64,000 nucleotides of DNA from Eubacteriales bacterium (GTDB lineage: Bacteria > Bacillota > Clostridia > Lachnospirales > Lachnospiraceae). The notes under the pieces were generated by a model. It saw only the letters and a list, made by a program, of their open reading frames with translations. It made no database searches and had not been told where the DNA came from. The DNA is taken from positions 1 through 64,000 of the forward strand of contig JAUNPU010000013.1 in NCBI GenBank assembly GCA_030536555.1, given 5' to 3'. The first letter of the stretch is position 1. Each line of letters opens with the position of its first letter. The position numbers and the translations under genes are program-made. Below are positions 1-64,000 of this stretch, piece after piece.

Positions 1-1545
1 TTCCTGAGTTACAGCCCTTACGCAACGTCCCGGTGTTCCTGTGCTTTCGGACGGTCCCGGAGTCGGCTGCGTCGTCACACCCGGACCTCCGTTCAGACCT
101 TCCACCACACCGGACTGTCCCGGTTCTGATGGCTGCGAGCCGGACGGCTGCATCGGATCGGTTCCACTTCCGTTTGGATCGGTCACCGCCGGGTCCGTCG
201 GCTGAGCCGGTGCCGCTGGTCCTACCAGCACGATTGCCTTGGACGCATTGTAGGTATCCTTATGGAGAAGGGTCCGCTCTGTCTCCACACCGTCCACCTT
301 CACAACCTTCCAGAGCTGTGACTTTAAACCTCTGTGTGCCGACTGGACCTGCTTTCTTCCACCCGGGGCAATGGATGCGTCCGGACGCTCGATAGGCGCA
401 CCCGGATCCGTCACGCTCAGGGTCTCGGAGACGAACTCGATGGTCCGGTTCTCCGGTCTGGTCTCCTTGCCGTATATGGTAAAGGTCAGTGTTCTTCCAT
501 GAGTTCCGCCTTCCACATAGATCGGCGTACTGTAGTTGTTGGTAATCTTAATGTCCTTATAAGTACCGGCAATCGCCGCATCCATGGACGGCTTCACATA
601 ACCGACGATCATGGAATGGTTCTGCCGCTGGGTGATCTCCAGCTCGGAACGCAGCGCCGCATTGTACAGCGTGGTCGCAATCTGGCAGACACCGCCGCCC
701 ACACTATCCACCACCTGTCCATTTTCATAGGCAGCAGCCGTGTGGTATCCATTCTCTGTGGTAAACGGGTGCATCAGCTCATATCCCGACAGAGTATCGC
801 CCGGCATCAGCACCTGCCCGTTGATCTTGGACGCACCGTGGGTCAGGTTCTTGGAACGCGCCGCTCCGCTGCTGCTGAAATCCGTGGAAAAGGTTCCCAG
901 CACATCCTGAATGCTGGACAGGTCCTCCTCCGTGATCTCCGGCTCCTCCACAGTCACTGCCGCGGTCACCGTCACAGCTCCCTCTCCGGGCTCTGCCAGT
1001 GCCTGATCCACCGCCTCCTTGGTCGCCGCCGCATCCACTGCCTTGCCCGACGCCCCCGGCGTAATCACAAATGTATCATTCTCACGGGTAATCACCGCAT
1101 TCTGCGGTCCCCCAGTAAGTCCCTCGCAATGTTCCTTCACAAAAGCATCGACCTTTGTCTCATCTACTTCTGTCTCAAGTGGAAGCTGCACCGGGTTCTT
1201 CTCAAGATCCTTCAGTCCCATGTACCGCTGAATCAGGTTGCCGGTCACCTGGTACTCCGCCGCCTCTTTCACCGCGTCCGGATTCATCCAGGCATATCCA
1301 AGCTCCCCTGCCGTGGTATCTGCGGTCTGGTCCTCGACCTTCAGGGTAACCTTCCGGTCCTCCTGGCTGTCCACGAAGTCCTGAATCGTCTTCGCCGCCT
1401 CTGCCTCCGTCATACCGCCCAGGCTGAAATCTCCCACATAAATGCCTTCCGGTATCGCAGTCTCCCCTGCATACACCGGCATCGCCATAAGCACTCCGGC
1501 TATGGCTGCTGCGGTCACACCGCCCAGTACATTCCACTTCTTCAT
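1..1545 (-). CDS. VanW family cell-wall protein (3' end cut by window edge)
   Basis: Reads from ATG at 1545 and is still open at base 1, giving at least 515 residues. A signal peptide (about residues 1-26, ending PVYA) implies export. Residues ~30-235 look like two peptidoglycan-binding-4-type repeats. The VanW domain follows at ~240-370, with the typical GGGVCQIATTLYNA stretch and QRQNHS motif, then a G5-like segment (RTLLHKDTY) and a Pro/Ser/Thr/Gly-rich tail. VanW proteins accompany some vancomycin-resistance clusters, but nearly every Lachnospiraceae genome has free-standing copies and no van genes are visible here. The exact role is unknown; surface or wall binding is inferred. The stop codon lies outside the window. 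Confidence 0.85.
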   Translation of the reverse strand, partial: MKKWNVLGGVTAAAIAGVLMAMPVYAGETAIPEGIYVGDFSLGGMTEAEAAKTIQDFVDSQEDRKVTLKVEDQTADTTAGELGYAWMNPDAVKEAAEYQVTGNLIQRYMGLKDLEKNPVQLPLETEVDETKVDAFVKEHCEGLTGGPQNAVITRENDTFVITPGASGKAVDAAATKEAVDQALAEPGEGAVTVTAAVTVEEPEITEEDLSSIQDVLGTFSTDFSSSGAARSKNLTHGASKINGQVLMPGDTLSGYELMHPFTTENGYHTAAAYENGQVVDSVGGGVCQIATTLYNAALRSELEITQRQNHSMIVGYVKPSMDAAIAGTYKDIKITNNYSTPIYVEGGTHGRTLTFTIYGKETRPENRTIEFVSETLSVTDPGAPIERPDASIAPGGRKQVQSAHRGLKSQLWKVVKVDGVETERTLLHKDTYNASKAIVLVGPAAPAQPTDPAVTDPNGSGTDPMQPSGSQPSEPGQSGVVEGLNGGPGVTTQPTPGPSESTGTPGRCVRAVTQE

Positions 1546-1593
1546 AATCGCTCCTCTAAACTTCCCCTCGCAACTGCTCAGCCCCTCTGCCTC

Positions 1594-1698
1594 TTACAGA
1601 AGTGCTGCCAGTACGACCGGTACTATCATGGATAATACCAGGATAATCGTCACAACTGCTACAATCACTCGTCTCTTATTATTATGCATGTTCATCAT
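1594..1698 (-). CDS. Small single-span membrane protein, 34 aa
   Basis: A short frame in the gap upstream of the VanW gene. It starts MMNMHNNKRR and continues as one hydrophobic helix rich in Val, Ile and Leu to the end. A purine-rich AAAAGAGGTG lies about 8 bases before the ATG, a credible ribosome site. A positively charged N-terminus followed by a single helix suggests an inner-membrane peptide with its N-terminus inside. No family is recognised. It lies between the exonuclease and VanW genes on the same strand and is probably co-transcribed. Confidence 0.5.
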   Translation of the reverse strand: MMNMHNNKRRVIVAVVTIILVLSMIVPVVLAALL

Positions 1699-1737
1699 AA
1701 TGAAATTCACCTCTTTTTCACTCTTCCTGTCAAATCC

Positions 1738-2454
1738 TCATCGGATTCTTCCATAACGAGAAATAACCTGATCCGTTATTCTCGAAGCTTCATTCCTGCT
1801 CAGATGCTCAATCTGCACAGGTAAATCTATTCTATGATATTTTAGTAAATACTGCAAGTCCTCTTTTTGCTTTTTCGACGCCGGCTGCTCCCTTTTTACC
1901 TTATAAATCAAGGGTTTCGGGGCAAATACCTCAGGCTGTGCCTCTCCGTGAAGCCCCGCTAAGGTCAAAAACAGCTCATGGGCATCCCTCGCATCTCCCA
2001 GCGCCCGGTGGGCTCCTTCCCGCTCAATCCGGTAAAATGCACATGCCGCCGCAAGATTCTTCCGCTCTTCCTCCGGCATAAATGCCCGGCACAGCTTCAG
2101 CGTATCAATCCCGCTGCGCTCAAATTCCAGCCGCTGGTTCACCGCCGCCCGCTTCAAAAAGCTGTAATCGAAGATCACGTGATGGCCCAGCAGCGGAAGT
2201 TCTCCACAAAATTCCACAAATGCTCCGATGATATCCCCAATGTCCGGCCCATGTTCCACCATCTCATCGGTGATGCCGGTCAGGTCCCGAATACGCTCTT
2301 CGATCGTCCGGTGAGGATTCACCATGGTGTGAAACTGTGCGGTCTCCTTCCCGCCGGACACACGGATTGCCCCGATTTCGATGATTTTGTCCTTCTTCGG
2401 ATCCAGTCCCGTGGTCTCCAGATCCACCGCAATGTAATCCGTCTGCACGCTCAT
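1738..2454 (-). CDS. DnaQ-like 3'-5' exonuclease (DEDDh)
   Basis: 238 residues. ExoI (DLETTG, residues 11-16), ExoII (HHVIFDYSFL) and ExoIII with the final His-Asp (HRALGDARDA) mark a DEDDh exonuclease of the DNA polymerase III epsilon family, which removes nucleotides from DNA or RNA 3' ends with two metal ions. A basic C-terminal segment of about 60 residues (KREQPASKKQKED onward) follows the nuclease fold and may bind nucleic acid. Its start overlaps the end of the upstream radical SAM gene by 4 bases, so the two are translationally coupled. Whether it proofreads PolC or acts in repair or RNA turnover cannot be told. Confidence 0.85.
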   Translation of the reverse strand: MSVQTDYIAVDLETTGLDPKKDKIIEIGAIRVSGGKETAQFHTMVNPHRTIEERIRDLTGITDEMVEHGPDIGDIIGAFVEFCGELPLLGHHVIFDYSFLKRAAVNQRLEFERSGIDTLKLCRAFMPEEERKNLAAACAFYRIEREGAHRALGDARDAHELFLTLAGLHGEAQPEVFAPKPLIYKVKREQPASKKQKEDLQYLLKYHRIDLPVQIEHLSRNEASRITDQVISRYGRIR

Positions 2455-4448
2455 AATTCCTCCAACTCAGCCGCTTCCCGCCTTATGGTTCCGACGCGGC
2501 GCACGGCGGCATTTCTGGTCAGCGGATCACGGCTGCGGTAGTCAAACAGCAGCACCTCGCCGGACCGCAGCACCTCCACATGCACCAAGGTCCCCAGGCT
2601 GCGAAGCTCCGGCACCAGCTCCCGGATCTGATTCTTATACGCAGACAGATCCGGTGCAAATGCCGGTCGGCTCTTGCTGTTCTCACGCAGATAGACGTCG
2701 CAGATCAGCGCATCCCCATACCGGCTCCACGCCTCCATGGCGGCTTTTCCCGCCTGCACCGCCGCATTTGGCGTCCTTGCAACCGCCTCCCCGGTCTTCT
2801 TCGCAATCACCTCACGGATAAAATCATACAGGATCTCATACCGTGCCAGTCTGCTGTGATTCATCCCTGTCAGCTTCCGCCTGCTGTAATACTCCGCCAG
2901 CTCCTCAAACATCGTAAAGGCATCCGGGAATTCCTGCACCAGAAGCTCCAGCGTTCTGGTAAACTGGCGGCTGTTGTAGTAGACCTCCACCATATCCTCA
3001 ATGCCCTTCAGACGCAGCACATCCCCGTAGGGCAGCCACCTGGTGGAAAGCACCTCATAGGGCGGCAGCGTCCGGTACACCAGCTGGTACGCTGCCGCAT
3101 TTTCATACATGAAGGAACCCTTCAGCACCTTCAGAAATCCCAGCTGCAGCTGCTCCGGATCCATGGCGTAGACATCGTTGAAGGACCGCCGGAAGCTCTC
3201 ATAATCCTCATAGGGAAGCCCGGCAATCAGGTCCAGATGCTGATGCACATTGTGTCCCGCATTCACCGTCGCCACCACTTCTCTGACCCGGTCCAGATCC
3301 ATGTGCCGGTGAATCTCCTGAATGGTCTCCGGATTCGTGCTCTGCACTCCGATTTCCAGCTGAATCAGCCCCGGCCGCATCCTCCCGATCAGCTCCAGTT
3401 CCTCCTGATCCAAAAGGTCCGCCGCAATCTCAAAGTGGAAGTTGGTCACCCCGTTGTCATGGTCCAGAATGTAGCTCCAGATCTCCATGGCATGACTCTT
3501 TTTGCAGTTAAATGTCCGGTCCACGAACTTCACCTGCGGCACCTTCCGCTCCAGAAAGAAGTCCAGCTCCCGCTTCACCAGCTCCATACTGCGGAATCGA
3601 ACCGACTTGTCAATGGACGACAGACAGTAGCTACAGGAAAATGGACATCCGCGGCTGCTCTCATAGTAGACGATCCGGTGCTCGAAGCCTTCCAGATTGG
3701 GATAAAGGAACGGAATCCGGCTCATATCCATCACCGACCGGATCTGCTGATCCCGAATCTCCCCGGAATCGGTCCTGTAGGCAAGCCCCGGGATTTTTGA
3801 AAGCATATCCCAGAATAACTGCAGATCAGGCATTTCCGCCTGCCGGTTCTCGTCAGCTCCGTCAGCCGTTACTGCAATCCGGCTCGTCCCGGCATCGTCA
3901 GCCACCTGCCGAACCGTGCCCCCCAGTGTTTCATAGCACTGCAGCAGCGCCGCGAAGGTCTCCTCGCCCTCGCCCTTCATCACTCCCAGCACCTCCGGCT
4001 CCCGCCCCAGAAGCTCTGGCGCATCAAAGGACACCTCCGGTCCTCCCAGCCAGATATCCGTCTCCGGCAGTACCTTATGCAGATCCCGGACCAGGTCCAG
4101 CGCATACACCACATTCCAGATATAGCAGGAAATACCGATCACATCCGGTTTTCTTCTGTAGATATCCTCCAGAATCTGCTCCATCTGGTTGTTGATGGTA
4201 TATTCGGCAATCTCTACCTGCACATGCTGTCCCGCAGCGGCACCTGCCGCTCCGCAGACGCTGCATGGTTCTGCCTCTGCTCCGCCATGCACAGCGGCAC
4301 CTGCCGCTCCACAGCCGCTGCATGATTCTGCCGCTTCCCCATCCTGCACAGCGGCACCTGCCACATGCTCCGCATAGGTCTTCAGGCTGTATACACCCGG
4401 ATTGGAGTGAATATATTTTGCATTGATTGCTGTCAGTAAAAATTTCAT
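2451..4448 (-). CDS. B12-binding-domain radical SAM protein (DUF4080)
   Basis: 665 residues. An N-terminal cobalamin-binding-like Rossmann domain (starts MKFLLTAINAKYIHSNPGVY; GISCYIWN, WLGGPEVSFD) precedes a radical SAM core with the CPFSCSYC cluster motif (CxxxCxxC), followed by a DUF4080-type C-terminus. Such enzymes cleave S-adenosylmethionine reductively; the substrate here is unknown. Odd feature: residues ~35-75 are a low-complexity Ala/Gly/Cys insertion built from a 57-base in-frame tandem repeat (copies begin near 4235, 4292 and 4349) carrying CSGC and CSVC. Another loop (~185-205) is also variable-looking. The gene overlaps the exonuclease by 4 bases and follows the dCMP deaminase by 3 bases. 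Confidence 0.85.
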   Translation of the reverse strand: MKFLLTAINAKYIHSNPGVYSLKTYAEHVAGAAVQDGEAAESCSGCGAAGAAVHGGAEAEPCSVCGAAGAAAGQHVQVEIAEYTINNQMEQILEDIYRRKPDVIGISCYIWNVVYALDLVRDLHKVLPETDIWLGGPEVSFDAPELLGREPEVLGVMKGEGEETFAALLQCYETLGGTVRQVADDAGTSRIAVTADGADENRQAEMPDLQLFWDMLSKIPGLAYRTDSGEIRDQQIRSVMDMSRIPFLYPNLEGFEHRIVYYESSRGCPFSCSYCLSSIDKSVRFRSMELVKRELDFFLERKVPQVKFVDRTFNCKKSHAMEIWSYILDHDNGVTNFHFEIAADLLDQEELELIGRMRPGLIQLEIGVQSTNPETIQEIHRHMDLDRVREVVATVNAGHNVHQHLDLIAGLPYEDYESFRRSFNDVYAMDPEQLQLGFLKVLKGSFMYENAAAYQLVYRTLPPYEVLSTRWLPYGDVLRLKGIEDMVEVYYNSRQFTRTLELLVQEFPDAFTMFEELAEYYSRRKLTGMNHSRLARYEILYDFIREVIAKKTGEAVARTPNAAVQAGKAAMEAWSRYGDALICDVYLRENSKSRPAFAPDLSAYKNQIRELVPELRSLGTLVHVEVLRSGEVLLFDYRSRDPLTRNAAVRRVGTIRREAAELEEL
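4235..4405. repeat. 57-bp tandem repeat inside the radical SAM gene
   Basis: Units begin at about 4235, 4292 and 4349 (the last partial), each starting CAGCGGCACCTGCC. The period of 57 bases is 19 codons, so the frame is kept and the protein gains 19-residue blocks containing CxxC. Confidence 0.75.
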
Positions 4449-4451
4449 ACG

Positions 4452-4952
4452 CTACTCATTTATCTCTATCTTTCTTCCGGTTTTCTCATACTGATAGTAA
4501 CGGACTCCGGCTGCATTCAGCATCCGCTTGGACGCCCGCACCGACGGAGAATCCGGATACTTGTCTTCCTTATATATAATGGTCTTGATTCCCGCCTGAA
4601 TGATCGCCTTGGCACACTCATTGCACGGAAACAGCGTCACATACAGCTTGCTTCCCTCCAGACTGCCGCCCCGGTAGTTCAGGATCGCATTCAGCTCACT
4701 GTGAGTCACATACAGATACTTGGCGCTGTACGGGTCCGTGGAATCCAGCTCTCTGCCCCACGGAAACTCGTCATCCGAGCATCCCGCCGGGAATCCATTG
4801 TACCCCATAGACATGATCTTGTTGTCCTCGCTGACGATACAGGCCCCCACCTGGGTGTTGGGGTCCTTCGACCGCATCCCGGACAGATCCGCCACTCCCA
4901 TAAAGTACTCGTCCCATGAAATATAATCCCGTCTCTTCGTTGTCTGATCCAT
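4452..4952 (-). CDS. dCMP deaminase (ComEB-like)
   Basis: 166 residues. The zinc-dependent deaminase motifs are HSELNAIL (catalytic His and Glu) and PCNECAKAI (two zinc Cys). The N-terminal SWDEYFMGVADLSGMRSKDPNTQVGA pattern is typical of deoxycytidylate deaminases. The enzyme turns dCMP into dUMP for thymidylate synthesis, in the cytosol. The family is also called ComEB in Bacillus, where a link to competence is only by operon. It lies immediately upstream of the radical SAM gene and downstream of sua5 on the same strand. A TTTCC-type gap of about 60 bases separates it from sua5. Confidence 0.9.
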   Translation of the reverse strand: MDQTTKRRDYISWDEYFMGVADLSGMRSKDPNTQVGACIVSEDNKIMSMGYNGFPAGCSDDEFPWGRELDSTDPYSAKYLYVTHSELNAILNYRGGSLEGSKLYVTLFPCNECAKAIIQAGIKTIIYKEDKYPDSPSVRASKRMLNAAGVRYYQYEKTGRKIEINE

Positions 4953-5014
4953 CTCTTCCCTTCTTTCCGTCTTTTATATGATGCCGGAGCCGTTCTTTTC
5001 CAGCTCCGTCCCCG

Positions 5015-6082
5015 TCACACCTTGATAATATGATAGCCCGCCGCCTTCGTCAGCCTGTTCATGATCGCCTGTCCCAGATCATGTTTGGAAAAGCTCTCCG
5101 AGAAAATGCAGTCCACCTGCAGATCATCGAACTCCCGAAGCACCGCAAACAGGTTATGGGCAATGGTCTCCTCCTGGCTGCGGACACCGATGCTGCGCAG
5201 GATTCCCTCCGGATAGCGCTCCTTCGTCTCCTCCGTGCAGATCACGCCGACACGCTCCCCGGCAGCCATATGCTCCTTCACCAGACGGTTGATCTCCGCC
5301 ACCACGTTGTCAGTCTCACCTTCCACCAGCGTCAATGCCGCCTTCGGCGCATAATGGCGGTACTTCATCCCCGGCGCCTTGGGGCGAAGATTCTCCTTCG
5401 GCGGTCCCTGAATCGCCGGATCCATCTCTACACGTCCTACCGTCTCCCGAAGCATCTCCATGGTCACTGCACCCGGTCTCAGCAGCATCGGAACCTCGCC
5501 GGACACATCCACGATTGTGGACTCCACGCCGATTCCCACCGGGCCACCGTCAATGATCATATCAATCTTTCCATTCATATCCTGCCACACATGCTCCGCC
5601 ATCGTCGGGCTTGGACGCCCGGAGGTATTGGCACTGGGCGCCGCGATCGGCACTCCCGCCAGCGCAATCAGCCGGTTCGCCACCGGATCGCTGGGCATCC
5701 GCACCGCCACCGTATCCAGCCCGCCGGTGGTCCCGTAAGGCACCTTCTCGCTCTTGGGAAATACCATGGTCAGCGGTCCCGGCCAATACTTCTCTGCCAG
5801 CTTCCGCCCCGCCTCCGGAATCTCAGAAACCAGCGGCTCCAGCTCCTTCAAGCAGGAAATATGCGCAATCAGCGGATTGTCCGACGGACGCCCCTTCGCC
5901 GCATAGATTTTCCTCGCCGCTTCCTCATCCAGCGCATTGGCACCAAGACCATAGACCGTCTCCGTGGGAAACGCCACCAGCCCGCCCCGGCGAATGATCG
6001 CCGCCGCCTCGGAAAGCTCCTCATCCTTTATCTTCTTCGTATCCTCTATCTGAATCAATTTGGTATCCAGCTTCGTATCCAT
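5015..6082 (-). CDS. tsaC: Threonylcarbamoyl-AMP synthase (Sua5/TsaC)
   Basis: 355 residues from ATG 6082, chosen because AGAGGAAG lies just upstream; an in-frame extension to 6193 has no ribosome site and no family resemblance. The YrdC/Sua5 catalytic domain occupies ~20-205 (FPTETVYGLGANA, KGRPSDNPLI, ANTSGRPSPT) and the C-terminal Sua5 extension ~215-355. It makes threonylcarbamoyl-AMP from threonine, bicarbonate and ATP, the first step of the universal t6A37 tRNA modification. It is the long form usual in Firmicutes. Confidence 0.93.
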   Translation of the reverse strand: MDTKLDTKLIQIEDTKKIKDEELSEAAAIIRRGGLVAFPTETVYGLGANALDEEAARKIYAAKGRPSDNPLIAHISCLKELEPLVSEIPEAGRKLAEKYWPGPLTMVFPKSEKVPYGTTGGLDTVAVRMPSDPVANRLIALAGVPIAAPSANTSGRPSPTMAEHVWQDMNGKIDMIIDGGPVGIGVESTIVDVSGEVPMLLRPGAVTMEMLRETVGRVEMDPAIQGPPKENLRPKAPGMKYRHYAPKAALTLVEGETDNVVAEINRLVKEHMAAGERVGVICTEETKERYPEGILRSIGVRSQEETIAHNLFAVLREFDDLQVDCIFSESFSKHDLGQAIMNRLTKAAGYHIIKV

Positions 6083-6229
6083 CCTCGTTACTTCCTCTTT
6101 TCGCCCTGTTTTCGGGCAGAATCTGTTATCTTCCTGTTGCTTATGGACTATCATAGCATAAGTCCGAAAACGGCGCAACCCATGGGATTCCATGGATTTT
6201 ACCCGTTATTTTGTTCGATTTCCAACAGC

Positions 6230-6270
6230 AAAAGACCTCCCGACAATCTTGATTGTCCAGAAGGTCTTTT
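6230..6270 (-). terminator. Terminator downstream of ribU
   Basis: Arms AAAAGACCT and AGGTCTTTT flank an inner GACAATC/GATTGTC stem. The hairpin sits 40 bases past the ribU stop and has short T runs on both strands, so it may act in both directions. Confidence 0.7.
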
Positions 6271-6309
6271 CCCTGTTACTCTATTTCTGTTACAGCATTC
6301 TCACACTTA

Positions 6310-6939
6310 TTACGCCCGCACGCCCTTTCTGCTCACCGACGCCCCTGCATTGTGAATCAGCGCACTGATCCGCTTATACACAAGTGCCGTGATCAGAGAC
6401 ACGATCACACCCTTCACAACATTAAACGGTCCCACACAGATGATTGCGAAGGTCCACACGCTTCCCACCGCCGGGTTGATGGCTGCGCCCGCTGCGATAA
6501 TATTCTCCAGCGGCATAAAGTTGGAGTAGAAGGGCAGCATCACCAGCGCATTCACAATAACGCCAACCACAGCCATGGTGATCGTTCCCACTACCATTCC
6601 GATCACAGCGCCCTTCTTGGTCTTATTGCAGCGGTAGATCACGCCCGCCGGTACGATCAGAGCCGCGCCAATCACAAAGTTCGCGAACTCACCGACAAAT
6701 CCTGTGCTGGTCGGCTTCAGCAGCAGCTTGATCAGAATCTTGACCGCTTCCATCACAATGCCTGCCACCGGTCCCAGTGCGAAAGTTCCCACCAACATCG
6801 GAACCTCTGCCAGATCCAGTCCGTAGAAGCTCGGCGCAATGAACGGCAGCGGAATCTCAAACAGCATCAGCACCGCTCCCAGTGCGCTGAACATTCCCAT
6901 CAGAACAACATTTTTCGTGGTAAACAATTTCTCTTTCAT
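6310..6939 (-). CDS. ribU: ECF transporter S component for riboflavin (RibU)
   Basis: 209 residues with five or six hydrophobic segments and the ALGAVLMLFEIPLPF / DLAEVPMLVGTFALGPVAG pattern of ECF S components. The S component binds the vitamin in the membrane and is energised by the shared EcfAA'T module, which is not in this window. The substrate is assigned from the FMN riboswitch directly upstream (7110-7223), not from the protein alone. The start at 6939 is preceded by AGGAGGAAGAG. Transcription is expected to drop when cellular FMN is high. Confidence 0.92.
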   Translation of the reverse strand: MKEKLFTTKNVVLMGMFSALGAVLMLFEIPLPFIAPSFYGLDLAEVPMLVGTFALGPVAGIVMEAVKILIKLLLKPTSTGFVGEFANFVIGAALIVPAGVIYRCNKTKKGAVIGMVVGTITMAVVGVIVNALVMLPFYSNFMPLENIIAAGAAINPAVGSVWTFAIICVGPFNVVKGVIVSLITALVYKRISALIHNAGASVSRKGVRA

Positions 6940-7029
6940 CGTCTCTTCCTCCTGAAAAGTGGTATTTTATGTAAGTTCAACATTCAGAGGAATCATGTGG
7001 CACGCTGTTATCTGGTCTGCTTTTTTCAA

Positions 7030-7060
7030 TAAAAATCCCCGGATGACAAAGCATCCGGGG
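7030..7060 (-). terminator. Intrinsic terminator of the FMN riboswitch
   Basis: A 9-bp stem CCCCGGATG/CATCCGGGG with a 6-base loop is followed on the minus strand by a T run. It lies about 50 bases past the aptamer and ahead of ribU, the layout of a transcription-attenuating expression platform. Confidence 0.85.
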
Positions 7061-7109
7061 TCTGATATCGCGAACATTGCAGCCAGCCTCTGCGGGCTTA
7101 CCACACAAT

Positions 7110-7223
7110 TTCTTCTCTCATCCAGACTATACTGTCGGTTCTGGAATCTCACCAGATCAGCCACATGCACTGTGGGTCGCGGACTGTACCGCCGGTGGGG
7201 AATCACGCCCCGCCCCGAAGAAC
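7110..7223 (-). promoter_or_regulatory. FMN riboswitch (RFN element)
   Basis: Read on the minus strand, the conserved RFN blocks appear in order: TTCGGGGCGGGG, CACCGGCGGTA, AGTCCGCGAC, GGTGAGATTCC, ACCGACAGTATAGTCTGGATG and AGAGAAG. These form the six-helix FMN aptamer. FMN binding should favour the terminator at 7030-7060 and stop ribU transcription. Confidence 0.95.
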
Positions 7224-7313
7224 TTATATGTACTTTATACCACGATTTGAGAACATTTACAACCACTTTACAAGGATTTCCGATATTTAAATCTAGAATA
7301 GCTTTTTTATCCG

Positions 7314-8861
7314 CTACTGATTCAGGTACGCATCTATCATAGCATCTTCAAATCCGGTGAAATAGGAATCCAGCATACCATCAACGCCTCCCTCTCCATC
7401 CCAGGTCGTATTGCCATCCCATGACGTAATCCCCGTATTCTGAGATTCTGCATATCCATCATACTCACCGGTATCACCAACATCACCGATATCACCGAGC
7501 GGAGTCAGGAACTTCGTCTTAACATAGCCCTCACATTCCTGATAATACACATGACTGAATCCATTATCCAGATTTTCCGTAACTGTGACATACGCATCTA
7601 CCGGTATCTCACATACAGTATTGGCATCCTCGGACGGAACGTCCCGTAAAATAACGGCATATTCCACGCCGGTGATCACTGCATTAGCCTGTAACGCCAT
7701 TCCAACCTCAGAGTCAGCAGACGCTTCCTCCGTTGTCTCTTCTTCCGGCTCCGTCTCCATTGCGGTTTCATCTGAAGCTGACGGCTCCGTCACTGCTTCT
7801 GGTGAATCGGATGTATCTGGTTCTTCGCTTGCAGCAAACTCTGATTCTGTTGGCTCCTCCATATCTACCGGTTCCCGAATGATTCCTGCATCTCCATCCC
7901 GGTAGCTCTCAAATACTTTCGCAAGCACACCATAGAGCATCAGGTTATTCTGCGGTATCTCATTCATGGCAAAGCACTCTGTTGTAAAACTGGATTCATC
8001 GCCAATTACAAACTGAAGCAGCCCTTCGACTTCCTGATCCAGATACGTCATCCCTCCGGTAAATTCCACAATATCTCTCCCATCCTCCGATTTGAAATAC
8101 TTCCATTCAGGATTCTTGAAAAATGTATGAAATGCTTCCCCGTAAGTAATATCCGGGTATGCCTCCGGATGCCCGTCTCTTACCATGGTGATATGTGCAT
8201 CCTCTTTTCCGCCCGGCAGTGTGAATACCACAAGTAAAGCTAAGATACCAACAAGAATCGGTGCCGCCATCCGCAGCTTATTTTTCTTCCCCAACGGATT
8301 GTCCATCGGAGCAATCACATTCACTGCTTTTCCATCCGGTACTTCCCCGCTGTCTTTCCCGTTGCATAATTGCTGAACATAATAACCGACAAGGCTCATG
8401 ATCGCCACTGTATTATAGTAACTGGTAATATACCTGTGATCGAGAAAGAGCATGGAAGCCTTCTGTTTCCATGGCATGGAAAACGTCTTGTCCGTTCCGT
8501 AAACCACATTCAACAGAATATTCCGGTATACGATCTGCGGCTTATCCTGAACCAACTCTACTCTCAATCCCAATGGTACCAGTATTCCTGCCAGTTTATC
8601 CACCAAATCCTCATATGAAATCTGCTTATCCACAGCAAATGTATACGATCTCAGATTTCTCCACTTATGCAGTGCGATGTTGGCTTTCACAATCCACCAT
8701 AAAACCAGCGCAAGCAGCAACAGCAGCATGGCTCCAGAGCTCCCGCTCTTAAAGAAACCAAACACGAATCCTGCTCCACCAAGAATCCAATATCCCAGAT
8801 TCAGCGGCTTCAATGCATCTTCAAACGGCGCTCTTGACTGTAATACGATTCTTTCTTTCAT
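7314..8861 (-). CDS. Membrane protein with SH3-like C-terminal domain, unknown function
   Basis: 515 residues. Two adjacent hydrophobic segments (~22-62) form an N-terminal hairpin; a third (~200-222, ILVGILALLVVF) anchors the rest outside. An external domain of about 110 residues (YPDITYGEAFHTFFKNPEWKYF) resembles domains of hypothetical Clostridia proteins. A Glu/Ser/Thr-rich acidic linker (~330-375) and a bacterial SH3-like domain (~380-440, VILRDVPSEDANTVCEIP) follow. SH3b domains often bind wall peptides. ATG 8861 is preceded by GAGAGGGGAATAATC. It follows the small ORF at 8864 with a 2-base gap, so the two form a pair. No function is assigned. Confidence 0.7.
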   Translation of the reverse strand: MKERIVLQSRAPFEDALKPLNLGYWILGGAGFVFGFFKSGSSGAMLLLLLALVLWWIVKANIALHKWRNLRSYTFAVDKQISYEDLVDKLAGILVPLGLRVELVQDKPQIVYRNILLNVVYGTDKTFSMPWKQKASMLFLDHRYITSYYNTVAIMSLVGYYVQQLCNGKDSGEVPDGKAVNVIAPMDNPLGKKNKLRMAAPILVGILALLVVFTLPGGKEDAHITMVRDGHPEAYPDITYGEAFHTFFKNPEWKYFKSEDGRDIVEFTGGMTYLDQEVEGLLQFVIGDESSFTTECFAMNEIPQNNLMLYGVLAKVFESYRDGDAGIIREPVDMEEPTESEFAASEEPDTSDSPEAVTEPSASDETAMETEPEEETTEEASADSEVGMALQANAVITGVEYAVILRDVPSEDANTVCEIPVDAYVTVTENLDNGFSHVYYQECEGYVKTKFLTPLGDIGDVGDTGEYDGYAESQNTGITSWDGNTTWDGEGGVDGMLDSYFTGFEDAMIDAYLNQ

Positions 8862-8863
8862 GA

Positions 8864-9049
8864 TTATTCCCCTCTCTCATTCAGTTCTGTTGAAATGACT
8901 ACATAATTCCCTTTCAGGCCGTCCTTTTCAGACAGCCAATGGAATGCATTTTCCGGCAGCTTCTGCACCTTTTCCCCTGCCGCTTCCTTTGATTCCGCTT
9001 CAACGAATGTTCGTCCCAGACGCATCACAGACACACGATACTGAGCCAT
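8864..9049 (-). CDS. Small protein, DpnD/PcfM-like fold possible
   Basis: 61 residues from ATG 9049 (MAQYRVSVMRLGRTFVEAES), chosen because AAGGAGG lies about 9 bases upstream. A start at 9115 (MEDFTKRITAYG) also has an AGAGGTG site, so an 83-residue form is possible. The pattern of a short beta strand followed by VEAESKEAAGEKV recalls the DpnD/PcfM small-protein family, but the match is by eye only. It is coupled to the membrane protein at 7314-8861. Confidence 0.5.
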   Translation of the reverse strand: MAQYRVSVMRLGRTFVEAESKEAAGEKVQKLPENAFHWLSEKDGLKGNYVVISTELNERGE

Positions 9050-9201
9050 ATGATTTCTTTCCTCCTTCCCATCACTCTGTCCATATGCAGTTATCCTTTT
9101 TGTAAAATCCTCCATCTGATTTCACCTCTCTTCTGATTTCTTCTTACTTATACGATAACCGCAGGCAATGACATGACGTGTCTTTTCTTAAAATCAGACA
9201 C

Positions 9202-9228
9202 AAAAAAATCAGCCCTTCGGCTGAAATC
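9202..9228 (-). terminator. Terminator (TCAGCC/GGCTGA hairpin)
   Basis: A tight hairpin (TCAGCC, loop CTTC, GGCTGA at 9209-9224) is followed on the minus strand by seven T. It is about 90 bases past the XRE stop and may back up the hairpin at 9286-9310. Confidence 0.7.
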
Positions 9229-9274
9229 TTCTTCTCTGTCATTCATATATAGACTATCTAATTGAAATATCTCC

Positions 9275-9310
9275 AAAATAAAACAGGTCAGAGCATCCGC
9301 AACTCTGACC
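9275..9310 (-). terminator. Terminator directly after the XRE gene
   Basis: GGTCAGAG (9286-9293) pairs with CTCTGACC (9303-9310); the minus strand then reads TGTTTTATTTT. It starts 6 bases past the XRE stop codon. Confidence 0.75.
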
Positions 9311-9316
9311 TTATCA

Positions 9317-9652
9317 TCATAATTGATCCATTACCCCTGCAACCGCTTCGATCACAGTCATATACTTTTCCATCTGGCTCTCATCAACGGTACTCTGAAG
9401 CTTTCTCAGATGCACCGCAAGAGCATCCTGCTTCTCTGCACTGTTACCAAACAAGAGGTAATCCGCAGAAACTTTCAGCCCAGTAGACACCTTCATCAAA
9501 GTCTCCACGCTCATCTTCTTATCTCCACGTTCAATATTTCCATAGAACGCCGCTGTAATATCACACATCTCAGCCGCTTCTTCCTGAGTCAGCTTCTGCA
9601 TCTTCCGGTATTCCCGAATTCTATTACCTATCTCAACATAGTCTACGTGCAT
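9317..9652 (-). CDS. XRE family transcriptional regulator
   Basis: 111 residues. A Cro/C1-type helix-turn-helix spans ~8-62 (IREYRKMQKLTQEEAAEMCDITAAFYGNIERG), with the usual KMSVETLMKVSTGLKVSADYLLFG continuation. A short C-terminal helical segment may dimerise. It is divergent from the WYL regulator at 9854; the 200-base gap holds a 12-bp inverted repeat that could be its operator. SD AGAGGAGG precedes the ATG. The target is unknown. Confidence 0.85.
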   Translation of the reverse strand: MHVDYVEIGNRIREYRKMQKLTQEEAAEMCDITAAFYGNIERGDKKMSVETLMKVSTGLKVSADYLLFGNSAEKQDALAVHLRKLQSTVDESQMEKYMTVIEAVAGVMDQL

Positions 9653-9680
9653 ACGAAACCTCCTCTTTTCATTTTAGAGG

Positions 9681-9724
9681 CAATAAAATATATTTGAATC
9701 ACCTATTAGAATTATATTTTATTG
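9681..9724. promoter_or_regulatory. Inverted repeat, candidate operator between XRE and WYL genes
   Basis: CAATAAAATATA at 9681-9692 and TATATTTTATTG at 9713-9724 are perfect 12-bp inverted copies 20 bases apart. The right arm overlaps the -35 box of the WYL promoter, so a bound repressor would block it. Confidence 0.6.
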
Positions 9725-9750
9725 TCCATTAGCATTATTTGTGCTATAAT
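9722..9750 (+). promoter_or_regulatory. Sigma-A promoter for the WYL operon
   Basis: -35 TTGTCC (9722-9727), 17-base spacer, -10 TATAAT (9745-9750). It is the only strong promoter seen ahead of the plus-strand cluster 9854-14194. Confidence 0.75.
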
Positions 9751-9853
9751 TATAACCAGAATATTTAGAGCGATTCGCAGAAAAAGACATCTCGTGACAT
9801 AGATTTGCTTTATACTGAAACTATCAAAACAAGAAGAAAAGAGGTACAGCAAT

Positions 9854-10792
9854 ATGGATGAGATGAAAGAGTCCACCCGAAAGCATGACCGTGTGCTGGA
9901 GATATACAGCCGGCTGCTGACCGGTGAGGTAATTCACAAACAAAAGCTGGCTGAGGAGTACGGAGTATCCGAGCGTTCCATCCAACGTGATATTGATTCC
10001 ATCCGGGATTTCTATTCCAACCGCACAAACAGCGGCTCCGGGTTTACGCAGATCAAGTACGACCATGCCGCCAAAGGCTTTCGCATCATCAATGATAAAA
10101 CTATCACGCTGACCAACGCGGAGCTGTTCTCGGTTGCGAAGATTCTGCTGGAGAACCGCTCCTTATGCCGGGAAGAAATGAAGAAAATCATTCTGGACCT
10201 GCTGGATGCATGTCTTCCTGTATCAGAAAAGAAGAAAATGGAAGACCTAATCTGCAACGAACTTTTTCTGTACATTGAACCGCGACATGGCAAATATCTG
10301 GTGGAGGATGTATGGGCGCTGGGAAGTGCTGTGTATTCCCACAAGATCATCCATCTGGAATACCAGAAAACAACTGGCGAAGTCACCACCGCAGATATAA
10401 AGCCCGTGGGAATCCTGAACTCCGAGTATTACTTTTACCTGCTCGCCTATATCGGTGACAAAGATAAGGAACATCCGGGTTATCCTACCATCTACCGGAT
10501 AGACCGGATAAAGTCCTTCAGGATCACCGATCAGGTATTTCATGTACCCTACCGTGACCGGTTCGAAAAAGGCGAGTTCCGGAAAAGGATTCCATTCATG
10601 TACGGAGGTCCTTTGACAAAAGTAAAGTTCATTTATACCGGAACAGATATCAATGCCGTGCTGGACCGTCTTCCGTCGGCAACTTGTAAAGCGCTTGAAG
10701 ATGGAACTTATGAAGTTCAAGCAGAGGTATTTGGAACGATTGGCATTGAGATGTGGCTTGGGAGTCAAAAAAACATAATAAAAATACAATAA
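9854..10792 (+). CDS. WYL-domain transcriptional regulator
   Basis: 312 residues. An N-terminal HTH (~15-60, KQKLAEEYGVSERSIQRDIDSIR) of DeoR/HTH_11 type is followed by a linker, a WYL domain (~140-215, KIIHLEYQKTTGEVTTADIKPVGILNSEYYFYLLAY) and a C-terminal WCX extension ending EMWLGSQKNIIKIQ. WYL proteins bind ligands or nucleic acid and often control phage-defence loci (BrxR, CapW and similar). It is the first gene of a plus-strand cluster and its promoter overlaps a strong inverted repeat. SD AGAGG precedes the ATG. Confidence 0.9.
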   Translation: MDEMKESTRKHDRVLEIYSRLLTGEVIHKQKLAEEYGVSERSIQRDIDSIRDFYSNRTNSGSGFTQIKYDHAAKGFRIINDKTITLTNAELFSVAKILLENRSLCREEMKKIILDLLDACLPVSEKKKMEDLICNELFLYIEPRHGKYLVEDVWALGSAVYSHKIIHLEYQKTTGEVTTADIKPVGILNSEYYFYLLAYIGDKDKEHPGYPTIYRIDRIKSFRITDQVFHVPYRDRFEKGEFRKRIPFMYGGPLTKVKFIYTGTDINAVLDRLPSATCKALEDGTYEVQAEVFGTIGIEMWLGSQKNIIKIQ

Positions 10793-10824
10793 GTATACTT
10801 TTACAACCGCCGAGGAGGAGCGCA

Positions 10825-10971
10825 ATGAATATGGGGAATATTTGGAATCCAAACAATATGGGATTTAACAATCAGGTCGTTATGGAAAAAATTGTTAAAC
10901 TCTTAAAGGGAGCAATCAAAGGAACTGTTGAATACACATTGAAAGAATTGGAAAAACACAAAAAATACTAA
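10825..10971 (+). CDS. Small basic protein, 48 aa, unknown
   Basis: Starts MNMGNIWNPNNMGFNN and continues as a Lys-rich amphipathic helix (VVMEKIVKLLKGAIKG). A strong AGGAGG is 6-11 bases before the ATG. It lies 32 bases after the WYL gene and 27 bases before the HNH-like membrane protein, so it is probably part of the operon. The charged amphipathic helix would suit membrane association or a small antitoxin or partner; neither is shown. Confidence 0.6.
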   Translation: MNMGNIWNPNNMGFNNQVVMEKIVKLLKGAIKGTVEYTLKELEKHKKY

Positions 10972-10998
10972 TTTTTCATAACAAGAGGGGGCTTAAAT

Positions 10999-12639
10999 AT
11001 GGACACTTGCTTTGCTTCATTAACAGGCAATAACTACTTTCCAGATCCCAATGATGACATTATGGATTCTCTTTTTAAGCAATATGAACATGTAATCGTA
11101 GAAAGCCTGATTAGCTCTTTTGGATTGGATTTTCTGATCAAAGACCAACATGGCGGAGATGTGGATACAATACATAATGTACGTGTTATGGATTCTAAGC
11201 GAAAAGATTTTGATTCTGAAATGTCATATAAAAGTACCGCAAATCAACAAGCCTATGAAAACCGCGGAACATATGACAACTATTCATACCACGGCGGAAG
11301 TGTTGCCTACCGAGAAACAACACATAATGCCAGAAAAGATTTTAACGAAAAGGGACAATGGATTACTGATGCATATACAAATGACAAAATTGGCATTAAT
11401 AAGGCTCTTCCAAATGAAAAACGAGCGCAGTTGGATCATGTTATTTCTGCAAAAAATATTCATGATGACCGAGGAAGAGTACTTGCTGGTGTTAACGGTG
11501 TTGATCTAGCCAACAGCCCTGACAATTTACGTTTTACAAATATGCACTTAAATAACAATATGAAGGATAAAAATATTCCTGATTATATCAAATGGTGCGA
11601 AGAAAATCCTGAAAAAGTAAATTGGAATGGTCAAAAAGGATCTCCTCTTCCTGCTGATGTCAAAGAAAAAATGATGTCTGAATACTCACGCGCCCAAAAA
11701 GCCGCTGATGCAAAAATTAATCAGGCATATTATACCAGCAAAGCATTCCGTACCGACACAGCGAAAGCCGCTGGAACCGTTGGAATTCAAATGGGAATCC
11801 GTCAAGCAGTAGGACTTATTTTTACCGAAGTATGGTTTGCTGTACAGGACGAATTTGATCATGTCCAACACCCATTTGATTTGAGCGATTTTCTGGTTTC
11901 AATCGGAAACGGGATTAAAAAGGGATTTGCTAATGCCAAATCTAAATACAGGGAAATCCTGAATAAATTTAAAGATGGTGCCATAGCCGGAATCCTTTCC
12001 AGCTTAACCACAACCATATGTAATATTTTTTTTACTACTGCAAAAAATGTTGTAAAGTTGATTCGCCAGTCTTACGCATCTCTTGTAGAAGCTGCGAAAA
12101 TACTGTTTATCAATCCTGAGAATTTTCCGTATGGAGAAAGGATGAGAGCTACAGCGAAGATTTTAGCTAGCGGTGCCAGTGTTGTGGTCGGCACCATCGT
12201 TTCAGATGCCATAGGAAAGACTGGAATCAACACAATCCCGATATTAAATGAGATTGTCCCCACATTTTGTGGAACTCTGGTGACTGGTATTCTGACCTGT
12301 ACTTTACTGTACTATCTGGATCGAAGCGAAAGCATGAATAAATTAGTATCTGTGCTGAATACACTTCCAACGCTTAGTACAGAAGTCGATTATTACAAAA
12401 AACAGGCTGTCTACTTTGAACACTACGCTGCTGAATTGATGCAGATTGATTTGGAAAAATTCAAAGAAGAAACCACTATGTACACAGAATTAGCAGATTC
12501 CATCAGTACCGCCAAAGATCAAAATGAGTTAAATAAGTTACTGAAAAATGCTGTTAAGACCATTGGTATTGAAATCCCATGGGGAGATGATTTCAATGCC
12601 TTTATGAATGATAAAAGCAAGGTACTACGGTTCGAGTAG
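10999..12639 (+). CDS. HNH-like nuclease domain fused to membrane helices
   Basis: 546 residues. Residues ~140-195 carry an HNH/beta-beta-alpha-metal pattern: LDHVIS (D146, H147), then DLANSPDNLRFTN (N176) and HLNNNMKDK. The C-terminal half holds at least four hydrophobic segments (~255-280, ~330-350, ~395-415, ~425-445) and an Asp/Glu-rich tail, so the nuclease would face the cytosol from the membrane. SD AGAGGGGG precedes the ATG. It is followed by the Cys-cluster gene, whose GTG start overlaps its TAG stop. Codon use is AT-rich compared with the core genes. No known family is recognised; a defence or toxin effector is inferred from domain and context. Confidence 0.65.
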   Translation: MDTCFASLTGNNYFPDPNDDIMDSLFKQYEHVIVESLISSFGLDFLIKDQHGGDVDTIHNVRVMDSKRKDFDSEMSYKSTANQQAYENRGTYDNYSYHGGSVAYRETTHNARKDFNEKGQWITDAYTNDKIGINKALPNEKRAQLDHVISAKNIHDDRGRVLAGVNGVDLANSPDNLRFTNMHLNNNMKDKNIPDYIKWCEENPEKVNWNGQKGSPLPADVKEKMMSEYSRAQKAADAKINQAYYTSKAFRTDTAKAAGTVGIQMGIRQAVGLIFTEVWFAVQDEFDHVQHPFDLSDFLVSIGNGIKKGFANAKSKYREILNKFKDGAIAGILSSLTTTICNIFFTTAKNVVKLIRQSYASLVEAAKILFINPENFPYGERMRATAKILASGASVVVGTIVSDAIGKTGINTIPILNEIVPTFCGTLVTGILTCTLLYYLDRSESMNKLVSVLNTLPTLSTEVDYYKKQAVYFEHYAAELMQIDLEKFKEETTMYTELADSISTAKDQNELNKLLKNAVKTIGIEIPWGDDFNAFMNDKSKVLRFE

Positions 12640-12890
12640 TGTTTCTCTGTGACAAATGTGGCGGATGTTGCCGAAATCTGGACAAATCCCCAATATACGC
12701 TGAGTTAGATCAAGGCAATGGAATCTGTCGATATTTAACCGGAAACCTGTGCAGTATCTATGAAAATCGTCCATTAATCTGTCGAGTAGACGATTGTTAT
12801 GATTTGTATTTTAAAGACAGCATGAGTCAGGAGGAATATTATGCCTGCAATCATGCTGTTTGCGAAAGAATAAAAAAACATCAGTTATGA
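12639..12890 (+). CDS. YkgJ-type cysteine-cluster protein
   Basis: 83 residues with a GTG start that overlaps the TAG stop of the HNH gene, so translation is coupled. The pattern CDKCGGCCRNL, then GICRYLTGNLCSIYENRPLICR, then CDD and CNHAVC is that of the YkgJ (CxxCxxCC) family, predicted zinc- or Fe-S-binding proteins. It may insert a metal or cluster into a partner or sense redox state. Being locked between the two membrane proteins suggests it acts with them. Confidence 0.8.
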   Translation: MFLCDKCGGCCRNLDKSPIYAELDQGNGICRYLTGNLCSIYENRPLICRVDDCYDLYFKDSMSQEEYYACNHAVCERIKKHQL

Positions 12891-12904
12891 AGGAGGAACC
12901 TGTT

Positions 12905-14194
12905 ATGCCATTACCACTTATTTTAGGAATTGGAGCCGCTATAGCTGGCGCTGCTGGCATCGGCGGAGGAGTTGCTGGAGCTGTAAAAATGAAAGAAGCG
13001 AATGATACTATGGATCTTGCGAAACGTCATCACGAAGAAAACATATCCTATTTCGAGAATCAAAACAAGCAAGCAACCGCAGATATGGACTCACTCGGTA
13101 AAAAGGAATTGGAGGTGTTAAACAGTTTTAACGAGTTTTCTGAGCTATTTGAAAAAATTCATAACAAACCAGATTTCAAAGAGTATAAACAAGGAAATGT
13201 ATCTATACCTGCATACAACCCAGAAGAAATCAAAGAAGTTTCTATTGGTGCTGGAGTCTTGCTTGGTGGGATTGGAGGAGCTGCTGCTGGCACAGCCGGC
13301 GGATTCGCTGCTGCTGGTGCAACGACTGCCGCAGTTATGGCACTAGGAACCGCTTCTACCGGAACCGCCATCGCTTCGCTTAGTGGTGTAGCTGCGACAA
13401 ACGCAACACTAGCTGCTTTAGGCGGTGGTGCGATTGCTGCTGGTGGTGGTGGTATGGCTTTAGGCAGTACCATTCTTGGAGCAGCCACTCTTGGTGTCGG
13501 ATTAATGGTTGGTGGTATCATATTTGGTTTTACCGGCAATGCGTTATCCTCCAAAGCCGATGAAGCATATTCGCAAGTACAAAAAGAGCGTGATGAAGTT
13601 AATAAAATCTGTGCATATCTGGTAGAACTTAGTACAGCAGCAAACAAATATGAAAAATCTATTACTAAAGTGTACGCAATTTACCAGAAACAACTTCATG
13701 CATTATCTTATATTATTGAGACATTAGGTAAGACTGACTGGAATACATTCACTCCGGAAGAACAACTTTTAACAGAAAGCACTTCCCTTCTGGTTGGTTT
13801 GCTGTACAACATGGGCAAAGTTGAATTAGTACTGAAATCCGAAGATAGTAACAAATGCAATACCGTTAATACAGAAGCACTTGACAAGAGCATTCTTTCC
13901 GCAGAAACATTTCTTGTTACTCATAGATATACAAGCATAGATTTCAACTGGGAAGAAGTGAAAAAGAATTTTTATAAAACTTCTGTTCCGGCAACATACT
14001 ACCGCTGGATTCATCCTTTAGATTGCCATAATTTTGATGGTAAAACCTTGACACTCAAAGCACCTACCTCAGAAATTGCAGCTTTTGCAAAAACACATTA
14101 CGATTCGATGATCAAGAAACAAATCAAGAACCTTTATAATATTGATGTAGAAATCAAGTATGGATTTGTTGAATCAGCTGTCAATTTTTTATAA
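12905..14194 (+). CDS. Glycine-zipper membrane protein with DnaA-domain-I-like C-terminus
   Basis: 429 residues from ATG 12905, 8 bases after AAGGAGG. It has an N-terminal Gly/Ala helix (4-27), a charged helical stretch (28-108), a Gly/Ala-rich block of about 100 residues (112-212, many GxxxG) that should form several packed helices or insert in the membrane, then helical segments (215-345). The last ~75 residues (355-429) match the pattern of DnaA domain I: WIHPL (368-372), FDGKTLTLKAP, then HYDSMIKKQIKNLY and DVEIKYGF. In DnaA this domain binds DnaB and other partners. Domain assignment is by eye. It is the last gene of the cluster. Confidence 0.65.
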   Translation: MPLPLILGIGAAIAGAAGIGGGVAGAVKMKEANDTMDLAKRHHEENISYFENQNKQATADMDSLGKKELEVLNSFNEFSELFEKIHNKPDFKEYKQGNVSIPAYNPEEIKEVSIGAGVLLGGIGGAAAGTAGGFAAAGATTAAVMALGTASTGTAIASLSGVAATNATLAALGGGAIAAGGGGMALGSTILGAATLGVGLMVGGIIFGFTGNALSSKADEAYSQVQKERDEVNKICAYLVELSTAANKYEKSITKVYAIYQKQLHALSYIIETLGKTDWNTFTPEEQLLTESTSLLVGLLYNMGKVELVLKSEDSNKCNTVNTEALDKSILSAETFLVTHRYTSIDFNWEEVKKNFYKTSVPATYYRWIHPLDCHNFDGKTLTLKAPTSEIAAFAKTHYDSMIKKQIKNLYNIDVEIKYGFVESAVNFL

Positions 14195-14216
14195 TAGCAA
14201 TCTCTAAATTCTCTTG

Positions 14217-14251
14217 CCTGCTCCTGAAGGTTATTAATCTGCAGGAGCAGG
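14217..14251 (+). terminator. Hairpin at the end of the HNH/DnaA-I cluster
   Basis: CCTGCTCCTG (14217-14226) pairs perfectly with CAGGAGCAGG (14242-14251) across a 15-base loop, 20 bases past the stop. A T run is lacking, so it may be a weak terminator or an mRNA 3'-end protector. Confidence 0.5.
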
Positions 14252-14389
14252 TATGTACTAATTCAATAAAATATAATCGCTGGTAAGAAATCTGGTATCG
14301 TTCCTGCTATTATTTGCTCTTTCCTTATTTGTTCAAGGTAATTTATTATTTCTTCCCATGTATTGAAATTTGTGCAAGCATCATTAATC

Positions 14390-14680
14390 TTACATCTTCT
14401 CATCTATCAAACCATCAAAACAATCTATATATTCTGACAACTCAACCGCTGATTCGCGCTTTCCCGTTATAAAATTCACCGAGTTTATCACATAATGAAT
14501 GTATAGATGCTCTGTATCTGTATGTATTGCAAATACCACCTGATATCCTTGATCGTAATACCAACGTGCGAACCAGTGAGCAATCTCGACCACTCTCTGT
14601 ATACCATATAGATCAACTGTCTCTCCATCTTTAAATGAGATCCACTCGTATCTTGCTTTATCCTCCAAGTAGCACGACAT
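14390..14680 (-). pseudogene. Relaxase/mobilisation nuclease remnant
   Basis: 96 residues. The stretch GIQRVVEIAHWFARWYYDQGYQVVFAIHTDTEHLYIHYVINSVNFITGKR follows the relaxase pattern (HxDxxH...H..xNSVNF.TGK) that holds the HUH metal-binding histidines. Whole relaxases are 300-500 residues; here the upstream catalytic Tyr region and the C-terminal half are absent. It is best read as a fragment left by a mobilisable element, consistent with the foreign character of the surrounding island. Confidence 0.65.
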
Positions 14681-14727
14681 CGCTTAAAAACAGTTGCTTC
14701 TCAATACATCATCATGAAAAGAATGAA

Positions 14728-14778
14728 ATAAAAATGGAGATACTACAACCTTCTCAATAGCGGTTCATGTATCTCCAT
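14728..14778 (-). terminator. Terminator after the HEPN gene
   Basis: ATGGAGATAC (14734-14743) pairs with GTATCTCCAT (14769-14778); the minus strand continues TTTTATTTC. It lies 24 bases past the HEPN stop. Confidence 0.7.
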
Positions 14779-14801
14779 CAAATAATCATTCACACGTTAT
14801 C

Positions 14802-15236
14802 TTATTCCCTGTTTCTTTCGCTGTCCTGTTCCATCCGACCAATACAATATTCTTCTATCATATCAATCAATTCTTCAGCAGTAGCTATTACTTCTTCTGC
14901 TTCTGATTTTGTCGCCAGATAAAAGTCATCATAATCGCTGGCATGACGTATTTCCTCTGCTTCTGCAATCCTACGACCAAATGGTCTTGGGAAAATTTCT
15001 GTTCGGATATAGTCCTTATTAAAATTTGCCAACGCATCTTTATGCCTTTTATATGCTCTTCCATCTAAAGCATGTACTGCTGAAATCACATGATAGATTG
15101 AATAATATGCCCGATTATTGGCGCCTCGGAATTCATTCGCAGCCAAAAGCAATTTTGCTGATTTTAAATCACCTTTGGCAGTTTCAATTCGATACTTCAC
15201 AAGGTCTTCTCTGGTTCCTTCATTATGCTGCACCAT
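14802..15236 (-). CDS. HEPN-domain protein (MNT/HEPN toxin)
   Basis: 144 residues, all helical in character. The HEPN signature R42-AYYSIY-H49 (Rx6H) sits in RGANNRAYYSIYHVISAVHAL. In MNT/HEPN pairs this protein is the toxin, usually a ribonuclease. Its start overlaps the end of the MNT gene by 14 bases and has AGGAGGGGG upstream. The last 14 codons and the 3' flank are repeated, with decay, at 17805-17852, so a second copy once existed. Confidence 0.85.
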   Translation of the reverse strand: MVQHNEGTREDLVKYRIETAKGDLKSAKLLLAANEFRGANNRAYYSIYHVISAVHALDGRAYKRHKDALANFNKDYIRTEIFPRPFGRRIAEAEEIRHASDYDDFYLATKSEAEEVIATAEELIDMIEEYCIGRMEQDSERNRE

Positions 15237-15564
15237 ACAGGCACACCCCCTCCTTGCTTATATTAGCGTAAAACGGATATGCTGATACCCACATTCTGAA
15301 CTGCTCACTGCTCTTTGCAATCGGTTTAATATCAAGCCCATGCTCCTCGTTAAAATCATATGTCAGGTCAGAGAGCTGATGGCGATAATCTTTAATTTCC
15401 AGATCACTTAAATCCACCAGAATCATAATGTCAATATCAGAATCAACCCGAAAATCTCCTCTGGCATAAGAACCGTATAAAACAACCGCATCCAGATGCT
15501 CTCCATAAATTTTCTTGATTCCTTCTACATATTGTTCCAATAATAAATGAATTGTGACAGGCAT
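15223..15564 (-). CDS. MNT-domain nucleotidyltransferase (antitoxin)
   Basis: 113 residues from ATG 15564, chosen for the GAGGGGGG just upstream. The minimal nucleotidyltransferase motif is exact: G31-S32, ten residues, D43-x-D45 (GSYARG...DSDIDIMI). Such antitoxins transfer AMP from ATP to a residue of the HEPN toxin and so silence it (type VII toxin-antitoxin). The pair is intact in both active sites and so probably works. Confidence 0.88.
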   Translation of the reverse strand: MPVTIHLLLEQYVEGIKKIYGEHLDAVVLYGSYARGDFRVDSDIDIMILVDLSDLEIKDYRHQLSDLTYDFNEEHGLDIKPIAKSSEQFRMWVSAYPFYANISKEGVCLYGAA

Positions 15565-15661
15565 ATATGTCCCCCCCTCACCGGTAAAAATGTCCTCTTT
15601 TATATATACTAACATATTTCCATCAATTATCCAGCTGAAAACACTTTAGGGTTTTTCGTCG

Positions 15662-17032
15662 TCATGCATTACCTTTTCGCAAATAATCAAATGTTACACG
15701 CTCTACCAAATAGATCGGTATGGTAATCATCCGACCGTCCTGTCCTCCGTAAGTACCGCCTTTAAGAAAATACACCGCTTCTACCTTCCCATCTTTCAGG
15801 ATAACCTGCGCTGTTTTTCCCGGGGCATCTCCGGCTTTTACTTCTATGCCGTAGTCCTTATCGTTCTCCAGATTACTTACAAAGAAATCAATCTCTCCTG
15901 TTTTGTATGTCGCAAACATCGGTGCAATACCGGCAATTTCCATATTTCTGCAGCGCCGCAGCAGATCCAGATACACAAAATTTTCATTAATATATCCTGC
16001 CGCCGCAGCCCTCTTTATACCTCCTGCCTTCAAAAAATAATTTGAAACCCCAAGGTCCCGGAAGTAAAATCTGGCATTGGCTCTCGTGTCTGCAGCATCA
16101 CACTCAACAGCTTTTCCACAATATCCAACGATATCCGATCGGTAAAGCCAGGCCACTGCATGATTAATACTGCGCTTTGTGGTCTTATTGCTCTCTGCCT
16201 GAAAAATAATTTTGGACAACTCTGATATGAGATCATCTGAACCCTTTTTTTCCCGTGCCGAAAGCTGCGCGATTGCCGGAAAGAGCTGTTCAAACAGATT
16301 CATATCTGGTATCCCCTCAAAATATCTCGTTGATTCCTCAACAAAGATACGGATAATCTGTTTCAAAATCTGGCGGCAGGACTCCTTACTTTGAGATTCC
16401 AGATACTCCGTCACTACCGCTGGATAGCCGCCAATTTCGCAGTACACATCATATAGCTGCTTCAGTTCGTCATACTGCTCATGATCACTTTTACCATACA
16501 AATCTACCGATTCATACAGTTCCCGTTCCCCCATTGCCCCCAGAAACTCCGCAAACGACAGTGTATCCATCACCATATCTTCTGTGTCACCTGCCGGCAG
16601 AAAATACTCCTTTTCAACCGTTTTACCCAAGTAACTCCCCGTTACTGCAAAATGGCACTGGAACTCTCGCGCAAACTCTCGGATGCGGGAATAAATCTTT
16701 GAGGATTCCTGAATTTCATCAATGATCACAATAACATCCCTGTCATCTCGAAATGCACTGTCAAAAAGCTGCAGAGCTTTATGAAGCGGCTTCTCAATCC
16801 GCGGTTCCCCCGGTTTCCACATGTCTGCCTGTTCAATACATGCCAAAAATGCTTCCCCAGATGATTGTGCCATATTAATATAAAGACAATGCTCGTAGTT
16901 TTCTCTCGCAAATTTTTCCAAAATAAAGGTTTTACCAGTCTGACGCGCGCCTTTCAATTCCAAAACTTTACCACTGTCATTTTTCTTCCATTTTATCAAG
17001 TCCTTGTATATATCTCTTGCAAGTTCCACCAA
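15662..17032 (-). CDS. AAA ATPase with DUF4143 domain
   Basis: 456 residues from TTG 17032; GAGGGGAGG lies 6 bases upstream, while an alternative TTG at 17053 has no good site. Walker A is GARQTGKT (28-35), Walker B VIVIIDEIQ (~106-114), and the sensor GSYLG follows. The C-terminal DUF4143 region ends in a nuclease-like GEIDFFV...EVKAGD segment. These ATPases are common in gut anaerobes, often in islands; their job is unknown. The EVKA element recalls PD-(D/E)XK folds. Confidence 0.85.
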   Translation of the reverse strand: MVELARDIYKDLIKWKKNDSGKVLELKGARQTGKTFILEKFARENYEHCLYINMAQSSGEAFLACIEQADMWKPGEPRIEKPLHKALQLFDSAFRDDRDVIVIIDEIQESSKIYSRIREFAREFQCHFAVTGSYLGKTVEKEYFLPAGDTEDMVMDTLSFAEFLGAMGERELYESVDLYGKSDHEQYDELKQLYDVYCEIGGYPAVVTEYLESQSKESCRQILKQIIRIFVEESTRYFEGIPDMNLFEQLFPAIAQLSAREKKGSDDLISELSKIIFQAESNKTTKRSINHAVAWLYRSDIVGYCGKAVECDAADTRANARFYFRDLGVSNYFLKAGGIKRAAAAGYINENFVYLDLLRRCRNMEIAGIAPMFATYKTGEIDFFVSNLENDKDYGIEVKAGDAPGKTAQVILKDGKVEAVYFLKGGTYGGQDGRMITIPIYLVERVTFDYLRKGNA

Positions 17033-17117
17033 TCTCGTCCTCCCCTCTCCCAATATTCCTCTTACACTATGCCCATTATATCATATCGCAATCACAAAAA
17101 GCAAAATCGTTTTAAAA

Positions 17118-17750
17118 TTATGGCTGAAACAAAATCTCCTCCAGTAACTCTCTGTGCGGATTATGCTCATCTGCATCAAACACTTCAATCCCATGAATAT
17201 CGGTCCCTCTGTCCTTAAATGCCGGAAAGAGAAATCCACATTCTGGCTCTCCCGGTTCATAATCACCATACACCGAGCAGATTGCACATACAAGGAATCG
17301 GAACACCTCCTCCGAATCCCAGAGACTTTCCCTGTCGCTGGCTTTAAGCGGCACATCATAACTCCCGTAAAAGAAGTAAACCGCATAATCCCCGGACGCG
17401 CGATAATGCTCTCCAACCACCTCATAGAACACATCCAGAAGCGCATCATTTTTCAGTTCGCATTCCCGCAGCGCCATCAGCATCTGCCACGCGCTTCCCG
17501 GACGCTCATCCTCCTTCTGAAACCGGTACTCCTTCAGTTTCACATTGGTCTCAGAAAACGGAATGGCTTTGGCTATATCAAGGTTTCGTTGTTGATCTGC
17601 TGCTGAAAGCTTACGGAAATTCTTGTTAAATGTCCCATCTACAAATCCATCCTTGTCCAGATACGCACCGGCAATCCGACCGAAGCAGTTTCGTTTCAGT
17701 GTCATGCGTCTGGTCAGCTCCAGCATGTCCTCTCGGTTGATTTGACTCAT
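17118..17750 (-). CDS. Short DUF4317 paralogue
   Basis: 210 residues. It matches the first half of the 381-residue DUF4317 protein at 47659-48804: MLELTRRMTLKRNCFGRIAGAYLD against the paralogue's IKRLFTPSNCSISRICGCYVD, and ECGFLFPAFKDRGTDIHG against ELGFLFPAFNDRSTDLHS. The C-terminal 170 residues of the full-length family are missing. No disabling stop is seen, so it may be a stable short version. Function of the family is unknown. Confidence 0.75.
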   Translation of the reverse strand: MSQINREDMLELTRRMTLKRNCFGRIAGAYLDKDGFVDGTFNKNFRKLSAADQQRNLDIAKAIPFSETNVKLKEYRFQKEDERPGSAWQMLMALRECELKNDALLDVFYEVVGEHYRASGDYAVYFFYGSYDVPLKASDRESLWDSEEVFRFLVCAICSVYGDYEPGEPECGFLFPAFKDRGTDIHGIEVFDADEHNPHRELLEEILFQP

Positions 17751-17779
17751 ATTCTCTACCTCATGTTTTCAATAATAAA

Positions 17780-17804
17780 GCTCTAAGGCGTGATTCCTTA
17801 GAGC
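17780..17804 (-). terminator. Terminator-like hairpin beyond the HEPN relic
   Basis: GCTCTAAGG (17780-17788) pairs with CCTTAGAGC (17796-17804); the minus strand then reads TTTATTATTG. It stands where the terminator of the decayed HEPN copy would be. Confidence 0.65.
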
Positions 17805-17866
17805 CATTCACACGTTATCTTATTCCCCGTTTTTTTCACTGTCCTGTTCCATTTGCTCCATACAGC
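17805..17866 (-). pseudogene. Relic of a second HEPN gene 3' end
   Basis: Bases 17805-17852 match 14787-14834 at 45 of 48 positions, including the HEPN stop codon and the codons for MEQDSE. Upstream similarity fades within about 20 bases. It marks a lost second HEPN copy or a duplication edge of the island. Confidence 0.7.
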
Positions 17867-17932
17867 TCTCTCCTGTATATTAACATAAAATAGAGGAAAA
17901 TCACAGCAATATCCTATAAGGCAGATCAACTC

Positions 17933-18188
17933 TTTGGACAATAAATAGCTATTATCAAATAAATTATCCAAAATTGTCCCCGACACAGCGATTATCAGTT
18001 GACATAAAGCTGGTTTTGGACAATTATACTGGAAATCCATCTGTTATTATCCAAAATTTCAAGATTTTTGGATAATTTTCAGGATTTTCAGTTGGAATTA
18101 TCCAAAGCATGCTTTATGTAAACCTGCGGTCCACATTTCGCAGATATGATTGGATATTTTTTTGAATATTCGCCTATAATTGTCCAAA
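17933..18188. repeat. Phased inverted-pair array, copy 1
   Basis: Non-coding. Eight 9-bp sites in four inverted pairs TTTGGAYAA-N22/23-TTRTCCAAA: 17933/17964, 18015/18047, 18067/18098 and 18149/18180 (the left site of the last pair is degenerate, ATTGGATAT). Gaps between pairs are 42, 11 and 42 bases, so the layout is mirror-symmetric about 18061. Site centres are 31, 51, 32, 20, 31, 51 and 31 bases apart, close to whole helical turns. TTGACATAAAGC at ~17998 and GCTTTATGTAAA at ~18111 are also inverted copies. No open frame crosses the array. A second copy is at 38710-38975. Confidence 0.85.
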
Positions 18189-18268
18189 CGCTGCCGATGA
18201 AGTACAATTCGCCATGTGTGAATTTCTATCTCCTTCGAACTCTGCCACCACCGATTCTCCCCACCCTC

Positions 18269-18526
18269 TCAAGCATCAAAATCCACATGATACACCTTCT
18301 CCAGCGTATGGATATCCATATACGGCAGATCAAATTCCTCATCCATAATGTCCACCTTACACTCGTAGAACACGTCATCATCCTTCTTGATCATAAAGAG
18401 ATAGCTTCCGTTCTCCTTCTGGTCCATCTCGTCGCATATTTCGTTATAGATCTCCTCGCCGTTCACCGGTCCCGTATAGCCTGCCTGGCGAATCTTCTCC
18501 TCGATCATTCTGTATAATTCTTCCAT
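18269..18526 (-). CDS. Hypothetical acidic protein, 85 aa
   Basis: Begins MEELYRMIEEKIRQAGYTG and continues to VYHVDFDA. Rich in Asp and Glu, without a membrane segment or recognisable motif; the IYNEICDEMDQKENGSYLFMIKK part looks like a small alpha+beta fold seen in other Lachnospiraceae hypotheticals. GGAGGAAGG lies 5 bases before the ATG. It begins the core-like region to the right of the island, 72 bases upstream of the amidase stop in the same orientation. Confidence 0.65.
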   Translation of the reverse strand: MEELYRMIEEKIRQAGYTGPVNGEEIYNEICDEMDQKENGSYLFMIKKDDDVFYECKVDIMDEEFDLPYMDIHTLEKVYHVDFDA

Positions 18527-18597
18527 TCTGTCCTTCCTCCTCTGAGATCAAACCTGTAATTTCACACTTTTATCAGCCATTCCCGACTTTCCCGTCT

Positions 18598-19272
18598 TTA
18601 ACGGCTGTTCAGATACTTCATCACGCCCATGTGGATCGTCCACGCCAGACGGTTCTGGTAGTCCTCCGTCTTCAGCGCCGCCGCTTCCTTCCAGTTGGAC
18701 AGAAAGCCGCACTCCACGATCACGATGGGCTTCTTCACATGGAGCAGCAGATAGTAGTTCCCGTTGGGCTTTGCCAGCCGCCGGTTCCGTTCTCCAAGCA
18801 CAAAGTCAAACCGCTTCTGCAGGATCTCTGCCAGTCGCTTTCCCTGCTCAGACCCTTTGTAGTAGAATACCTGTCCGCCGGAGATTCCTTCCTGATGGTA
18901 GCTGTTCTGATGAATGCTCACCACCAGATCCGGCTCTGCCTCATTGATCAGGGCACAGCGGTTTCTCATATCTGCCATCTTCTTGTGACTGTCGCTCTCC
19001 TGGTAAAGTCCCCGGTCATCCTCTCTGGTCATGACCACCTTCACATCCGACGACTCCAGATACGCCTTCAGCCTTTTTGCAATCTGAAGGTTAATGTCCT
19101 TCTCCAGACTGCCGTCCACACCGATCTTGCCCGGGTCATTGCCCCCGTGACCGCTGTCGATCACCACCACCGGCTTCTCTCTCCCGACTGTCACATTCTG
19201 CCCGGATACCATCATCCCGGCACGCCTGGATATCAGATACACAAAGACCAGCAGCAGCGCTGCCATCCACAT
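18598..19272 (-). CDS. N-acetylmuramoyl-L-alanine amidase (Amidase_3)
   Basis: 224 residues from ATG 19272; a TTG start at 19293 would add seven residues. An uncleaved or cleaved N-terminal hydrophobic segment (MWMAALLLVFVYLIS) precedes the catalytic domain. Zinc ligands and catalytic Glu are visible: VIDSGHGGNDPG (His), GSLEKDINL (Glu), VVSIHQNSY (His) and VIVECGFLSN (Glu). It cuts the bond between muramic acid and the stem peptide during wall turnover or division. Confidence 0.9.
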   Translation of the reverse strand: MWMAALLLVFVYLISRRAGMMVSGQNVTVGREKPVVVIDSGHGGNDPGKIGVDGSLEKDINLQIAKRLKAYLESSDVKVVMTREDDRGLYQESDSHKKMADMRNRCALINEAEPDLVVSIHQNSYHQEGISGGQVFYYKGSEQGKRLAEILQKRFDFVLGERNRRLAKPNGNYYLLLHVKKPIVIVECGFLSNWKEAAALKTEDYQNRLAWTIHMGVMKYLNSR

Positions 19273-19361
19273 TTCCGCCTTCCGACTATTCAACTGCCAC
19301 CATCCAGCTTACACAGATTATAATTCAGTATATCGCTGATCCGGTCAAAAAAGAACCCTGC

Positions 19362-20924
19362 CTAGTGCATCATCACCGCATTGTAGTCGTCGTTGGCGTC
19401 GCTGACAATGTACTGCACGTAATCTGCCAGAATCGACGAATAGCCATCGCCCATCCACAGCTGATAGTCCGGATTCTTCAGAACCGCATCCTTGATCGTG
19501 TATGCCGTTCCCTGATAGTAATGATAGTTCAGATCCGAATACAGATTGGACATCCGCACCCGCTGATCCTCGCTCAAGGTACTGATTTTGCACAGTTCAT
19601 CATAGGACTGATTGTAAAATACCCGCCGCAAAAACGGCTTCTTGAACCGGTCAAATTCCAGCAGGTCCTTCTCCTTACGTCCGTTCCGCCTTGCCCAGCC
19701 CTGCACATCCAGCACCCGGGTCTTGTAGGCAAAGCTGCCGCCGTGCCAGTAGGACAGGTCACCGAACTGGCAGGCAGGAGTCGCCAGCGAGCTGGTCACC
19801 ATCTCAAAAATGCCGCGGTTTTCCTCCGACCGCTTGGCATGCTGCACATGGAGATGACCGCTTAAGAACAACGGTACGTCCCACTCCTCCAGCATATCCA
19901 CCAGCTGCTCGCTGTGTTCGATGGTGCAGTCGTCAATGTAAATCTCGCTTTCATCCAGCAGATTGTGATGGGCCACCGGAATCACATCTGCCCCGTCGTC
20001 CCAGGCATTTTCCAGCTCCTTCTCGATCCAGTCGTAGGTATCCGTCAGAATCGCGCCGCCCACCAGTGCCTTCTGGCGGTACTGGCAGGTATCCAGCATC
20101 AGAAAGCGGGTATCCTCATCCAGCTCATACACATAGCTGAGGGACGTGTAATCCTCGCTGATGGCTTCGTCATAGCCAAAGTCCCGGTAAATCTCCCGGA
20201 ACTCCGCCGGCGTGGTAAATTCAGCCGGAAGGCGCTCCTCTCCCTCGAACCGAGCCGCATGATGGTTGTTGATATCGTGATTGCCCGGAATCACCAGCAC
20301 CGGAATGTCCTCATCCTCAATCTGATAAAGCTTCTGCGCCAGCTCCTCGTGGCTCTTCTTCTCGCCGTCCAGCGTCAGATCTCCGCTTATGATCACCACA
20401 TCCGGTCTGCGCCGGATCACTTCCTCCACAAATGCGTCCGTGATCTGGTCGATGTAGGTCACCACCTTGCCGTCTCCGTGCTCCACCATGTACTGAAAGC
20501 TGCTTCCCCCATCCGTCAGAGAACCTGCAAGATAGTGAATGTCCGTCACATGAATGATGGAGACTTCCGGCTCCTCGGGCATCTCCTCGTCCGGATGCTC
20601 CGAATCGCCGCTCTCGTCTGTCCCGCTTTCCGACTCTTCATCCGGGAAGGACGGGATTGTCGTTGGCTCCTCCCCGGTGGACGCCGACGGCTCTGTCTGG
20701 GGCTCTGGCTGACTCTCTATGGTCTCCGTCTGGGAAGGCTCCGATGTCGGTTCCGTCGACTCTGTCTGAGAGGGTTCTTTGGAGTCTGTCGGTCTGGAGA
20801 AGCTGCACCCCGCCAGGGATACGATCACACCTGCTGCCGCCAGTCCCAAAAGCATCCGCCTTTGTCTCTTGCCATTCATCCTGTCACTTATCATTCTGTC
20901 TGTCTGCTGTCTCTTCATTGCCAT
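19362..20924 (-). CDS. Lipoprotein metallophosphoesterase
   Basis: 520 residues. A long basic N-terminus, hydrophobic helix and lipobox LAGC (Cys40) give an anchored lipoprotein, followed by a Thr/Ser/Glu/Pro-rich spacer (~45-118). The calcineurin-like metallophosphatase core follows: VTDIHYL, SGDLTLDGEK, PGNHDINNH and SGHLHVQH, covering all metal ligands. It would act outside the membrane on an unknown phosphoester or nucleotide. Same strand as the amidase and GH18 genes, all envelope-directed. Confidence 0.9.
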   Translation of the reverse strand: MAMKRQQTDRMISDRMNGKRQRRMLLGLAAAGVIVSLAGCSFSRPTDSKEPSQTESTEPTSEPSQTETIESQPEPQTEPSASTGEEPTTIPSFPDEESESGTDESGDSEHPDEEMPEEPEVSIIHVTDIHYLAGSLTDGGSSFQYMVEHGDGKVVTYIDQITDAFVEEVIRRRPDVVIISGDLTLDGEKKSHEELAQKLYQIEDEDIPVLVIPGNHDINNHHAARFEGEERLPAEFTTPAEFREIYRDFGYDEAISEDYTSLSYVYELDEDTRFLMLDTCQYRQKALVGGAILTDTYDWIEKELENAWDDGADVIPVAHHNLLDESEIYIDDCTIEHSEQLVDMLEEWDVPLFLSGHLHVQHAKRSEENRGIFEMVTSSLATPACQFGDLSYWHGGSFAYKTRVLDVQGWARRNGRKEKDLLEFDRFKKPFLRRVFYNQSYDELCKISTLSEDQRVRMSNLYSDLNYHYYQGTAYTIKDAVLKNPDYQLWMGDGYSSILADYVQYIVSDANDDYNAVMMH

Positions 20925-20946
20925 GCACTTCCTTTAATCTGATTTC

Positions 20947-22599
20947 TTATGGATTTACAATATCCCAGATATTCTCCGGCTCAAATCCCAGCTTCCAGCA
21001 GGCAACTCCTGCCAGATCATACTCCCGGATCAGCTCCATCTTTCTGGCTATGGAATCTTCCTCTTCCATCCAGATCTGGCAGAAGCCGTCCGCCGTGGTG
21101 GCTTCTCCGTAATACTGTCCCAGCTCCTCCTGCCAGTACAGCTCCACGCCATTTTCCTCCACCCAGCTCTTTGCTTTGGCGATTCCCATAGCGGTGGAGG
21201 AGCCGTCTGCTTTCCACACTCTGGTATAGAATGGAATTCCGTTCACCAGCTTCTCCTTCGGCACCTCCTCCAGCGTATCCCGGATGCCATTTTTCACATA
21301 ATCCAGAGATGCCACCGAGCCTGCCTCACCGCCTGCATAATGCTCATCATACCCCATAATAATCACATAGTCCACAACCTGTGCCTGCGCTGCCCGGTCA
21401 TAGAAGGCGGAGTACGCAGAAGGCACATAGTTGTCCACCGACAGCACGATGCCATTCTTTCGGCAGTCCACGGAAAGCTCCCGGATGAACTGCACATAGT
21501 GAGGTCCTGCCGACGGCTTGATGCTCTCAATATCCAGATTGATTCCGTCTATGTCATACTTCTTGACCTCTTCCATCAGACTGGCAATCAGCTTCTTGCG
21601 CGCATTCATGTCAGCAAACAGCACCTCCGACTGCACCCCGGTCCCCTGATTGAAGTTGTCCACCACTGCCCACACCTGCAGTCCCATGGCATGAGCCTGA
21701 TCCACATAATCCTGGCTGGCAAGGGATGCGTAGCCGCCTTCATTGTCTGTCAGCATGAACCAGGTCGGAGCGATCACATTGACCCCCTTCGTGTTGGCCA
21801 TCAGCTCCTTCATGGCTTTATTTGCCTGCTGGGAGGTAACCTGATGCCACACCAGACTGACCGGCTCACCCAGAGCGATGCTGGTGTACTCCGGCTCCGC
21901 AAAGGTGCTGATCAGCGTCTTCTCCTGACTCTCCCCCAGCCGCTTATTCTCCACATAACCGATGTAGCCGTCACCGGTGCGCACCTCAGACCAATTCTCC
22001 ATGGTCTCCAGCACCACCACCTCATCGCCTGCCGCTGCCTCCGTCAGAATGCTGCTCTTCACACCGCCCCGAACCCGGACCTTCGTATCCTTTTTGATCT
22101 TCGCCACCTGCTCCGGCTCCCACCGGTCATCCACAAATACCCGATTCACCGCCCCGTCGGCAAATGTCTCGATCCGCACATCCGTGTAGGTCTGAATCAG
22201 CCCGGTCAGCAGCCAGATCTCTCCCTCCTGCTCCACAACCAGCGGCTGCCCGCCGCTTCCCAGGGTATCCTCACCGGCATAGACGATGGACTCCGGCAGC
22301 GTGTAGATCAGCTGGCGGCTCCCCGCATCCCAGTAAAACTTCTCATTGATATGCTCCTGGACCCAGGTAAGCGGCAGATAGATCTCACCGCCGATCAGAC
22401 GCCCCTTCGCCTCAATATGCTCCTGCTCCTGATTCCAGATAATCGCCGCTTCATCGCCGGACGCCCCGAACCACTCACTCTGGTCCGCCATCTTGCCGGA
22501 CGGAGCGTATTTTATATAAAAGCAGATTGCCGCTCCCGTCCCCCCCAACAAGGTAAATATAGCAGCAAAGGTCAGCAGCGCCGCCGTAAATCTCTTCAT
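20947..22599 (-). CDS. Glycoside hydrolase family 18 protein with SH3 domain
   Basis: 550 residues. An N-terminal membrane anchor (8-30), a copper-amine-oxidase-N-like domain (~55-155), an SH3-type domain (~165-225, TKVRVRGGVKSSILTEAAAGDEV) and a GH18 barrel (~235-550). The GH18 catalytic motif DGINLDIES lies near residue 350, with the acid Glu present. This domain order is close to that of the Bacillus YaaH/SleL and YdhD group, which hydrolyse spore cortex or wall N-acetylglucosamine linkages. It starts 23 bases upstream of the phosphoesterase start region and is likely in one operon with it. AGGAGGAGATGGG precedes the ATG. Confidence 0.9.
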   Translation of the reverse strand: MKRFTAALLTFAAIFTLLGGTGAAICFYIKYAPSGKMADQSEWFGASGDEAAIIWNQEQEHIEAKGRLIGGEIYLPLTWVQEHINEKFYWDAGSRQLIYTLPESIVYAGEDTLGSGGQPLVVEQEGEIWLLTGLIQTYTDVRIETFADGAVNRVFVDDRWEPEQVAKIKKDTKVRVRGGVKSSILTEAAAGDEVVVLETMENWSEVRTGDGYIGYVENKRLGESQEKTLISTFAEPEYTSIALGEPVSLVWHQVTSQQANKAMKELMANTKGVNVIAPTWFMLTDNEGGYASLASQDYVDQAHAMGLQVWAVVDNFNQGTGVQSEVLFADMNARKKLIASLMEEVKKYDIDGINLDIESIKPSAGPHYVQFIRELSVDCRKNGIVLSVDNYVPSAYSAFYDRAAQAQVVDYVIIMGYDEHYAGGEAGSVASLDYVKNGIRDTLEEVPKEKLVNGIPFYTRVWKADGSSTAMGIAKAKSWVEENGVELYWQEELGQYYGEATTADGFCQIWMEEEDSIARKMELIREYDLAGVACWKLGFEPENIWDIVNP

Positions 22600-22856
22600 C
22601 CCATCTCCTCCTGTGTATGGTCATCCCTTAACCGCACAGTCTTCCTGGCAGTCACATCACGTTATTCTGATTATAACACAGAAGGGACGTCTCTCGCCTT
22701 AAATTTTCATAATATTTTGTGAACTTTTCATTTCTGTTCCCACCCGGCTTTTTCTCCCTGGCTGAATCGGGATTCTCTCAAAAGCCCCGCCCCGTATCTG
22801 CACCTCACCGGCTGCGCGCCGCCGGCTGTGCCTCCTTATTCCTCCATTCTGCTTCC

Positions 22857-23273
22857 TTACCGGTTATACACCCGGTCGAAGCGGATTTCCTTCAGACGCT
22901 TCCCCAGAAGCTTCGGACTTCCGTACTCCGCCGGACTTTCCCGCACCTGCCGCCCGGCATGCTCTTTCTCCTGCTGCCCGGCATTCCATCTCTCCTGCTG
23001 CCCGGCATCCACCTGCTCACATGCCGTCTGCCGCTCGACGCAACATGTCTGCCCGCTTCCCCCCGTCATACTCCCCTCTCCATGCTCGTCCTCTAAAATG
23101 TAATCCCCCATGTAGAAGCTTCCGTCCTCCCGCACCTCAAAGATCACATTCCATCTGGAGTCCTCCACCTCTTTCCCGTCCAGCAGTATGCGCACACCCC
23201 GTTCCCGATATCTTCTCAGACCCTCCAGATAGATTTCTCTGGTTCTCGCGTCCATTTTCATTTTTACCATCAT
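22857..23273 (-). CDS. Small conserved protein with low-complexity insertion
   Basis: 138 residues. The ends look conserved (REIYLEGLRRYRERGVRILLDGKE, SFYMGDYILEDE, and the last LKEIRFDRVYNR), but between residues ~65 and ~120 a Gln/Glu/Cys-rich block is inserted, made of an 8-residue repeat (AGQQERWN, AGQQEKEH, AGRQVRES). Without it, the protein would be about 85 residues. The repeat is a 24-base tandem (~22955-23030). Function unknown. Confidence 0.6.
   Translation of the reverse strand: MMVKMKMDARTREIYLEGLRRYRERGVRILLDGKEVEDSRWNVIFEVREDGSFYMGDYILEDEHGEGSMTGGSGQTCCVERQTACEQVDAGQQERWNAGQQEKEHAGRQVRESPAEYGSPKLLGKRLKEIRFDRVYNR
22955..23030. repeat. 24-bp tandem repeat inside 22857-23273
   Basis: Three imperfect units, each containing CCTGCCGCCCGGCAT or CCTGCTGCCCGGCAT. 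The 24-base period keeps the reading frame and gives the AGQQ octapeptide repeat. Confidence 0.7.
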
Positions 23274-23406
23274 GTCCTCCCAATCACCGCAGATCCGGCG
23301 GCAGACAGTCCAAGGAGGTTAAGCCGTGACACAAAATCCCCGTTATTTGCTGCCGCCGTCCGCTCATTATCCGGTTTTCGCGCCTGCACCATTCCCGCAC
23401 AGCCGC

Positions 23407-24075
23407 TTAACCCAACAGTTTTTCAAAAAATCTCATGTCGGCGCCGGTGACAGCGAAGGCATCTTCTGAAGCCGGAATCCGCAGACAGGTCACGGAAAAC
23501 ATCTTCTCCACTAATCTTCTGGTCTCCTCACTGCCAAATGCAGCGGCGTAGCTCCAGCTCTCGTCCCGTTTTCCATGCCCCTTCACTTCTTCCAGAAATG
23601 CCTCCGCCTGCCACTCGCTCAGTGCGCCGACGATCACCTTCCTGTCGCACCGGGCGCATTCCAGGATGCTCTCCCCGGTGATTTCCCCGTAGTCCACGAT
23701 GATGTGACGATAATCCGTTCCATTCAGGCAGAAAGCCAGCTCCCCGGCTCCTGCATCCCCATAATAATCCACACCCAGGATCCGGACGCGCCGCCTTAAG
23801 GCAGCGTCATCCGGCGCATGTTCTCTTCGCGCCGCCCGATCCTTCGGTGCACGCTCATTTCCGCAAAACTTCCCCATACGCGCAACATCTCCATGGCAGT
23901 TCCATTCCAGCACCGCCGTCTGCTCCCCTCTGACTCCCGTCAGATAGTTCGCCATCCAGACAGCCAGATGGGTCACTCCCGTATGTCTGCCGGCTCCTGT
24001 GATTCCTATGGTCCGCCAGGTTTTCCCCGGAAGATCCGGCTGGCCAGGACCCCTGCTCTTCCAAACAGATTTCGT
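23407..24075 (-). CDS. P-loop (MinD/CpsD-like) ATPase, apparent ACG start
   Basis: The conserved part needs the upstream sequence: a P-loop GAGRHTGVTH (27-36) is preceded by TIGIT and followed by LAVWMANYLTG, and the nearest regular start (GTG 23976) falls inside it. The open frame extends up to ACG 24075, 6 bases after AGGAGG at 24082-24087. No ATG, GTG, TTG or CTG lies between. 222 residues if ACG is used. It overlaps the kinase 3' end by 70 bases. VLEWN and HIIVDYGEI match Walker-type positions of the MinD/ParA group. It resembles the C-terminal module of the kinase. If ACG is not used, the protein would lack its P-loop. Confidence 0.7.
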   Translation of the reverse strand, partial: TKSVWKSRGPGQPDLPGKTWRTIGITGAGRHTGVTHLAVWMANYLTGVRGEQTAVLEWNCHGDVARMGKFCGNERAPKDRAARREHAPDDAALRRRVRILGVDYYGDAGAGELAFCLNGTDYRHIIVDYGEITGESILECARCDRKVIVGALSEWQAEAFLEEVKGHGKRDESWSYAAAFGSEETRRLVEKMFSVTCLRIPASEDAFAVTGADMRFFEKLLG

Positions 24076-25490
24076 AGTACCCCTCCTGTCTTTTCTCCGG
24101 TCAGCGACAGAAGGATCCCGTCACAGACCTGCTCCGCCTCTCTCGTAAGGCTCAGTGGATTGGAACAATATGGCATCAGGAAACAGTCCGTTCCCCTTGC
24201 CGGACCAGGCAGTCTGTCACACAGCTGCCTGCAAAATAGATTGTAGATTACCGCCTGTCCCGGGTGAATCCCGGGATCTGAAACAGCGTCCCTGGTGGTC
24301 TCCCATTCCCAGGGCTTGCCTCCACAGACCAGCAGATGTCCGTCTGCCGCCTCCGAAAGCCATGTCTGCCGGTCGCAGCCATAGTCCTGCACCACAATCC
24401 GGTACGGATGTGGCTCCAGTCTGACTGCATCCCCATAGTGAGGAAGCATGGGGATTCCCTTCACCCTGCAGATTCCGCAGCGGTCCGTCCCGGCTTTCAC
24501 ACAGGACGCAAGCTGCCGCACTGCGCCGGTTCGGTTCTTCTCCTCATACATGGCAGACAGACCGCGTTTTCGCAAATACGCAGTCAGTTCCATCGCAATG
24601 TGGGTGGTCCCCACGCCGGATCCGCTCCCCGCCACCGCGATTGTCAGAGATGATATCTGGCTGCTTCCCCAAACACTCCGCCTCCCCCGCTCCGTCTGTC
24701 CCCCGGCCTGTACAAGTGCCTGCTCCAACGCTTCCACTGTCTGATAACGCTTTGACTTCTCCTGCTGCAGACAGGTGCGGATGACCCGCGCCATGCTCCG
24801 GTCCACAAGGCCTTTCGGAAAGCCGGTTACCGGTCTGTTTCCGGGCTGTGCTGCGGCGGCATCCACGGGACCTTCCGGATAAGCTCCAGTCAGCATGTAA
24901 TAGAGGACAGCACCAATGGCATAGATATCCGTCCGTTCATCCAGAACGTCCCCCGTGTACTGCTCCGGTGCGGCACAGCCCACCGTTCCATAGCGTTTCG
25001 TCAGTTTCTCCGCCTCATCAAGATGGACAGAATGGTCAAAATCAATCAGCTTCACCACGTCGTGGCACACCAACAGATTTTTCGGTTGTAAATCCAGATA
25101 CAAAATAGGGTTTGGTCTCGCCGAATGCAAGATGTTCACCAGATGGCAAATCTGAATCCCATATCGGACCGTCATTGCCTTCGAAAAATGCCCCATGTCT
25201 GAAACAAGGGCGTACAGCGAATCTCCTTCCAGAAATTCCAGAATCATGTAGCTGTAATCAGCCGTATCCTCCAGATCATACACAATCGGTATGCCCGGAT
25301 GCCGGATACTCTTCAAAATGAGCGCTTCCTTTCGGAACTGCCCGTAATCCGCACAGGACTTCGGCACCTGCTTGATGGCCCGGTACTCCTCCAGATCCAC
25401 GTGCTTCGCCAGATAGACCGTACCGCTTCGTCCGCGACCCAGCTCCCGGCACAACTGATATTTTCCAAACAGAGTGGTCGTGTCGATCAT
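24006..25490 (-). CDS. Ser/Thr protein kinase with C-terminal P-loop module
   Basis: 494 residues. Hanks-type kinase at ~10-270: G-loop LGRGRSGTVYLAKH, Lys40 (AIKQVPK), catalytic loop YLDLQPKNLL (HRD has become YLD but the Asp and Asn remain), metal loop IDFDHS and APE at GCAAPEQY. The second domain from ~283 begins VAGSGSGVGTTHIAMELTAYLRKRG, a MinD-like P-loop similar to that of the downstream gene. No membrane helix is seen, unlike PASTA kinases. It may couple phosphorylation to an ATPase switch. AAAGGAGGTGGA precedes the ATG. Confidence 0.88.
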   Translation of the reverse strand: MIDTTTLFGKYQLCRELGRGRSGTVYLAKHVDLEEYRAIKQVPKSCADYGQFRKEALILKSIRHPGIPIVYDLEDTADYSYMILEFLEGDSLYALVSDMGHFSKAMTVRYGIQICHLVNILHSARPNPILYLDLQPKNLLVCHDVVKLIDFDHSVHLDEAEKLTKRYGTVGCAAPEQYTGDVLDERTDIYAIGAVLYYMLTGAYPEGPVDAAAAQPGNRPVTGFPKGLVDRSMARVIRTCLQQEKSKRYQTVEALEQALVQAGGQTERGRRSVWGSSQISSLTIAVAGSGSGVGTTHIAMELTAYLRKRGLSAMYEEKNRTGAVRQLASCVKAGTDRCGICRVKGIPMLPHYGDAVRLEPHPYRIVVQDYGCDRQTWLSEAADGHLLVCGGKPWEWETTRDAVSDPGIHPGQAVIYNLFCRQLCDRLPGPARGTDCFLMPYCSNPLSLTREAEQVCDGILLSLTGEKTGGVLRNLFGRAGVLASRIFRGKPGGP

Positions 25491-25597
25491 TCCACCTCCT
25501 TTGGAGCCAATATCATCTCCGTAAAGTCATTCTAGTATAATATTCCGGAATTTACAAGCACAAAAATAAATTTTTCCTTAAAATTTCTACATAGTAA

Positions 25598-25627
25598 TTG
25601 CCTTTTCCCTATAGAATATACTATAAT
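25598..25627 (+). promoter_or_regulatory. Promoter for mecA
   Basis: -35 TTGCCT (25598-25603), 18-base spacer, -10 TATAAT (25622-25627), 65 bases before the mecA start. Confidence 0.65.
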
Positions 25628-25691
25628 TATATTAGGAAACCAGCATCAAAACACAAAACAAGCAAGAAAGCATAAGGAAAGGAGTGATCTT

Positions 25692-26447
25692 ATGAAGATT
25701 GAACGGATTAATGAGAACCAGATTCGCTGTACGCTGACCAGCTTTGACTTGAGTGTACGCAACTTGAACCTCGGCGAACTGGCATATGGAAGTGAGAAAG
25801 CCCGCAGCCTGTTCCGTGAGATGATTCAGAAGGCCTCCAACGAAGTCGGATTTGAAGCAGAAGACATTCCGCTGATGGTCGAAGCCATCCCGCTTTCCAA
25901 TGAGAGCGTGATGCTCGTCATCACCAAGATAGAGGACCCGGAAGAACTGGACACCCGTTTTTCCAAATTTTCCCAGATGTCCGAGGAGGAACAGGACGGA
26001 CTCTTTGGCGGTCTCCCCAGCGAGCTGTTAGAGGGCGCTGACGGACTGCTTGACTTTCTGAAGCGGGATATGCTGGGGCTGACCGCAGACAGCGCTCCTG
26101 CGACTCCGACCGTGGAGGACGTGGCAGCACAGACAGACAACCAGCAGCCGGCAGTCCAGACCAGGATCTACCGCTTCGGCAGCCTGGATCAGGTCACAGA
26201 CGCCGCGAAGGTGACTGCACCGATCTGTCCGGCACCGGGCACCCTGTACAAGAAGCCGGGCACCTCCCAGTATTATCTGCTGCTCCACAGCACAGACACC
26301 GACCCGCTGGCTTTCAGCCGTCTCTGCAACATGCTTGCCGAGTACGGTGACAAGGTGAAGCAGGAGGCAGCCAGTGAAGCCTACTACCGGGAACACTACG
26401 AAGTGATCGTCCGGGAACAGGCACTGCAGAAGTTATCGTTGGTATAA
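25692..26447 (+). CDS. mecA: Adaptor protein MecA
   Basis: 251 residues. The N-terminal MKIERINENQIRCTLTSFDLSVRNLNLGELAYG and the C-terminal ClpC-binding domain (YRFGSLDQVTDAAKV ... YYLLLHSTDTDPLAFSRLCNMLAEYG) are those of MecA/YpbH. It delivers substrates, such as ComK in Bacillus, to the ClpCP protease and helps ClpC assemble. An acidic linker (~90-150) separates the domains. AAAGGAGTGATCTT precedes the ATG. Confidence 0.95.
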   Translation: MKIERINENQIRCTLTSFDLSVRNLNLGELAYGSEKARSLFREMIQKASNEVGFEAEDIPLMVEAIPLSNESVMLVITKIEDPEELDTRFSKFSQMSEEEQDGLFGGLPSELLEGADGLLDFLKRDMLGLTADSAPATPTVEDVAAQTDNQQPAVQTRIYRFGSLDQVTDAAKVTAPICPAPGTLYKKPGTSQYYLLLHSTDTDPLAFSRLCNMLAEYGDKVKQEAASEAYYREHYEVIVREQALQKLSLV

Positions 26448-26485
26448 GGCCAGTGCAGACAGGAACACACAACGCACAGCATAAA

Positions 26486-26556
26486 AGGGCTGTCGGAACA
26501 CTGGTGATCGAGCATCTGATCTCGTATCGCCGCTGCTTCCGACAGCCCTCTTTCTT
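26486..26556 (+). terminator. Terminator after mecA
   Basis: AGGGCTGTCGGAA (26486 on) pairs with TTCCGACAGCCCT, followed by CTTTCTTCC. The large loop holds a secondary hairpin. Confidence 0.7.
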
Positions 26557-26572
26557 CCTGAGTCAAAGACGA

Positions 26573-26779
26573 TTATTTGTCCTTTAATGCCAGCACCTCG
26601 TTGATACCTGCTACCAGTGTATCGCAGTCGATGCCGTGAACCATACATGCCTCTTCCAGAGACTCGCCCTGTGCGGACGGACATCCCAGGCAGTGCATAC
26701 CTGCACGCATTAACATCGGAGCGATCAGGTCATCCATCTGAACCAGTGCGCCGATCAGCATATCCTTATTGATCTGCAT
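26573..26779 (-). CDS. DUF1858 domain protein
   Basis: 68 residues from ATG 26779, chosen for the AGGAGGAAT just upstream; a longer frame to 26917 has no support. The whole protein is a DUF1858 domain ([47 protein letters not shown]) with the typical GMHCLGC pair. DUF1858 proteins are thought to be redox- or metal-linked partners; the role is unknown. Confidence 0.88.
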
Positions 26780-26935
26780 GATAAATTCCTCCTTCATGTA
26801 CATACTATTGATTACTATAATACATTTCCCACCGATTGACAAGAGCCAAATTCGCCTGCACACGCGGGTAAATTTTCCAGCATTTACGGCTTGTGTATTT
26901 TTTAACAAACACAGCAAAATTTCATAAAAATGTTC

Positions 26936-26965
26936 TTGACTTGTTTATTGTATACACTATATAAT
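26936..26965 (+). promoter_or_regulatory. Promoter for the pyruvate formate-lyase operon
   Basis: -35 TTGACT (26936-26941), 18-base spacer containing TTGTATACA, -10 TATAAT (26960-26965), 79 bases before the pflB start. Confidence 0.75.
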
Positions 26966-27044
26966 GTGGTTGCAACAATAAAAAATATTCATTCTATAAG
27001 TACAACTTATTAATCAATTATACTATTTCAGGAGGTAGCACTTT

Positions 27045-29138
27045 ATGAAAAACGAATGGAGAACCTTCAATTCCGGCGTTTGGGAGCGCGAGATCAATGT
27101 ACGCGATTTCATCCAGAAAAACTACACCCCTTACGACGGCGATGACACATTCCTGGCAGGCCCGACCCAGAACACCAGAGATCTCTGGGATCAGGTCCTT
27201 GATTTAAGCCGCCAGGAGCGGGAAGCAGGCGGCGTGCTGGATATGGACACCAAGATCATTTCCACCATCACTTCCCATAAAGCAGGTTACCTGAACAAAG
27301 ATAAGGAGACCATCGTCGGCTTCCAGACCGACAAGCCCTTTAAGCGTTCCCTGCAGCCTTACGGCGGTATCCGTATGGCGGAGAAGGCATGTGCTGACAA
27401 CGGCTACCAGGTAGACCCGGAGATCAGCGAGTTCTTCACCAAGCACAGAAAGACCCACAACGCAGGCGTATTTGACGTATACACCCCGGAGATGCGTGCA
27501 TGCCGTTCCAGCCACATCATCACCGGTCTTCCGGATGCTTATGGCCGCGGCCGTATCATCGGTGACTACCGCCGTATCGCACTGTACGGTGTGGACCGTC
27601 TGATTGAGGACAAGGAAGAGCAGAAGGCAACCACCCGAAGCACCATGTACTCCCACATCATCCGCGACCGCGAGGAGCTGTCCGAGCAGATTCGCGCTCT
27701 GAAGGAGTTAAAGGAGCTGGGCAATATCTACGGCTGTGACATTTCCAAGCCGGCAACGGACGTGAAGGAAGCCATCCAGTGGACCTACTTCGGCTACCTG
27801 GCTGCTGTCAAGGAGCAGAACGGTGCGGCTATGTCCCTGGGACGTACCTCCACCTTCATCGACATTTATGCACATCGTGACTTAGAGGAGGGCAGATACA
27901 CCGAGGAACAGATTCAGGAGTTCGTGGACCACTTCATCATGAAGCTGCGTCTGGTGAAGTTCGCCCGCACCCCGGAGTACAATGCGCTGTTCTCCGGCGA
28001 CCCGACCTGGGTAACCGAGTCCATCGGCGGCGTCGGCATCGACGGACGTCACATGGTAACGAAGATGTCCTACCGTTACCTGCACACCCTGCAGAACTTA
28101 GGCACCGCTCCGGAGCCAAACCTGACTGTGCTGTGGTCCACCAGACTGCCGGAGAACTTCAAGCGGTTCTGTGCAAAGACCTCCATCGAGTCCTCCTCCG
28201 TTCAGTACGAGAACGACGACCTGATGCGCGTGACCCACGGTGACGACTACGCCATCGCATGCTGCGTATCCTCCATGAGAATCGGTAAGGAGATGCAGTT
28301 CTTCGGTGCACGTGCAAACCTGGCAAAATGTCTGCTGTACGCAATCAACGGCGGCGTGGACGAGGTCAGCAAGAAGCAGGTAGGACCGAAGTACCGTCCG
28401 ATCACCTCCGAGTATCTGGATTACGACGAGGTTATGGACCGCTACCACGACATGATGCAGTGGCTGGCTGGCGTTTATGTAAACAGCCTGAACATCATCC
28501 ACTACATGCATGACAAGTACTGCTACGAGAAGCTGCAGATGGCGCTGCATGACCACAAGGTGACCCGCTGGTTCGCTACCGGTATCGCAGGTCTGTCCGT
28601 AGTGGCTGACTCCCTGTCCGCAATCAAGTACGCAAAGGTAAAAGTCATCCGTGATGAAAATGGCATCGCAACCGACTACGAAGTAGAGGGCGATTTCCCG
28701 AAATACGGCAACGACGACGACCGTGTAGACCAGATTGCCGTTGACATCGTTCACACCTTTATGAACTATGTAAAGCGCAACCACTGCTACCGCGACGGTA
28801 TTCCAACAACCTCCATCTTGACCATCACCTCCAATGTAGTGTATGGTAAGGCTACCGGTTCTACTCCGGATGGAAGAAAAGGCGGACAGGCATTTGCTCC
28901 GGGCGCGAACCCGATGCACCGCCGCGATACCCACGGCGCAGTCGCTTCCCTGGCTTCTGTTGCAAAGCTTCCGTTCAAGGATGCACAGGACGGTATTTCC
29001 AATACCTTCTCCATCATCCCGGGGGCATTGGGCAAGGAAGACCAGCTGTTCATGGGCGACATCGATGTAGAGCTGGAATGTGGTGTAGATAAGGCATGCT
29101 CCATCCCGAACCTGATGGAAGGCATGGACAGAGACTAA
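27045..29138 (+). CDS. pflB: Pyruvate formate-lyase catalytic chain (no glycyl-radical domain)
   Basis: 697 residues. It has the PFL core with the active-site Cys pair ([11 protein letters not shown]), [10 protein letters not shown]-like substrate region, and [17 protein letters not shown]. It converts pyruvate and CoA to acetyl-CoA and formate. It stops after ALGKEDQLF plus about 35 extra residues, before the RVSGYAV glycyl-radical segment. That segment is a separate gene 58 bases downstream. The rest of the chain looks intact and well conserved, so this is a real two-piece enzyme rather than a decaying one. Confidence 0.92.
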
Positions 29139-29149
29139 TAGACAGATTA

Positions 29150-29172
29150 CAGGGCGCATGGCAGCCATGCGC
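29150..29172 (+). other. Hairpin between the two PFL chains
   Basis: GGCGCATGGC and GCCATGCGCC form a nearly closed 8-10 bp hairpin in the gap between the two coding parts, without a T run. It may set the ratio of the two products. Confidence 0.5.
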
Positions 29173-29196
29173 CGAACTGAACAGGAGGATATCATT

Positions 29197-29442
29197 ATGG
29201 CACATGCAAGTGAAGCACAGATCGACAACCTGGTTTCTTTACTGGATGGATACGCTCAGAAGGGCGGACATCATCTGAATGTAAATGTATTTACGAAAGA
29301 GACTCTGCTGGATGCACAGGCGCATCCGGAGAAGTATCCGCAGCTGACTGTCCGGGTGTCCGGATATGCGGTAAACTTTATCAAGCTGACGAAGGAGCAG
29401 CAGGATGAGGTTATTTCCAGAACGTTCCATGACTCCATTTAA
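29197..29442 (+). CDS. Separate glycyl-radical chain of pyruvate formate-lyase (GrcA-like)
   Basis: 81 residues from ATG 29197, with AGGAGGATATC just upstream. The sequence aligns with the C-terminus of ordinary [24 protein letters not shown], then [15 protein letters not shown] (radical Gly) and [12 protein letters not shown]-like end. It is the same piece as E. coli YfiD/GrcA, but here the partner lacks its own domain, so it must work in trans as the only radical bearer, activated by PflA. It sits between pflB and pflA. Confidence 0.9.
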
Positions 29443-29487
29443 ATTTTAGATCGATACAACTGTAAGTTGTTGGCGGAAGGTGATTTT

Positions 29488-30237
29488 ATGATTGGGCGAG
29501 TACATTCAATAGAAAGCTTTGGGACAGTGGACGGACCGGGAGTCCGGCTGGTGGTGTTTTTGCAGGGCTGTCCTATGAGATGTCAGTATTGCCATAATCC
29601 GGATACCTGGGAATTTGGGAAGGGGACGGAGATGTCTGTGGGACAGATTATGGGACTGTATGAGAAGAACAGAGCTTTCTACAATAAGGGCGGCATCACG
29701 GTTACCGGCGGGGAGCCGCTGATGCAGATCGGGTTCGTGACGGAGCTGTTCGCTGCAGCGGCGCGCCGGGGCATCCATACCTGCCTGGATACTTCCGGAA
29801 TCACCTTTCGACAGGAGCGGGCGGAAGTTGTCGATGCATTTGACAGGCTGATGGCTGTGACCGATCTGGTGATGCTGGACATCAAGCATATTGACCCGGA
29901 GGGGCACAAAATGCTTACGGGGCAGGAGCTGGAACCGGTGATGAACTTTGCGCGGTATCTGGATGAGCGGGCGATTCCCGTGTGGATCCGGCATGTGGTT
30001 GTGCCGGGGATCACCTATGAGCAGGGAGAGCTGTACCGGCTGGGGCAGTTTATCGGAACCCTGCACAATGTAAAGGCGCTGGACGTGCTCCCCTATCACG
30101 ATATGGGCAAGATCAAGTACCGGAACCTGGAACTTAACTATCCCCTGGAGGATGTGAAGCCTCTGTCCAAAGAAGAGGCGCTGTCAGCCCGGCAGGTTAT
30201 TTTAAGCGGCATCCGTGATGTGCGACATGCTCACTGA
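29488..30237 (+). CDS. pflA: Pyruvate formate-lyase activating enzyme
   Basis: 249 residues from ATG 29488 (GAAGGTGATTTT upstream). Radical SAM motif CPMRCQYC (CxxxCxxC) and GTVDGPGVRLVVFLQG are those of PflA. It uses S-adenosylmethionine to take hydrogen from the glycine of the radical chain. Its gene follows the radical chain by about 45 bases. Confidence 0.95.
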   Translation: MIGRVHSIESFGTVDGPGVRLVVFLQGCPMRCQYCHNPDTWEFGKGTEMSVGQIMGLYEKNRAFYNKGGITVTGGEPLMQIGFVTELFAAAARRGIHTCLDTSGITFRQERAEVVDAFDRLMAVTDLVMLDIKHIDPEGHKMLTGQELEPVMNFARYLDERAIPVWIRHVVVPGITYEQGELYRLGQFIGTLHNVKALDVLPYHDMGKIKYRNLELNYPLEDVKPLSKEEALSARQVILSGIRDVRHAH

Positions 30238-30327
30238 ACGACCTGACATATCTGCCAACTGTATTATTTTTTATCCAATTGAGCAGCATTTTCCACTTGA
30301 ATATTTAGACTATTTAGTATAGAATAG

Positions 30328-30537
<210 letters not shown>

Positions 30538-30552
30538 TTTAAGACATGAAGA

Positions 30553-30597
30553 TAAGACCGGCAGAGATCCCTCGATCCTGTCGGTCTTATTTTTATG
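30553..30597 (+). terminator. Terminator after ferredoxin
   Basis: AAGACCGGCAG pairs with CTGTCGGTCTT, followed by ATTTTTATG. Lies between converging ferredoxin and rpoN and may serve both. Confidence 0.75.
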
Positions 30598-30600
30598 TCT

Positions 30601-32019
30601 TTATAATTCTTTTCTGCCTGTGGTATCAGGAATCAGCATCTCGCTCCGGTACTTGGCGACGGTCCGTCTGGACACTTCAATCCCCATCTCCCTCAGACTG
30701 TCAGAAAGTTTCTGATCGCTCAGGGGCTTTTTCTTATTCTCACTGTCAATCAGCTCCCGGATCTTCTGCTTGACCAGCTCCGGCGTCATACCGCCCTCTC
30801 CGCCGTCAGAAGCTGCCTTCCTGACGAAGAAATAGTTCATGGGATACACGCCCCAGGCGCACTGCAGGAACTTGTTCTTCACAGCGCGGCTCACTGTAGA
30901 CTCGTGGATATCCAGCTTCGCCGCAATATCCCGAAGCCCCATGGGCACCCGCCTGCCGTCCGGCTGCTCGAAGAATTCCTGCTGGCAGGCGACGATCTCC
31001 TTGGCTACGGAAAGCAGGGTATTGGTCCGGTCCTGGATACACTGCTGCAGCCACTGGAACTGCCGGTACTTGTTCCGAAGGTAATCCTGCACCTCGCCGG
31101 TCTCATCCTCGTGCATCATACTGAGATAATGCTGGCTGACCTTCACCTGCGGCAGATTGGCATCGTTGACCAGCACCTCAAAGTGATCCTCAAACTTGAC
31201 CACGGTCACATCCGGCTTGATATAGCGCATCTTCTCCCGGGAGCTGAAGGAATTGCCCGGAATCGGATTCAGCTTCTGAATGGTCTGATAATACCCCAGC
31301 ACGTCCTCCGTCGAGATCTCCAGCTGTGCGGCAATCTGAGCAAAATGGCGTCTGCCCAAAGCACCCATATGCTTCCCGGTCAGCTCCATCAGCATATCAA
31401 AGTCGTATTGGGAGAAGCTTCCGCCGTCCATCATGCGCTGCAGCTGAATCTGCAGACATTCCTCCAGACTTCTGGCTCCCACTCCCGCCGGCTCCACCGA
31501 CTGCAGCAGCCTGATATACTGCTCCATGGTCTCTCCGTCGATTCGCAGCTTCCCTGCCAGCTCCTTCACATCGTCGGTCAGGTATCCTCTGGAATCCAGA
31601 CTGTACACCAGGAATTCCATGCAGTCATAATCGTTCTTATCCTTCAGCTGCATCATAAGCTGGCTCATCAGGTAATCCTGCAGATCATTCTCCTCTTCTG
31701 CAAAATTCCACGGATCCCGCTGTTCCGCCTCCTCATATTCCTCCGAATAGTAGACCCGGTTCTGCTCGTCCGTGCGGTTCAGCCACTCCAGCTTCCGCCG
31801 GAATTCATCCTGCTCCGGCTGCCCGCCGTCCCCGTACAGCGCACCGGAAATCCCCTTCTCCATCTCCTCCAAGTCGATCAGGGGATTCTCCAGCGCCTCC
31901 CGCTGAATATGCATCTCCAGCTCCTGCACGTCCATCTGCAGAATCTCCGCTGACTGAATCATCTTCTGAGACAGAATCTGCTTCTGCTCCTGTATCTGAC
32001 TGTATTCCATTCCTGCCAT
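30601..32019 (-). CDS. rpoN: RNA polymerase sigma-54 factor
   Basis: 472 residues. A Gln-rich region I (QIQEQKQILSQKMIQSAEILQMD) that binds activator, an acidic middle, core-binding region and DNA-binding region ending in the RpoN box (SRRTVAKYR) and a short tail. It directs polymerase to -24/-12 promoters, one of which is at 38372-38388. It lies downstream of the terminator of the cysteine operon. GAGGTTACAGGT precedes the ATG. Confidence 0.97.
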   Translation of the reverse strand: MAGMEYSQIQEQKQILSQKMIQSAEILQMDVQELEMHIQREALENPLIDLEEMEKGISGALYGDGGQPEQDEFRRKLEWLNRTDEQNRVYYSEEYEEAEQRDPWNFAEEENDLQDYLMSQLMMQLKDKNDYDCMEFLVYSLDSRGYLTDDVKELAGKLRIDGETMEQYIRLLQSVEPAGVGARSLEECLQIQLQRMMDGGSFSQYDFDMLMELTGKHMGALGRRHFAQIAAQLEISTEDVLGYYQTIQKLNPIPGNSFSSREKMRYIKPDVTVVKFEDHFEVLVNDANLPQVKVSQHYLSMMHEDETGEVQDYLRNKYRQFQWLQQCIQDRTNTLLSVAKEIVACQQEFFEQPDGRRVPMGLRDIAAKLDIHESTVSRAVKNKFLQCAWGVYPMNYFFVRKAASDGGEGGMTPELVKQKIRELIDSENKKKPLSDQKLSDSLREMGIEVSRRTVAKYRSEMLIPDTTGRKEL

Positions 32020-32034
32020 ACCTGTAACCTCGCT

Positions 32035-32074
32035 TTGAAAAAACCATGTTATACTGTCAACAGTATAACATGGT
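32035..32074 (-). terminator. Terminator of the cysteine operon
   Basis: Perfect 16-bp arms (AACCATGTTATACTGT / ACAGTATAACATGGTT) with a 2-base centre at 32041-32074, followed on the minus strand by six T. It separates the operon from rpoN. Confidence 0.85.
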
Positions 32075-32119
32075 TATCAAAGCTTGAAAACAGCTTTTGG
32101 CAATTTCCTGTACTCAAAT

Positions 32120-33448
32120 CTATTCGTTCATCATAATCCGGACGATCTCCTTGTCCGTCTGGCGCATACCGTCTCTTCCCAGACGACCGATATTCCGGAT
32201 GGTCGCCTCCACACCGTTGTTCACGATGCCGTCACCTGCCTTAAACTCCTGACCATTTTTGTACATATGATAGCCCAGGATACCTGCCTGCACACTGGAT
32301 GCGATCTTGGCAGCGCAGGAAGGCTTCGCGCCGTCGCAGATGATTCCGGACACGATGGCAAGAGAATTGACCAGCGTGTGAGCCATTTCCTCGTAACCGC
32401 CGCCGTACAGGTAAGCGATGCCGCAGCCAGCCGCACAGCCGGCGCTGACAGCTCCGCAGTAGGCGGACAGACGCCCGATGCCGGTCTTCTCATGCACTGC
32501 GATCAGGTTGGAGATCACCAGCGCCCGGTACAGCTTCTCTTTCGGCACATTCAGCTCCTTCGCATACTCAATCAGCGGTACGGATACGGTGATTCCCTGG
32601 TTGCCGCTTCCGGAGTTGATGATGACCGGAAGCTCACAGCCGCTCATGCGGGCATCCGAACCTGCCGCCGCCTTGGCAACTGCACGGTTCTTCACATCGT
32701 TGCCGTAGGTCTTCAACATGGTGGAACCGATGTTGGCACCGTAATCTCCCAGCAGACCTTCCTCGGAAATCAGGGTATTGTACTGAATCTGAACATCCAG
32801 AATCGGCTTCACATCTGCCAGATCACAGGTCTCGGCAAACTCCAGAATATCCTTTAAGTTCAGCAGCGTCTTGTCTGCCAGCCCCACTTCCCTGTTCTCC
32901 TCTGTCTTATCGGAATCCGCACTGTGGCGGTCCGCACCCTCAGCCTGCATTTCCGCATCCAGATCATACAGCACCTTGCCGTTCTTCTCCACATAAGTGA
33001 TGTTGGTGTGATACTGGCTGATCCGCACTTTTGCACGTTCCTCTCCGTGCATCAGCGTGATGATGATATCAAAAATAATGCCGTTGTCAATGGCCGCCAT
33101 GCTGACCGGAACTTCGTTCAGGAAGCGGCGCATCTCCTCCTTCTGCTCCTGAGTCACCTCGGAAATAACCTCAAGCTGCTTATCCGCCCGACCGCCCACA
33201 ATACCGGCCACGGCTGCCGCCTCGATGCCCTTCATGCCGCCTGTATTCGGTACGATCACGCTCTTTACATTTTTGATGATGTTGTCGCTGACCTGAATCT
33301 CCACCCGGTCAACCTCTGCCCCAAGCACCTCTCTTGCCTTTGCCGCCGCATAGGCAATGGCAATCGGCTCCGTACATCCCATCGCCGGTACCAGCTCCTC
33401 TTTCAGAATCTGCACGTAGGTTGTATATCTTTTATCGGTACGCTCCAT
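32120..33448 (-). CDS. L-cysteine desulfidase family protein (CyuA/UPF0597)
   Basis: 442 residues from ATG 33448 (GAGGAGAGAAT upstream). The family turns L-cysteine into hydrogen sulfide, ammonia and pyruvate with a [4Fe-4S] cluster, or acts as a serine dehydratase alpha-like protein. GCTEPIAIAYA has the conserved catalytic Cys; YCGAVSAGC and CDGAKPSCAAK have the cluster Cys. A variable acidic loop (AEGADRHSADSDKTEENREVG) may be an insertion. Last gene of the sigma-54 operon; see the paralogue upstream. Confidence 0.88.
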   Translation of the reverse strand: MERTDKRYTTYVQILKEELVPAMGCTEPIAIAYAAAKAREVLGAEVDRVEIQVSDNIIKNVKSVIVPNTGGMKGIEAAAVAGIVGGRADKQLEVISEVTQEQKEEMRRFLNEVPVSMAAIDNGIIFDIIITLMHGEERAKVRISQYHTNITYVEKNGKVLYDLDAEMQAEGADRHSADSDKTEENREVGLADKTLLNLKDILEFAETCDLADVKPILDVQIQYNTLISEEGLLGDYGANIGSTMLKTYGNDVKNRAVAKAAAGSDARMSGCELPVIINSGSGNQGITVSVPLIEYAKELNVPKEKLYRALVISNLIAVHEKTGIGRLSAYCGAVSAGCAAGCGIAYLYGGGYEEMAHTLVNSLAIVSGIICDGAKPSCAAKIASSVQAGILGYHMYKNGQEFKAGDGIVNNGVEATIRNIGRLGRDGMRQTDKEIVRIMMNE

Positions 33449-33515
33449 GATATTCTCTCCTCTTCTCTTTCGCCATTCTTTCCACATATCGCCTCATTTT
33501 TCGATGGCTTATCCA

Positions 33516-34793
33516 CTAATTGGTCCGCTTTTCCTCCAGCATCTCCACAATCGTCTTCTCTGTTCCCACCATGCCCGGGGATGCGATCCGTCCCATATTC
33601 CGCATGGTCTCCTCCGGTGTCGCCCCGTTGATGCCGTGGACATTGTAAATATACACGCCGTTCATCGCCATCTCCACCGACTGGTACGCCGCATCCACAG
33701 CGACCACGCCCTTCATGGTGCAGCCCTGGTTGCCGCCGTCGCAGATCATGCCGGTAATGCTGCTTGCCATGTTGTTGATGGTCCGCTCCATCATTTCCAC
33801 ACTGCCGCCCCGCAGGTATACCAGACCGCACGCCATACCGGTGCCTGCGGCAATGGCACAGCCGCAGAATGCAGACAGCTTGCCGGAATATTCCTTGATG
33901 TAGGTGCACACCAGATAACTCAGAGCCGTGGCGCGAAGCAGCGCTTCTTTGGTGTAGCCATTTACCTTGTATGCAGCATACAAAGGCATGGTGGCAATAA
34001 TGCCGTGGGCGCCGGATCCGGTGATGCTCATAGCCGGGCGAGACAGTCCGATGACCCGGGCTTCAATGGCTGCATTGCACAGCAGAGACGCCGTCTTCTG
34101 CTCGTCCTCCGATATGACCCTGCCTCCATTTTTCGCCAGCAGGTAGGGGGCGTAGGTGGTCCGCGGATTGCCGATGCCCTCCTCGAACAGCTCCTTATTC
34201 AGCCTGTAGGCGTCTTCGATAAATACAATCTCCTCTGCCGGAACCACGCGGACATAGTCCACCAGCTGCTCCAGCGTATATGTATGAATCAGATGCAGCT
34301 CCTCCTGCTGTACATCCTCTCTGTGTTCCTTCTCAAATACGACTCTGCCGTTCTCTGTAATCTCGATGATATTTGTGTGGGCATCCCGGATGGTAACCGA
34401 GCTTTCGCAGCCGTCGCCGGTCACCTTCGCCTCAATGAAAATCCGGCTGGTGATCTCGCTCATATCCACGGTAATCCGTCCCTGCTCCACCATCTCGCAG
34501 GCCTTCGCCTCTTCTTCCTTCGTAATGCCATCCAGACATTCCAGTCCTTTTTCCGGGTCCGCAGCCACCGCGCCCAGAGCCGCCGCATAATAGTTTCCCA
34601 CCTGCCGACTTCCCGGAATTCCGCAGGTAAATGCATTCTTGAACATTCCGCTGTTCAGACGCAGCTGTACCTGCTGTACCTCTCCATGTAAATGATTGCG
34701 TGCTGTGGATACGGCAAATGCAATCGCTCCCGGCTCCGTAACGCCCAGCGCCGGCTTCATATCTTCCTTCAGTAACTGTGTAAGCACATGCAT
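33516..34793 (-). CDS. Cysteine-desulfidase paralogue lacking the first Cys
   Basis: 425 residues from ATG 34793 (AGGAGAGGGAGAATACC upstream). Same family as the next gene, but GCTEP is GVTEP, so the proposed catalytic Cys is Val. The later cluster-like Cys are kept (FCGCAIAAGTGMAC, CDGGNQGC). It may act on another substrate, use serine-dehydratase-type chemistry, or be a partner of the active protein. It is 67 bases upstream of the other copy. Confidence 0.85.
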   Translation of the reverse strand: MHVLTQLLKEDMKPALGVTEPGAIAFAVSTARNHLHGEVQQVQLRLNSGMFKNAFTCGIPGSRQVGNYYAAALGAVAADPEKGLECLDGITKEEEAKACEMVEQGRITVDMSEITSRIFIEAKVTGDGCESSVTIRDAHTNIIEITENGRVVFEKEHREDVQQEELHLIHTYTLEQLVDYVRVVPAEEIVFIEDAYRLNKELFEEGIGNPRTTYAPYLLAKNGGRVISEDEQKTASLLCNAAIEARVIGLSRPAMSITGSGAHGIIATMPLYAAYKVNGYTKEALLRATALSYLVCTYIKEYSGKLSAFCGCAIAAGTGMACGLVYLRGGSVEMMERTINNMASSITGMICDGGNQGCTMKGVVAVDAAYQSVEMAMNGVYIYNVHGINGATPEETMRNMGRIASPGMVGTEKTIVEMLEEKRTN

Positions 34794-34882
34794 GGTATTC
34801 TCCCTCTCCTGACCCTTTTTCCAGGAAAGGCGGAGCCGGAAATACGCCCGGACTCCACCTCTCACCGTAATCATTCACATCA

Positions 34883-35137
34883 TTATTTGTTCAGAACTGC
34901 TGCCAGATCCATGGTGGTCTCGCCGTCCTCGCAGATGAAGCACGGAACGCCCAGACGATCGGTGCCGCGGATCTCTGCGTACAGCTCGTGGTTGTCCCGC
35001 AGATCCAGGTATGCCTTCAGCTCGTCGTGGCTGCCAAGAATGTTCTTGAACTCGTACTCCACCCCTGCGGTGGTTAATTTGCTTAATGCCTCTAAGGTAT
35101 CCGGACAAAGATGGCTTCCAATAACGGTAACTTTCAT
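34883..35137 (-). CDS. Glutaredoxin-like protein
   Basis: 84 residues from ATG 35137 (AAAAAGGAGATTAAAATC upstream). Thioredoxin fold beginning VTVIGSHLCPDT, with the single-Cys motif CPDT and a LGVPCF cis-Pro segment. It could handle disulfides, such as cystine reduced to cysteine, which suits this operon. Confidence 0.8.
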   Translation of the reverse strand: MKVTVIGSHLCPDTLEALSKLTTAGVEYEFKNILGSHDELKAYLDLRDNHELYAEIRGTDRLGVPCFICEDGETTMDLAAVLNK

Positions 35138-35184
35138 GATTTTAATCTCCTTTTTCAATTAATCGTTTCCTTGATTTTCTGTTC

Positions 35185-35553
35185 TTATTTTACTGCGATT
35201 GCCTCGATTTCGCAAAGCACATTTTTGGGCAGAGTCTTCACTGCCACACAGCTGCGTGCCGGTTTGGACACAAAATACGTTGCATAGACCTGGTTGAATG
35301 CCGCAAAGTCTGCCATATCCGCCAGGAAGCAGGTGGTCTTGAACACCTTGTCCATGCCGGTTCCGGCTGCTTCCAGAATCGCAGCCACATTTTTGCAGCT
35401 CTGCTCTGCCTGAGCCGCGATGCCTTCCGGAACGCTTCCGTCAGCCGGATTTACCGGAATCTGGCCGGACGTGTACACCACGCCATTGACCTCATAACCC
35501 TGAGAATAGGGGCCGATTGCGCCCGGGGCTTTCTCTGTGTTTAATACGTTCAT
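35185..35553 (-). CDS. ridA: RidA family enamine/imine deaminase
   Basis: 122 residues from ATG 35553 (MNVLNTEKAPGAIGPYSQG); a longer frame to 35658 lacks family sequence. It has IGPYSQGYEV, TTCFLADM, SRSCVAVKTLPKN-like pattern and CEIEAIAV. RidA hydrolyses reactive 2-aminoacrylate released when cysteine or serine is broken down by PLP enzymes. Its place in this operon fits that job exactly. The ribosome site is weak. Confidence 0.93.
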   Translation of the reverse strand: MNVLNTEKAPGAIGPYSQGYEVNGVVYTSGQIPVNPADGSVPEGIAAQAEQSCKNVAAILEAAGTGMDKVFKTTCFLADMADFAAFNQVYATYFVSKPARSCVAVKTLPKNVLCEIEAIAVK

Positions 35554-35609
35554 GTTCTGTTCTTGCGCAGCCCCATTCCCTGGGCAGCTGCGCGCTCCTT
35601 TCTTATGTG

Positions 35610-35714
35610 TTACTGCTCTTTGCAGCTCCAGACTGTCTTTTATGTTATTGCTTTTCACAGGTCCAGACTGCTTTCTGTGTTACTGCTCCTCGCAGGTGCA
35701 GACTGTCTTTTTGT
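35610..35714. repeat. 35-bp tandem repeat at the transporter stop codon
   Basis: Three units begin at 35610, 35645 and 35680 (each TTAYTGCT...CAGACTG). The third unit is the end of the transporter gene, starting exactly at its stop codon; the other two are extra copies past it. Confidence 0.8.
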
Positions 35715-36939
35715 AATCCTTCAGCAGCCAGTCCTTGCCTTCTACCATACGTGCAATGATCATGGATGCGATGGTGTCACCGGATGCATTTAAGCAGGTT
35801 GCCGCCGGGTCTACCAGGAAGCCGATGGTCGCGATCAGCGGGAATGCTTCTCCCGGGAATCCGAACAGGCTGACGATCAGCATCTCGCCCACCAGACCGC
35901 CGCCCGGTGCGCCGGACAGCACGAATGCGCTCATAACAGCTACCGCAATCGCCATCAGGTAGGTATCCACCCCGGTAAAGGGCATCTGGAAAATACCGAA
36001 CAAAAATGCAATCTTGGTAATGGAGGACAGCACGGAACCGTCCATATGCATGGTTGCGCCCATAGGCAGTACAATGTTGCTGATGTCATCGGGAACACCG
36101 ATCTTCTGGCATGCTTCCATGTTCACCGGAAGGGTTGCCACGGAGCTCTGCGTTGCAAATGCAGTCACAGCCGGATTGAAAATATTCTGCACCATCTTCT
36201 TCACACCCAGCTTGCCGCCTGCGAAATATGCGTAAGCCGGGAAGAAAATCAGCACGTACACCAGACACATCGGGTAGTAGATCAGCATGGTACGACCGTA
36301 ATCACCGATCAGCTGCGGTCCGAACTCACCGACCAGATTCGCAAAGTATGCGCCCAGACCGATTGGAGCCAGCTTCATGATCATATCCACCATTTTCATG
36401 ATAATGGTATTTAAGTTGCACAGCAGATGTCCCACCGGGCTCTCCTCACCGCCGCACATGGACACTGCGATTCCGGACATGATTGCAAATACGATGATCG
36501 GCAGCATGTTCTGTCTGCTGAGCAGTCCGGTAAAGTCTGTTACGGTCAGGGTGCTGACGATCATTTCGCTGACGCTTGCGGTCTCACCCATCTCAGCCGC
36601 GGTCATCTCAATTGTCGTGTTTGCTGCCGGCGGCCAGACATTGACAACCACCAGCACCAGTGCAGCCGCGAACAAACCGGTCACCACAAAGGTCAGAACC
36701 AGACTTCCCAGAATCTTGCCCAGACGCTTCATGTTCAGCATGCTTCCCACCGCGTTGGTGATGGAAATAAATACCATCGGAACCACGATGGTGAACATCA
36801 GATTAATAAATATGTCGCCCAACGGTGCCAGCACCGTCGCCTTCTCTCCAAATACCACACCGATGATGGCACCGGTGATGATTCCTGCCAGTAAGATCAG
36901 CGGGAACTTGTAGCTGTCCCAGATTTTCTTTTTGTCCAT
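35680..36939 (-). CDS. Dicarboxylate/amino acid:cation symporter (DAACS)
   Basis: 419 residues with about eight or nine membrane segments and the two hairpin loops of the family (TQSSVATLPVNM Ser-rich motif; APGGGLVGEMLI). It would couple substrate uptake to Na+ or H+. The gene set suggests a sulfur amino acid such as cystine or cysteine, or serine/threonine, but family members vary. Third-from-promoter region of the operon; 3' end is in a tandem repeat. Confidence 0.88.
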   Translation of the reverse strand: MDKKKIWDSYKFPLILLAGIITGAIIGVVFGEKATVLAPLGDIFINLMFTIVVPMVFISITNAVGSMLNMKRLGKILGSLVLTFVVTGLFAAALVLVVVNVWPPAANTTIEMTAAEMGETASVSEMIVSTLTVTDFTGLLSRQNMLPIIVFAIMSGIAVSMCGGEESPVGHLLCNLNTIIMKMVDMIMKLAPIGLGAYFANLVGEFGPQLIGDYGRTMLIYYPMCLVYVLIFFPAYAYFAGGKLGVKKMVQNIFNPAVTAFATQSSVATLPVNMEACQKIGVPDDISNIVLPMGATMHMDGSVLSSITKIAFLFGIFQMPFTGVDTYLMAIAVAVMSAFVLSGAPGGGLVGEMLIVSLFGFPGEAFPLIATIGFLVDPAATCLNASGDTIASMIIARMVEGKDWLLKDYKKTVCTCEEQ

Positions 36940-36992
36940 TTTCCATTTTCCTCCAATACTTGTAATATCTGTGTTTCCTACGCTTCCTGCAT

Positions 36993-37046
36993 TGCCTGCA
37001 GTGCCGGTGCTTTCGGCATTTCCTGCGGTGCCAGTGCTTCCGGAAG
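36993..37046. repeat. 27-bp imperfect repeat between patB and the symporter
   Basis: Two units (36993-37019 and 37020-37046), each with CCTGCRGTGCCRGTGCTTYCGG. They fill most of the intercistronic gap. Confidence 0.6.
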
Positions 37047-37053
37047 CCTTTGC

Positions 37054-38223
37054 TTACAGTGCCTCAACTGCGTCCTTCAGCTGCTTTAATGCACGCTCCA
37101 GCGTCGCCCGCGGGCAGGCTGCATTCAGACGCATGAATCCGGACAGGCTGCGTCCGAAGGTATAGCCCTCGTTCAGACCAATCTTTGCCTTCGTAATCAT
37201 GAAGTCGCGAAGCTCCTCATTGTTCATTCCCAGTTCCCGGCAGTCCAGCCATACCAGATAAGTCGCATCCGGCACGTTCGGCTTGATCTGCGGAATATTT
37301 GCCTCACAATACTCCTTGATGAAGTCAAAGTTCCCGGAAATGTACTCCAGAAGCTGCTCCAGCCACTCCTCGCCCTCGCGGTATGCTGCCTCCATAGCCA
37401 CGGAGCTGAATGCGTTGTTGCGGTGAATATCCATGTTGCCCCAGAACTTATCAAACGCCTGCTTCATCTCCAGGTTCGGGAAGATGGTGGTGGACGCCTG
37501 CAGACCAGCCAGATTGAAGGTCTTGGTCACAGATACGCAGGTGATGATCTTCTCCGCAATCTCTTTGGAGAGCGTTGCCGTCGGCGTATGCTTCTTACCA
37601 TGGAAAATCAGGTCAGAATGAATCTCATCCGAGATCAGCAGTACATCATTTGCAATACAGATTTCCGCCATTTTCCGAAGCTCTTCCGGCTTCCAGACAA
37701 TTCCCAGCGGGTTGTGCGGGTTGCACAGCAGGAAGATCTTGCAGTCCTTCACCTTGCTCTCGAAATCTGCGAAATCGATTGTCCAGGTGCCGTCCTTCTC
37801 CACCAGCTGATTCTCCACAACCTGACGGTCCCATGCTTCCGTGATGTCATAGAACTCAGAATATACCGGAGTCTGGATCATAACCTTGTCACCCTCGTCG
37901 GTGAAAATCTTGATCAGTGCGGACATTGCCGGTACAACCCCCAGGCTCCAGCTCATCAGCGCCGCATCCGTCTCCCAGTTGTTGCGCTTCAGCTCCCACT
38001 CCTTCACCGCTTCAAAGTAGCTGTCCGGTCTGGAAGTGTAACCCCAGATACCCTCCTCTGCCTTTTTCACACAGGCATCGATAATCGGCTGTGCTGTCCG
38101 GAAGTCCATATCCGCAACCCAGAGCGGAATCACATCTGCCGTTCCGAATTTCTTCACCCTCTCGTCATACTTGGATGACCGGTTGCCGCTGCGGTCAATG
38201 ACTTCGTCAAAATTGTACTTCAT
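37054..38223 (-). CDS. patB: PatB/MalY-type C-S lyase (aminotransferase fold)
   Basis: 389 residues from ATG 38223; ATG 38235 has no room for a ribosome site. Fold-type I PLP enzyme with NPHNPLG (LLCNPHNPLGIVW), ISDEIHSDLIFHG and the PLP Lys in SVTKTFNLAG. Family members cleave cystathionine, cysteine or other C-S bonds to thiols, pyruvate and ammonia. First gene of the sigma-54 operon. Confidence 0.92.
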   Translation of the reverse strand: MKYNFDEVIDRSGNRSSKYDERVKKFGTADVIPLWVADMDFRTAQPIIDACVKKAEEGIWGYTSRPDSYFEAVKEWELKRNNWETDAALMSWSLGVVPAMSALIKIFTDEGDKVMIQTPVYSEFYDITEAWDRQVVENQLVEKDGTWTIDFADFESKVKDCKIFLLCNPHNPLGIVWKPEELRKMAEICIANDVLLISDEIHSDLIFHGKKHTPTATLSKEIAEKIITCVSVTKTFNLAGLQASTTIFPNLEMKQAFDKFWGNMDIHRNNAFSSVAMEAAYREGEEWLEQLLEYISGNFDFIKEYCEANIPQIKPNVPDATYLVWLDCRELGMNNEELRDFMITKAKIGLNEGYTFGRSLSGFMRLNAACPRATLERALKQLKDAVEAL

Positions 38224-38270
38224 TTGATGTACCATCCTTTCTTTGCTGGCTTGCTGTTTTTGTTGCCTTT

Positions 38271-38345
38271 GTTGGCTCGTCGCCTTCGCTGCCTTCGTTG
38301 GCTCGTCGCCCTGTTGCCTTTGTTGGTTCGTCGCCTTTGTTACTG
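38271..38345. repeat. 25/26-bp tandem repeat in the patB leader
   Basis: Three units start GTTGGCTCGTCGCC (38271), GTTGGCTCGTCGCC (38297) and GTTGGTTCGTCGCC (38322). They lie in the transcribed leader between the sigma-54 promoter and the patB start. Confidence 0.75.
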
Positions 38346-38371
38346 TATCTATCGCTTATGTCTTTATATAC

Positions 38372-38388
38372 AGCAAGTGCCATGCCAA
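38372..38388 (-). promoter_or_regulatory. Sigma-54 (-24/-12) promoter for the patB operon
   Basis: Minus strand reads TTGGCATGGCACTTGCT: TGGCAT (-24), five bases, TTGCT (-12), with correct spacing. Transcription would start near 38360 and give a leader of about 140 bases. rpoN and a sigma-54 activator flank the operon, which supports the call. Confidence 0.85.
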
Positions 38389-38475
38389 CTTTTTAAAATA
38401 TAAGGAATTTTTACTTTTTATGAGGAAATTTTTTGAAATGTGAAGATTTTCAAGTATTTCAAACGAGATTCATTC

Positions 38476-38590
38476 TGAATATTGGAATATAAATGAATGA
38501 TATAGGCTGATTTAAATTGGAATAATTGGTTTAATTGGACCATATGGTTTATATCTGAGTTTTAATTGGTCTAATTGGTTTATTTGGCTC
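38476..38590. promoter_or_regulatory. AATTGG repeat cluster, candidate activator site
   Basis: At least six TTGG-centred copies (AAATTGG, AATAATTGG, TTTAATTGG, TTAATTGGTCT, TAATTGGTTT, ATTTGG) spaced mostly 9-10 bases, 90-200 bases upstream of the -24 element, where sigma-54 activators usually bind. Confidence 0.5.
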
Positions 38591-38709
38591 ATCCGGAAAG
38601 TTACATACATTTATCTCTCCAGTCACACCCGTCTGGCGGCTGCCTTTTTATGCTCCATCTCACCTTTTCCTGTTTTAAACTACCCTTTTTAAATTAACAT
38701 ATAGCGGAA

Positions 38710-38975
38710 TTTGGACAATTTTAGGCGATATTTCAAAAAATTATCCAATTTCACCTGGTCAACCGACCTAATCCCGCATTTTATTCCATCTTTTGGATAA
38801 TTAAGAAGCAAATCAGCCTTTCCATGTCCAAAATCTCGGGAATTTTGGACATGAGACAGCTATAAAGCCAAATAATTATCCAAAATCCCCTGTAAAATGC
38901 TTTTTAAGGCGTATTTATGGCAAAAAAGCGCTGCCTTTGGACAATTTTTCTCGAAAATCAAAGTAATTATCCAAA
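38710..38975. repeat. Phased inverted-pair array, copy 2
   Basis: Non-coding, between patB leader region and activator gene. Four inverted pairs TTTGGAYAA-N22/23-TTRTCCAAA at 38710/38741, 38792/38824, 38844/38876 and 38936/38967 (two sites vary at the ends). Gaps are 42, 11 and 51 bases, against 42, 11 and 42 in copy 1. Site centres are 31, 51, 32, 20, 32, 60 and 31 bases apart. At the centre CATGTCCAAAAT and ATTTTGGACATG form a perfect 12-bp hairpin whose bases differ from copy 1 in a matched way. Flanks carry TTAACATA (left) and TATGTTAA (right). Outside the repeats the two copies share little sequence. Confidence 0.88.
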
Positions 38976-39090
38976 ATAGTTTTATGTTAACTTGTTTCAG
39001 TTACATGCAACATGCTTCCCCGGCGCACAGGCAGCTTACTTCCCCCGCATACAGCCCGCACGCTGCTTTCGCCGCATATGAACTGCGCAG

Positions 39091-41349
39091 CTATTTTGAT
39101 ATATGCTCCTCCCAGCAAGCTCTTCCTTCCGGCGTGATCCGGCTCCCGCCTCTGCCTCGACCGGTCACAACAAAACCCTGGTCCGCCATCTCTTTCAGGC
39201 AGTCCCGAATCTGCTTCTGGGATATGGGGAGCTTTTGTTCTCTTGCCGTCTGATGCAGCTTCTCGCGTCCGGTAAAGCTTCCCCTCTCTGATGCCAGATA
39301 AAGCTGCTCCATAGTAAACCAATAGGGATGCACCGATGATTTACCTCCATATGATCCAGCATACGAGCCAGTCCCACGCAAGCCGACATCACACAAGCTG
39401 CTATCACGCAAGCCACCTCCGCGCAAGTCCTCTCCAGACAAGCCACCTCCACGCAAGTCACCCGCACGCAAATCACTCTCACCCAAGTCTTTTCCACGCA
39501 AGCCCTCTCCAGACAGGTCCTCTCCACGCTGCCCCTCTCCAGACAGCCCATCTCCACCTGCCTTCCCCGGTCTCCGCATCCCCATGCCAGCTCTCGCCCG
39601 CATCATGGTCGGCGGCAGGTCTGCCAGTTCCACCACCTGCTTGCCGGTGTAATTAAAATATTCCGCCGCATTGTGCAGCTCCCGGATATTGCCGGGCCAG
39701 GAATAGCGCAGAAGAAAGTCCTTCGTCTCCTCCGAGATCTCAAAGCTTCCGTTCAGCTCCTGCTTAAATCGCTCCATCAGCAGAAAGATATCCTGCCCCC
39801 GGTCTCTCAGGGGCGGAAGCACCACCGTCAGGGCGTTCAGCCGGTAGTACAGATCCCGGCGGAAGCTTCCGTCCTCCACCTTTTCCTCCAGAGATTCGTT
39901 GGTCGCCGCCACCACCCGCACGTCCACCCGGACAATGCTGCTGCCGCCGACCCGCATGACCTCGCCCTCCTGCAGCACGCGGAGAAGCTTCACCTGCATG
40001 GACAGGCTCATGCCCTCCACCTCGTCCAGAAACAGGGTTCCCTTATGAGCAAATTCAAAAAGTCCGGGCCGTCCGCCCTTCTTTGCGCCAGTAAACGCCC
40101 CCTCCTCATAGCCGAACAGCTCACTCTCCAGCAGATTTTCCGGCATTGCCGCCACATTGATTGCAATAAACGGACCATTCGCCCGCCGGGATGCCTGATG
40201 AACCGCATGAGCCATCAGCTCCTTGCCTGTTCCCGTCTCGCCGACGATCAGAACCGGACTTTCCGTAGCTGCCATCCGCGCCAGAATTTCCTTGGTGTGA
40301 CAAATGGCTGCGGACTCACCGACCACATCGTCAAAGGTATACCTGGCATAATGCCCCTTCTGCAGAAGCTGGCTGCGCAGCTCATTCTGCTTCGTCTCCA
40401 TCTCATTGAACCGCTGCAGCTTGGCAAAAGCGCCGATGCACTCCTGCTTGCGCATAACCGGGCTGACAGAAATGGAAATATTGCTCCCAAACAGCTTGGT
40501 CACCCGTGCCTGCACCTCTTCCTTCTCCTTCAACGCCCTGGAAAATGGAATATACGGAAATACCTCCTCGCTTCGCTTTCCCATCACAAGCCCCTCGGAT
40601 ACCTTTGCAATCTGGCACGCCTTTTTATTGCAGGCAAACACCTCACCCTTCTCATTGACGCCGATCAGTCCCTCATCCAGAATCTCCATCAGGATGTGGA
40701 ACTGGCTTTCCAGCTTCATGGACCGGGCAAACATCTGATCAAAACTGTAGTTATTGGTGGCAATGGACTTAAAATAATCCTGAAATTTCTCTGTCTCCAG
40801 CAGCTCCTCCAGCCCAAGCCGCAATGCAATCTCAATCATCATTCCCGATGTGCAGGAGCGATGTCCCGTGTCAATAACCGTCTTCACCGAATCCGGCACA
40901 TACCGCATTTCCCCCGGTGTCACAGCAAAGTCCACCGGCTCCGTCAGCTGCGCACCCGGAAAATAAGGGATGAATTTCAAATGATTCACCCCCAGCGCCG
41001 CCAGCTGCGCAATCGCCTCCCGCGCCATAGCCTGCGTTACATTGACGAACAGCACCGCCGTTCCTTTTGGAATTTCCCAAAGCTGCTCCAGGGTACTCCA
41101 GCGAAATGACACCTCAATCGACATGGTCTCGCTGTCGATGGGAACGTGGCGCGCCACCTCCTCCGCAGAACCGTATGCATCTGTGGAGATGACAAACAGG
41201 TCCGCCCGCGGCAGCTTTCCCGTGGCAGACCCATCACGGACGCTGTAGCCCACCACCTCCGCATAATCACCAAACAGGCTCTCCACTTCATTTTTGTAGG
41301 CTGCCCCCGCCATTGGATCCAAAGCCACCACTGCAATCGTTTTTCTCAT
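39091..41349 (-). CDS. Sigma-54-dependent transcriptional activator
   Basis: 752 residues from ATG 41349. Sensor region ~1-200 (starts [14 protein letters not shown]), PAS domain ~215-310 ([22 protein letters not shown]), AAA+ domain with Walker A GETGTGKE (370-377), GAFTGA loop at 417-422 and Walker B FLDEVEGM, then a linker and a winged-helix-like DNA-binding region (~675-750) rather than the usual Fis helix pair. The linker at 600-659 is a 12-unit pentapeptide repeat (xDLxG). It faces the patB operon and is its likely activator, perhaps sensing cysteine or a related metabolite. Confidence 0.93.
39373..39552. repeat. 15-bp tandem repeat coding xDLxG pentapeptides
   Basis: Twelve 15-base units in the activator linker; a frequent form is ACGCAAGCCACCTCC. 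Read in frame they give [25 protein letters not shown] and similar, close to A(D/N)LxG pentapeptide repeats. Confidence 0.85.
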
Positions 41350-41487
41350 ACGCTGTTCTTCTCCCGTAACTGTCCTGTCGCCCTGCACACCTGCTGCACC
41401 AACTGCAGAATTGCTGCAAGGCACACCCTCTGCTTATCTAGGAGTATATCCGCCATATCTGCAAATGTCAATCGCCGACAATATACC

Positions 41488-42180
41488 TCAAATCTGCTTT
41501 CCGCCCCGCCCGAACCTCTTTTTCTTAAAAAACGGCAGTTTCGTGGCGGCCGCCTCCGCTTTGCCCTTGCTCTCCTTCTGACAGGCACGCAGCGTCTCGT
41601 CCAGCATCTTGAACCGTTCCTCCTCCCGCTCATCGCTGATCCGCATCATGTACTCCAGCTCCTGCACCACCCGGTCATTGACCTGACGGCTGATTTCCTC
41701 GCTCATCTGCTCGCTGCTCTGCTTCATAGCCTGTCCCATGGCATTGCCGATAATATGATTCATCAGCTCCTGAAACTGCTCCATTTTCTCCTGATTGACG
41801 CTGACTGCACCACTCTCCTTCTTCTGCACCATTCTCAGTTTTGTCTCACCTTCCATTGCTTCCCCCGCGCTTCCTTCTTTTAAGATATTTTCTTTTAAAA
41901 TATTAACTGCATGCTGCTCAAGCAGCTCGTCCGGATCCGCTTCCCCGTCTCCTTCAAGCATTTTCTTAAGCACCTGCTCGATTGCCTTCAACTGATACCC
42001 CTTCTCCTTCAGTTCCTTTATCTTCTGAAACAAGCGGATATGTAGCTCGTTGTAATACCGGTGGCTTTTTCCGTTCCGCGGTATGTCCAGCTGCAGCTCG
42101 TCCTCCCAGTATCGGAGCACGTGGGATTCCACGCCAACCAGCTTGCCCGCCTCCGATATGGAATAATGTGTCTCGTCCAT
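41488..42180 (-). CDS. MerR family regulator
   Basis: 230 residues. N-terminal winged HTH (HYSISEAGKLVGVESHVLRYWEDEL, residues 4-30, then IPRNGKSHRYYNELHIRLF). A coiled-coil region and a Lys/Arg-rich C-terminus ending FFKKKRFGRGGKQI follow. MerR proteins with this C-terminus are common in Lachnospiraceae and not tied to a metal. AGGAGCGAAAAAA precedes the ATG. Confidence 0.85.
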   Translation of the reverse strand: MDETHYSISEAGKLVGVESHVLRYWEDELQLDIPRNGKSHRYYNELHIRLFQKIKELKEKGYQLKAIEQVLKKMLEGDGEADPDELLEQHAVNILKENILKEGSAGEAMEGETKLRMVQKKESGAVSVNQEKMEQFQELMNHIIGNAMGQAMKQSSEQMSEEISRQVNDRVVQELEYMMRISDEREEERFKMLDETLRACQKESKGKAEAAATKLPFFKKKRFGRGGKQI

Positions 42181-42392
42181 TTTTTTCGCTCCTTATGTTT
42201 CTCAATCTTACTTATATAGTATGAGAGGGATATGAGAATTATGCTTAAGGGTGGAGAAATTTTAAATACTGCCTTTACATTTCCGATTCGGACATGGTAT
42301 ACTGATAGCATCTCGTGGGATTCCATTCCCGTGACATTTGGTCGTGTCGACCATGCCGATATTTTTCTATTTTCATATCAAGGAGGTATTCT

Positions 42393-43478
42393 ATGAATTC
42401 TAACACGAATCCGAATCAACAGCTTTCCCTGCAAAATGCAACAACCGATATCAGTCAATGGCTTTCGCAAAATCAGGACATTTTTGGACATTCCCTGCCC
42501 CGTGATGTGGTGCTGCTCCATTTGCAGCAGGATCCAACCACTTACCAGGCATTTCTGAAGCTGTCCGATACGCTGAAAGAGGAATTTCTTTCCTTCTGTA
42601 TGGGTGTGCAGGGACTTCACATCACCTATGACCCGGTCTTCAAGCAGATTTTCCACCCGGAAGCCCACCCGGAACGGCTGGAAGAATTCCTAAGTCTTTG
42701 TCTCAAAGAGAAGCTGAAAATTCTTCAGGTACTCCCCAATGATTCTCAACGCTTAACAGAGGAAGGCTCTCTTCTCATCATGGATATTCTGGTGCGGCTG
42801 GCTTCAGGCGCTCTCGTCAACATCGAAATTCAGCGAATTGGCTATCTCTTCCCCGGCGCACGATGCGCCTGTTACTCCAGCGATCTGGTCATGCGCCAAT
42901 ATTCACAGATTCGAGAGCAGAAACGACGCGAAAATCGCAGGTTCTCGTACAAAGACATCAAACGAGTCTACACAATCGTATTAATTCAGAACAGTTCAAA
43001 GGAGTTCCACGATCTGCCTGAGCATTATCTGCATCACGGTCAACAGGTCTTCGATACCGGTCTGCAGTTGGATATGCTGCAGCAATATTTGATGATTCCC
43101 CTTGACATCTTCCGGCAAACACGTCAAAATATAAGTAGTAAACTGGATGCATGGCTATACTTCATCACTTCTGACTCTCCGGAAGATATCCGAAAAGTGA
43201 TTGAAGCATACCCTGAATTCAAGGAACTGTATCGTGAAGTTTTTCAATTTCGTTATCAGATGAAGGAGTTGGTAAGTATGTTTTCAGAAGCGCTGCGCAT
43301 GTTGGATGCTGATACTGCACAATATATGATTGAGATTCAGCAGGATGAGATTAAGGAAAATCAGAGAATTATGGCAGAGGACCGGAAAACCATTGCCGAG
43401 AATCAGAAAACCATTGCCGACCAGCAGCAGGAGATTAATCGTCTGAAAGCTTTATTAGTAGCGAAAGAAGCCAAATAA
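42393..43478 (+). CDS. PD-(D/E)XK nuclease family transposase (Rpn-like)
   Basis: 361 residues from ATG 42393, with AAGGAGGTATTCT just upstream. YDPVFKQIF, LIMDILVRLASGALVNIEIQ (Asp and Glu-x-Gln of the PD-(D/E)XK core) and the YTIVLIQNSSK segment are typical of this family, called Rpn or PDDEXK_2. The C-terminus is a coiled coil with repeats (ENQRIMAEDRKTIAENQKTI). E. coli Rpn proteins are DNases that raise recombination; some are defence proteins. Multiple copies per genome are usual. Confidence 0.9.
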   Translation: MNSNTNPNQQLSLQNATTDISQWLSQNQDIFGHSLPRDVVLLHLQQDPTTYQAFLKLSDTLKEEFLSFCMGVQGLHITYDPVFKQIFHPEAHPERLEEFLSLCLKEKLKILQVLPNDSQRLTEEGSLLIMDILVRLASGALVNIEIQRIGYLFPGARCACYSSDLVMRQYSQIREQKRRENRRFSYKDIKRVYTIVLIQNSSKEFHDLPEHYLHHGQQVFDTGLQLDMLQQYLMIPLDIFRQTRQNISSKLDAWLYFITSDSPEDIRKVIEAYPEFKELYREVFQFRYQMKELVSMFSEALRMLDADTAQYMIEIQQDEIKENQRIMAEDRKTIAENQKTIADQQQEINRLKALLVAKEAK

Positions 43479-43516
43479 TCTGTCTCAGCGAGGAGGCTTT
43501 CACCCCATAAAATGAA

Positions 43517-43570
43517 AGGCAGCAGAAGCCCGAAAGACAGGTAAGCTTATCTTTCATGCTCCTGCTGCCT
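43517..43570. terminator. Hairpin between convergent genes
   Basis: AGGCAGCAG (43517 on) pairs with CTGCTGCCT (to 43570); the loop is long. Lies between the converging nuclease and dnaB genes. Confidence 0.45.
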
Positions 43571-43586
43571 CTTCTTCTGCCCGGCT

Positions 43587-44921
43587 CTACTTGGCCAAAT
43601 TTACGAACTTCGTAAATTCAGGCTGCCAGAGCAGATTGACCGTACCGATCGGACCGTTACGCTGCTTGGCGATGATTACCTCAGCGATATTCGGTGTATC
43701 GGTATCTTTGTTATAATAATCATCTCGATAAAGGAACATTACCACGTCAGCGTCCTGCTCGATGGCTCCGGACTCACGCAGGTCGGACAGCATCGGGCGG
43801 TGGTCGGTACGGGTCTCGCAGGCACGGCTTAACTGGGACAGCGCCACCACCGGCGCATTCATCTCCCTGGCCAGAGCCTTCAGGGAACGGGAGATCTCGG
43901 AGATCTCCTGCTGGCGGTTGTCGCTGTTCTTGCCGCCGCTGCCGGACATCAGCTGCAGGTAGTCGATGATGACCATGCTGAGTCCGTGTTCCAGCTTCAT
44001 CTTTCTGCACTTGGAGCGCAGCTCCGTGATGGATATGCCCGGGGTATCATCGATGACCAGCTTGGAATTGCCGATGACACCGATACCCTCCACAATCGCG
44101 TCCCAGTCGGAGTCGGTCAGATTGCCGGTACGCAGCTTCTGGGAATCTACATTGGACTCCATGGCAAGCATACGGTTGACCAGCTGCTCCTTGGACATCT
44201 CCAGACTAAAGATCATGCAGGGAAGCCCCTTGCGGACTGCCACATGGTCTACCAGGTTCAGGACAAATGCCGTCTTGCCCATGGACGGACGCGCCGCAAT
44301 CAGCACAAAATCCGAAGGCTGCATACCGGAGGTCTTGTAATCCAGATCGATAAATCCCGTAGGCACACCGGTTACGGTGCCCTGGGTCTTGGATGCGGTC
44401 TCGATCTTCTCCAGAACATTAAGCGCCACCTGGCGAATCGGCACAAAGTCACCGGAGCTGCGGCTCTGAAGCAGGTCAAATACCGACTTCTCCGTCTGAG
44501 CCAGAATCTGCTCCAGAGGCTCCTTGCCCACATAGCAGGTGTTGGCAATCTCTTCATTCACCTTGATCAGCCGCCGAAGCACCGCCTTCTCCCGCACAAT
44601 ATTGGCATAGGACTTCACATTGGCTGAGGTCGGCACGATGGTAAGGATGTCGCGCACGAAGTCCAGACTGCTGACCTCCGGAGGCACATCCTTCTCCTTC
44701 AGGCGGTTCTGAAGGGTAACCAGGTCTACCGGCTTGCCTTCATTGAACAGCTCCACCATGGCCTCGTACATGATGCCATACTGGTTCTGATAGAAATCCG
44801 CTGCCGTGACGATCTCGGAGGCGGCAATGATTGCCTCCTTGTCCATCAGCATGGAACCGATCACCGACTGCTCCGCCTCAATACTGTGGGGAAGCACCCG
44901 CTTCATCAAAGCTTCTTCCAT
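43587..44921 (-). CDS. dnaB: Replicative DNA helicase DnaB
   Basis: 444 residues. N-terminal domain (LPHSIEAEQSVIGSMLMD), Walker A ARPSMGKTA, Walker B VIIDYLQLM and the C-terminal RecA-like fold. It unwinds DNA at the fork as a hexamer. The gene order dnaB-rplI-gdpP is the usual Firmicute one. AGGAGATTATT precedes the ATG. Confidence 0.97.
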   Translation of the reverse strand: MEEALMKRVLPHSIEAEQSVIGSMLMDKEAIIAASEIVTAADFYQNQYGIMYEAMVELFNEGKPVDLVTLQNRLKEKDVPPEVSSLDFVRDILTIVPTSANVKSYANIVREKAVLRRLIKVNEEIANTCYVGKEPLEQILAQTEKSVFDLLQSRSSGDFVPIRQVALNVLEKIETASKTQGTVTGVPTGFIDLDYKTSGMQPSDFVLIAARPSMGKTAFVLNLVDHVAVRKGLPCMIFSLEMSKEQLVNRMLAMESNVDSQKLRTGNLTDSDWDAIVEGIGVIGNSKLVIDDTPGISITELRSKCRKMKLEHGLSMVIIDYLQLMSGSGGKNSDNRQQEISEISRSLKALAREMNAPVVALSQLSRACETRTDHRPMLSDLRESGAIEQDADVVMFLYRDDYYNKDTDTPNIAEVIIAKQRNGPIGTVNLLWQPEFTKFVNLAK

Positions 44922-44984
44922 AATAATCTCCTATAGAAACTTTCAGGAAAGGCCCGCAGACCTTTCCCGTCATAAAGTCGTATC

Positions 44985-45431
44985 TTATGCTTCCACAACC
45001 TTAACTGCCAGCTTCGCAGTCACATCCTTGTGAAGCTTGATCGGCACCTCATGGGTTCCGAAGGTCTTAAGCGGCTCCGGAAGCACCAACTTCTTCTTGT
45101 CGATATCCAGATTCAGCTGATCCTTGGCTGCTGCTGCAATCTCCTTGCCGGATACGGAACCGAAGGCTCTGCCGCCTTCCCCTGCCTTCATCTTCAGGGT
45201 GACGGACATCTCTGCAATCTTCGCTGCCAGTTCCTTCGCTGCCTCCAGCTGCTCTGCAGCAATCTTCGCTGCATTAGCCTTCTGGAGCTTTAAGTCATTT
45301 AAGTTCCTGGAGGTCGCCTCCACGCCCAGCTTCTTCGGCAGAATAAAGTTCCTTGCGTAGCCGTCATTTACCTTTACAATCTGACCCTTCTTGCCAAGAG
45401 CCTTCACATCCTCTAATAATACGATTTCCAT
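44985..45431 (-). CDS. rplI: Ribosomal protein L9
   Basis: 148 residues, with [31 protein letters not shown]-like N-domain and a long linking helix. It shares one base with the gdpP stop (TAATG). Confidence 0.97.
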
Positions 45432-47473
45432 TATGAAATATCTCCCTTCAATAACATTTGATCAATGACACCTTTTACCATGCCTTTGGCTTCGTCCACG
45501 GACATGCCTGCCAGCTGCGCACCGGCAATGGTCCGGTGACCGCCGCCGCCTAACTGCTCCATCATCACCTGAACATTCACCTCGTCGATGGAGCGGGCAC
45601 TTACATAGATTGCGTTGTGGTACTCTGTCAGCACCACAGACGCCTTGATTCCCTTGATCTCCAGCAGCTCATTGGCCGCCTGAGCGCCCACGATCGTCGG
45701 ACTCTGCAGTCCTTCCGACGGACAGATGCCGATGGAAAAGGCATCCCGGTAAATCTCCGCCGAAGCAATCGCTGCCGCCTTCGCCTTGTAATCCACCATA
45801 TCATCCCGGAACAGCTTGCGCACACGGGTCACATCAGCGCCGTTGCGCCGCAGAAATGCCGCCGCCTCAAAGGTGCGCACACCGGTCTGATTGGTGAAGT
45901 TGTGCGTGTCGATGACGATTCCGGCGTACATGGCATCCGCCTCCGCATTCTTCATCTTAATGCCGTCCGCAATATACTGCACCACCTCAGCAACCATCTC
46001 GCAGGCGGAGGAAGCATAGGGCTCCACATAAGACAGCACCGCATTGGAAATGACCTCGCTGCTCTGACGATGATGATCCAGCACCACGATGGTCTTGACC
46101 ATCTTGAGAAGCTCCGGCGCATCGGCAATGCTCGGCCGGTTCACATCCACCACCACCAGCATGGTATTGCCGTCCACCAGCTCCGCCGCCTGCGGCCCCG
46201 TCAAAAACAGATCCTCCGGATACTCCGGATTCTCCGTAAACCGGTCCATCATCGGCTGAACCGATGTGGTCACTTCGTTGATAATAATATGAGACTTCTT
46301 ATTAAGCTCCGTCGCAATCCGGTAAATACCGATGGCCGCGCCAAAGGAGTCAATATCGCTCATCTTGTGCCCCATAATCAGCAGACGGTCCTTGGTCTCC
46401 ATCAGCTCCCGCAGCGCATGAGCCTTCACGCGTGCCTTCACGCGGGTCGCCTTCTCAAGCTGCTGGGACTTGCCGCCGTAATACTGAATCCTGCTTCCAT
46501 CCTTCAGCACCGCCTGGTCGCCGCCGCGCCCCAGCGCCATATCGATCGCCACGCGGGCATACTCATAGTTCTGGCTGTAGCTGTCCCCGTTCATACCCAT
46601 ACCGATACTCAGGGTGACCGCCATCTCATTGCCGATGTTGACAGCCTTGACGTCCTCCAGAATGGAGAAGCGCTCCTCCTGAATCTGTTCCACGTACTTC
46701 TGCTTGATGGTGAAGAAATACTTATCCTTCTCCATCTTCTTCACAACGCCGTCCATGGAACCGATATACTTGTTGATCTTACGGTCGATCAAAGCCGTCA
46801 GCAGAGACCGCCGCACCTCCTCCACGCTCTCCAGCGCTTCCTCGTAGTTGTCCAGATAGACCAGTCCAGCCACCATCTTCTCATCGGTGATCTCCTGACG
46901 GTACCGAAGAATATCTGTCTCATCGAACAGGTAGACCGCCAGCATCTTCTGTCTGCCGACGATTGCCTCATTCTCCTCTTCCTCAGAACCGCTCACAAAG
47001 ATCGGCCGGATATCCAGCCGGAACTTGCGGGAGCCATATGCGGTATGAACCCGCGCCGTCTCATTGTCCGTAGCCAGATCCGTCTTCGTAACTTCCGGAA
47101 ACAGCGCCAGCAGATTGTGCTTATAGCCGCGCACCTCTTCCAGCACCTCCTGAAAGGACTGGTTCATCCACAGAATCCGTCCGTCCTCGTCAGCCAGCGC
47201 ATAAGGCAGTGCCATCTCCGCCAGAAGCTGCTTCTGTATCCAGGCATACTCCGCAGAGAACTCCACCAGACCGCCCAGCATCCGCTTCCGCCGGTACAGG
47301 TAAATCCAGACAGCCACCGCTATGTAGCACAGGGTGAACGGAAGCAGCACCAACGCCGCGATTCCACTCATAAACGCTACCGCCACATTCCCAAATATAA
47401 AAAACAGGGAAAGCAGCACCGGCCATGCCAGATATGCTTTCAGCTGTCCGCTTATCTTGATATTCTCTTTCAT
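45431..47473 (-). CDS. gdpP: c-di-AMP phosphodiesterase GdpP
   Basis: 680 residues. Two N-terminal membrane helices (~14-60), a PAS-like domain (~85-180), a degenerate GGDEF domain (~190-310) and DHH/DHHA1 domains with [18 protein letters not shown] and [11 protein letters not shown]. It breaks c-di-AMP and so tunes wall stress and potassium balance. AAGGAGACAGGAGT precedes the ATG. Confidence 0.96.
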
Positions 47474-47658
47474 ACTCCTGTCTCCTTATCGAATTCGTTG
47501 AATTCGTATCCAACAGTAACCTGTCGTTTCATTATACCACAGGCGCACTTAAAAATCAAACACAGCCCGCAGCACTGACTGAACAGTTACACGATTTCCA
47601 TTGTCATTTCCCGAAAAATCATATAGAATAATGGTTATGAAAAAGGAGAGATACCATT

Positions 47659-48804
47659 ATGATAAAAAAAGAAATATCCGAGATCAAGCGCCTGTTTACC
47701 CCGTCCAACTGCTCCATTTCCCGCATCTGCGGCTGCTATGTGGATGGCGAGAAAAACAAAAAGACAGAATTCCGCGAGGCATTTTTGTCTCTGCCGGAAG
47801 AAGATATGTTCAAATATTTTGAGATTTTAAGGAAAAATCTGTCCGGCACTCTGGGGAAGAATCTTCTGAATCTGGAGTTTCCGCTGGATGCGGAGATGGA
47901 AGGCGGTCCCCACGAGCTGCTTCTTAAGCTCCGCAACAGCAAGCTTCAGGATGACGAGCTGCTGGATGCCTTCTACGACCGCATCATCGAGACCTACGAC
48001 TACGTGGGCAACTACCTGATTCTACTGATTCACGACGCCTACGACATCCCCGGCCGCACTTCAGACGGCATTGAGATGGAGGACGCCTCCGACGAGGTCT
48101 ACAGCTACATCATGTGCTGCATCTGCCCGGTAGACTTATCCAGGCCCGGTCTCAGCTACAATGAGCTTGAGAACAGCTTCCAGAACCGGGTCCGCGACTG
48201 GGTGGTTGCCATGCCGGAGCTGGGCTTTTTGTTCCCGGCCTTCAACGACCGCTCCACCGACCTGCACAGCACCCTGTTCTACTCCAAAAATGGCGATGAC
48301 CTTCACGACAGCTTCATCGAACAACTGCTGGGCTGCCCGCTTCCGCTGCCGGCAGGATATCAGAAGGAGTCCTTCCAGACCATCATCGAGGAGACCCTGG
48401 GTGAAACCTGCAATTATGAGACCGTGAAAAATATCCACGAAACCCTGTCGGAGATGATGGAGGAGCACAAGGATCAGCCGGAGCCGCTGGTTCTGGACAA
48501 ATACCAGGCGAAAACCCTGCTTGCCAACAGCGGCGTGGAGAACGAGAAGCTGGAAGAGTTTGACCGGCACTTCGACGAGATCGCCGGCGAAAAAGCAGCC
48601 ATCTTCGCCACCAACATCGTCAACACCCGCGCCTTTGAGGTCAAGACCCCGGACGTGATCGTCAAGGTCAACCCGGACCGCACGGACTTAGTGGAAACCC
48701 GCGAGATCGACGGCCGCCAGTGCCTGGTCATCGCCATCGAAGGCGGTGTGGAGGTCAACGGCATTGCCGTAAATGGAACCATGGAAAACGCCTCGGAAGA
48801 GTGA
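47659..48804 (+). CDS. DUF4317 family protein, full length
   Basis: 381 residues. Starts MIKKEISEIKRLFTPSNCSISRI and has LGFLFPAFNDRSTDLHS. It is the full-length counterpart of the 210-residue paralogue at 17118-17750. AAAGGAGAGATACC precedes the ATG. The family is widespread in Clostridia and uncharacterised; no catalytic motif is apparent. Confidence 0.85.
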   Translation: MIKKEISEIKRLFTPSNCSISRICGCYVDGEKNKKTEFREAFLSLPEEDMFKYFEILRKNLSGTLGKNLLNLEFPLDAEMEGGPHELLLKLRNSKLQDDELLDAFYDRIIETYDYVGNYLILLIHDAYDIPGRTSDGIEMEDASDEVYSYIMCCICPVDLSRPGLSYNELENSFQNRVRDWVVAMPELGFLFPAFNDRSTDLHSTLFYSKNGDDLHDSFIEQLLGCPLPLPAGYQKESFQTIIEETLGETCNYETVKNIHETLSEMMEEHKDQPEPLVLDKYQAKTLLANSGVENEKLEEFDRHFDEIAGEKAAIFATNIVNTRAFEVKTPDVIVKVNPDRTDLVETREIDGRQCLVIAIEGGVEVNGIAVNGTMENASEE

Positions 48805-48825
48805 TCTTTCGAGGCGTTCGCCTTT

Positions 48826-50160
48826 TCATACGGATTTCTTTCTTACCGTGTAAAAATAATACGGAATCTCCACCATCAGCATCACGCTCCACCCCGCCGC
48901 ACAGGCAAACGCCACGCCATAGATTCCCAACCGCGGTGTCAGAATCCACGTAAAGAGTACCCGCAGACTGGTCTGGATGAACGTGCCCAGAAGGGTCATT
49001 TTCATCATCCCCATGCCCCGGTAGAATCCCTGAAATCCATTGGTAAATGCCGGGAACAGGTAGAAAAATGCCATGGTCCCCAGGTACTGTCCGCCCAGCG
49101 CCACGATCTCCGCCGCGCTCTCCCCGGTCACGAACAGGCTCATGATCGGCTTTCTCATCAGCAGCACGAAGCCGCAGATCAGAAGCCAGTAGCAGGCTTC
49201 CAGCACCAGTCCCTTTCGGAAGCCCTCCCGCAGACGCTCCGGCTTCTTCGCGCCCCGGTTCTGTGCCACAAAGGTGGTGATTCCATGAGATATGCTCTGC
49301 TCCGGCAGGCAGGCAAAGTCATCCACCCGCGTCACCGCATTGTAGGCTGCGATCACATCCACTCCCAGTCCGTTGACCGAGCCCTGAATCAGCAGCTTTC
49401 CGATGGGCTGGCAGGACTGCTGCAGCGCCGTCACGGTTCCGTAGCGCAGTGTAGTCTTCAGGAGTCCCCGGTCCACATGGAATTCCCCTTTTCGCAGCTG
49501 CAAAAGCGGAATTCTGTGATAAATATACCAGATGGAAAGCCCCGCTGACACCGCCTCCGCCACCACCGTGGTGACCGCTGAGCACACGATGCCAAAGCCC
49601 AGCATACCGATAAAAATCAGGTCCAGCACCCCATTCAGAACCGAAGAGAACATCAGAAACCGGAGAGGCGTCTTCGAGTCTCCCACACTCTTAAGTGCCG
49701 ATGCCAGCGCATTGTAAAAGTAGGTAAAGGGCGCTCCCAGAAAAATGATTCTTAAGTACACCGTTGTCATTTCCATCAGCTCCTCCGGCACCTGAAGCGT
49801 CTTCAGAAGCATCGGTGTGAAGCCGATTCCCAGACCGATCACCGCCAGGGAGAAGTACAGCCCGAACAGTGCCGCTGTCGCCATCTCCTTCTTCAACTCC
49901 TCATGCCGCCCGGCGCCAAAGAATTCACTCATCAGCACCCCCGCACCCATACAGATGCCGGAGATACCCAGAATCACGATATTCATCACCGGGCTTGCCA
50001 TGCCTTCCGCCGCCAGGGCTTCCTTTCCGATGAAACGCCCTGCAATAATCGAGTCTACCATATTGTAAGTCAACTGGAACAGATTCCCCAGAATCAGCGG
50101 TACCGAGTACCGGATCAGATGCCGCGGGATGTTCCCCTCTGTCATATTTACTGCTGCCAT
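48826..50160 (-). CDS. MATE family efflux transporter
   Basis: 444 residues, twelve membrane helices in two similar halves (ILGNLFQLTYNMVDSIIAGRFIG; FAQNRGAKKPERL). It exports drugs or metabolites by Na+ or H+ exchange. Substrate unknown. Confidence 0.93.
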   Translation of the reverse strand: MAAVNMTEGNIPRHLIRYSVPLILGNLFQLTYNMVDSIIAGRFIGKEALAAEGMASPVMNIVILGISGICMGAGVLMSEFFGAGRHEELKKEMATAALFGLYFSLAVIGLGIGFTPMLLKTLQVPEELMEMTTVYLRIIFLGAPFTYFYNALASALKSVGDSKTPLRFLMFSSVLNGVLDLIFIGMLGFGIVCSAVTTVVAEAVSAGLSIWYIYHRIPLLQLRKGEFHVDRGLLKTTLRYGTVTALQQSCQPIGKLLIQGSVNGLGVDVIAAYNAVTRVDDFACLPEQSISHGITTFVAQNRGAKKPERLREGFRKGLVLEACYWLLICGFVLLMRKPIMSLFVTGESAAEIVALGGQYLGTMAFFYLFPAFTNGFQGFYRGMGMMKMTLLGTFIQTSLRVLFTWILTPRLGIYGVAFACAAGWSVMLMVEIPYYFYTVRKKSV

Positions 50161-50342
50161 ATCCTGCCTTTTCCCTTACATAAAATTTCTTCGAAGTGCT
50201 TTGTACCACAGAGCTTCACGTCCCGTGATACAAAATACGCGCCATGCCCCAGGCACAGCGCGCATCCGTATTCATTATTTGCTGCAGTGCTCCTGCCGCC
50301 TGTCAGCGAATCGTTCCTGCCAGATCACATTTTGCGTCTCAG

Positions 50343-51185
50343 TTACTCCTGCATCATCTGCTGATCCAGGGTCGCTGCCAGCTGATACTCCGCCAGATTC
50401 GGAACCTGAATCTCCACCGGCTGTCCCGGGTCAGCGAATCCCACGTCGCCATCCATGGTGATCGTCATGGTCTCGCCCTCTGCCGTCATATCCATGGTCA
50501 TCTTCATCCGCATCTTGGTGCAGTATCCGTCCGGATTCACCACATATTCGCCGGTCACATCGCGGTAGCCATAGCTGATGCCTTCCATATCCGGCATTCC
50601 CTGCATGCCCATCACCTGTTCCAGCAGACCGTTCATCTGTGCCATGTCCATGGAGAAGGACACAATCCGGTCCTCGCCTTCCACACGCAGCTTCATATCC
50701 TTCAGATACTGCAGATCCGTCTCCATCATGCCGGTGGTACTCTTTAACTGCTTCATCATCTCCGTGATCGGCATGGGCTGCTTGATCTTCTGCCCCATCA
50801 GATCCATGTAGTACATGTCATCTGCATAGTAGACATTGTAGGTCATCTCCGTGCCGGACAGATCCAGAGTCTCCGTCTCCCCCGGTCCGTTCCCGGTGCT
50901 TCCGATCTGCCCCAGAGTCATCCGGGTATACATGTTCATCTTCACATGTTCCGGATCCTGGACCTGATTGGCCTTCACATTCATCTCCATCCGCATGTCC
51001 ATGTTTGCCGAGCCGTCCGACATGGTAATCTTATAATCATAGAACGCATTCATGTCCGACATCTCTTTGCTCTTTTGTTCCATCTGCTGATAGACAGCCA
51101 CGGCATCTGCATCATTGGCATAGGCCGGAATCGCAAACATCATGCTCAGTCCAAGTGTCGCTGCAAGTAATTTCTTCAGTTTCAT
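50343..51185 (-). CDS. Secreted Met-rich protein (DUF6612-like)
   Basis: 280 residues. Signal peptide (KLKKLLAATLGLSMMFAIPAYA) followed by a domain of beta strands with more than 30 Met residues, resembling LolA/outer-lipoprotein carrier-type folds of DUF6612 proteins. No lipobox Cys, so it is free or loosely bound. Function unknown. Its high Met content might serve as an oxidant sink, which is a guess. Confidence 0.75.
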   Translation of the reverse strand: MKLKKLLAATLGLSMMFAIPAYANDADAVAVYQQMEQKSKEMSDMNAFYDYKITMSDGSANMDMRMEMNVKANQVQDPEHVKMNMYTRMTLGQIGSTGNGPGETETLDLSGTEMTYNVYYADDMYYMDLMGQKIKQPMPITEMMKQLKSTTGMMETDLQYLKDMKLRVEGEDRIVSFSMDMAQMNGLLEQVMGMQGMPDMEGISYGYRDVTGEYVVNPDGYCTKMRMKMTMDMTAEGETMTITMDGDVGFADPGQPVEIQVPNLAEYQLAATLDQQMMQE

Positions 51186-51313
51186 GGTATCCCCTCCTGT
51201 TTATTTGATACCATTACTTTAGCGCGTTCCCGGGTGTTTGTCTATTAAAATTTGATTAAATATCAGGGGTTGTCATTATCACCAACATGAATCTGCCGCC
51301 AAATAAAAGACAG

Positions 51314-51351
51314 GAGAGCATCCTCGCACACCAATACGAGAATACTCTCCC
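51314..51351. repeat. Hairpin repeat upstream of the type I toxin promoter
   Basis: GGAGAG...CTCTCC arms with an inner CTCG/CGAG stem. It shares ATCCTCGYACRCCAATACG with the terminator at 51560-51589 and may be a relic of a tandem copy. Confidence 0.65.
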
Positions 51352-51365
51352 TGTGGTTTTCGTTA

Positions 51366-51394
51366 TTGAACCGCCTATAAACTTCTGCTATAAT
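51366..51394 (+). promoter_or_regulatory. Promoter of the toxin mRNA
   Basis: TTGAAC (51366-51371), 17-base spacer, TATAAT (51389-51394). The RNA would begin near 51401 with CTAATCACA and GCGAGGA. Confidence 0.8.
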
Positions 51395-51473
51395 AGAGGC
51401 AGTCTAATCACAGCGAGGATATTTTTCCCCTACATGTATCAGTTTCGTATACATAAGAGGGGAGGTGGTTCAC

Positions 51474-51542
51474 ATGACAAAAATGGAGTTACTTACTTTG
51501 TTGCTTGTCATCATTGCCATCATTGATTTATTGCAAAAGTGA
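51474..51542 (+). CDS. Small hydrophobic peptide, type I toxin candidate
   Basis: 22 residues: MTKMELLTLLL, then VIIAIIDLLQK. A single membrane helix with a Lys end, like Fst/TxpA and the putative holin-like toxins of Firmicutes. A very strong GGGGAGGTGG site lies 6 bases before the ATG. It is followed by a hairpin that also ends a convergent antisense RNA. The size, layout and RNA features support a toxin; no homology search was possible. Confidence 0.75.
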   Translation: MTKMELLTLLLVIIAIIDLLQK

Positions 51543-51553
51543 TAAATTCAAAG

Positions 51554-51627
51554 AAAAAAGGTATCCTCGTACGCCAATACGTGGATACCGTGTGTAAGGG
51601 TTTTTTATTCCTCGCAACAATCCTTGT
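51554..51627 (-). ncRNA. Antisense RNA (antitoxin) of the type I locus
   Basis: Start inferred from the promoter at 51634-51662, end from the hairpin 51560-51589 followed on the minus strand by six T (51554-51559). About 70 nt. Its 5' part repeats CTAATCACA and GCGAGGA of the toxin RNA, and its 3' part is complementary to the toxin RNA's end, the two contact types of par_pAD1 RNA I/RNA II. Confidence 0.7.
51560..51589. terminator. Shared bidirectional terminator
   Basis: GGTATCC pairs with GGATACC with an inner CGTA/TACG. T runs follow on the minus strand at once and on the plus strand after about 11 bases (51601-51606). Confidence 0.75.
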
Positions 51628-51633
51628 GATTAG

Positions 51634-51662
51634 ATTATAGCACATCGGCATATAAAGTGCAA
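51634..51662 (-). promoter_or_regulatory. Promoter of the antisense RNA
   Basis: Minus strand TTGCAC (51662-51657), 17-base spacer, TATAAT (51639-51634). Confidence 0.8.
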
Positions 51663-51753
51663 GTGTGTTACGAAAAGGTGCTGGATTTTTCCAGTGCCTT
51701 TTTGATTCCTAAAAAAGAGCCCCCGTCATATGACAAGGACTCTTCTGTAAATC

Positions 51754-52020
51754 TTATTCCATTGTATACGGCATCAGAGCGATGTGACGTGCTCTCTTGA
51801 TAGCAACGGTCAGTGCTCTCTGGTGCTTTGCACAGTTTCCGGTGATTCTTCTCGGAAGAATTTTACCTCTCTCGGAAACGTATCTTTTTAACTTATTGGT
51901 GTCTTTGTAATCGATCACGCCGTTCTTATCGCCGCAGAATACACAGACTTTTTTTCTTCTACGCATGCCGCCTCTTCTTACTTTGGCGCCATCTGCTCTG
52001 TCAGTTTTATTGAATGCCAT
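51754..52020 (-). CDS. rpsR: Ribosomal protein S18
   Basis: 88 residues from ATG 52020 (GAAGGAGGCAGCACC upstream). [36 protein letters not shown] is typical; the CxxC and a further Cys mark the zinc-binding form. Confidence 0.97.
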
Positions 52021-52076
52021 TGGTGCTGCCTCCTTCTTCAAATATTGACGTCTTCCAACCTCAAGCAGTCACGTGC

Positions 52077-52547
52077 TTAGTTGAAAGGCAAACCTTCATC
52101 TTCTACGCCATCCGGGATGTTCATGAAGCCGTCGCCGATTGCACTGGTCGGTGCCGGTCTGGATGTCTGCTGATATCCATAGCCGCCATGATCCTGACCG
52201 CCGCCATTGTTAGCTGCGCCCTTGCTGTCTGCGAACTCCTGATCGTCCACGATGATGTCGGTGGTATAAACACGCTGACCATCTTTGTTGGTGTAACTGC
52301 CAGTCTGAATACGTCCGGATACCAGCACTCTCATGCCCTGGCGGAAATACTTCTCAGCAAATTCACCGGCTCTGTCAAATGCCACGATGTTGATGAAGTC
52401 GGCAGTCTGCTCGCCTCCATCCTGGCTTCTGCGGCCTCTGCGGTCCACTGCAAGGGTATATCTTGCGATAGCCATGGAGCGTTCGCCCTGTGAATATCTC
52501 ACTTCCGGATCTCTGGTCAATCTTCCCATAAGGATAACTCTATTCAT
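52077..52547 (-). CDS. ssb: Single-stranded DNA-binding protein
   Basis: 156 residues. OB fold (MNRVILMGRLTRDPEVRYSQGERSMAIARYTLAVDR), Gly/Gln-rich linker and acidic tail ending EGLPFN. In the conserved rpsF-ssb-rpsR order, spaced by short gaps. Confidence 0.97.
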   Translation of the reverse strand: MNRVILMGRLTRDPEVRYSQGERSMAIARYTLAVDRRGRRSQDGGEQTADFINIVAFDRAGEFAEKYFRQGMRVLVSGRIQTGSYTNKDGQRVYTTDIIVDDQEFADSKGAANNGGGQDHGGYGYQQTSRPAPTSAIGDGFMNIPDGVEDEGLPFN

Positions 52548-52592
52548 ACCATCACTCTTCCTTTATCAAACTGCTTCTATCAGTCTCTATGA

Positions 52593-52886
52593 TTACTGCT
52601 CGTCCTGCTTAACGCAAAGATATCTGATAACCGGCTCCATGATACGAACGTGTGCTTCCACTTCGTTAGAGCAATCGGAATTCTCAGCCTCGAACTTGAT
52701 GAAGTAGTAGAAAGCCTCTTTCATCTTCTGAATCTCGTAAGCAAGTCTCTTCTTGCCCCAATCATCAACGCCTGTAACAGTGCCACCGAAGCGGGTGATG
52801 TAACCCTGTACCTTCTCCAGTGCTGCTGCTCTCTCCTCATCTTCGAGTTTTGCGCTCAGAACAACTGCTAATTCGTATTTGTTCAT
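52593..52886 (-). CDS. rpsF: Ribosomal protein S6
   Basis: 97 residues (MNKYELAVVLSAKLEDEERAAALEKVQGYI, then GGTVTGVDDWGKKRLAYEIQKMKEAFYYFI). First gene of the rpsF-ssb-rpsR operon; AAGGAGGTAAAGCA precedes the ATG. The leader upstream can form CCTTG/CAAGG and CTCCTGA/TCAGGGG stems, perhaps for S6:S18 feedback. Confidence 0.97.
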   Translation of the reverse strand: MNKYELAVVLSAKLEDEERAAALEKVQGYITRFGGTVTGVDDWGKKRLAYEIQKMKEAFYYFIKFEAENSDCSNEVEAHVRIMEPVIRYLCVKQDEQ

Positions 52887-53133
52887 TGCTTTACCTCCTT
52901 GTGGTCTCTGGCCCCTGACTTCAGTTTCAGGAGCAAGGATTATAATGTGTCACGAATATCTATTTTACCAGAATCCATCAGGAAATGCAAGCACTTTTTT
53001 CCTGAAATACCGCTGAAAAATGCCCAAAATATGCGGTTTCCGGCTGATTTTTTACAGCAGATGTGGTATTTTATATAATATATGAAAATACTTCTGGCAC
53101 ACAGAAGCGAAAGCGAAAGAAGGAGAGCGGTCT

Positions 53134-54126
53134 ATGAAAATGGAACAGGGTGCACGGATCATCGTGGAGCGGTGGCTGCAGGCAAAGCCGGATGATGTGC
53201 TGCACTTCATAACAGACGAAACCAAGCTGCGGGAGATGGAGGCATTTTCTGCGGCAGCGGAGGGCTGCGGCGCGGTACCCAAGGTCTCCGTGCTGCCGTC
53301 GGACTCGGTTCAGTCCGGAGACAGCATCGAGGAGATGCGCCACATCATGTCATATGCCAATGCCATCGTCGGCGCCACCAACTATTCCTTCATCACCACC
53401 AACGCGGTAACCTATGCCCTGCGCCACGGGGCGAGGTTTCTGTCCCTCCCTCTGTCCACCAATGACGGTTCCTCCCTGTTAGAGCAGGATTTTCTGCAGA
53501 TGGACCCGCGAAAGGCTGCCAGGCTGGCGCGGCCTCTGCTGGGAAAGCTGCGGGGCGCCAAAACCCTTCACGTGACCACGGCTCTGGGAACGGACATTAC
53601 CTTCTCCGTTCAGGGGCGAAAGGCGGGACTCTTCCGGGGCACTGCCGCCAGACCGGGCGTCTGCGCCTCCGCCAGCTTTGAGGTCTATGTGCCTCCTGTG
53701 GAGACCTCTGCCAGCGGGCGGGTGGTCTTAGACGGCTCCATGGGCTATATCGGGCTGGTGCAAAAGCCGCTGGAGCTGGAATTTGACTGCGGACGTCTGA
53801 CCCGGATTGCCGATACCCCGGATGGTCGGAGGCTGAGGACCTTTATAGAGCAGTTTGAGGATCCTGCCATGTACTGCGCCGCCGAGTTCGGTATCGGTCT
53901 CAACCAGTATTCCCGGTGCCGGGGCGCTTCCTATATAGAAGACGAATCTGCCTACGGCACCTTTCACATCGGCTTCGGACGCAATCTGGCTCTGGGGGGT
54001 ACCCACGATGCCGCCGGACACTTTGACATCGTGATTCACGATCCCACCATCACTGCAGATGGAGTCCTGATGATGAAGCAGGGAGACGTCTGTACAAATC
54101 CGATTTATCGTTTCCTATATCTGTAA
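53134..54126 (+). CDS. Aminopeptidase (M29-like)
   Basis: 330 residues, shorter than typical M29 enzymes (370-410). AAEFGIGLN (Glu), GTFHIGFGRN (His) and AAGHFDIVI (His, Asp) match metal ligands of thermophilic aminopeptidases of the M29 group. It probably frees amino acids from peptide ends in the cytosol. It precedes the 5-oxoproline operon by 113 bases and may share its peptide-salvage theme. Confidence 0.75.
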   Translation: MKMEQGARIIVERWLQAKPDDVLHFITDETKLREMEAFSAAAEGCGAVPKVSVLPSDSVQSGDSIEEMRHIMSYANAIVGATNYSFITTNAVTYALRHGARFLSLPLSTNDGSSLLEQDFLQMDPRKAARLARPLLGKLRGAKTLHVTTALGTDITFSVQGRKAGLFRGTAARPGVCASASFEVYVPPVETSASGRVVLDGSMGYIGLVQKPLELEFDCGRLTRIADTPDGRRLRTFIEQFEDPAMYCAAEFGIGLNQYSRCRGASYIEDESAYGTFHIGFGRNLALGGTHDAAGHFDIVIHDPTITADGVLMMKQGDVCTNPIYRFLYL

Positions 54127-54239
54127 ATTGCAGATTTTTTATTGTTCTTATTGACAAAATGTGATAAAATCAGAGCATCTTGTAGCTGTGACCGTTTGAG
54201 ACAGCTGCAGAAAATCTAAAACACTTAGGAGGTGTTTCT

Positions 54240-54929
54240 ATGGAACTTATCAAACTTATCGGTGTTCTGATCGTCATCGTCGGATTTATTCTGAAGCTGG
54301 ACACCCTGGCTGTTGTGGTCGTTGCCGGACTGGCAACGGGACTGGTAGCCGGCATGTCCCCGATCGAGATTCTGGACACCCTCGGCAACGCGTTCATTAC
54401 GAACCGTACCGCAACCCTGTTTATTCTGACCCTGCCGGTTATCGGTCTCTGTGAGCGCAACGGTCTGAAGGACAAGGCCGTGGATTTCATCCGCTCCTTG
54501 AAGAACGCAACCACCGGCCGTCTGATCATCGTATGGCAGACCGTTCGTACCGTCGCTTCCGCATTTTCTCTGCGTGTCGGCGGTCATGCACAGTTTATCC
54601 GTCCGCTGATCAACCCGATGGCACAGGCTGCTTCTATCGCCAAGTACGGCGAGCTTGACGAGAAGACCGAAGACCAGATCAAGGGTCTTGCAGCCGGAAG
54701 TGAGAACTACGGCAACTTCTTCGCACAGAACTGCTTCATGGGTTCCTCCGGTACCCTGCTGATCGTAACCACCTTATCCGAACAGGGATATCCTGTTGAT
54801 GCCCTTCAGATTGCAGGTCAGTCCGTTCCGATCGCAGTTATTTCCCTGGTTGTGGGTATTATTTATGCACTGATCTTCGACCAGACCATGAAGCGCCGCT
54901 ATGGCAGCAAAAAGACGGGGGTGAAGTAA
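54240..54929 (+). CDS. 5-oxoproline transporter, DUF969 subunit
   Basis: 229 residues, about six membrane helices (LIKLIGVLIVIVGFILKLDTLAVVVVAGLATGLVAGMSP). DUF969 proteins are always paired with DUF979 and often with pyroglutamyl peptidase, and are thought to import 5-oxoproline. AGGAGGTGTTTCT precedes the ATG. Confidence 0.88.
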   Translation: MELIKLIGVLIVIVGFILKLDTLAVVVVAGLATGLVAGMSPIEILDTLGNAFITNRTATLFILTLPVIGLCERNGLKDKAVDFIRSLKNATTGRLIIVWQTVRTVASAFSLRVGGHAQFIRPLINPMAQAASIAKYGELDEKTEDQIKGLAAGSENYGNFFAQNCFMGSSGTLLIVTTLSEQGYPVDALQIAGQSVPIAVISLVVGIIYALIFDQTMKRRYGSKKTGVK

Positions 54930-54930
54930 T

Positions 54931-55848
54931 ATGAGTAAGATAGTTGCTGAGATTTTCTACTGTATCATTGGCTTCATTTTCATTATGACCGGTGTAAAGG
55001 CACTGAAGGATGAGGGCTGTGAGAAGCGCGTATTTACCGCTGCCTTCTGGTTCATCCTTGCCTTCACCTTCATTGCAGGTCCCTACTTCCCGAAGTGGAT
55101 CACCGGCCTCTGCGTTGTGCTGATGGCTGCTCTCACCGCCATGAATAAGGTCGTTCAGAGCAAAAGTGATGTTCCGACCGCGGCTGAGACCCGCTCCGGC
55201 GCTGACCGGATCGGCTACAAGGTCTTCGTTCCGCCGCTGACTCTGGCTGTAACGGCTGTGCTTGTGGCTACCTTCTTAAAGTCCCTGGGCGCTAACAACG
55301 CAATCGGTGTCTCTGCTGTAGCCGCACTGATCGTTGCCATGGTAATGTTCAAGCCGAAAGCAGCCTACATCGTAAAGGACGGCACCCGTCTGACGGACAA
55401 TGTAGGTACCACCGGTATTCTTCCGCAGGTACTGGCTGCACTGGGTGCTCTGTTCACCGCGGCAGGTGTCGGCGATGTGATTGCAACCGGCGTGCGTGCC
55501 ATCATTCCGGACGGCAACCTGTTTATGGCAACCGCAGTCTACTGTATCGCCATGGCTCTGTTCACCATGATCATGGGCAACGGCTTTGCAGCCTTCTCCG
55601 TAATCACCGTGGGCATCGGTATCCCGTTCCTGATTGCACAGGGCGCGAACCCGATCGTTGTAGGTGCGCTGGGTCTGACCGCCGGCTACTGCGGCACCCT
55701 GATGACTCCGATGGCTGCCAACTTCAACATCATGCCGGCAGCACTGCTGGAGACCAAAAGCAAATATGCCATCATCTTCTCCCAGATTCCTGTGGCACTG
55801 GTGATGCTGGCAATCCACATCGTACTGATGTATACACTGGCATTTTAA
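54931..55848 (+). CDS. 5-oxoproline transporter, DUF979 subunit
   Basis: 305 residues, about nine membrane helices (ends AIHIVLMYTLAF). One base past the DUF969 stop, so coupled; AAGACGGGGGTGAAG is the ribosome site within the former gene. Family name suggests a two-part permease. Confidence 0.88.
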   Translation: MSKIVAEIFYCIIGFIFIMTGVKALKDEGCEKRVFTAAFWFILAFTFIAGPYFPKWITGLCVVLMAALTAMNKVVQSKSDVPTAAETRSGADRIGYKVFVPPLTLAVTAVLVATFLKSLGANNAIGVSAVAALIVAMVMFKPKAAYIVKDGTRLTDNVGTTGILPQVLAALGALFTAAGVGDVIATGVRAIIPDGNLFMATAVYCIAMALFTMIMGNGFAAFSVITVGIGIPFLIAQGANPIVVGALGLTAGYCGTLMTPMAANFNIMPAALLETKSKYAIIFSQIPVALVMLAIHIVLMYTLAF

Positions 55849-55875
55849 CAACATGATAGAAAGGATCTGTTACTT

Positions 55876-56520
55876 ATGAAACTTCTGCTTACAGCATTTG
55901 ATCCCTTTGGCGGCGAGCCCATCAATCCGGCTCTGGAGTCCGTCAAGCTGGTTCCGGACCGGATCGGCGATGTTGAAGTCGTCAAGGTCGTGGTTCCCAC
56001 GGTTTTCCGCAAGTCCATCGCTACGGTGGCTGAAGCGATTGCGAAGGAGCAGCCGGACGCTGTTCTGTGCATCGGTCAGGCGGGCGGACGTTATCACCTG
56101 ACCCCGGAGCGGGTTGCCATCAACATGGATGATGCCCGCATTCCGGACAACGAGGGCAACCAGCCCATCGATATTCCGATTTTTGAGGACGGCGCACCGG
56201 CTTACTTTACCACATTGCCGATCAAAGCCATGGTCCAGAGCATCCGGGAAGCAGGCATTCCTGCCAGCGTTTCCAACACCGCCGGAACCTTCGTCTGCAA
56301 CCACCTGATGTACGGTGTGCTCTACACGCTGGCGAAGCAGTATCCGGGTGTGCGGGGCGGCTTCATGCACGTCCCCTTCGTACCCAGCCAGGTTGTGAAC
56401 CGCCCGGCTCCGGCTCCCTGCCTGAGCATGGAGATGATTGCCGACGGCATTACCGCCGCAATCAAAGCAATCGCTGAACATGATTCCGATGTGGCTCATG
56501 TAGGCGGCGCACTGCACTAA
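55876..56520 (+). CDS. pcp: Pyroglutamyl-peptidase I
   Basis: 214 residues. [20 protein letters not shown], and the C15 signature [18 protein letters not shown] with catalytic Cys; Glu and His of the triad are also in place. Removes N-terminal 5-oxoproline from peptides. Together with the DUF969/DUF979 pair it makes a pyroglutamate salvage operon. AAAGGATCTGTTACTT precedes the ATG. Confidence 0.96.
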
Positions 56521-56568
56521 AACTTAGTCTGATGTAGAACAAAGTAAAATGCGGAACTTTAGACAAAA

Positions 56569-56594
56569 ACGGGATGCTGCACTCAGCATCCCGT
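56569..56594. terminator. Bidirectional terminator between pcp and the PTS gene
   Basis: ACGGGATGCTG and CAGCATCCCGT form an 11-bp stem with a CACT loop. The minus strand continues TTTTTGTCT, so it mainly ends the PTS transcript. Confidence 0.8.
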
Positions 56595-56630
56595 CTCTTA
56601 TATCAATATACTCCCTGTTTCTGCACTGTC

Positions 56631-57989
56631 TTATTTCCGGTCCATTTTTACAACAAACAGATAAGACAGTGTAAATGATAATGCCACCGTAATGATCCAG
56701 CCCAACGCCGCCCAGACAAAATATGGCCCGATGTACGCCGGAATGCTGAACACACTGGAGGTAATGTAGCCATACAGTCTTACGCCAAATCCACCGATGA
56801 ACATGCTTCCCACACAGCTTGCAATGGTTGCTGCCAGGAACCCCTTCTTGTACTTGGTCAGCACACCGAACAGCGCCGGTTCCGTGATACCCAGAATACC
56901 GGAAAGAACTGCTGACAGCACGATGGATTTGTCCTTCTGAGTGGTTTCCTTAAAGTAACAGCCGCAGGCAGCTCCCACGATAGCCAGGTTTGCGATAAAC
57001 ATCATCGGCATCAGCATATCCCAGCCCTTGGTTGCAAAGTTCTCCAGTGCAATCGGAGTCATTGCATGGTGCATACCTACCAGAATAGAAGCCGGACGAA
57101 TCAGTCCCATAATAAATCCTGCAAGAATCGGTGAGATTCCGAACATCGTATCCAGAACCCATGCAAGAGCCTTACCCATGTAGATACCAACCGGTCCGAT
57201 TACAGTCAGTGTAAAAAATCCGGAGATAAAAATGGTCAGTGTCGGTGTCACAACGGTTCTCGCTGCTTCCGGCACAATCTTATCTACCCATTTGTAGATA
57301 TAACTCAGTGCAAACACGGCGAAAATGATCGGGATTACAGAGCCGGAATAGTTAAATACCGGAATTGGCAGCATTCCGCCAAACAAAAAGCTGCTGATTT
57401 CACCCGCCTTCGCTGCATCTACCATGGTCGGATACATGATGATAGAAGCCATTGCAATTGCCAGATACTGATTGGTTTTGAACTTCTTTGCCGCAGATGC
57501 TGCGATAAAGAACGGCAGGAACGTGAATACGCCACTTGCCAGCATATCAATCACCTTATAGGTATCTGTTGCGTTGGAAATCACTCCCAGAGCTACCAAT
57601 CCACCCATCAGACCTTTGATCATACCTGCACCAGCGATAGCCGGTACAATCGGGCCAAATACGCCAGATACCATATCCATGAACCAGGTGATAAAGTCTT
57701 TTTTCTTCTCATTCTCCTGTACTGCCGGAACTGCATCCTCATTCAGCTCCAGCATCTGCATCAGAATCTCATAATATTTGTGAACACTGGTTCCCAGTAC
57801 AATCTGAAGCTGCTCCTTCGCATACTGGATTCCCATCACCCCATCCAGCTGACGAATCATTTCTTCATCCACCAGCGTTCTGTCTGTCAGATCAAAGCGA
57901 AGACGGGTCATACAATGCCAGGCATTCTGGATATTATCTTTTCCGCCGACTGCTTCTATAATTTTAGCTACAACTTCCTGCTTTTCCAT
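56631..57989 (-). CDS. PTS transporter subunit EIIBC
   Basis: 452 residues. EIIB domain with phospho-accepting Cys26 (WHCMTRLRF), then an EIIC domain of glucose/beta-glucoside type with about ten membrane helices (FGVLTKYKKGFLAATIASCVGSMF). It lacks an EIIA domain, so it borrows one. Divergent from the dehydratase, suggesting a sugar or sugar acid of that pathway. AAAAGGAGGAACC precedes the ATG. Confidence 0.92.
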   Translation of the reverse strand: MEKQEVVAKIIEAVGGKDNIQNAWHCMTRLRFDLTDRTLVDEEMIRQLDGVMGIQYAKEQLQIVLGTSVHKYYEILMQMLELNEDAVPAVQENEKKKDFITWFMDMVSGVFGPIVPAIAGAGMIKGLMGGLVALGVISNATDTYKVIDMLASGVFTFLPFFIAASAAKKFKTNQYLAIAMASIIMYPTMVDAAKAGEISSFLFGGMLPIPVFNYSGSVIPIIFAVFALSYIYKWVDKIVPEAARTVVTPTLTIFISGFFTLTVIGPVGIYMGKALAWVLDTMFGISPILAGFIMGLIRPASILVGMHHAMTPIALENFATKGWDMLMPMMFIANLAIVGAACGCYFKETTQKDKSIVLSAVLSGILGITEPALFGVLTKYKKGFLAATIASCVGSMFIGGFGVRLYGYITSSVFSIPAYIGPYFVWAALGWIITVALSFTLSYLFVVKMDRK

Positions 57990-58215
57990 CTCTCAATGGT
58001 TCCTCCTTTTACTTTTGCTTCTTGAACTGCGGCTGCCGCCGCTTGGATTTCGGCACGTGCTTTGTGTGATGAATATAGCATAACAATTTCCGTTTGTAAA
58101 CTGTCCCATTTTTCATCGTTTTTCTCGAAAAGCCTATATTTTACGTTGTTTTTTGGCTATAATTTCGAAAATTGGACTGGTTTATTTCGCTATCCCGGCA
58201 AATTGGAAAGCCACG

Positions 58216-58244
58216 TTGACATCGCACGCTTCCTGTGTTTTAAT
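58216..58244 (+). promoter_or_regulatory. Promoter for the dehydratase-GntR genes
   Basis: TTGACA (58216-58221), 17-base spacer, TTTAAT (58239-58244). The rest of the gap 57990-58307 shows no other clear element. Confidence 0.7.
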
Positions 58245-58307
58245 GAAACTCAGAAAAGCAATCTTCGAAGATGCCGTTAAACCATTTCAATAAAAGGAGT
58301 ACAAATC

Positions 58308-59507
58308 ATGAACCCTGTCATTATTACCGATATACGCTGTTACATTACGAGACCAGATCGACATAACCTGGTAACAGTAAAAGTCCTTACTGACCAAAGT
58401 ATCTACGGCGTCGGATGTGCAACCTTCCAGCAGCGCCCGCTTGCTGTGAAGACTTTGATCGATGAATATTTAAAACCAATTCTGATTGGACGCGATGCCA
58501 ACCATATTGAAGATCTCTGGAATCTGATGATGGTCAATTCCTATTGGAGAAACGGGCCTGTCATCAACAATGCAGTCTCCGGCATCGATATGGCCCTCTG
58601 GGATATCAAGGGCAAGCTGGCTGGAATGCCGCTGTATCAGCTCTGGGGCGGCCGGGCGCGCACCGCGATTCCTGCTTACACCCATGCCGTAGCTGATACC
58701 ATGGAAGAACTGTATCAGGAGATTGACCGCTTCCGCGCAGAGGGTTATCAGCATATTCGCTGTCAGCTGGGATTCTACGGCGGCATCCCGGATGCTCTGA
58801 CCACTCCGGAACATCCGATTGATGGTACTTACTTCAACCAGGATGACTATATGCGTAACACCGTTCACATGTTTGCAAAGCTGCGTGAAAAATACGGACA
58901 CAGCTTCCATATTCTCCACGATGTCCACGAGCGTCTGTTCCCGAACCAGGCCATCCAATTTGCAAAGGATCTGGAACCTTACAAGCCATATTTTGTGGAG
59001 GATCTGCTGGCACCAGATCAGAATGAATGGCTGGCTCAGCTGCGCAGCCAGTGTGCGACCCCGATTGCCACCGGTGAACTGTTCAACAATCCGATGGAAT
59101 GGAAACAGCTGATCGTAAACCGCCAGATCGATTTCCTGCGCTGCCATGTCTCTCAGCTGGGCGGCATCACTCCGGCTCTGAAGCTTGCCGCACTTTGCGA
59201 ATCCTTCGGCATCCGCATCGCATGGCACACCCCGTCTGATATTACACCGATCGGGCTGGCAGTGAACACCCACTTGAATATCCACCTGCACAATGCCGCT
59301 ATTCAGGAAAATATTGACTTAAAAGACAACACCAAGTCCGTGTTTCCTGGCTACAACGAGGCAAAAGGCGGCTACTTCTACCCGATTGACCGTCCTGGCA
59401 TCGGTGTGGATATTGACGAAAACGAAATCATCAAATATCCGGTTGTCTACCGTCCGCACGAATGGACCCAAAGCCGGATTCCGGACGGCACCCTGGTTAC
59501 ACCGTAA
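58308..59507 (+). CDS. Enolase-superfamily mannonate/galactonate dehydratase (RspA-like)
   Basis: 399 residues. Two-domain enolase fold: capping [11 protein letters not shown]-like start, [25 protein letters not shown], metal ligands in DVHERL, FVEDLL and TGELFN, catalytic His in [10 protein letters not shown]. Members (ManD, RspA) dehydrate sugar acids to 2-keto-3-deoxy acids. Which acid cannot be told. AAAAGGAGTACAAATC precedes the ATG. Confidence 0.9.
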
Positions 59508-59583
59508 CAGCTTGCGTGGCTGCACCCCCATATAATCCGATGTACCGGACTGACCCCCATTTTCACGCGAAAGGAGCGGAACC

Positions 59584-60309
59584 ATGAGTTCAAAAAAAAC
59601 CGAATTCATCGTATCAGACCTGATCAGCAAGATTTTCCAGCAGAAATTCTGGAACAATAAGCTGCCTACCCAGCGCGATCTGGCCTCGGCATATCAGGTC
59701 TCCCGCTTCACCATACAGAAAGCCCTCAAACGTCTGGAAGCCATCGGCCTGATCGAGTCCATCCAAGGCGACGGTATCTATATCCGCGAGCGTGCACTGG
59801 GTAATCCGCTAGTCTCCAACTCCATGACGGAGGTTCCCTATCAGGATCTGCTGTCCAAAATGCTCTATCTGAAAAAGGTCAAACCCGACTCCGAACTGCA
59901 GAGCATTTTCAATCTGGCTCCTGATGAAGATGTCTGGGAATTCCAGCGTATCCGCATCGTCTGCTACGAAATCTGCCAGCTGGAAACTGCCTGGATGCCC
60001 TGCAGCCTGTTTCCGGATCTCTCAAAAGAAGCCATCGAGGATTCTATCCAGAACTATGCGTTGAAAAAGAAATGCCGAATTTCTCACTTCATGACCACCT
60101 ACCGACCAACCACACTCTCCCGGGATGTGGCAGAGACACTGGGCTGCAAAAAAGGCACGCCAGCCATGTTCATCACATCCAGGGGTATATTAAAAGATGG
60201 CATGATTTTCATCTGCAGTAAAATCAATGCCATTCATTATGAATGTACCTATATTATTCCGTTCAACAAAGATGTGTATCGGTCACGGCGCGGAAAACAG
60301 CAATCGTGA
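59584..60309 (+). CDS. GntR family regulator with UTRA domain
   Basis: 241 residues. N-terminal winged HTH (KLPTQRDLASAYQVSRFTIQKALKRLEAIGLIESIQGDGIYI, ~25-70), C-terminal UTRA ligand domain. Probably controls the divergent PTS gene and the dehydratase according to a sugar phosphate. GAAAGGAGCGGAACC precedes the ATG. Confidence 0.92.
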   Translation: MSSKKTEFIVSDLISKIFQQKFWNNKLPTQRDLASAYQVSRFTIQKALKRLEAIGLIESIQGDGIYIRERALGNPLVSNSMTEVPYQDLLSKMLYLKKVKPDSELQSIFNLAPDEDVWEFQRIRIVCYEICQLETAWMPCSLFPDLSKEAIEDSIQNYALKKKCRISHFMTTYRPTTLSRDVAETLGCKKGTPAMFITSRGILKDGMIFICSKINAIHYECTYIIPFNKDVYRSRRGKQQS

Positions 60310-60323
60310 TACGCCTGCGCAGA

Positions 60324-60608
60324 TCAGTACATCTGAATCTTCAGATTCTTGCCGAGACACTGCGCAGCTCTGATGAGAAAGTCCAGGCTGGGATTATAAT
60401 TGCCGCTTTCCAGCCTGGAAATATTGGACTTCTGCGTCCCCATCAGCTTCGCCAGATCGGACTGCGTCATATTCTTTTCTTTTCTGGCCTCGATAATCTG
60501 AGAGATAATCTCATATCTCGGACGCAGCTTCTCATATTCTTCTTTGAATTCCTCATCCATCATAAGTTCAGCTTTGATACTGTCAAAAGAAACCCCTGCT
60601 TTATTCAC
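60324..60608 (-). CDS. higA: HigA-type antitoxin
   Basis: 94 residues from GTG 60608, with AAAGGAGGGTAC upstream; the longer frame to 60719 lies in the toxin gene. HTH of the Xre type (ISQIIEARKEKNMTQSDLAKLMGTQKSNISRLESGNYNPSLDFLIRAAQ). It binds HigB and represses the pair through the palindrome at 60986-61003. Start overlaps the toxin end by 8 bases. Confidence 0.88.
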   Translation of the reverse strand: MNKAGVSFDSIKAELMMDEEFKEEYEKLRPRYEIISQIIEARKEKNMTQSDLAKLMGTQKSNISRLESGNYNPSLDFLIRAAQCLGKNLKIQMY

Positions 60609-60972
60609 GGTGTACCCTCCTTTTATAATCTTCCATATACGCCATGGCTTTGGCAATCTCCTGTTTCGGCGTCTTCTTCGTCTTCTTGATAAAGCCGTGC
60701 AGCATAATATACTTGTCATTATAATATGTAAAATAAAAAATTCTGGCTATATCGTTGGAAAACTTAATTCTCAACTCATACAGGCCTTTGCTCCCGCCCC
60801 CTTTGATCGGTTTCACATAAGGTTCTCTCAGATCACTTCCGTGCTTCTTCAGCACTTCAATATCACGGAATGCCTTTGCCCTCAGCTTTGTTGGCAAAGA
60901 AAGCAAGAACTCCTGCACCGGCACACTTCCGTTCTCTCTCTGATAAAATTCAAGGTCAACGATAATCCTCAC
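60601..60972 (-). CDS. higB: HigB-type toxin (RelE fold, Gp49-like)
   Basis: 123 residues. RIIVDLEFYQRENGSVPVQEFL, then LYELRIKFSNDIARIFYFTYYNDKYIMLHGFIKKTKKTPKQEI: a phage-derived Gp49/HigB mRNA interferase. Toxin-first order is usual for higBA. Confidence 0.9.
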   Translation of the reverse strand: MRIIVDLEFYQRENGSVPVQEFLLSLPTKLRAKAFRDIEVLKKHGSDLREPYVKPIKGGGSKGLYELRIKFSNDIARIFYFTYYNDKYIMLHGFIKKTKKTPKQEIAKAMAYMEDYKRRVHRE

Positions 60973-60985
60973 CTTCTCCCTCTAT

Positions 60986-61003
60986 GTTATCATATGTGAT
61001 AAC
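60986..61003 (-). promoter_or_regulatory. higBA promoter and operator
   Basis: GTTATCATATGTGATAAC is a near-perfect palindrome. On the minus strand -35 TTTACA and -10 TAACAT flank a 17-base spacer that contains most of it, so a bound HigA would block the promoter. Confidence 0.75.
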
Positions 61004-61342
61004 TTTTGTAAAGCATTGTTTTCATGCTTCATTTTTTATTAATATAGTCTTACTCAAGGGTCTTTACAGATATCTGAACTTCTGACTCATGACAGATAAA
61101 ACATGTAATAAATAGAAAAATACTCTATACATAAATTATAGCACACCATTTCTCTGATGCAAGAAAAACTTAATATTCGGTTTGTGTCAAATAATCATTG
61201 GCACTCCGGAACGTTCCTGGCGGTATTCCAGCAAGCATTTCCATCACAAACAAGGAGCGCAGCTCATCATCAAAACGATGTTTGAGCAGTGCCCCTGTTC
61301 CTATTGTTTTATTACTTCTTATTTACCTCTCCAAATCTTGCA
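61004..61342. other. Intergenic region between higBA and the phosphorylase
   Basis: AT-rich, no complete gene seen. On the minus strand a short frame near 61196-61300 includes MLAGIPPGTFRSA, which faintly recalls the end of an AraC-type regulator (GxxPxxFR); this may be a gene relic. No terminator is clear. Confidence 0.35.
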
Positions 61343-63733
61343 TCAGATCTCAAACCAGCGAATCTCACTGGCCTCCAGCGTCATTTCCCTGCAGTTGCCT
61401 TCGCCGTCATAGACGTTGGTGGTCTGCTCCACACCGGAGTTGTTGCAGACCGCGTACTTGCCCGTCTCCGGGTAAGCGTTGACCTCACAGTACAGGTTGT
61501 CCGCATACCAGCGGTTAAACCGGTCCTCTGCGTGTGCGGCATAGTAAAGGCTTCGCATCAGCAGCCTGGTATTCTCATAGCTGTATGGAAGTCCTGCCAG
61601 GTAGACGCCGCGGCCCTCGCCGTAATCGTGAGCTGCTGCGTGAACCTCGTGATTAGAATATTCAATAATCTCCGTGTCCTCGTAAAGAGCGTAGATGTTC
61701 TTCATGCCCTCGCCGAAGTCAAATCCCGCCTGCGTCTTCGGTGCCGCGCCGGTCTCTGCATCTGCCGCATCAGTCTCTGCCTTTGCCACACCGGCACCCG
61801 TCTCTCCGTTCCGGATATCCGCCCGCACAAAGTGGTCTTTCTGCTCTGTCTTGAAATATTTATCCGTAGACAGGGTAAATCCCAGTTCCTTATCCACACC
61901 CAGCACATCTGCCAGCTGGAAATATCTTCCGCCGGAGTGAATGGCGGTGGGTTCGCCGATTCCCACGAAGCCATGGCCCTCTGCCACCCACTTGCGAATC
62001 GTCGCCTGCAGATCGATATCCAGCCACTCCTCGCCGCCGGAAAATGCGGTGTAAGCGTCGCCGGCATTGATGATGACGTCGATATCCTCCGGAATGCCAT
62101 GTTCTTCAATATCCTCAAAGCTGATAAAGCGCACGTCCACAGCCGCGCCGCTCAATGCCTCCAGTATTCCAAAGTAGCTGTAGGTCTGCTTGTACCACAG
62201 TGCATGAGCCACCATATAGGGCTGCCAGGAGCGCAGCCTGCCCCAGCAGTTCAGGATACCGACCGTCAGACCACAGTATGGCTTGCTGCCGCCGATATTA
62301 TCATAAAGCTCACGGAACTCGTCGGTCACATGCTCGATATAGTCCACGAATTTCGGGAACTTGTAAGCCAGGCTTAAGTAACCGCCATAGCCGATCCGGT
62401 CTACCGGTTTGCGCATCAGCGCACGGCGGGCACAGAGCCAGTTCTCAACCGCCTCCGGGCACGGGTCATTGCCCTCATAAAAGGTATCCGGGAAGAAGTA
62501 GGGCAGGAAACGTCCTTCCGTGTATTTCACCCCCGGAATATCGGAAATCAGGCGCAGGGTTGCGCCGCCGCCGACACTGCCTACCACCGCATCCAGTCCG
62601 ATGGACGGGAAATATTTGCCGTAAGGCTCCGTTCCAATCCAGTTGTCCCCCAGAAACATCATCGCTTCTTTTCCTGCCTCATGGGTCAGATCCACCAGTT
62701 CCTTTGCCTTCTTTGCCACGAACCGCTGGATGAAATCCATGTAATCCCGGTATGCCTTTGTCGGCACACGGAAAGTGGAATTGTAGTAGCCATTGTCCAC
62801 GATGTCCTCCGGGCGCAGGGCATAACCGTATTCCTGCTCAAACTCCTTCAGCGCCTTTGCAGACACGGTGGCGCCGTAGCCAAACCAGTCCACGAATTTC
62901 TCCTTTGCCTTATCGTTGAACACCAGCGTAAAGTGGTAGAAGAACGTGGTAAAACGCACCACATCCGTAGAAGGATTGTCTTTCAGCCACTGTACCAGAT
63001 AGTCCTTCGCAAACTGTCCGGAATTCACCTGACGCACATCAAAGGGAATCTCGTGGGGCTTATCGCCCCAGTCGTTGGTGATGTGGTTGTACATCTGGGT
63101 CGGATCCCAGATCGCATAGGCGAGGAATGAAACCGTGTACTCATGCCAGGGAACCGCATGCTTCAGCACCACCAGCAGCGCGCCCGGCTTCTGCCCGGCT
63201 TCCGCCACTGCACCTGCGCTGCCTGCCGCCACGCCTGCGCCGCCGACTGCCGCACCTGCACCGTCTACCGCTGCACCTGTGCCGTCCGACGCCGCAGCTC
63301 CCATCTCACCCGCATCCGCCTCATCAGACGCGCCAGCCAGCTCCCATGCTTCCGGCGGCACCACCTCACCGGTGGTCCGGTCGATGACCTCCCACCATTT
63401 CTTCGGGTCATGGTTCAGGTCCGGCACCACCTGCTGGTCAAAATATCCGTCCATAAAGTCCAGTTCCAGATGCGGACTCTTCGCCGTCACCCGTTTGGAC
63501 ATCAGATACAGCTGCTGGCACTCGTCCATGTGCTCCTTCGCAAATTCATTGTGACCTCTTGCCACAAAGTACGTCGTATAAATCTTCGCATCCAGCGCCT
63601 TGATCTCGTCTGACAGCTTCGTTCCGTCACTGTCCCGCAGCGCATCCGCTCCCCACTTGTCCAGAAGCTCCTGCGTCTGCTCCAGAAAGCCGGATTCGCT
63701 GGGAAGCGTCACCCGTCCTTTTGTCTTTGCCAT
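61343..63733 (-). CDS. lnpA: 1,3-beta-galactosyl-N-acetylhexosamine phosphorylase (GH112)
   Basis: 796 residues (B. longum enzyme about 750). GRVTLPSESGFLEQTQELLDKWGADALRDSDGTKLSDEI and WVAEGHGFVGIGEPTAIHS are typical. It splits lacto-N-biose or galacto-N-biose with phosphate to galactose 1-phosphate and GlcNAc or GalNAc, from milk or mucin glycans. Two low-complexity insertions of Ala/Gly/Asp (~residues 135-175, GAAVDGAGAAVGGAG; ~650-680, ETDAADAETGAAPK) explain the extra length. It follows the kinase gene by 12 bases. Confidence 0.95.
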   Translation of the reverse strand: MAKTKGRVTLPSESGFLEQTQELLDKWGADALRDSDGTKLSDEIKALDAKIYTTYFVARGHNEFAKEHMDECQQLYLMSKRVTAKSPHLELDFMDGYFDQQVVPDLNHDPKKWWEVIDRTTGEVVPPEAWELAGASDEADAGEMGAAASDGTGAAVDGAGAAVGGAGVAAGSAGAVAEAGQKPGALLVVLKHAVPWHEYTVSFLAYAIWDPTQMYNHITNDWGDKPHEIPFDVRQVNSGQFAKDYLVQWLKDNPSTDVVRFTTFFYHFTLVFNDKAKEKFVDWFGYGATVSAKALKEFEQEYGYALRPEDIVDNGYYNSTFRVPTKAYRDYMDFIQRFVAKKAKELVDLTHEAGKEAMMFLGDNWIGTEPYGKYFPSIGLDAVVGSVGGGATLRLISDIPGVKYTEGRFLPYFFPDTFYEGNDPCPEAVENWLCARRALMRKPVDRIGYGGYLSLAYKFPKFVDYIEHVTDEFRELYDNIGGSKPYCGLTVGILNCWGRLRSWQPYMVAHALWYKQTYSYFGILEALSGAAVDVRFISFEDIEEHGIPEDIDVIINAGDAYTAFSGGEEWLDIDLQATIRKWVAEGHGFVGIGEPTAIHSGGRYFQLADVLGVDKELGFTLSTDKYFKTEQKDHFVRADIRNGETGAGVAKAETDAADAETGAAPKTQAGFDFGEGMKNIYALYEDTEIIEYSNHEVHAAAHDYGEGRGVYLAGLPYSYENTRLLMRSLYYAAHAEDRFNRWYADNLYCEVNAYPETGKYAVCNNSGVEQTTNVYDGEGNCREMTLEASEIRWFEI

Positions 63734-63745
63734 AGTCGTTCTCCA

Positions 63746-64000
63746 TTAATACTTCTCAATAATCTCCGCCATCTCGTCCCACTTCTCTTCCATATCCGCC
63801 ACCAGCCCCAGCTGGGTTCTGGTACGGTCCAGATTGTGTTCCGGGCGGGCGATATGGAAATAGGTATCCCCCTGCAGATAGTCGGTCAGGAAGCGCATGC
63901 CGCACTCCAGCGTCATCAGCTTCGCCCCCATCGGAAGCATCCGCTTCTCAGCCTCCGTCAGCCTGCCTGCGCAGCCTTCCAGAAATCCCTTCGCATAAAT
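63746..64000 (-). CDS. nahK: N-acetylhexosamine 1-kinase (C-terminal part, cut by window edge)
   Basis: The last ~84 residues: YAKGFLEGCAGRLTEAEKRMLPMGAKLMTLECGMRFLTDYLQGD, ending EEKWDEMAEIIEKY. This fits the C-terminus of NahK-type kinases that phosphorylate the GlcNAc/GalNAc released by the phosphorylase. The rest lies to the right of the window. Confidence 0.85.
   Translation of the reverse strand: MYAKGFLEGCAGRLTEAEKRMLPMGAKLMTLECGMRFLTDYLQGDTYFHIARPEHNLDRTRTQLGLVADMEEKWDEMAEIIEKY

Follow-up and report, generated by a model that had tools for sequence, protein, structure and literature searches.

Helically phased arrays of inverted half-sites in Lachnospiraceae genomes and a candidate nuclease-like partner protein

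Within the 64,000-nucleotide stretch of DNA analysed here (the window), array copy 2 lies between a sigma-54-type operon (aminotransferase, SDF symporter, RidA and two SDH_alpha genes) and the gene of a sigma-54 activator, and outside any gene (Table 1). This setting, described in the first-pass annotation, was confirmed by gene annotation, with gene calls taken from a simple home-made caller run on draft assemblies. The 9-mer sites that it described were all found as well, set in four inverted pairs separated by 42, 11 and 51 bases. The half-site consensus is TTTGGAYAAT(T), 10–11 bp long and alternately inverted, with eight half-sites per array. On an eight-half-site grid limited to the permitted spacings, 5 of 80 positions mismatch in copy 2 and 2 of 80 in array copy 1, compared with a mean of 35.6 for 60 Markov-resampled 64-kb windows, the ten best of which had 31–35. 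In copy 2, CATG replaces AATT in both central half-sites together (TTTTGGACATG / CATGTCCAAAA; 38823–38853), and the same is seen at loci L094, L103 and L125, as if the two central sites of a CATG subfamily changed jointly.

Table 1. Features of the window
Feature	Position	Strand	Remarks
FMN riboswitch	7106–7226	-	Rfam RF00050, E 2.9e-26
Array copy 1	17933–18188	.	eight half-sites; gaps 42, 11, 42
Copy 1 half-site starts	17933, 17963, 18015, 18046, 18067, 18097, 18149, 18179
Aminotransferase gene	37054–38235	-	first gene of sigma-54-type operon; start toward array copy 2
Sigma-54-like promoter	~38371–38388	-	read by eye
Array copy 2	38710–38975	.	eight half-sites, four inverted pairs; gaps 42, 11, 51
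Copy 2 half-site 1	38710–38719	+	TTTGGACAAT
Copy 2 half-site 2	38740–38749	-	ATTATCCAAT as read on the + strand
Copy 2 half-site 3	38792–38801	+	TTTGGATAAT
Copy 2 half-site 4	38823–38832	-	CATGTCCAAA; central CATG variant
Copy 2 dyad centre	38833–38843	.	ATCTCGGGAAT
Copy 2 half-site 5	38844–38853	+	TTTGGACATG; central CATG variant
Copy 2 half-site 6	38875–38884	-	ATTATCCAAA
Copy 2 half-site 7	38936–38945	+	TTTGGACAAT
Copy 2 half-site 8	38966–38975	-	ATTATCCAAA
Sigma-54 activator gene	39091–41424	-	3′ end toward array copy 2; outside element

The two copies had been thought to have identical spacing. As pair 4 of copy 1 starts at 18149, its final gap is 42 bases compared with 51 in copy 2, so the two spacing plans are one helical turn apart. 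The further claim that they share little sequence between the sites holds in that the spacers have diverged, but the copies have a common ancestry, with 41% identity between their equal-length spacers. A simple recent duplication, or the lack of any third copy with the same spacing, had been named beforehand as refuting the idea of selection on geometry; neither was borne out, and the genome holds about 92 scattered arrays, 250–275 bp long. Most arrays also have a conserved GTTKACATAAAGC motif adjoining the inner pair, in the right gap once the arrays are oriented (e.g. 17975–18014, other strand), and similar motifs occur outside some arrays; this is perhaps the site of a second protein.

The draft assembly of this genome (3.59 Mb, 59 contigs) contains 225 exact inverted pairs, compared with 0 for the reversed control, and 78 exact array cores, and a sequence-only profile search of both strands scored at least 150 places. 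Parsing of the loci gave 101 candidate arrays, 92 with the exact 21-bp centre and 82 with all four pairs, and the remaining nine, which do not have this centre, may be degenerate or false. Outside the arrays the 11-mer occurs about once in 536 kb of own-genome DNA, counted in loci selected for carrying arrays. In the parsed arrays the central spacing is 21 bp, the within-pair spacing is 30 or 31 bp, and the spacing from inner to outer pair is 51/52 in 117 cases and 61/62 in 64, with single cases of 50 and 72 and no others, though parsing allowed 40–84. The outer gaps are strongly phased (Rayleigh R = 0.96 over 120 gaps), and since the spacings come in whole helical turns, all sites lie on one helical face. 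One array (L072:4083-4736, a locus that is partly N) is lengthened by tandem outer units of 92–93 bp, or nine turns, with the phase kept. Elsewhere an identical sequence ends two contigs inside one array (L121:1-60 and the end of L142), a pattern that an insertion sequence landing in the array could leave.

Conservation is concentrated in the sites, with mean between-array identity of 94% for the sites, 53% for the spacers and 28% for the flanks, the last of which are unrelated and indicate dispersal to unrelated places. Among 18 non-overlapping closest pairs of arrays, 6 of 864 site-core positions differ (0.7%) compared with 644 of 2279 spacer positions (28%), so that even between the closest copies the cores are kept ~40-fold better; detection does require recognisable sites, meaning that fully decayed copies escape, although parsing accepted as many as 8 mismatches in the core and few intermediates turned up. 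From this difference in divergence, individual copies look to be under constraint rather than decaying as dead repeats. The proposal that selection acts on geometry is supported, for the sites together with a geometry defined modulo one helical turn.

Inverted sites could also act in single-stranded form, as a structured RNA or a REPIN-like hairpin or cruciform. Both window arrays do fold better than shuffled sequences as single strands (z −5.0 and −9.4), but real arrays (−76.8 kcal/mol) fold no better than chimeras (−75.9 kcal/mol), so the inverted sites by themselves account for the fold stability. Within an array, the left and right spacers match each other no better than spacers taken from separate arrays do (z 0.25, −1.35 and 0.06), and C..A mismatches are common (64) while T..A is rare (9), the reverse of what a hairpin predicts. 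Array orientation is independent of transcription, and a search of Rfam returned nothing above threshold in the array. We strongly disfavour this explanation and regard it as very improbable.

The boundaries of the element bear on another alternative, a MITE-like non-autonomous transposon whose long terminal inverted repeats would be the sites of a DDE or other transposase, with any neighbouring nuclease-like gene incidental. Alignment information beyond the outermost half-sites is only ~0.1 bit per position, and we therefore place the element ends at the outer half-sites. Such exact ends, the dyad symmetry, the dispersal of copies to unrelated flanks and a lineage-specific amplification would all suit a transposon of this kind. 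However, none of 54 arrays has a target-site duplication, no copy enclosing a transposase gene between the same ends, as expected of an autonomous parent, was found among the parsed loci, and cores conserved 40-fold over spacers are not expected of decaying copies. This origin appears improbable to us, if less so than a hairpin. Searches for carriage on mobile DNA gave no full core in IMG/VR and no arrays in plasmids; the single-pair matches in IMG/VR and in genome contigs look like chance. Motif strings looked for in literature text gave nothing relevant.

The genomic context of the arrays speaks both for and against a host role. Nearly all arrays (63/64) are clear of called genes, in tandem, convergent and divergent settings that resemble those of other intergenic regions, and their orientation is independent of that of the genes. 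The flanking genes of these 64 arrays share no function, with 114 neighbours matching 180 Pfam families and none of the families in more than three. The orthologous locus in congeners does not have the array, so a special tie to sigma-54 was not borne out. At the copy 2 locus, at least ten congeners retain the activator–aminotransferase pair; in G309, the nearest by locus protein (88% identical), the region between the two genes is 219 bp compared with ~859 bp here, and the array is absent from it while the promoter region still aligns. A strong promoter lies between array and gene start on 40 of 55 start-facing sides, at variable distance, and the related genes and defined promoter distance of a transcription-factor regulon were not found. 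A role of the arrays as terminators was considered by comparing gene ends: terminator-like signals occur at 13 of the 58 that face an array, compared with 37 of 104 controls (p 0.11). Over 20 contigs the placement of the arrays is Poisson, and even spacing along the chromosome was rejected on this ground.

If the arrays were host architectural or regulatory elements, an unrelated oligomeric wrapper, e.g. of the Lrp/AsnC or RemA type, would engage the ~250 bp and the nuclease-like gene described below would be incidental. The strong per-copy constraint on the sites and the phasing by whole turns would be expected of such arrays, as would their position upstream of promoters and not between promoter and gene. 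Their neighbours of no common function, variable promoter distance, independence of gene orientation and Poisson placement argue against it, as do RemA footprints, reported as ~7-bp protections every 10 bp (PMC8481266) and unlike the array spacings. Overall we consider a host wrapper unlikely, yet it is the alternative to which we give most weight, and the distribution among relatives bears on it further.

Many copies occur in just one or two of 24 congeners, the named one being G312 (Lachnospiraceae bacterium STD2_177), and this patchy spread again counts against a host role. G312 has 28 exact pairs TTTTGGTAR...YTACCAAAA, compared with 0 in the genome of the window, and 67 profile matches. 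Its sister motif, TTTTGGTARYT, sits on the same grid, and in grid register the half-sites of the two genomes differ at two fixed positions. Besides the plan found in the window, G312 carries a second one (40 and 30 for 50 and 20), again in whole turns. Two-pair elements at low copy are present in G045, which belongs to another genus, and profiles found single arrays upstream of dapA in G241 (TTTTGGACAAT), hrcA in G023 (TTTTGGGTAAC) and rpsJ in G288 (TTTTGGGCA); these low-copy arrays in other genera would suit a host role. A degenerate-pattern search found arrays in G280 and G221 and more in G023, with ~0.05 per genome for the reversed control. The arrays are thus present in particular lineages, their letters shifting between species on a fixed grid; their absence from other genomes is provisional, as searches there were partial.

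Some array positions coincide between genomes. G280 and the genome of the window each have an array beside the same orthologous operon, and G312 shares with the genome of the window an array next to a MATE gene; with about one coincidence of this sort expected by chance, such shared positions are suggestive only. Arrays with different letters also lie downstream of an iscS-iscU-mnmA operon in two genera (L130:3889-4164 and L394:6577-6806), by orthology or coincidence. Matches to CCAAAA-N8-TTTTGG in G302, G303 and G310 belong to an unrelated AATTCCCAAAAAGTACACTTTTTGGGAATT inverted-repeat family (L105-L111 and the same three genomes), whose pairs are ~137 bp apart, several of them at contig ends. 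A likeness to the DnaA box (TTRTCCAAA vs TTATCCACA) was discounted, since TTTTGGTARYT, the sister motif, no longer shows it.

A protein whose presence follows that of the array had been suggested as a check, and the search yielded a candidate nuclease-like family beside arrays. ORFs near the arrays of ten genomes were clustered (~1000 scanned) and the family was chosen afterwards. It is the one recurrent family, an unclassified protein of 260–283 aa encoded directly beside arrays in G045, G221, G312 and the genome of the window, where its gene lies on another contig (C26:37348-38199, outside the window) and an intact array begins 17 nt past the stop codon. The two paralogs in G312 are 53% identical; that at L433 is flanked by A-type arrays on both sides and that at L190 is beside a T-type array. 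Under random gene placement the chance of adjacency is ~6% in the genome of the window and <1% in G045 and G221, for array neighbourhoods only and a family picked from many; because the search was confined to these neighbourhoods, adjacency is biased upward and copies away from arrays are uncounted. Around the arrays of G280, G223, G023, G288 and G241 no homolog was found. An XRE-type regulator near two arrays was weighed as a partner and dropped.

The homologs share 40–49% identity with the protein of this genome, the N-terminal domain being more variable (26–40%) than the C-terminal one (49–69%), and the T-type paralog has the most divergent N-terminus among them. Pfam and NCBIfam gave no match. 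The C-terminal 120 residues resemble the C-termini of plasmid helicase-type (SF1-type) 'AAA family ATPase' proteins, and the C-terminal domain also resembles a PHROG endonuclease. With a protein model of moderate confidence (mean pLDDT 71), predicted-fold matches in a viral library were to Vsr-like, TnsA-like and homing endonucleases (E 1e-4), while PDB matches were weak (best E 0.05) and included the R2 endonuclease and XisH. Residues E181, D211 and E226-H227 are invariant, but a lysine in the place typical of PD-(D/E)XK is not apparent. Judging from these models, the C-terminal domain may be nuclease-like, of a PD-(D/E)XK/Vsr-like kind.

Taken together, the array beside a nuclease-like gene here and in three relatives suggests an undescribed site-and-protein system. 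On balance, we lean toward array and neighbouring protein being a co-evolving pair, with the array a double-stranded docking site for one complex. The wider proposal, to which we give even weight for and against, is a two-part Lachnospiraceae system of a nuclease-fold protein and dispersed phased arrays, selfish or domesticated, in which specificity co-evolves and geometry stays fixed. The eight asymmetric ~11-bp half-sites of an array alternate in orientation about a dyad at distances of 2, 3, 5 or 6 turns, all on one face as expected of one large cooperative complex. The cognate protein would be the unclassified one encoded on C26; a multimer of it would bind along one face of ~250 bp, recognising the half-sites through the variable N-terminal domain and carrying the putative nuclease in the C-terminal one. 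This nuclease-like domain might help arrays to reach new intergenic places, without target duplications, or might instead act on DNA held in the complex; no copying intermediate of arrays was found. The arrays would be retained as binding sites, for host benefit or by the pair itself. If this is true, a bacterial dispersed element has its geometry, and not its sequence, as heritable feature, the ~92 arrays reveal the letters and helical spacings that a multi-site DNA–protein complex requires, and species with shifted half-site letters are a natural record of protein–DNA co-evolution.

With BIME, BOX and RUP the arrays share many intergenic copies and modular inverted units, and none of these small dispersed repeats is known to combine whole-turn spacing of eight sites with freely diverging spacers. 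The candidate C-terminal domain is similar in fold, and partly in motif, to homing and Vsr-like (EDxHD) endonucleases, TnsA-type endonucleases and the R2 endonuclease domain, but the N-terminal domain differs from theirs, and the array copies are many where homing involves a single site. Lrp/AsnC octamers and RemA rings (PMC8481266) wrap DNA by several contacts on one face, as proposed here, whereas the site type, spacing and patchy distribution of the arrays differ. REPIN/RAYT (PMC3116915) has more in common with them: dispersed intergenic elements of inverted sites with conserved ends, variable middles and species-specific motifs, and a single-copy gene for a DNA-processing enzyme bordered by the matching motifs, each repeat type having one enzyme. 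The candidate gene is likewise flanked by its own repeat type, with two paralogs for two array types in G312. REPINs, however, form hairpins that compensatory changes maintain, and a HuH tyrosine transposase (Y1_Tnp) moves them, whereas the arrays are eight asymmetric, phased, double-strand half-sites with no pairing constraint, their variable bases being anti-correlated with pairing and their spacers without covariation. The array-adjoining protein, with nuclease-like fold matches and no Pfam match, is not a HuH enzyme by these comparisons but a PD-(D/E)XK/Vsr-like candidate. As the arrays lack the hairpin and the protein beside them does not match the HuH enzyme, the two features that define REPIN/RAYT, the arrays are not members of it. 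Our best reading of the sequences is a nuclease-linked array system that would resemble REPIN/RAYT in logic and, if true, would be its non-HuH counterpart and provide a nuclease-like family that is so far unclassified with a function.
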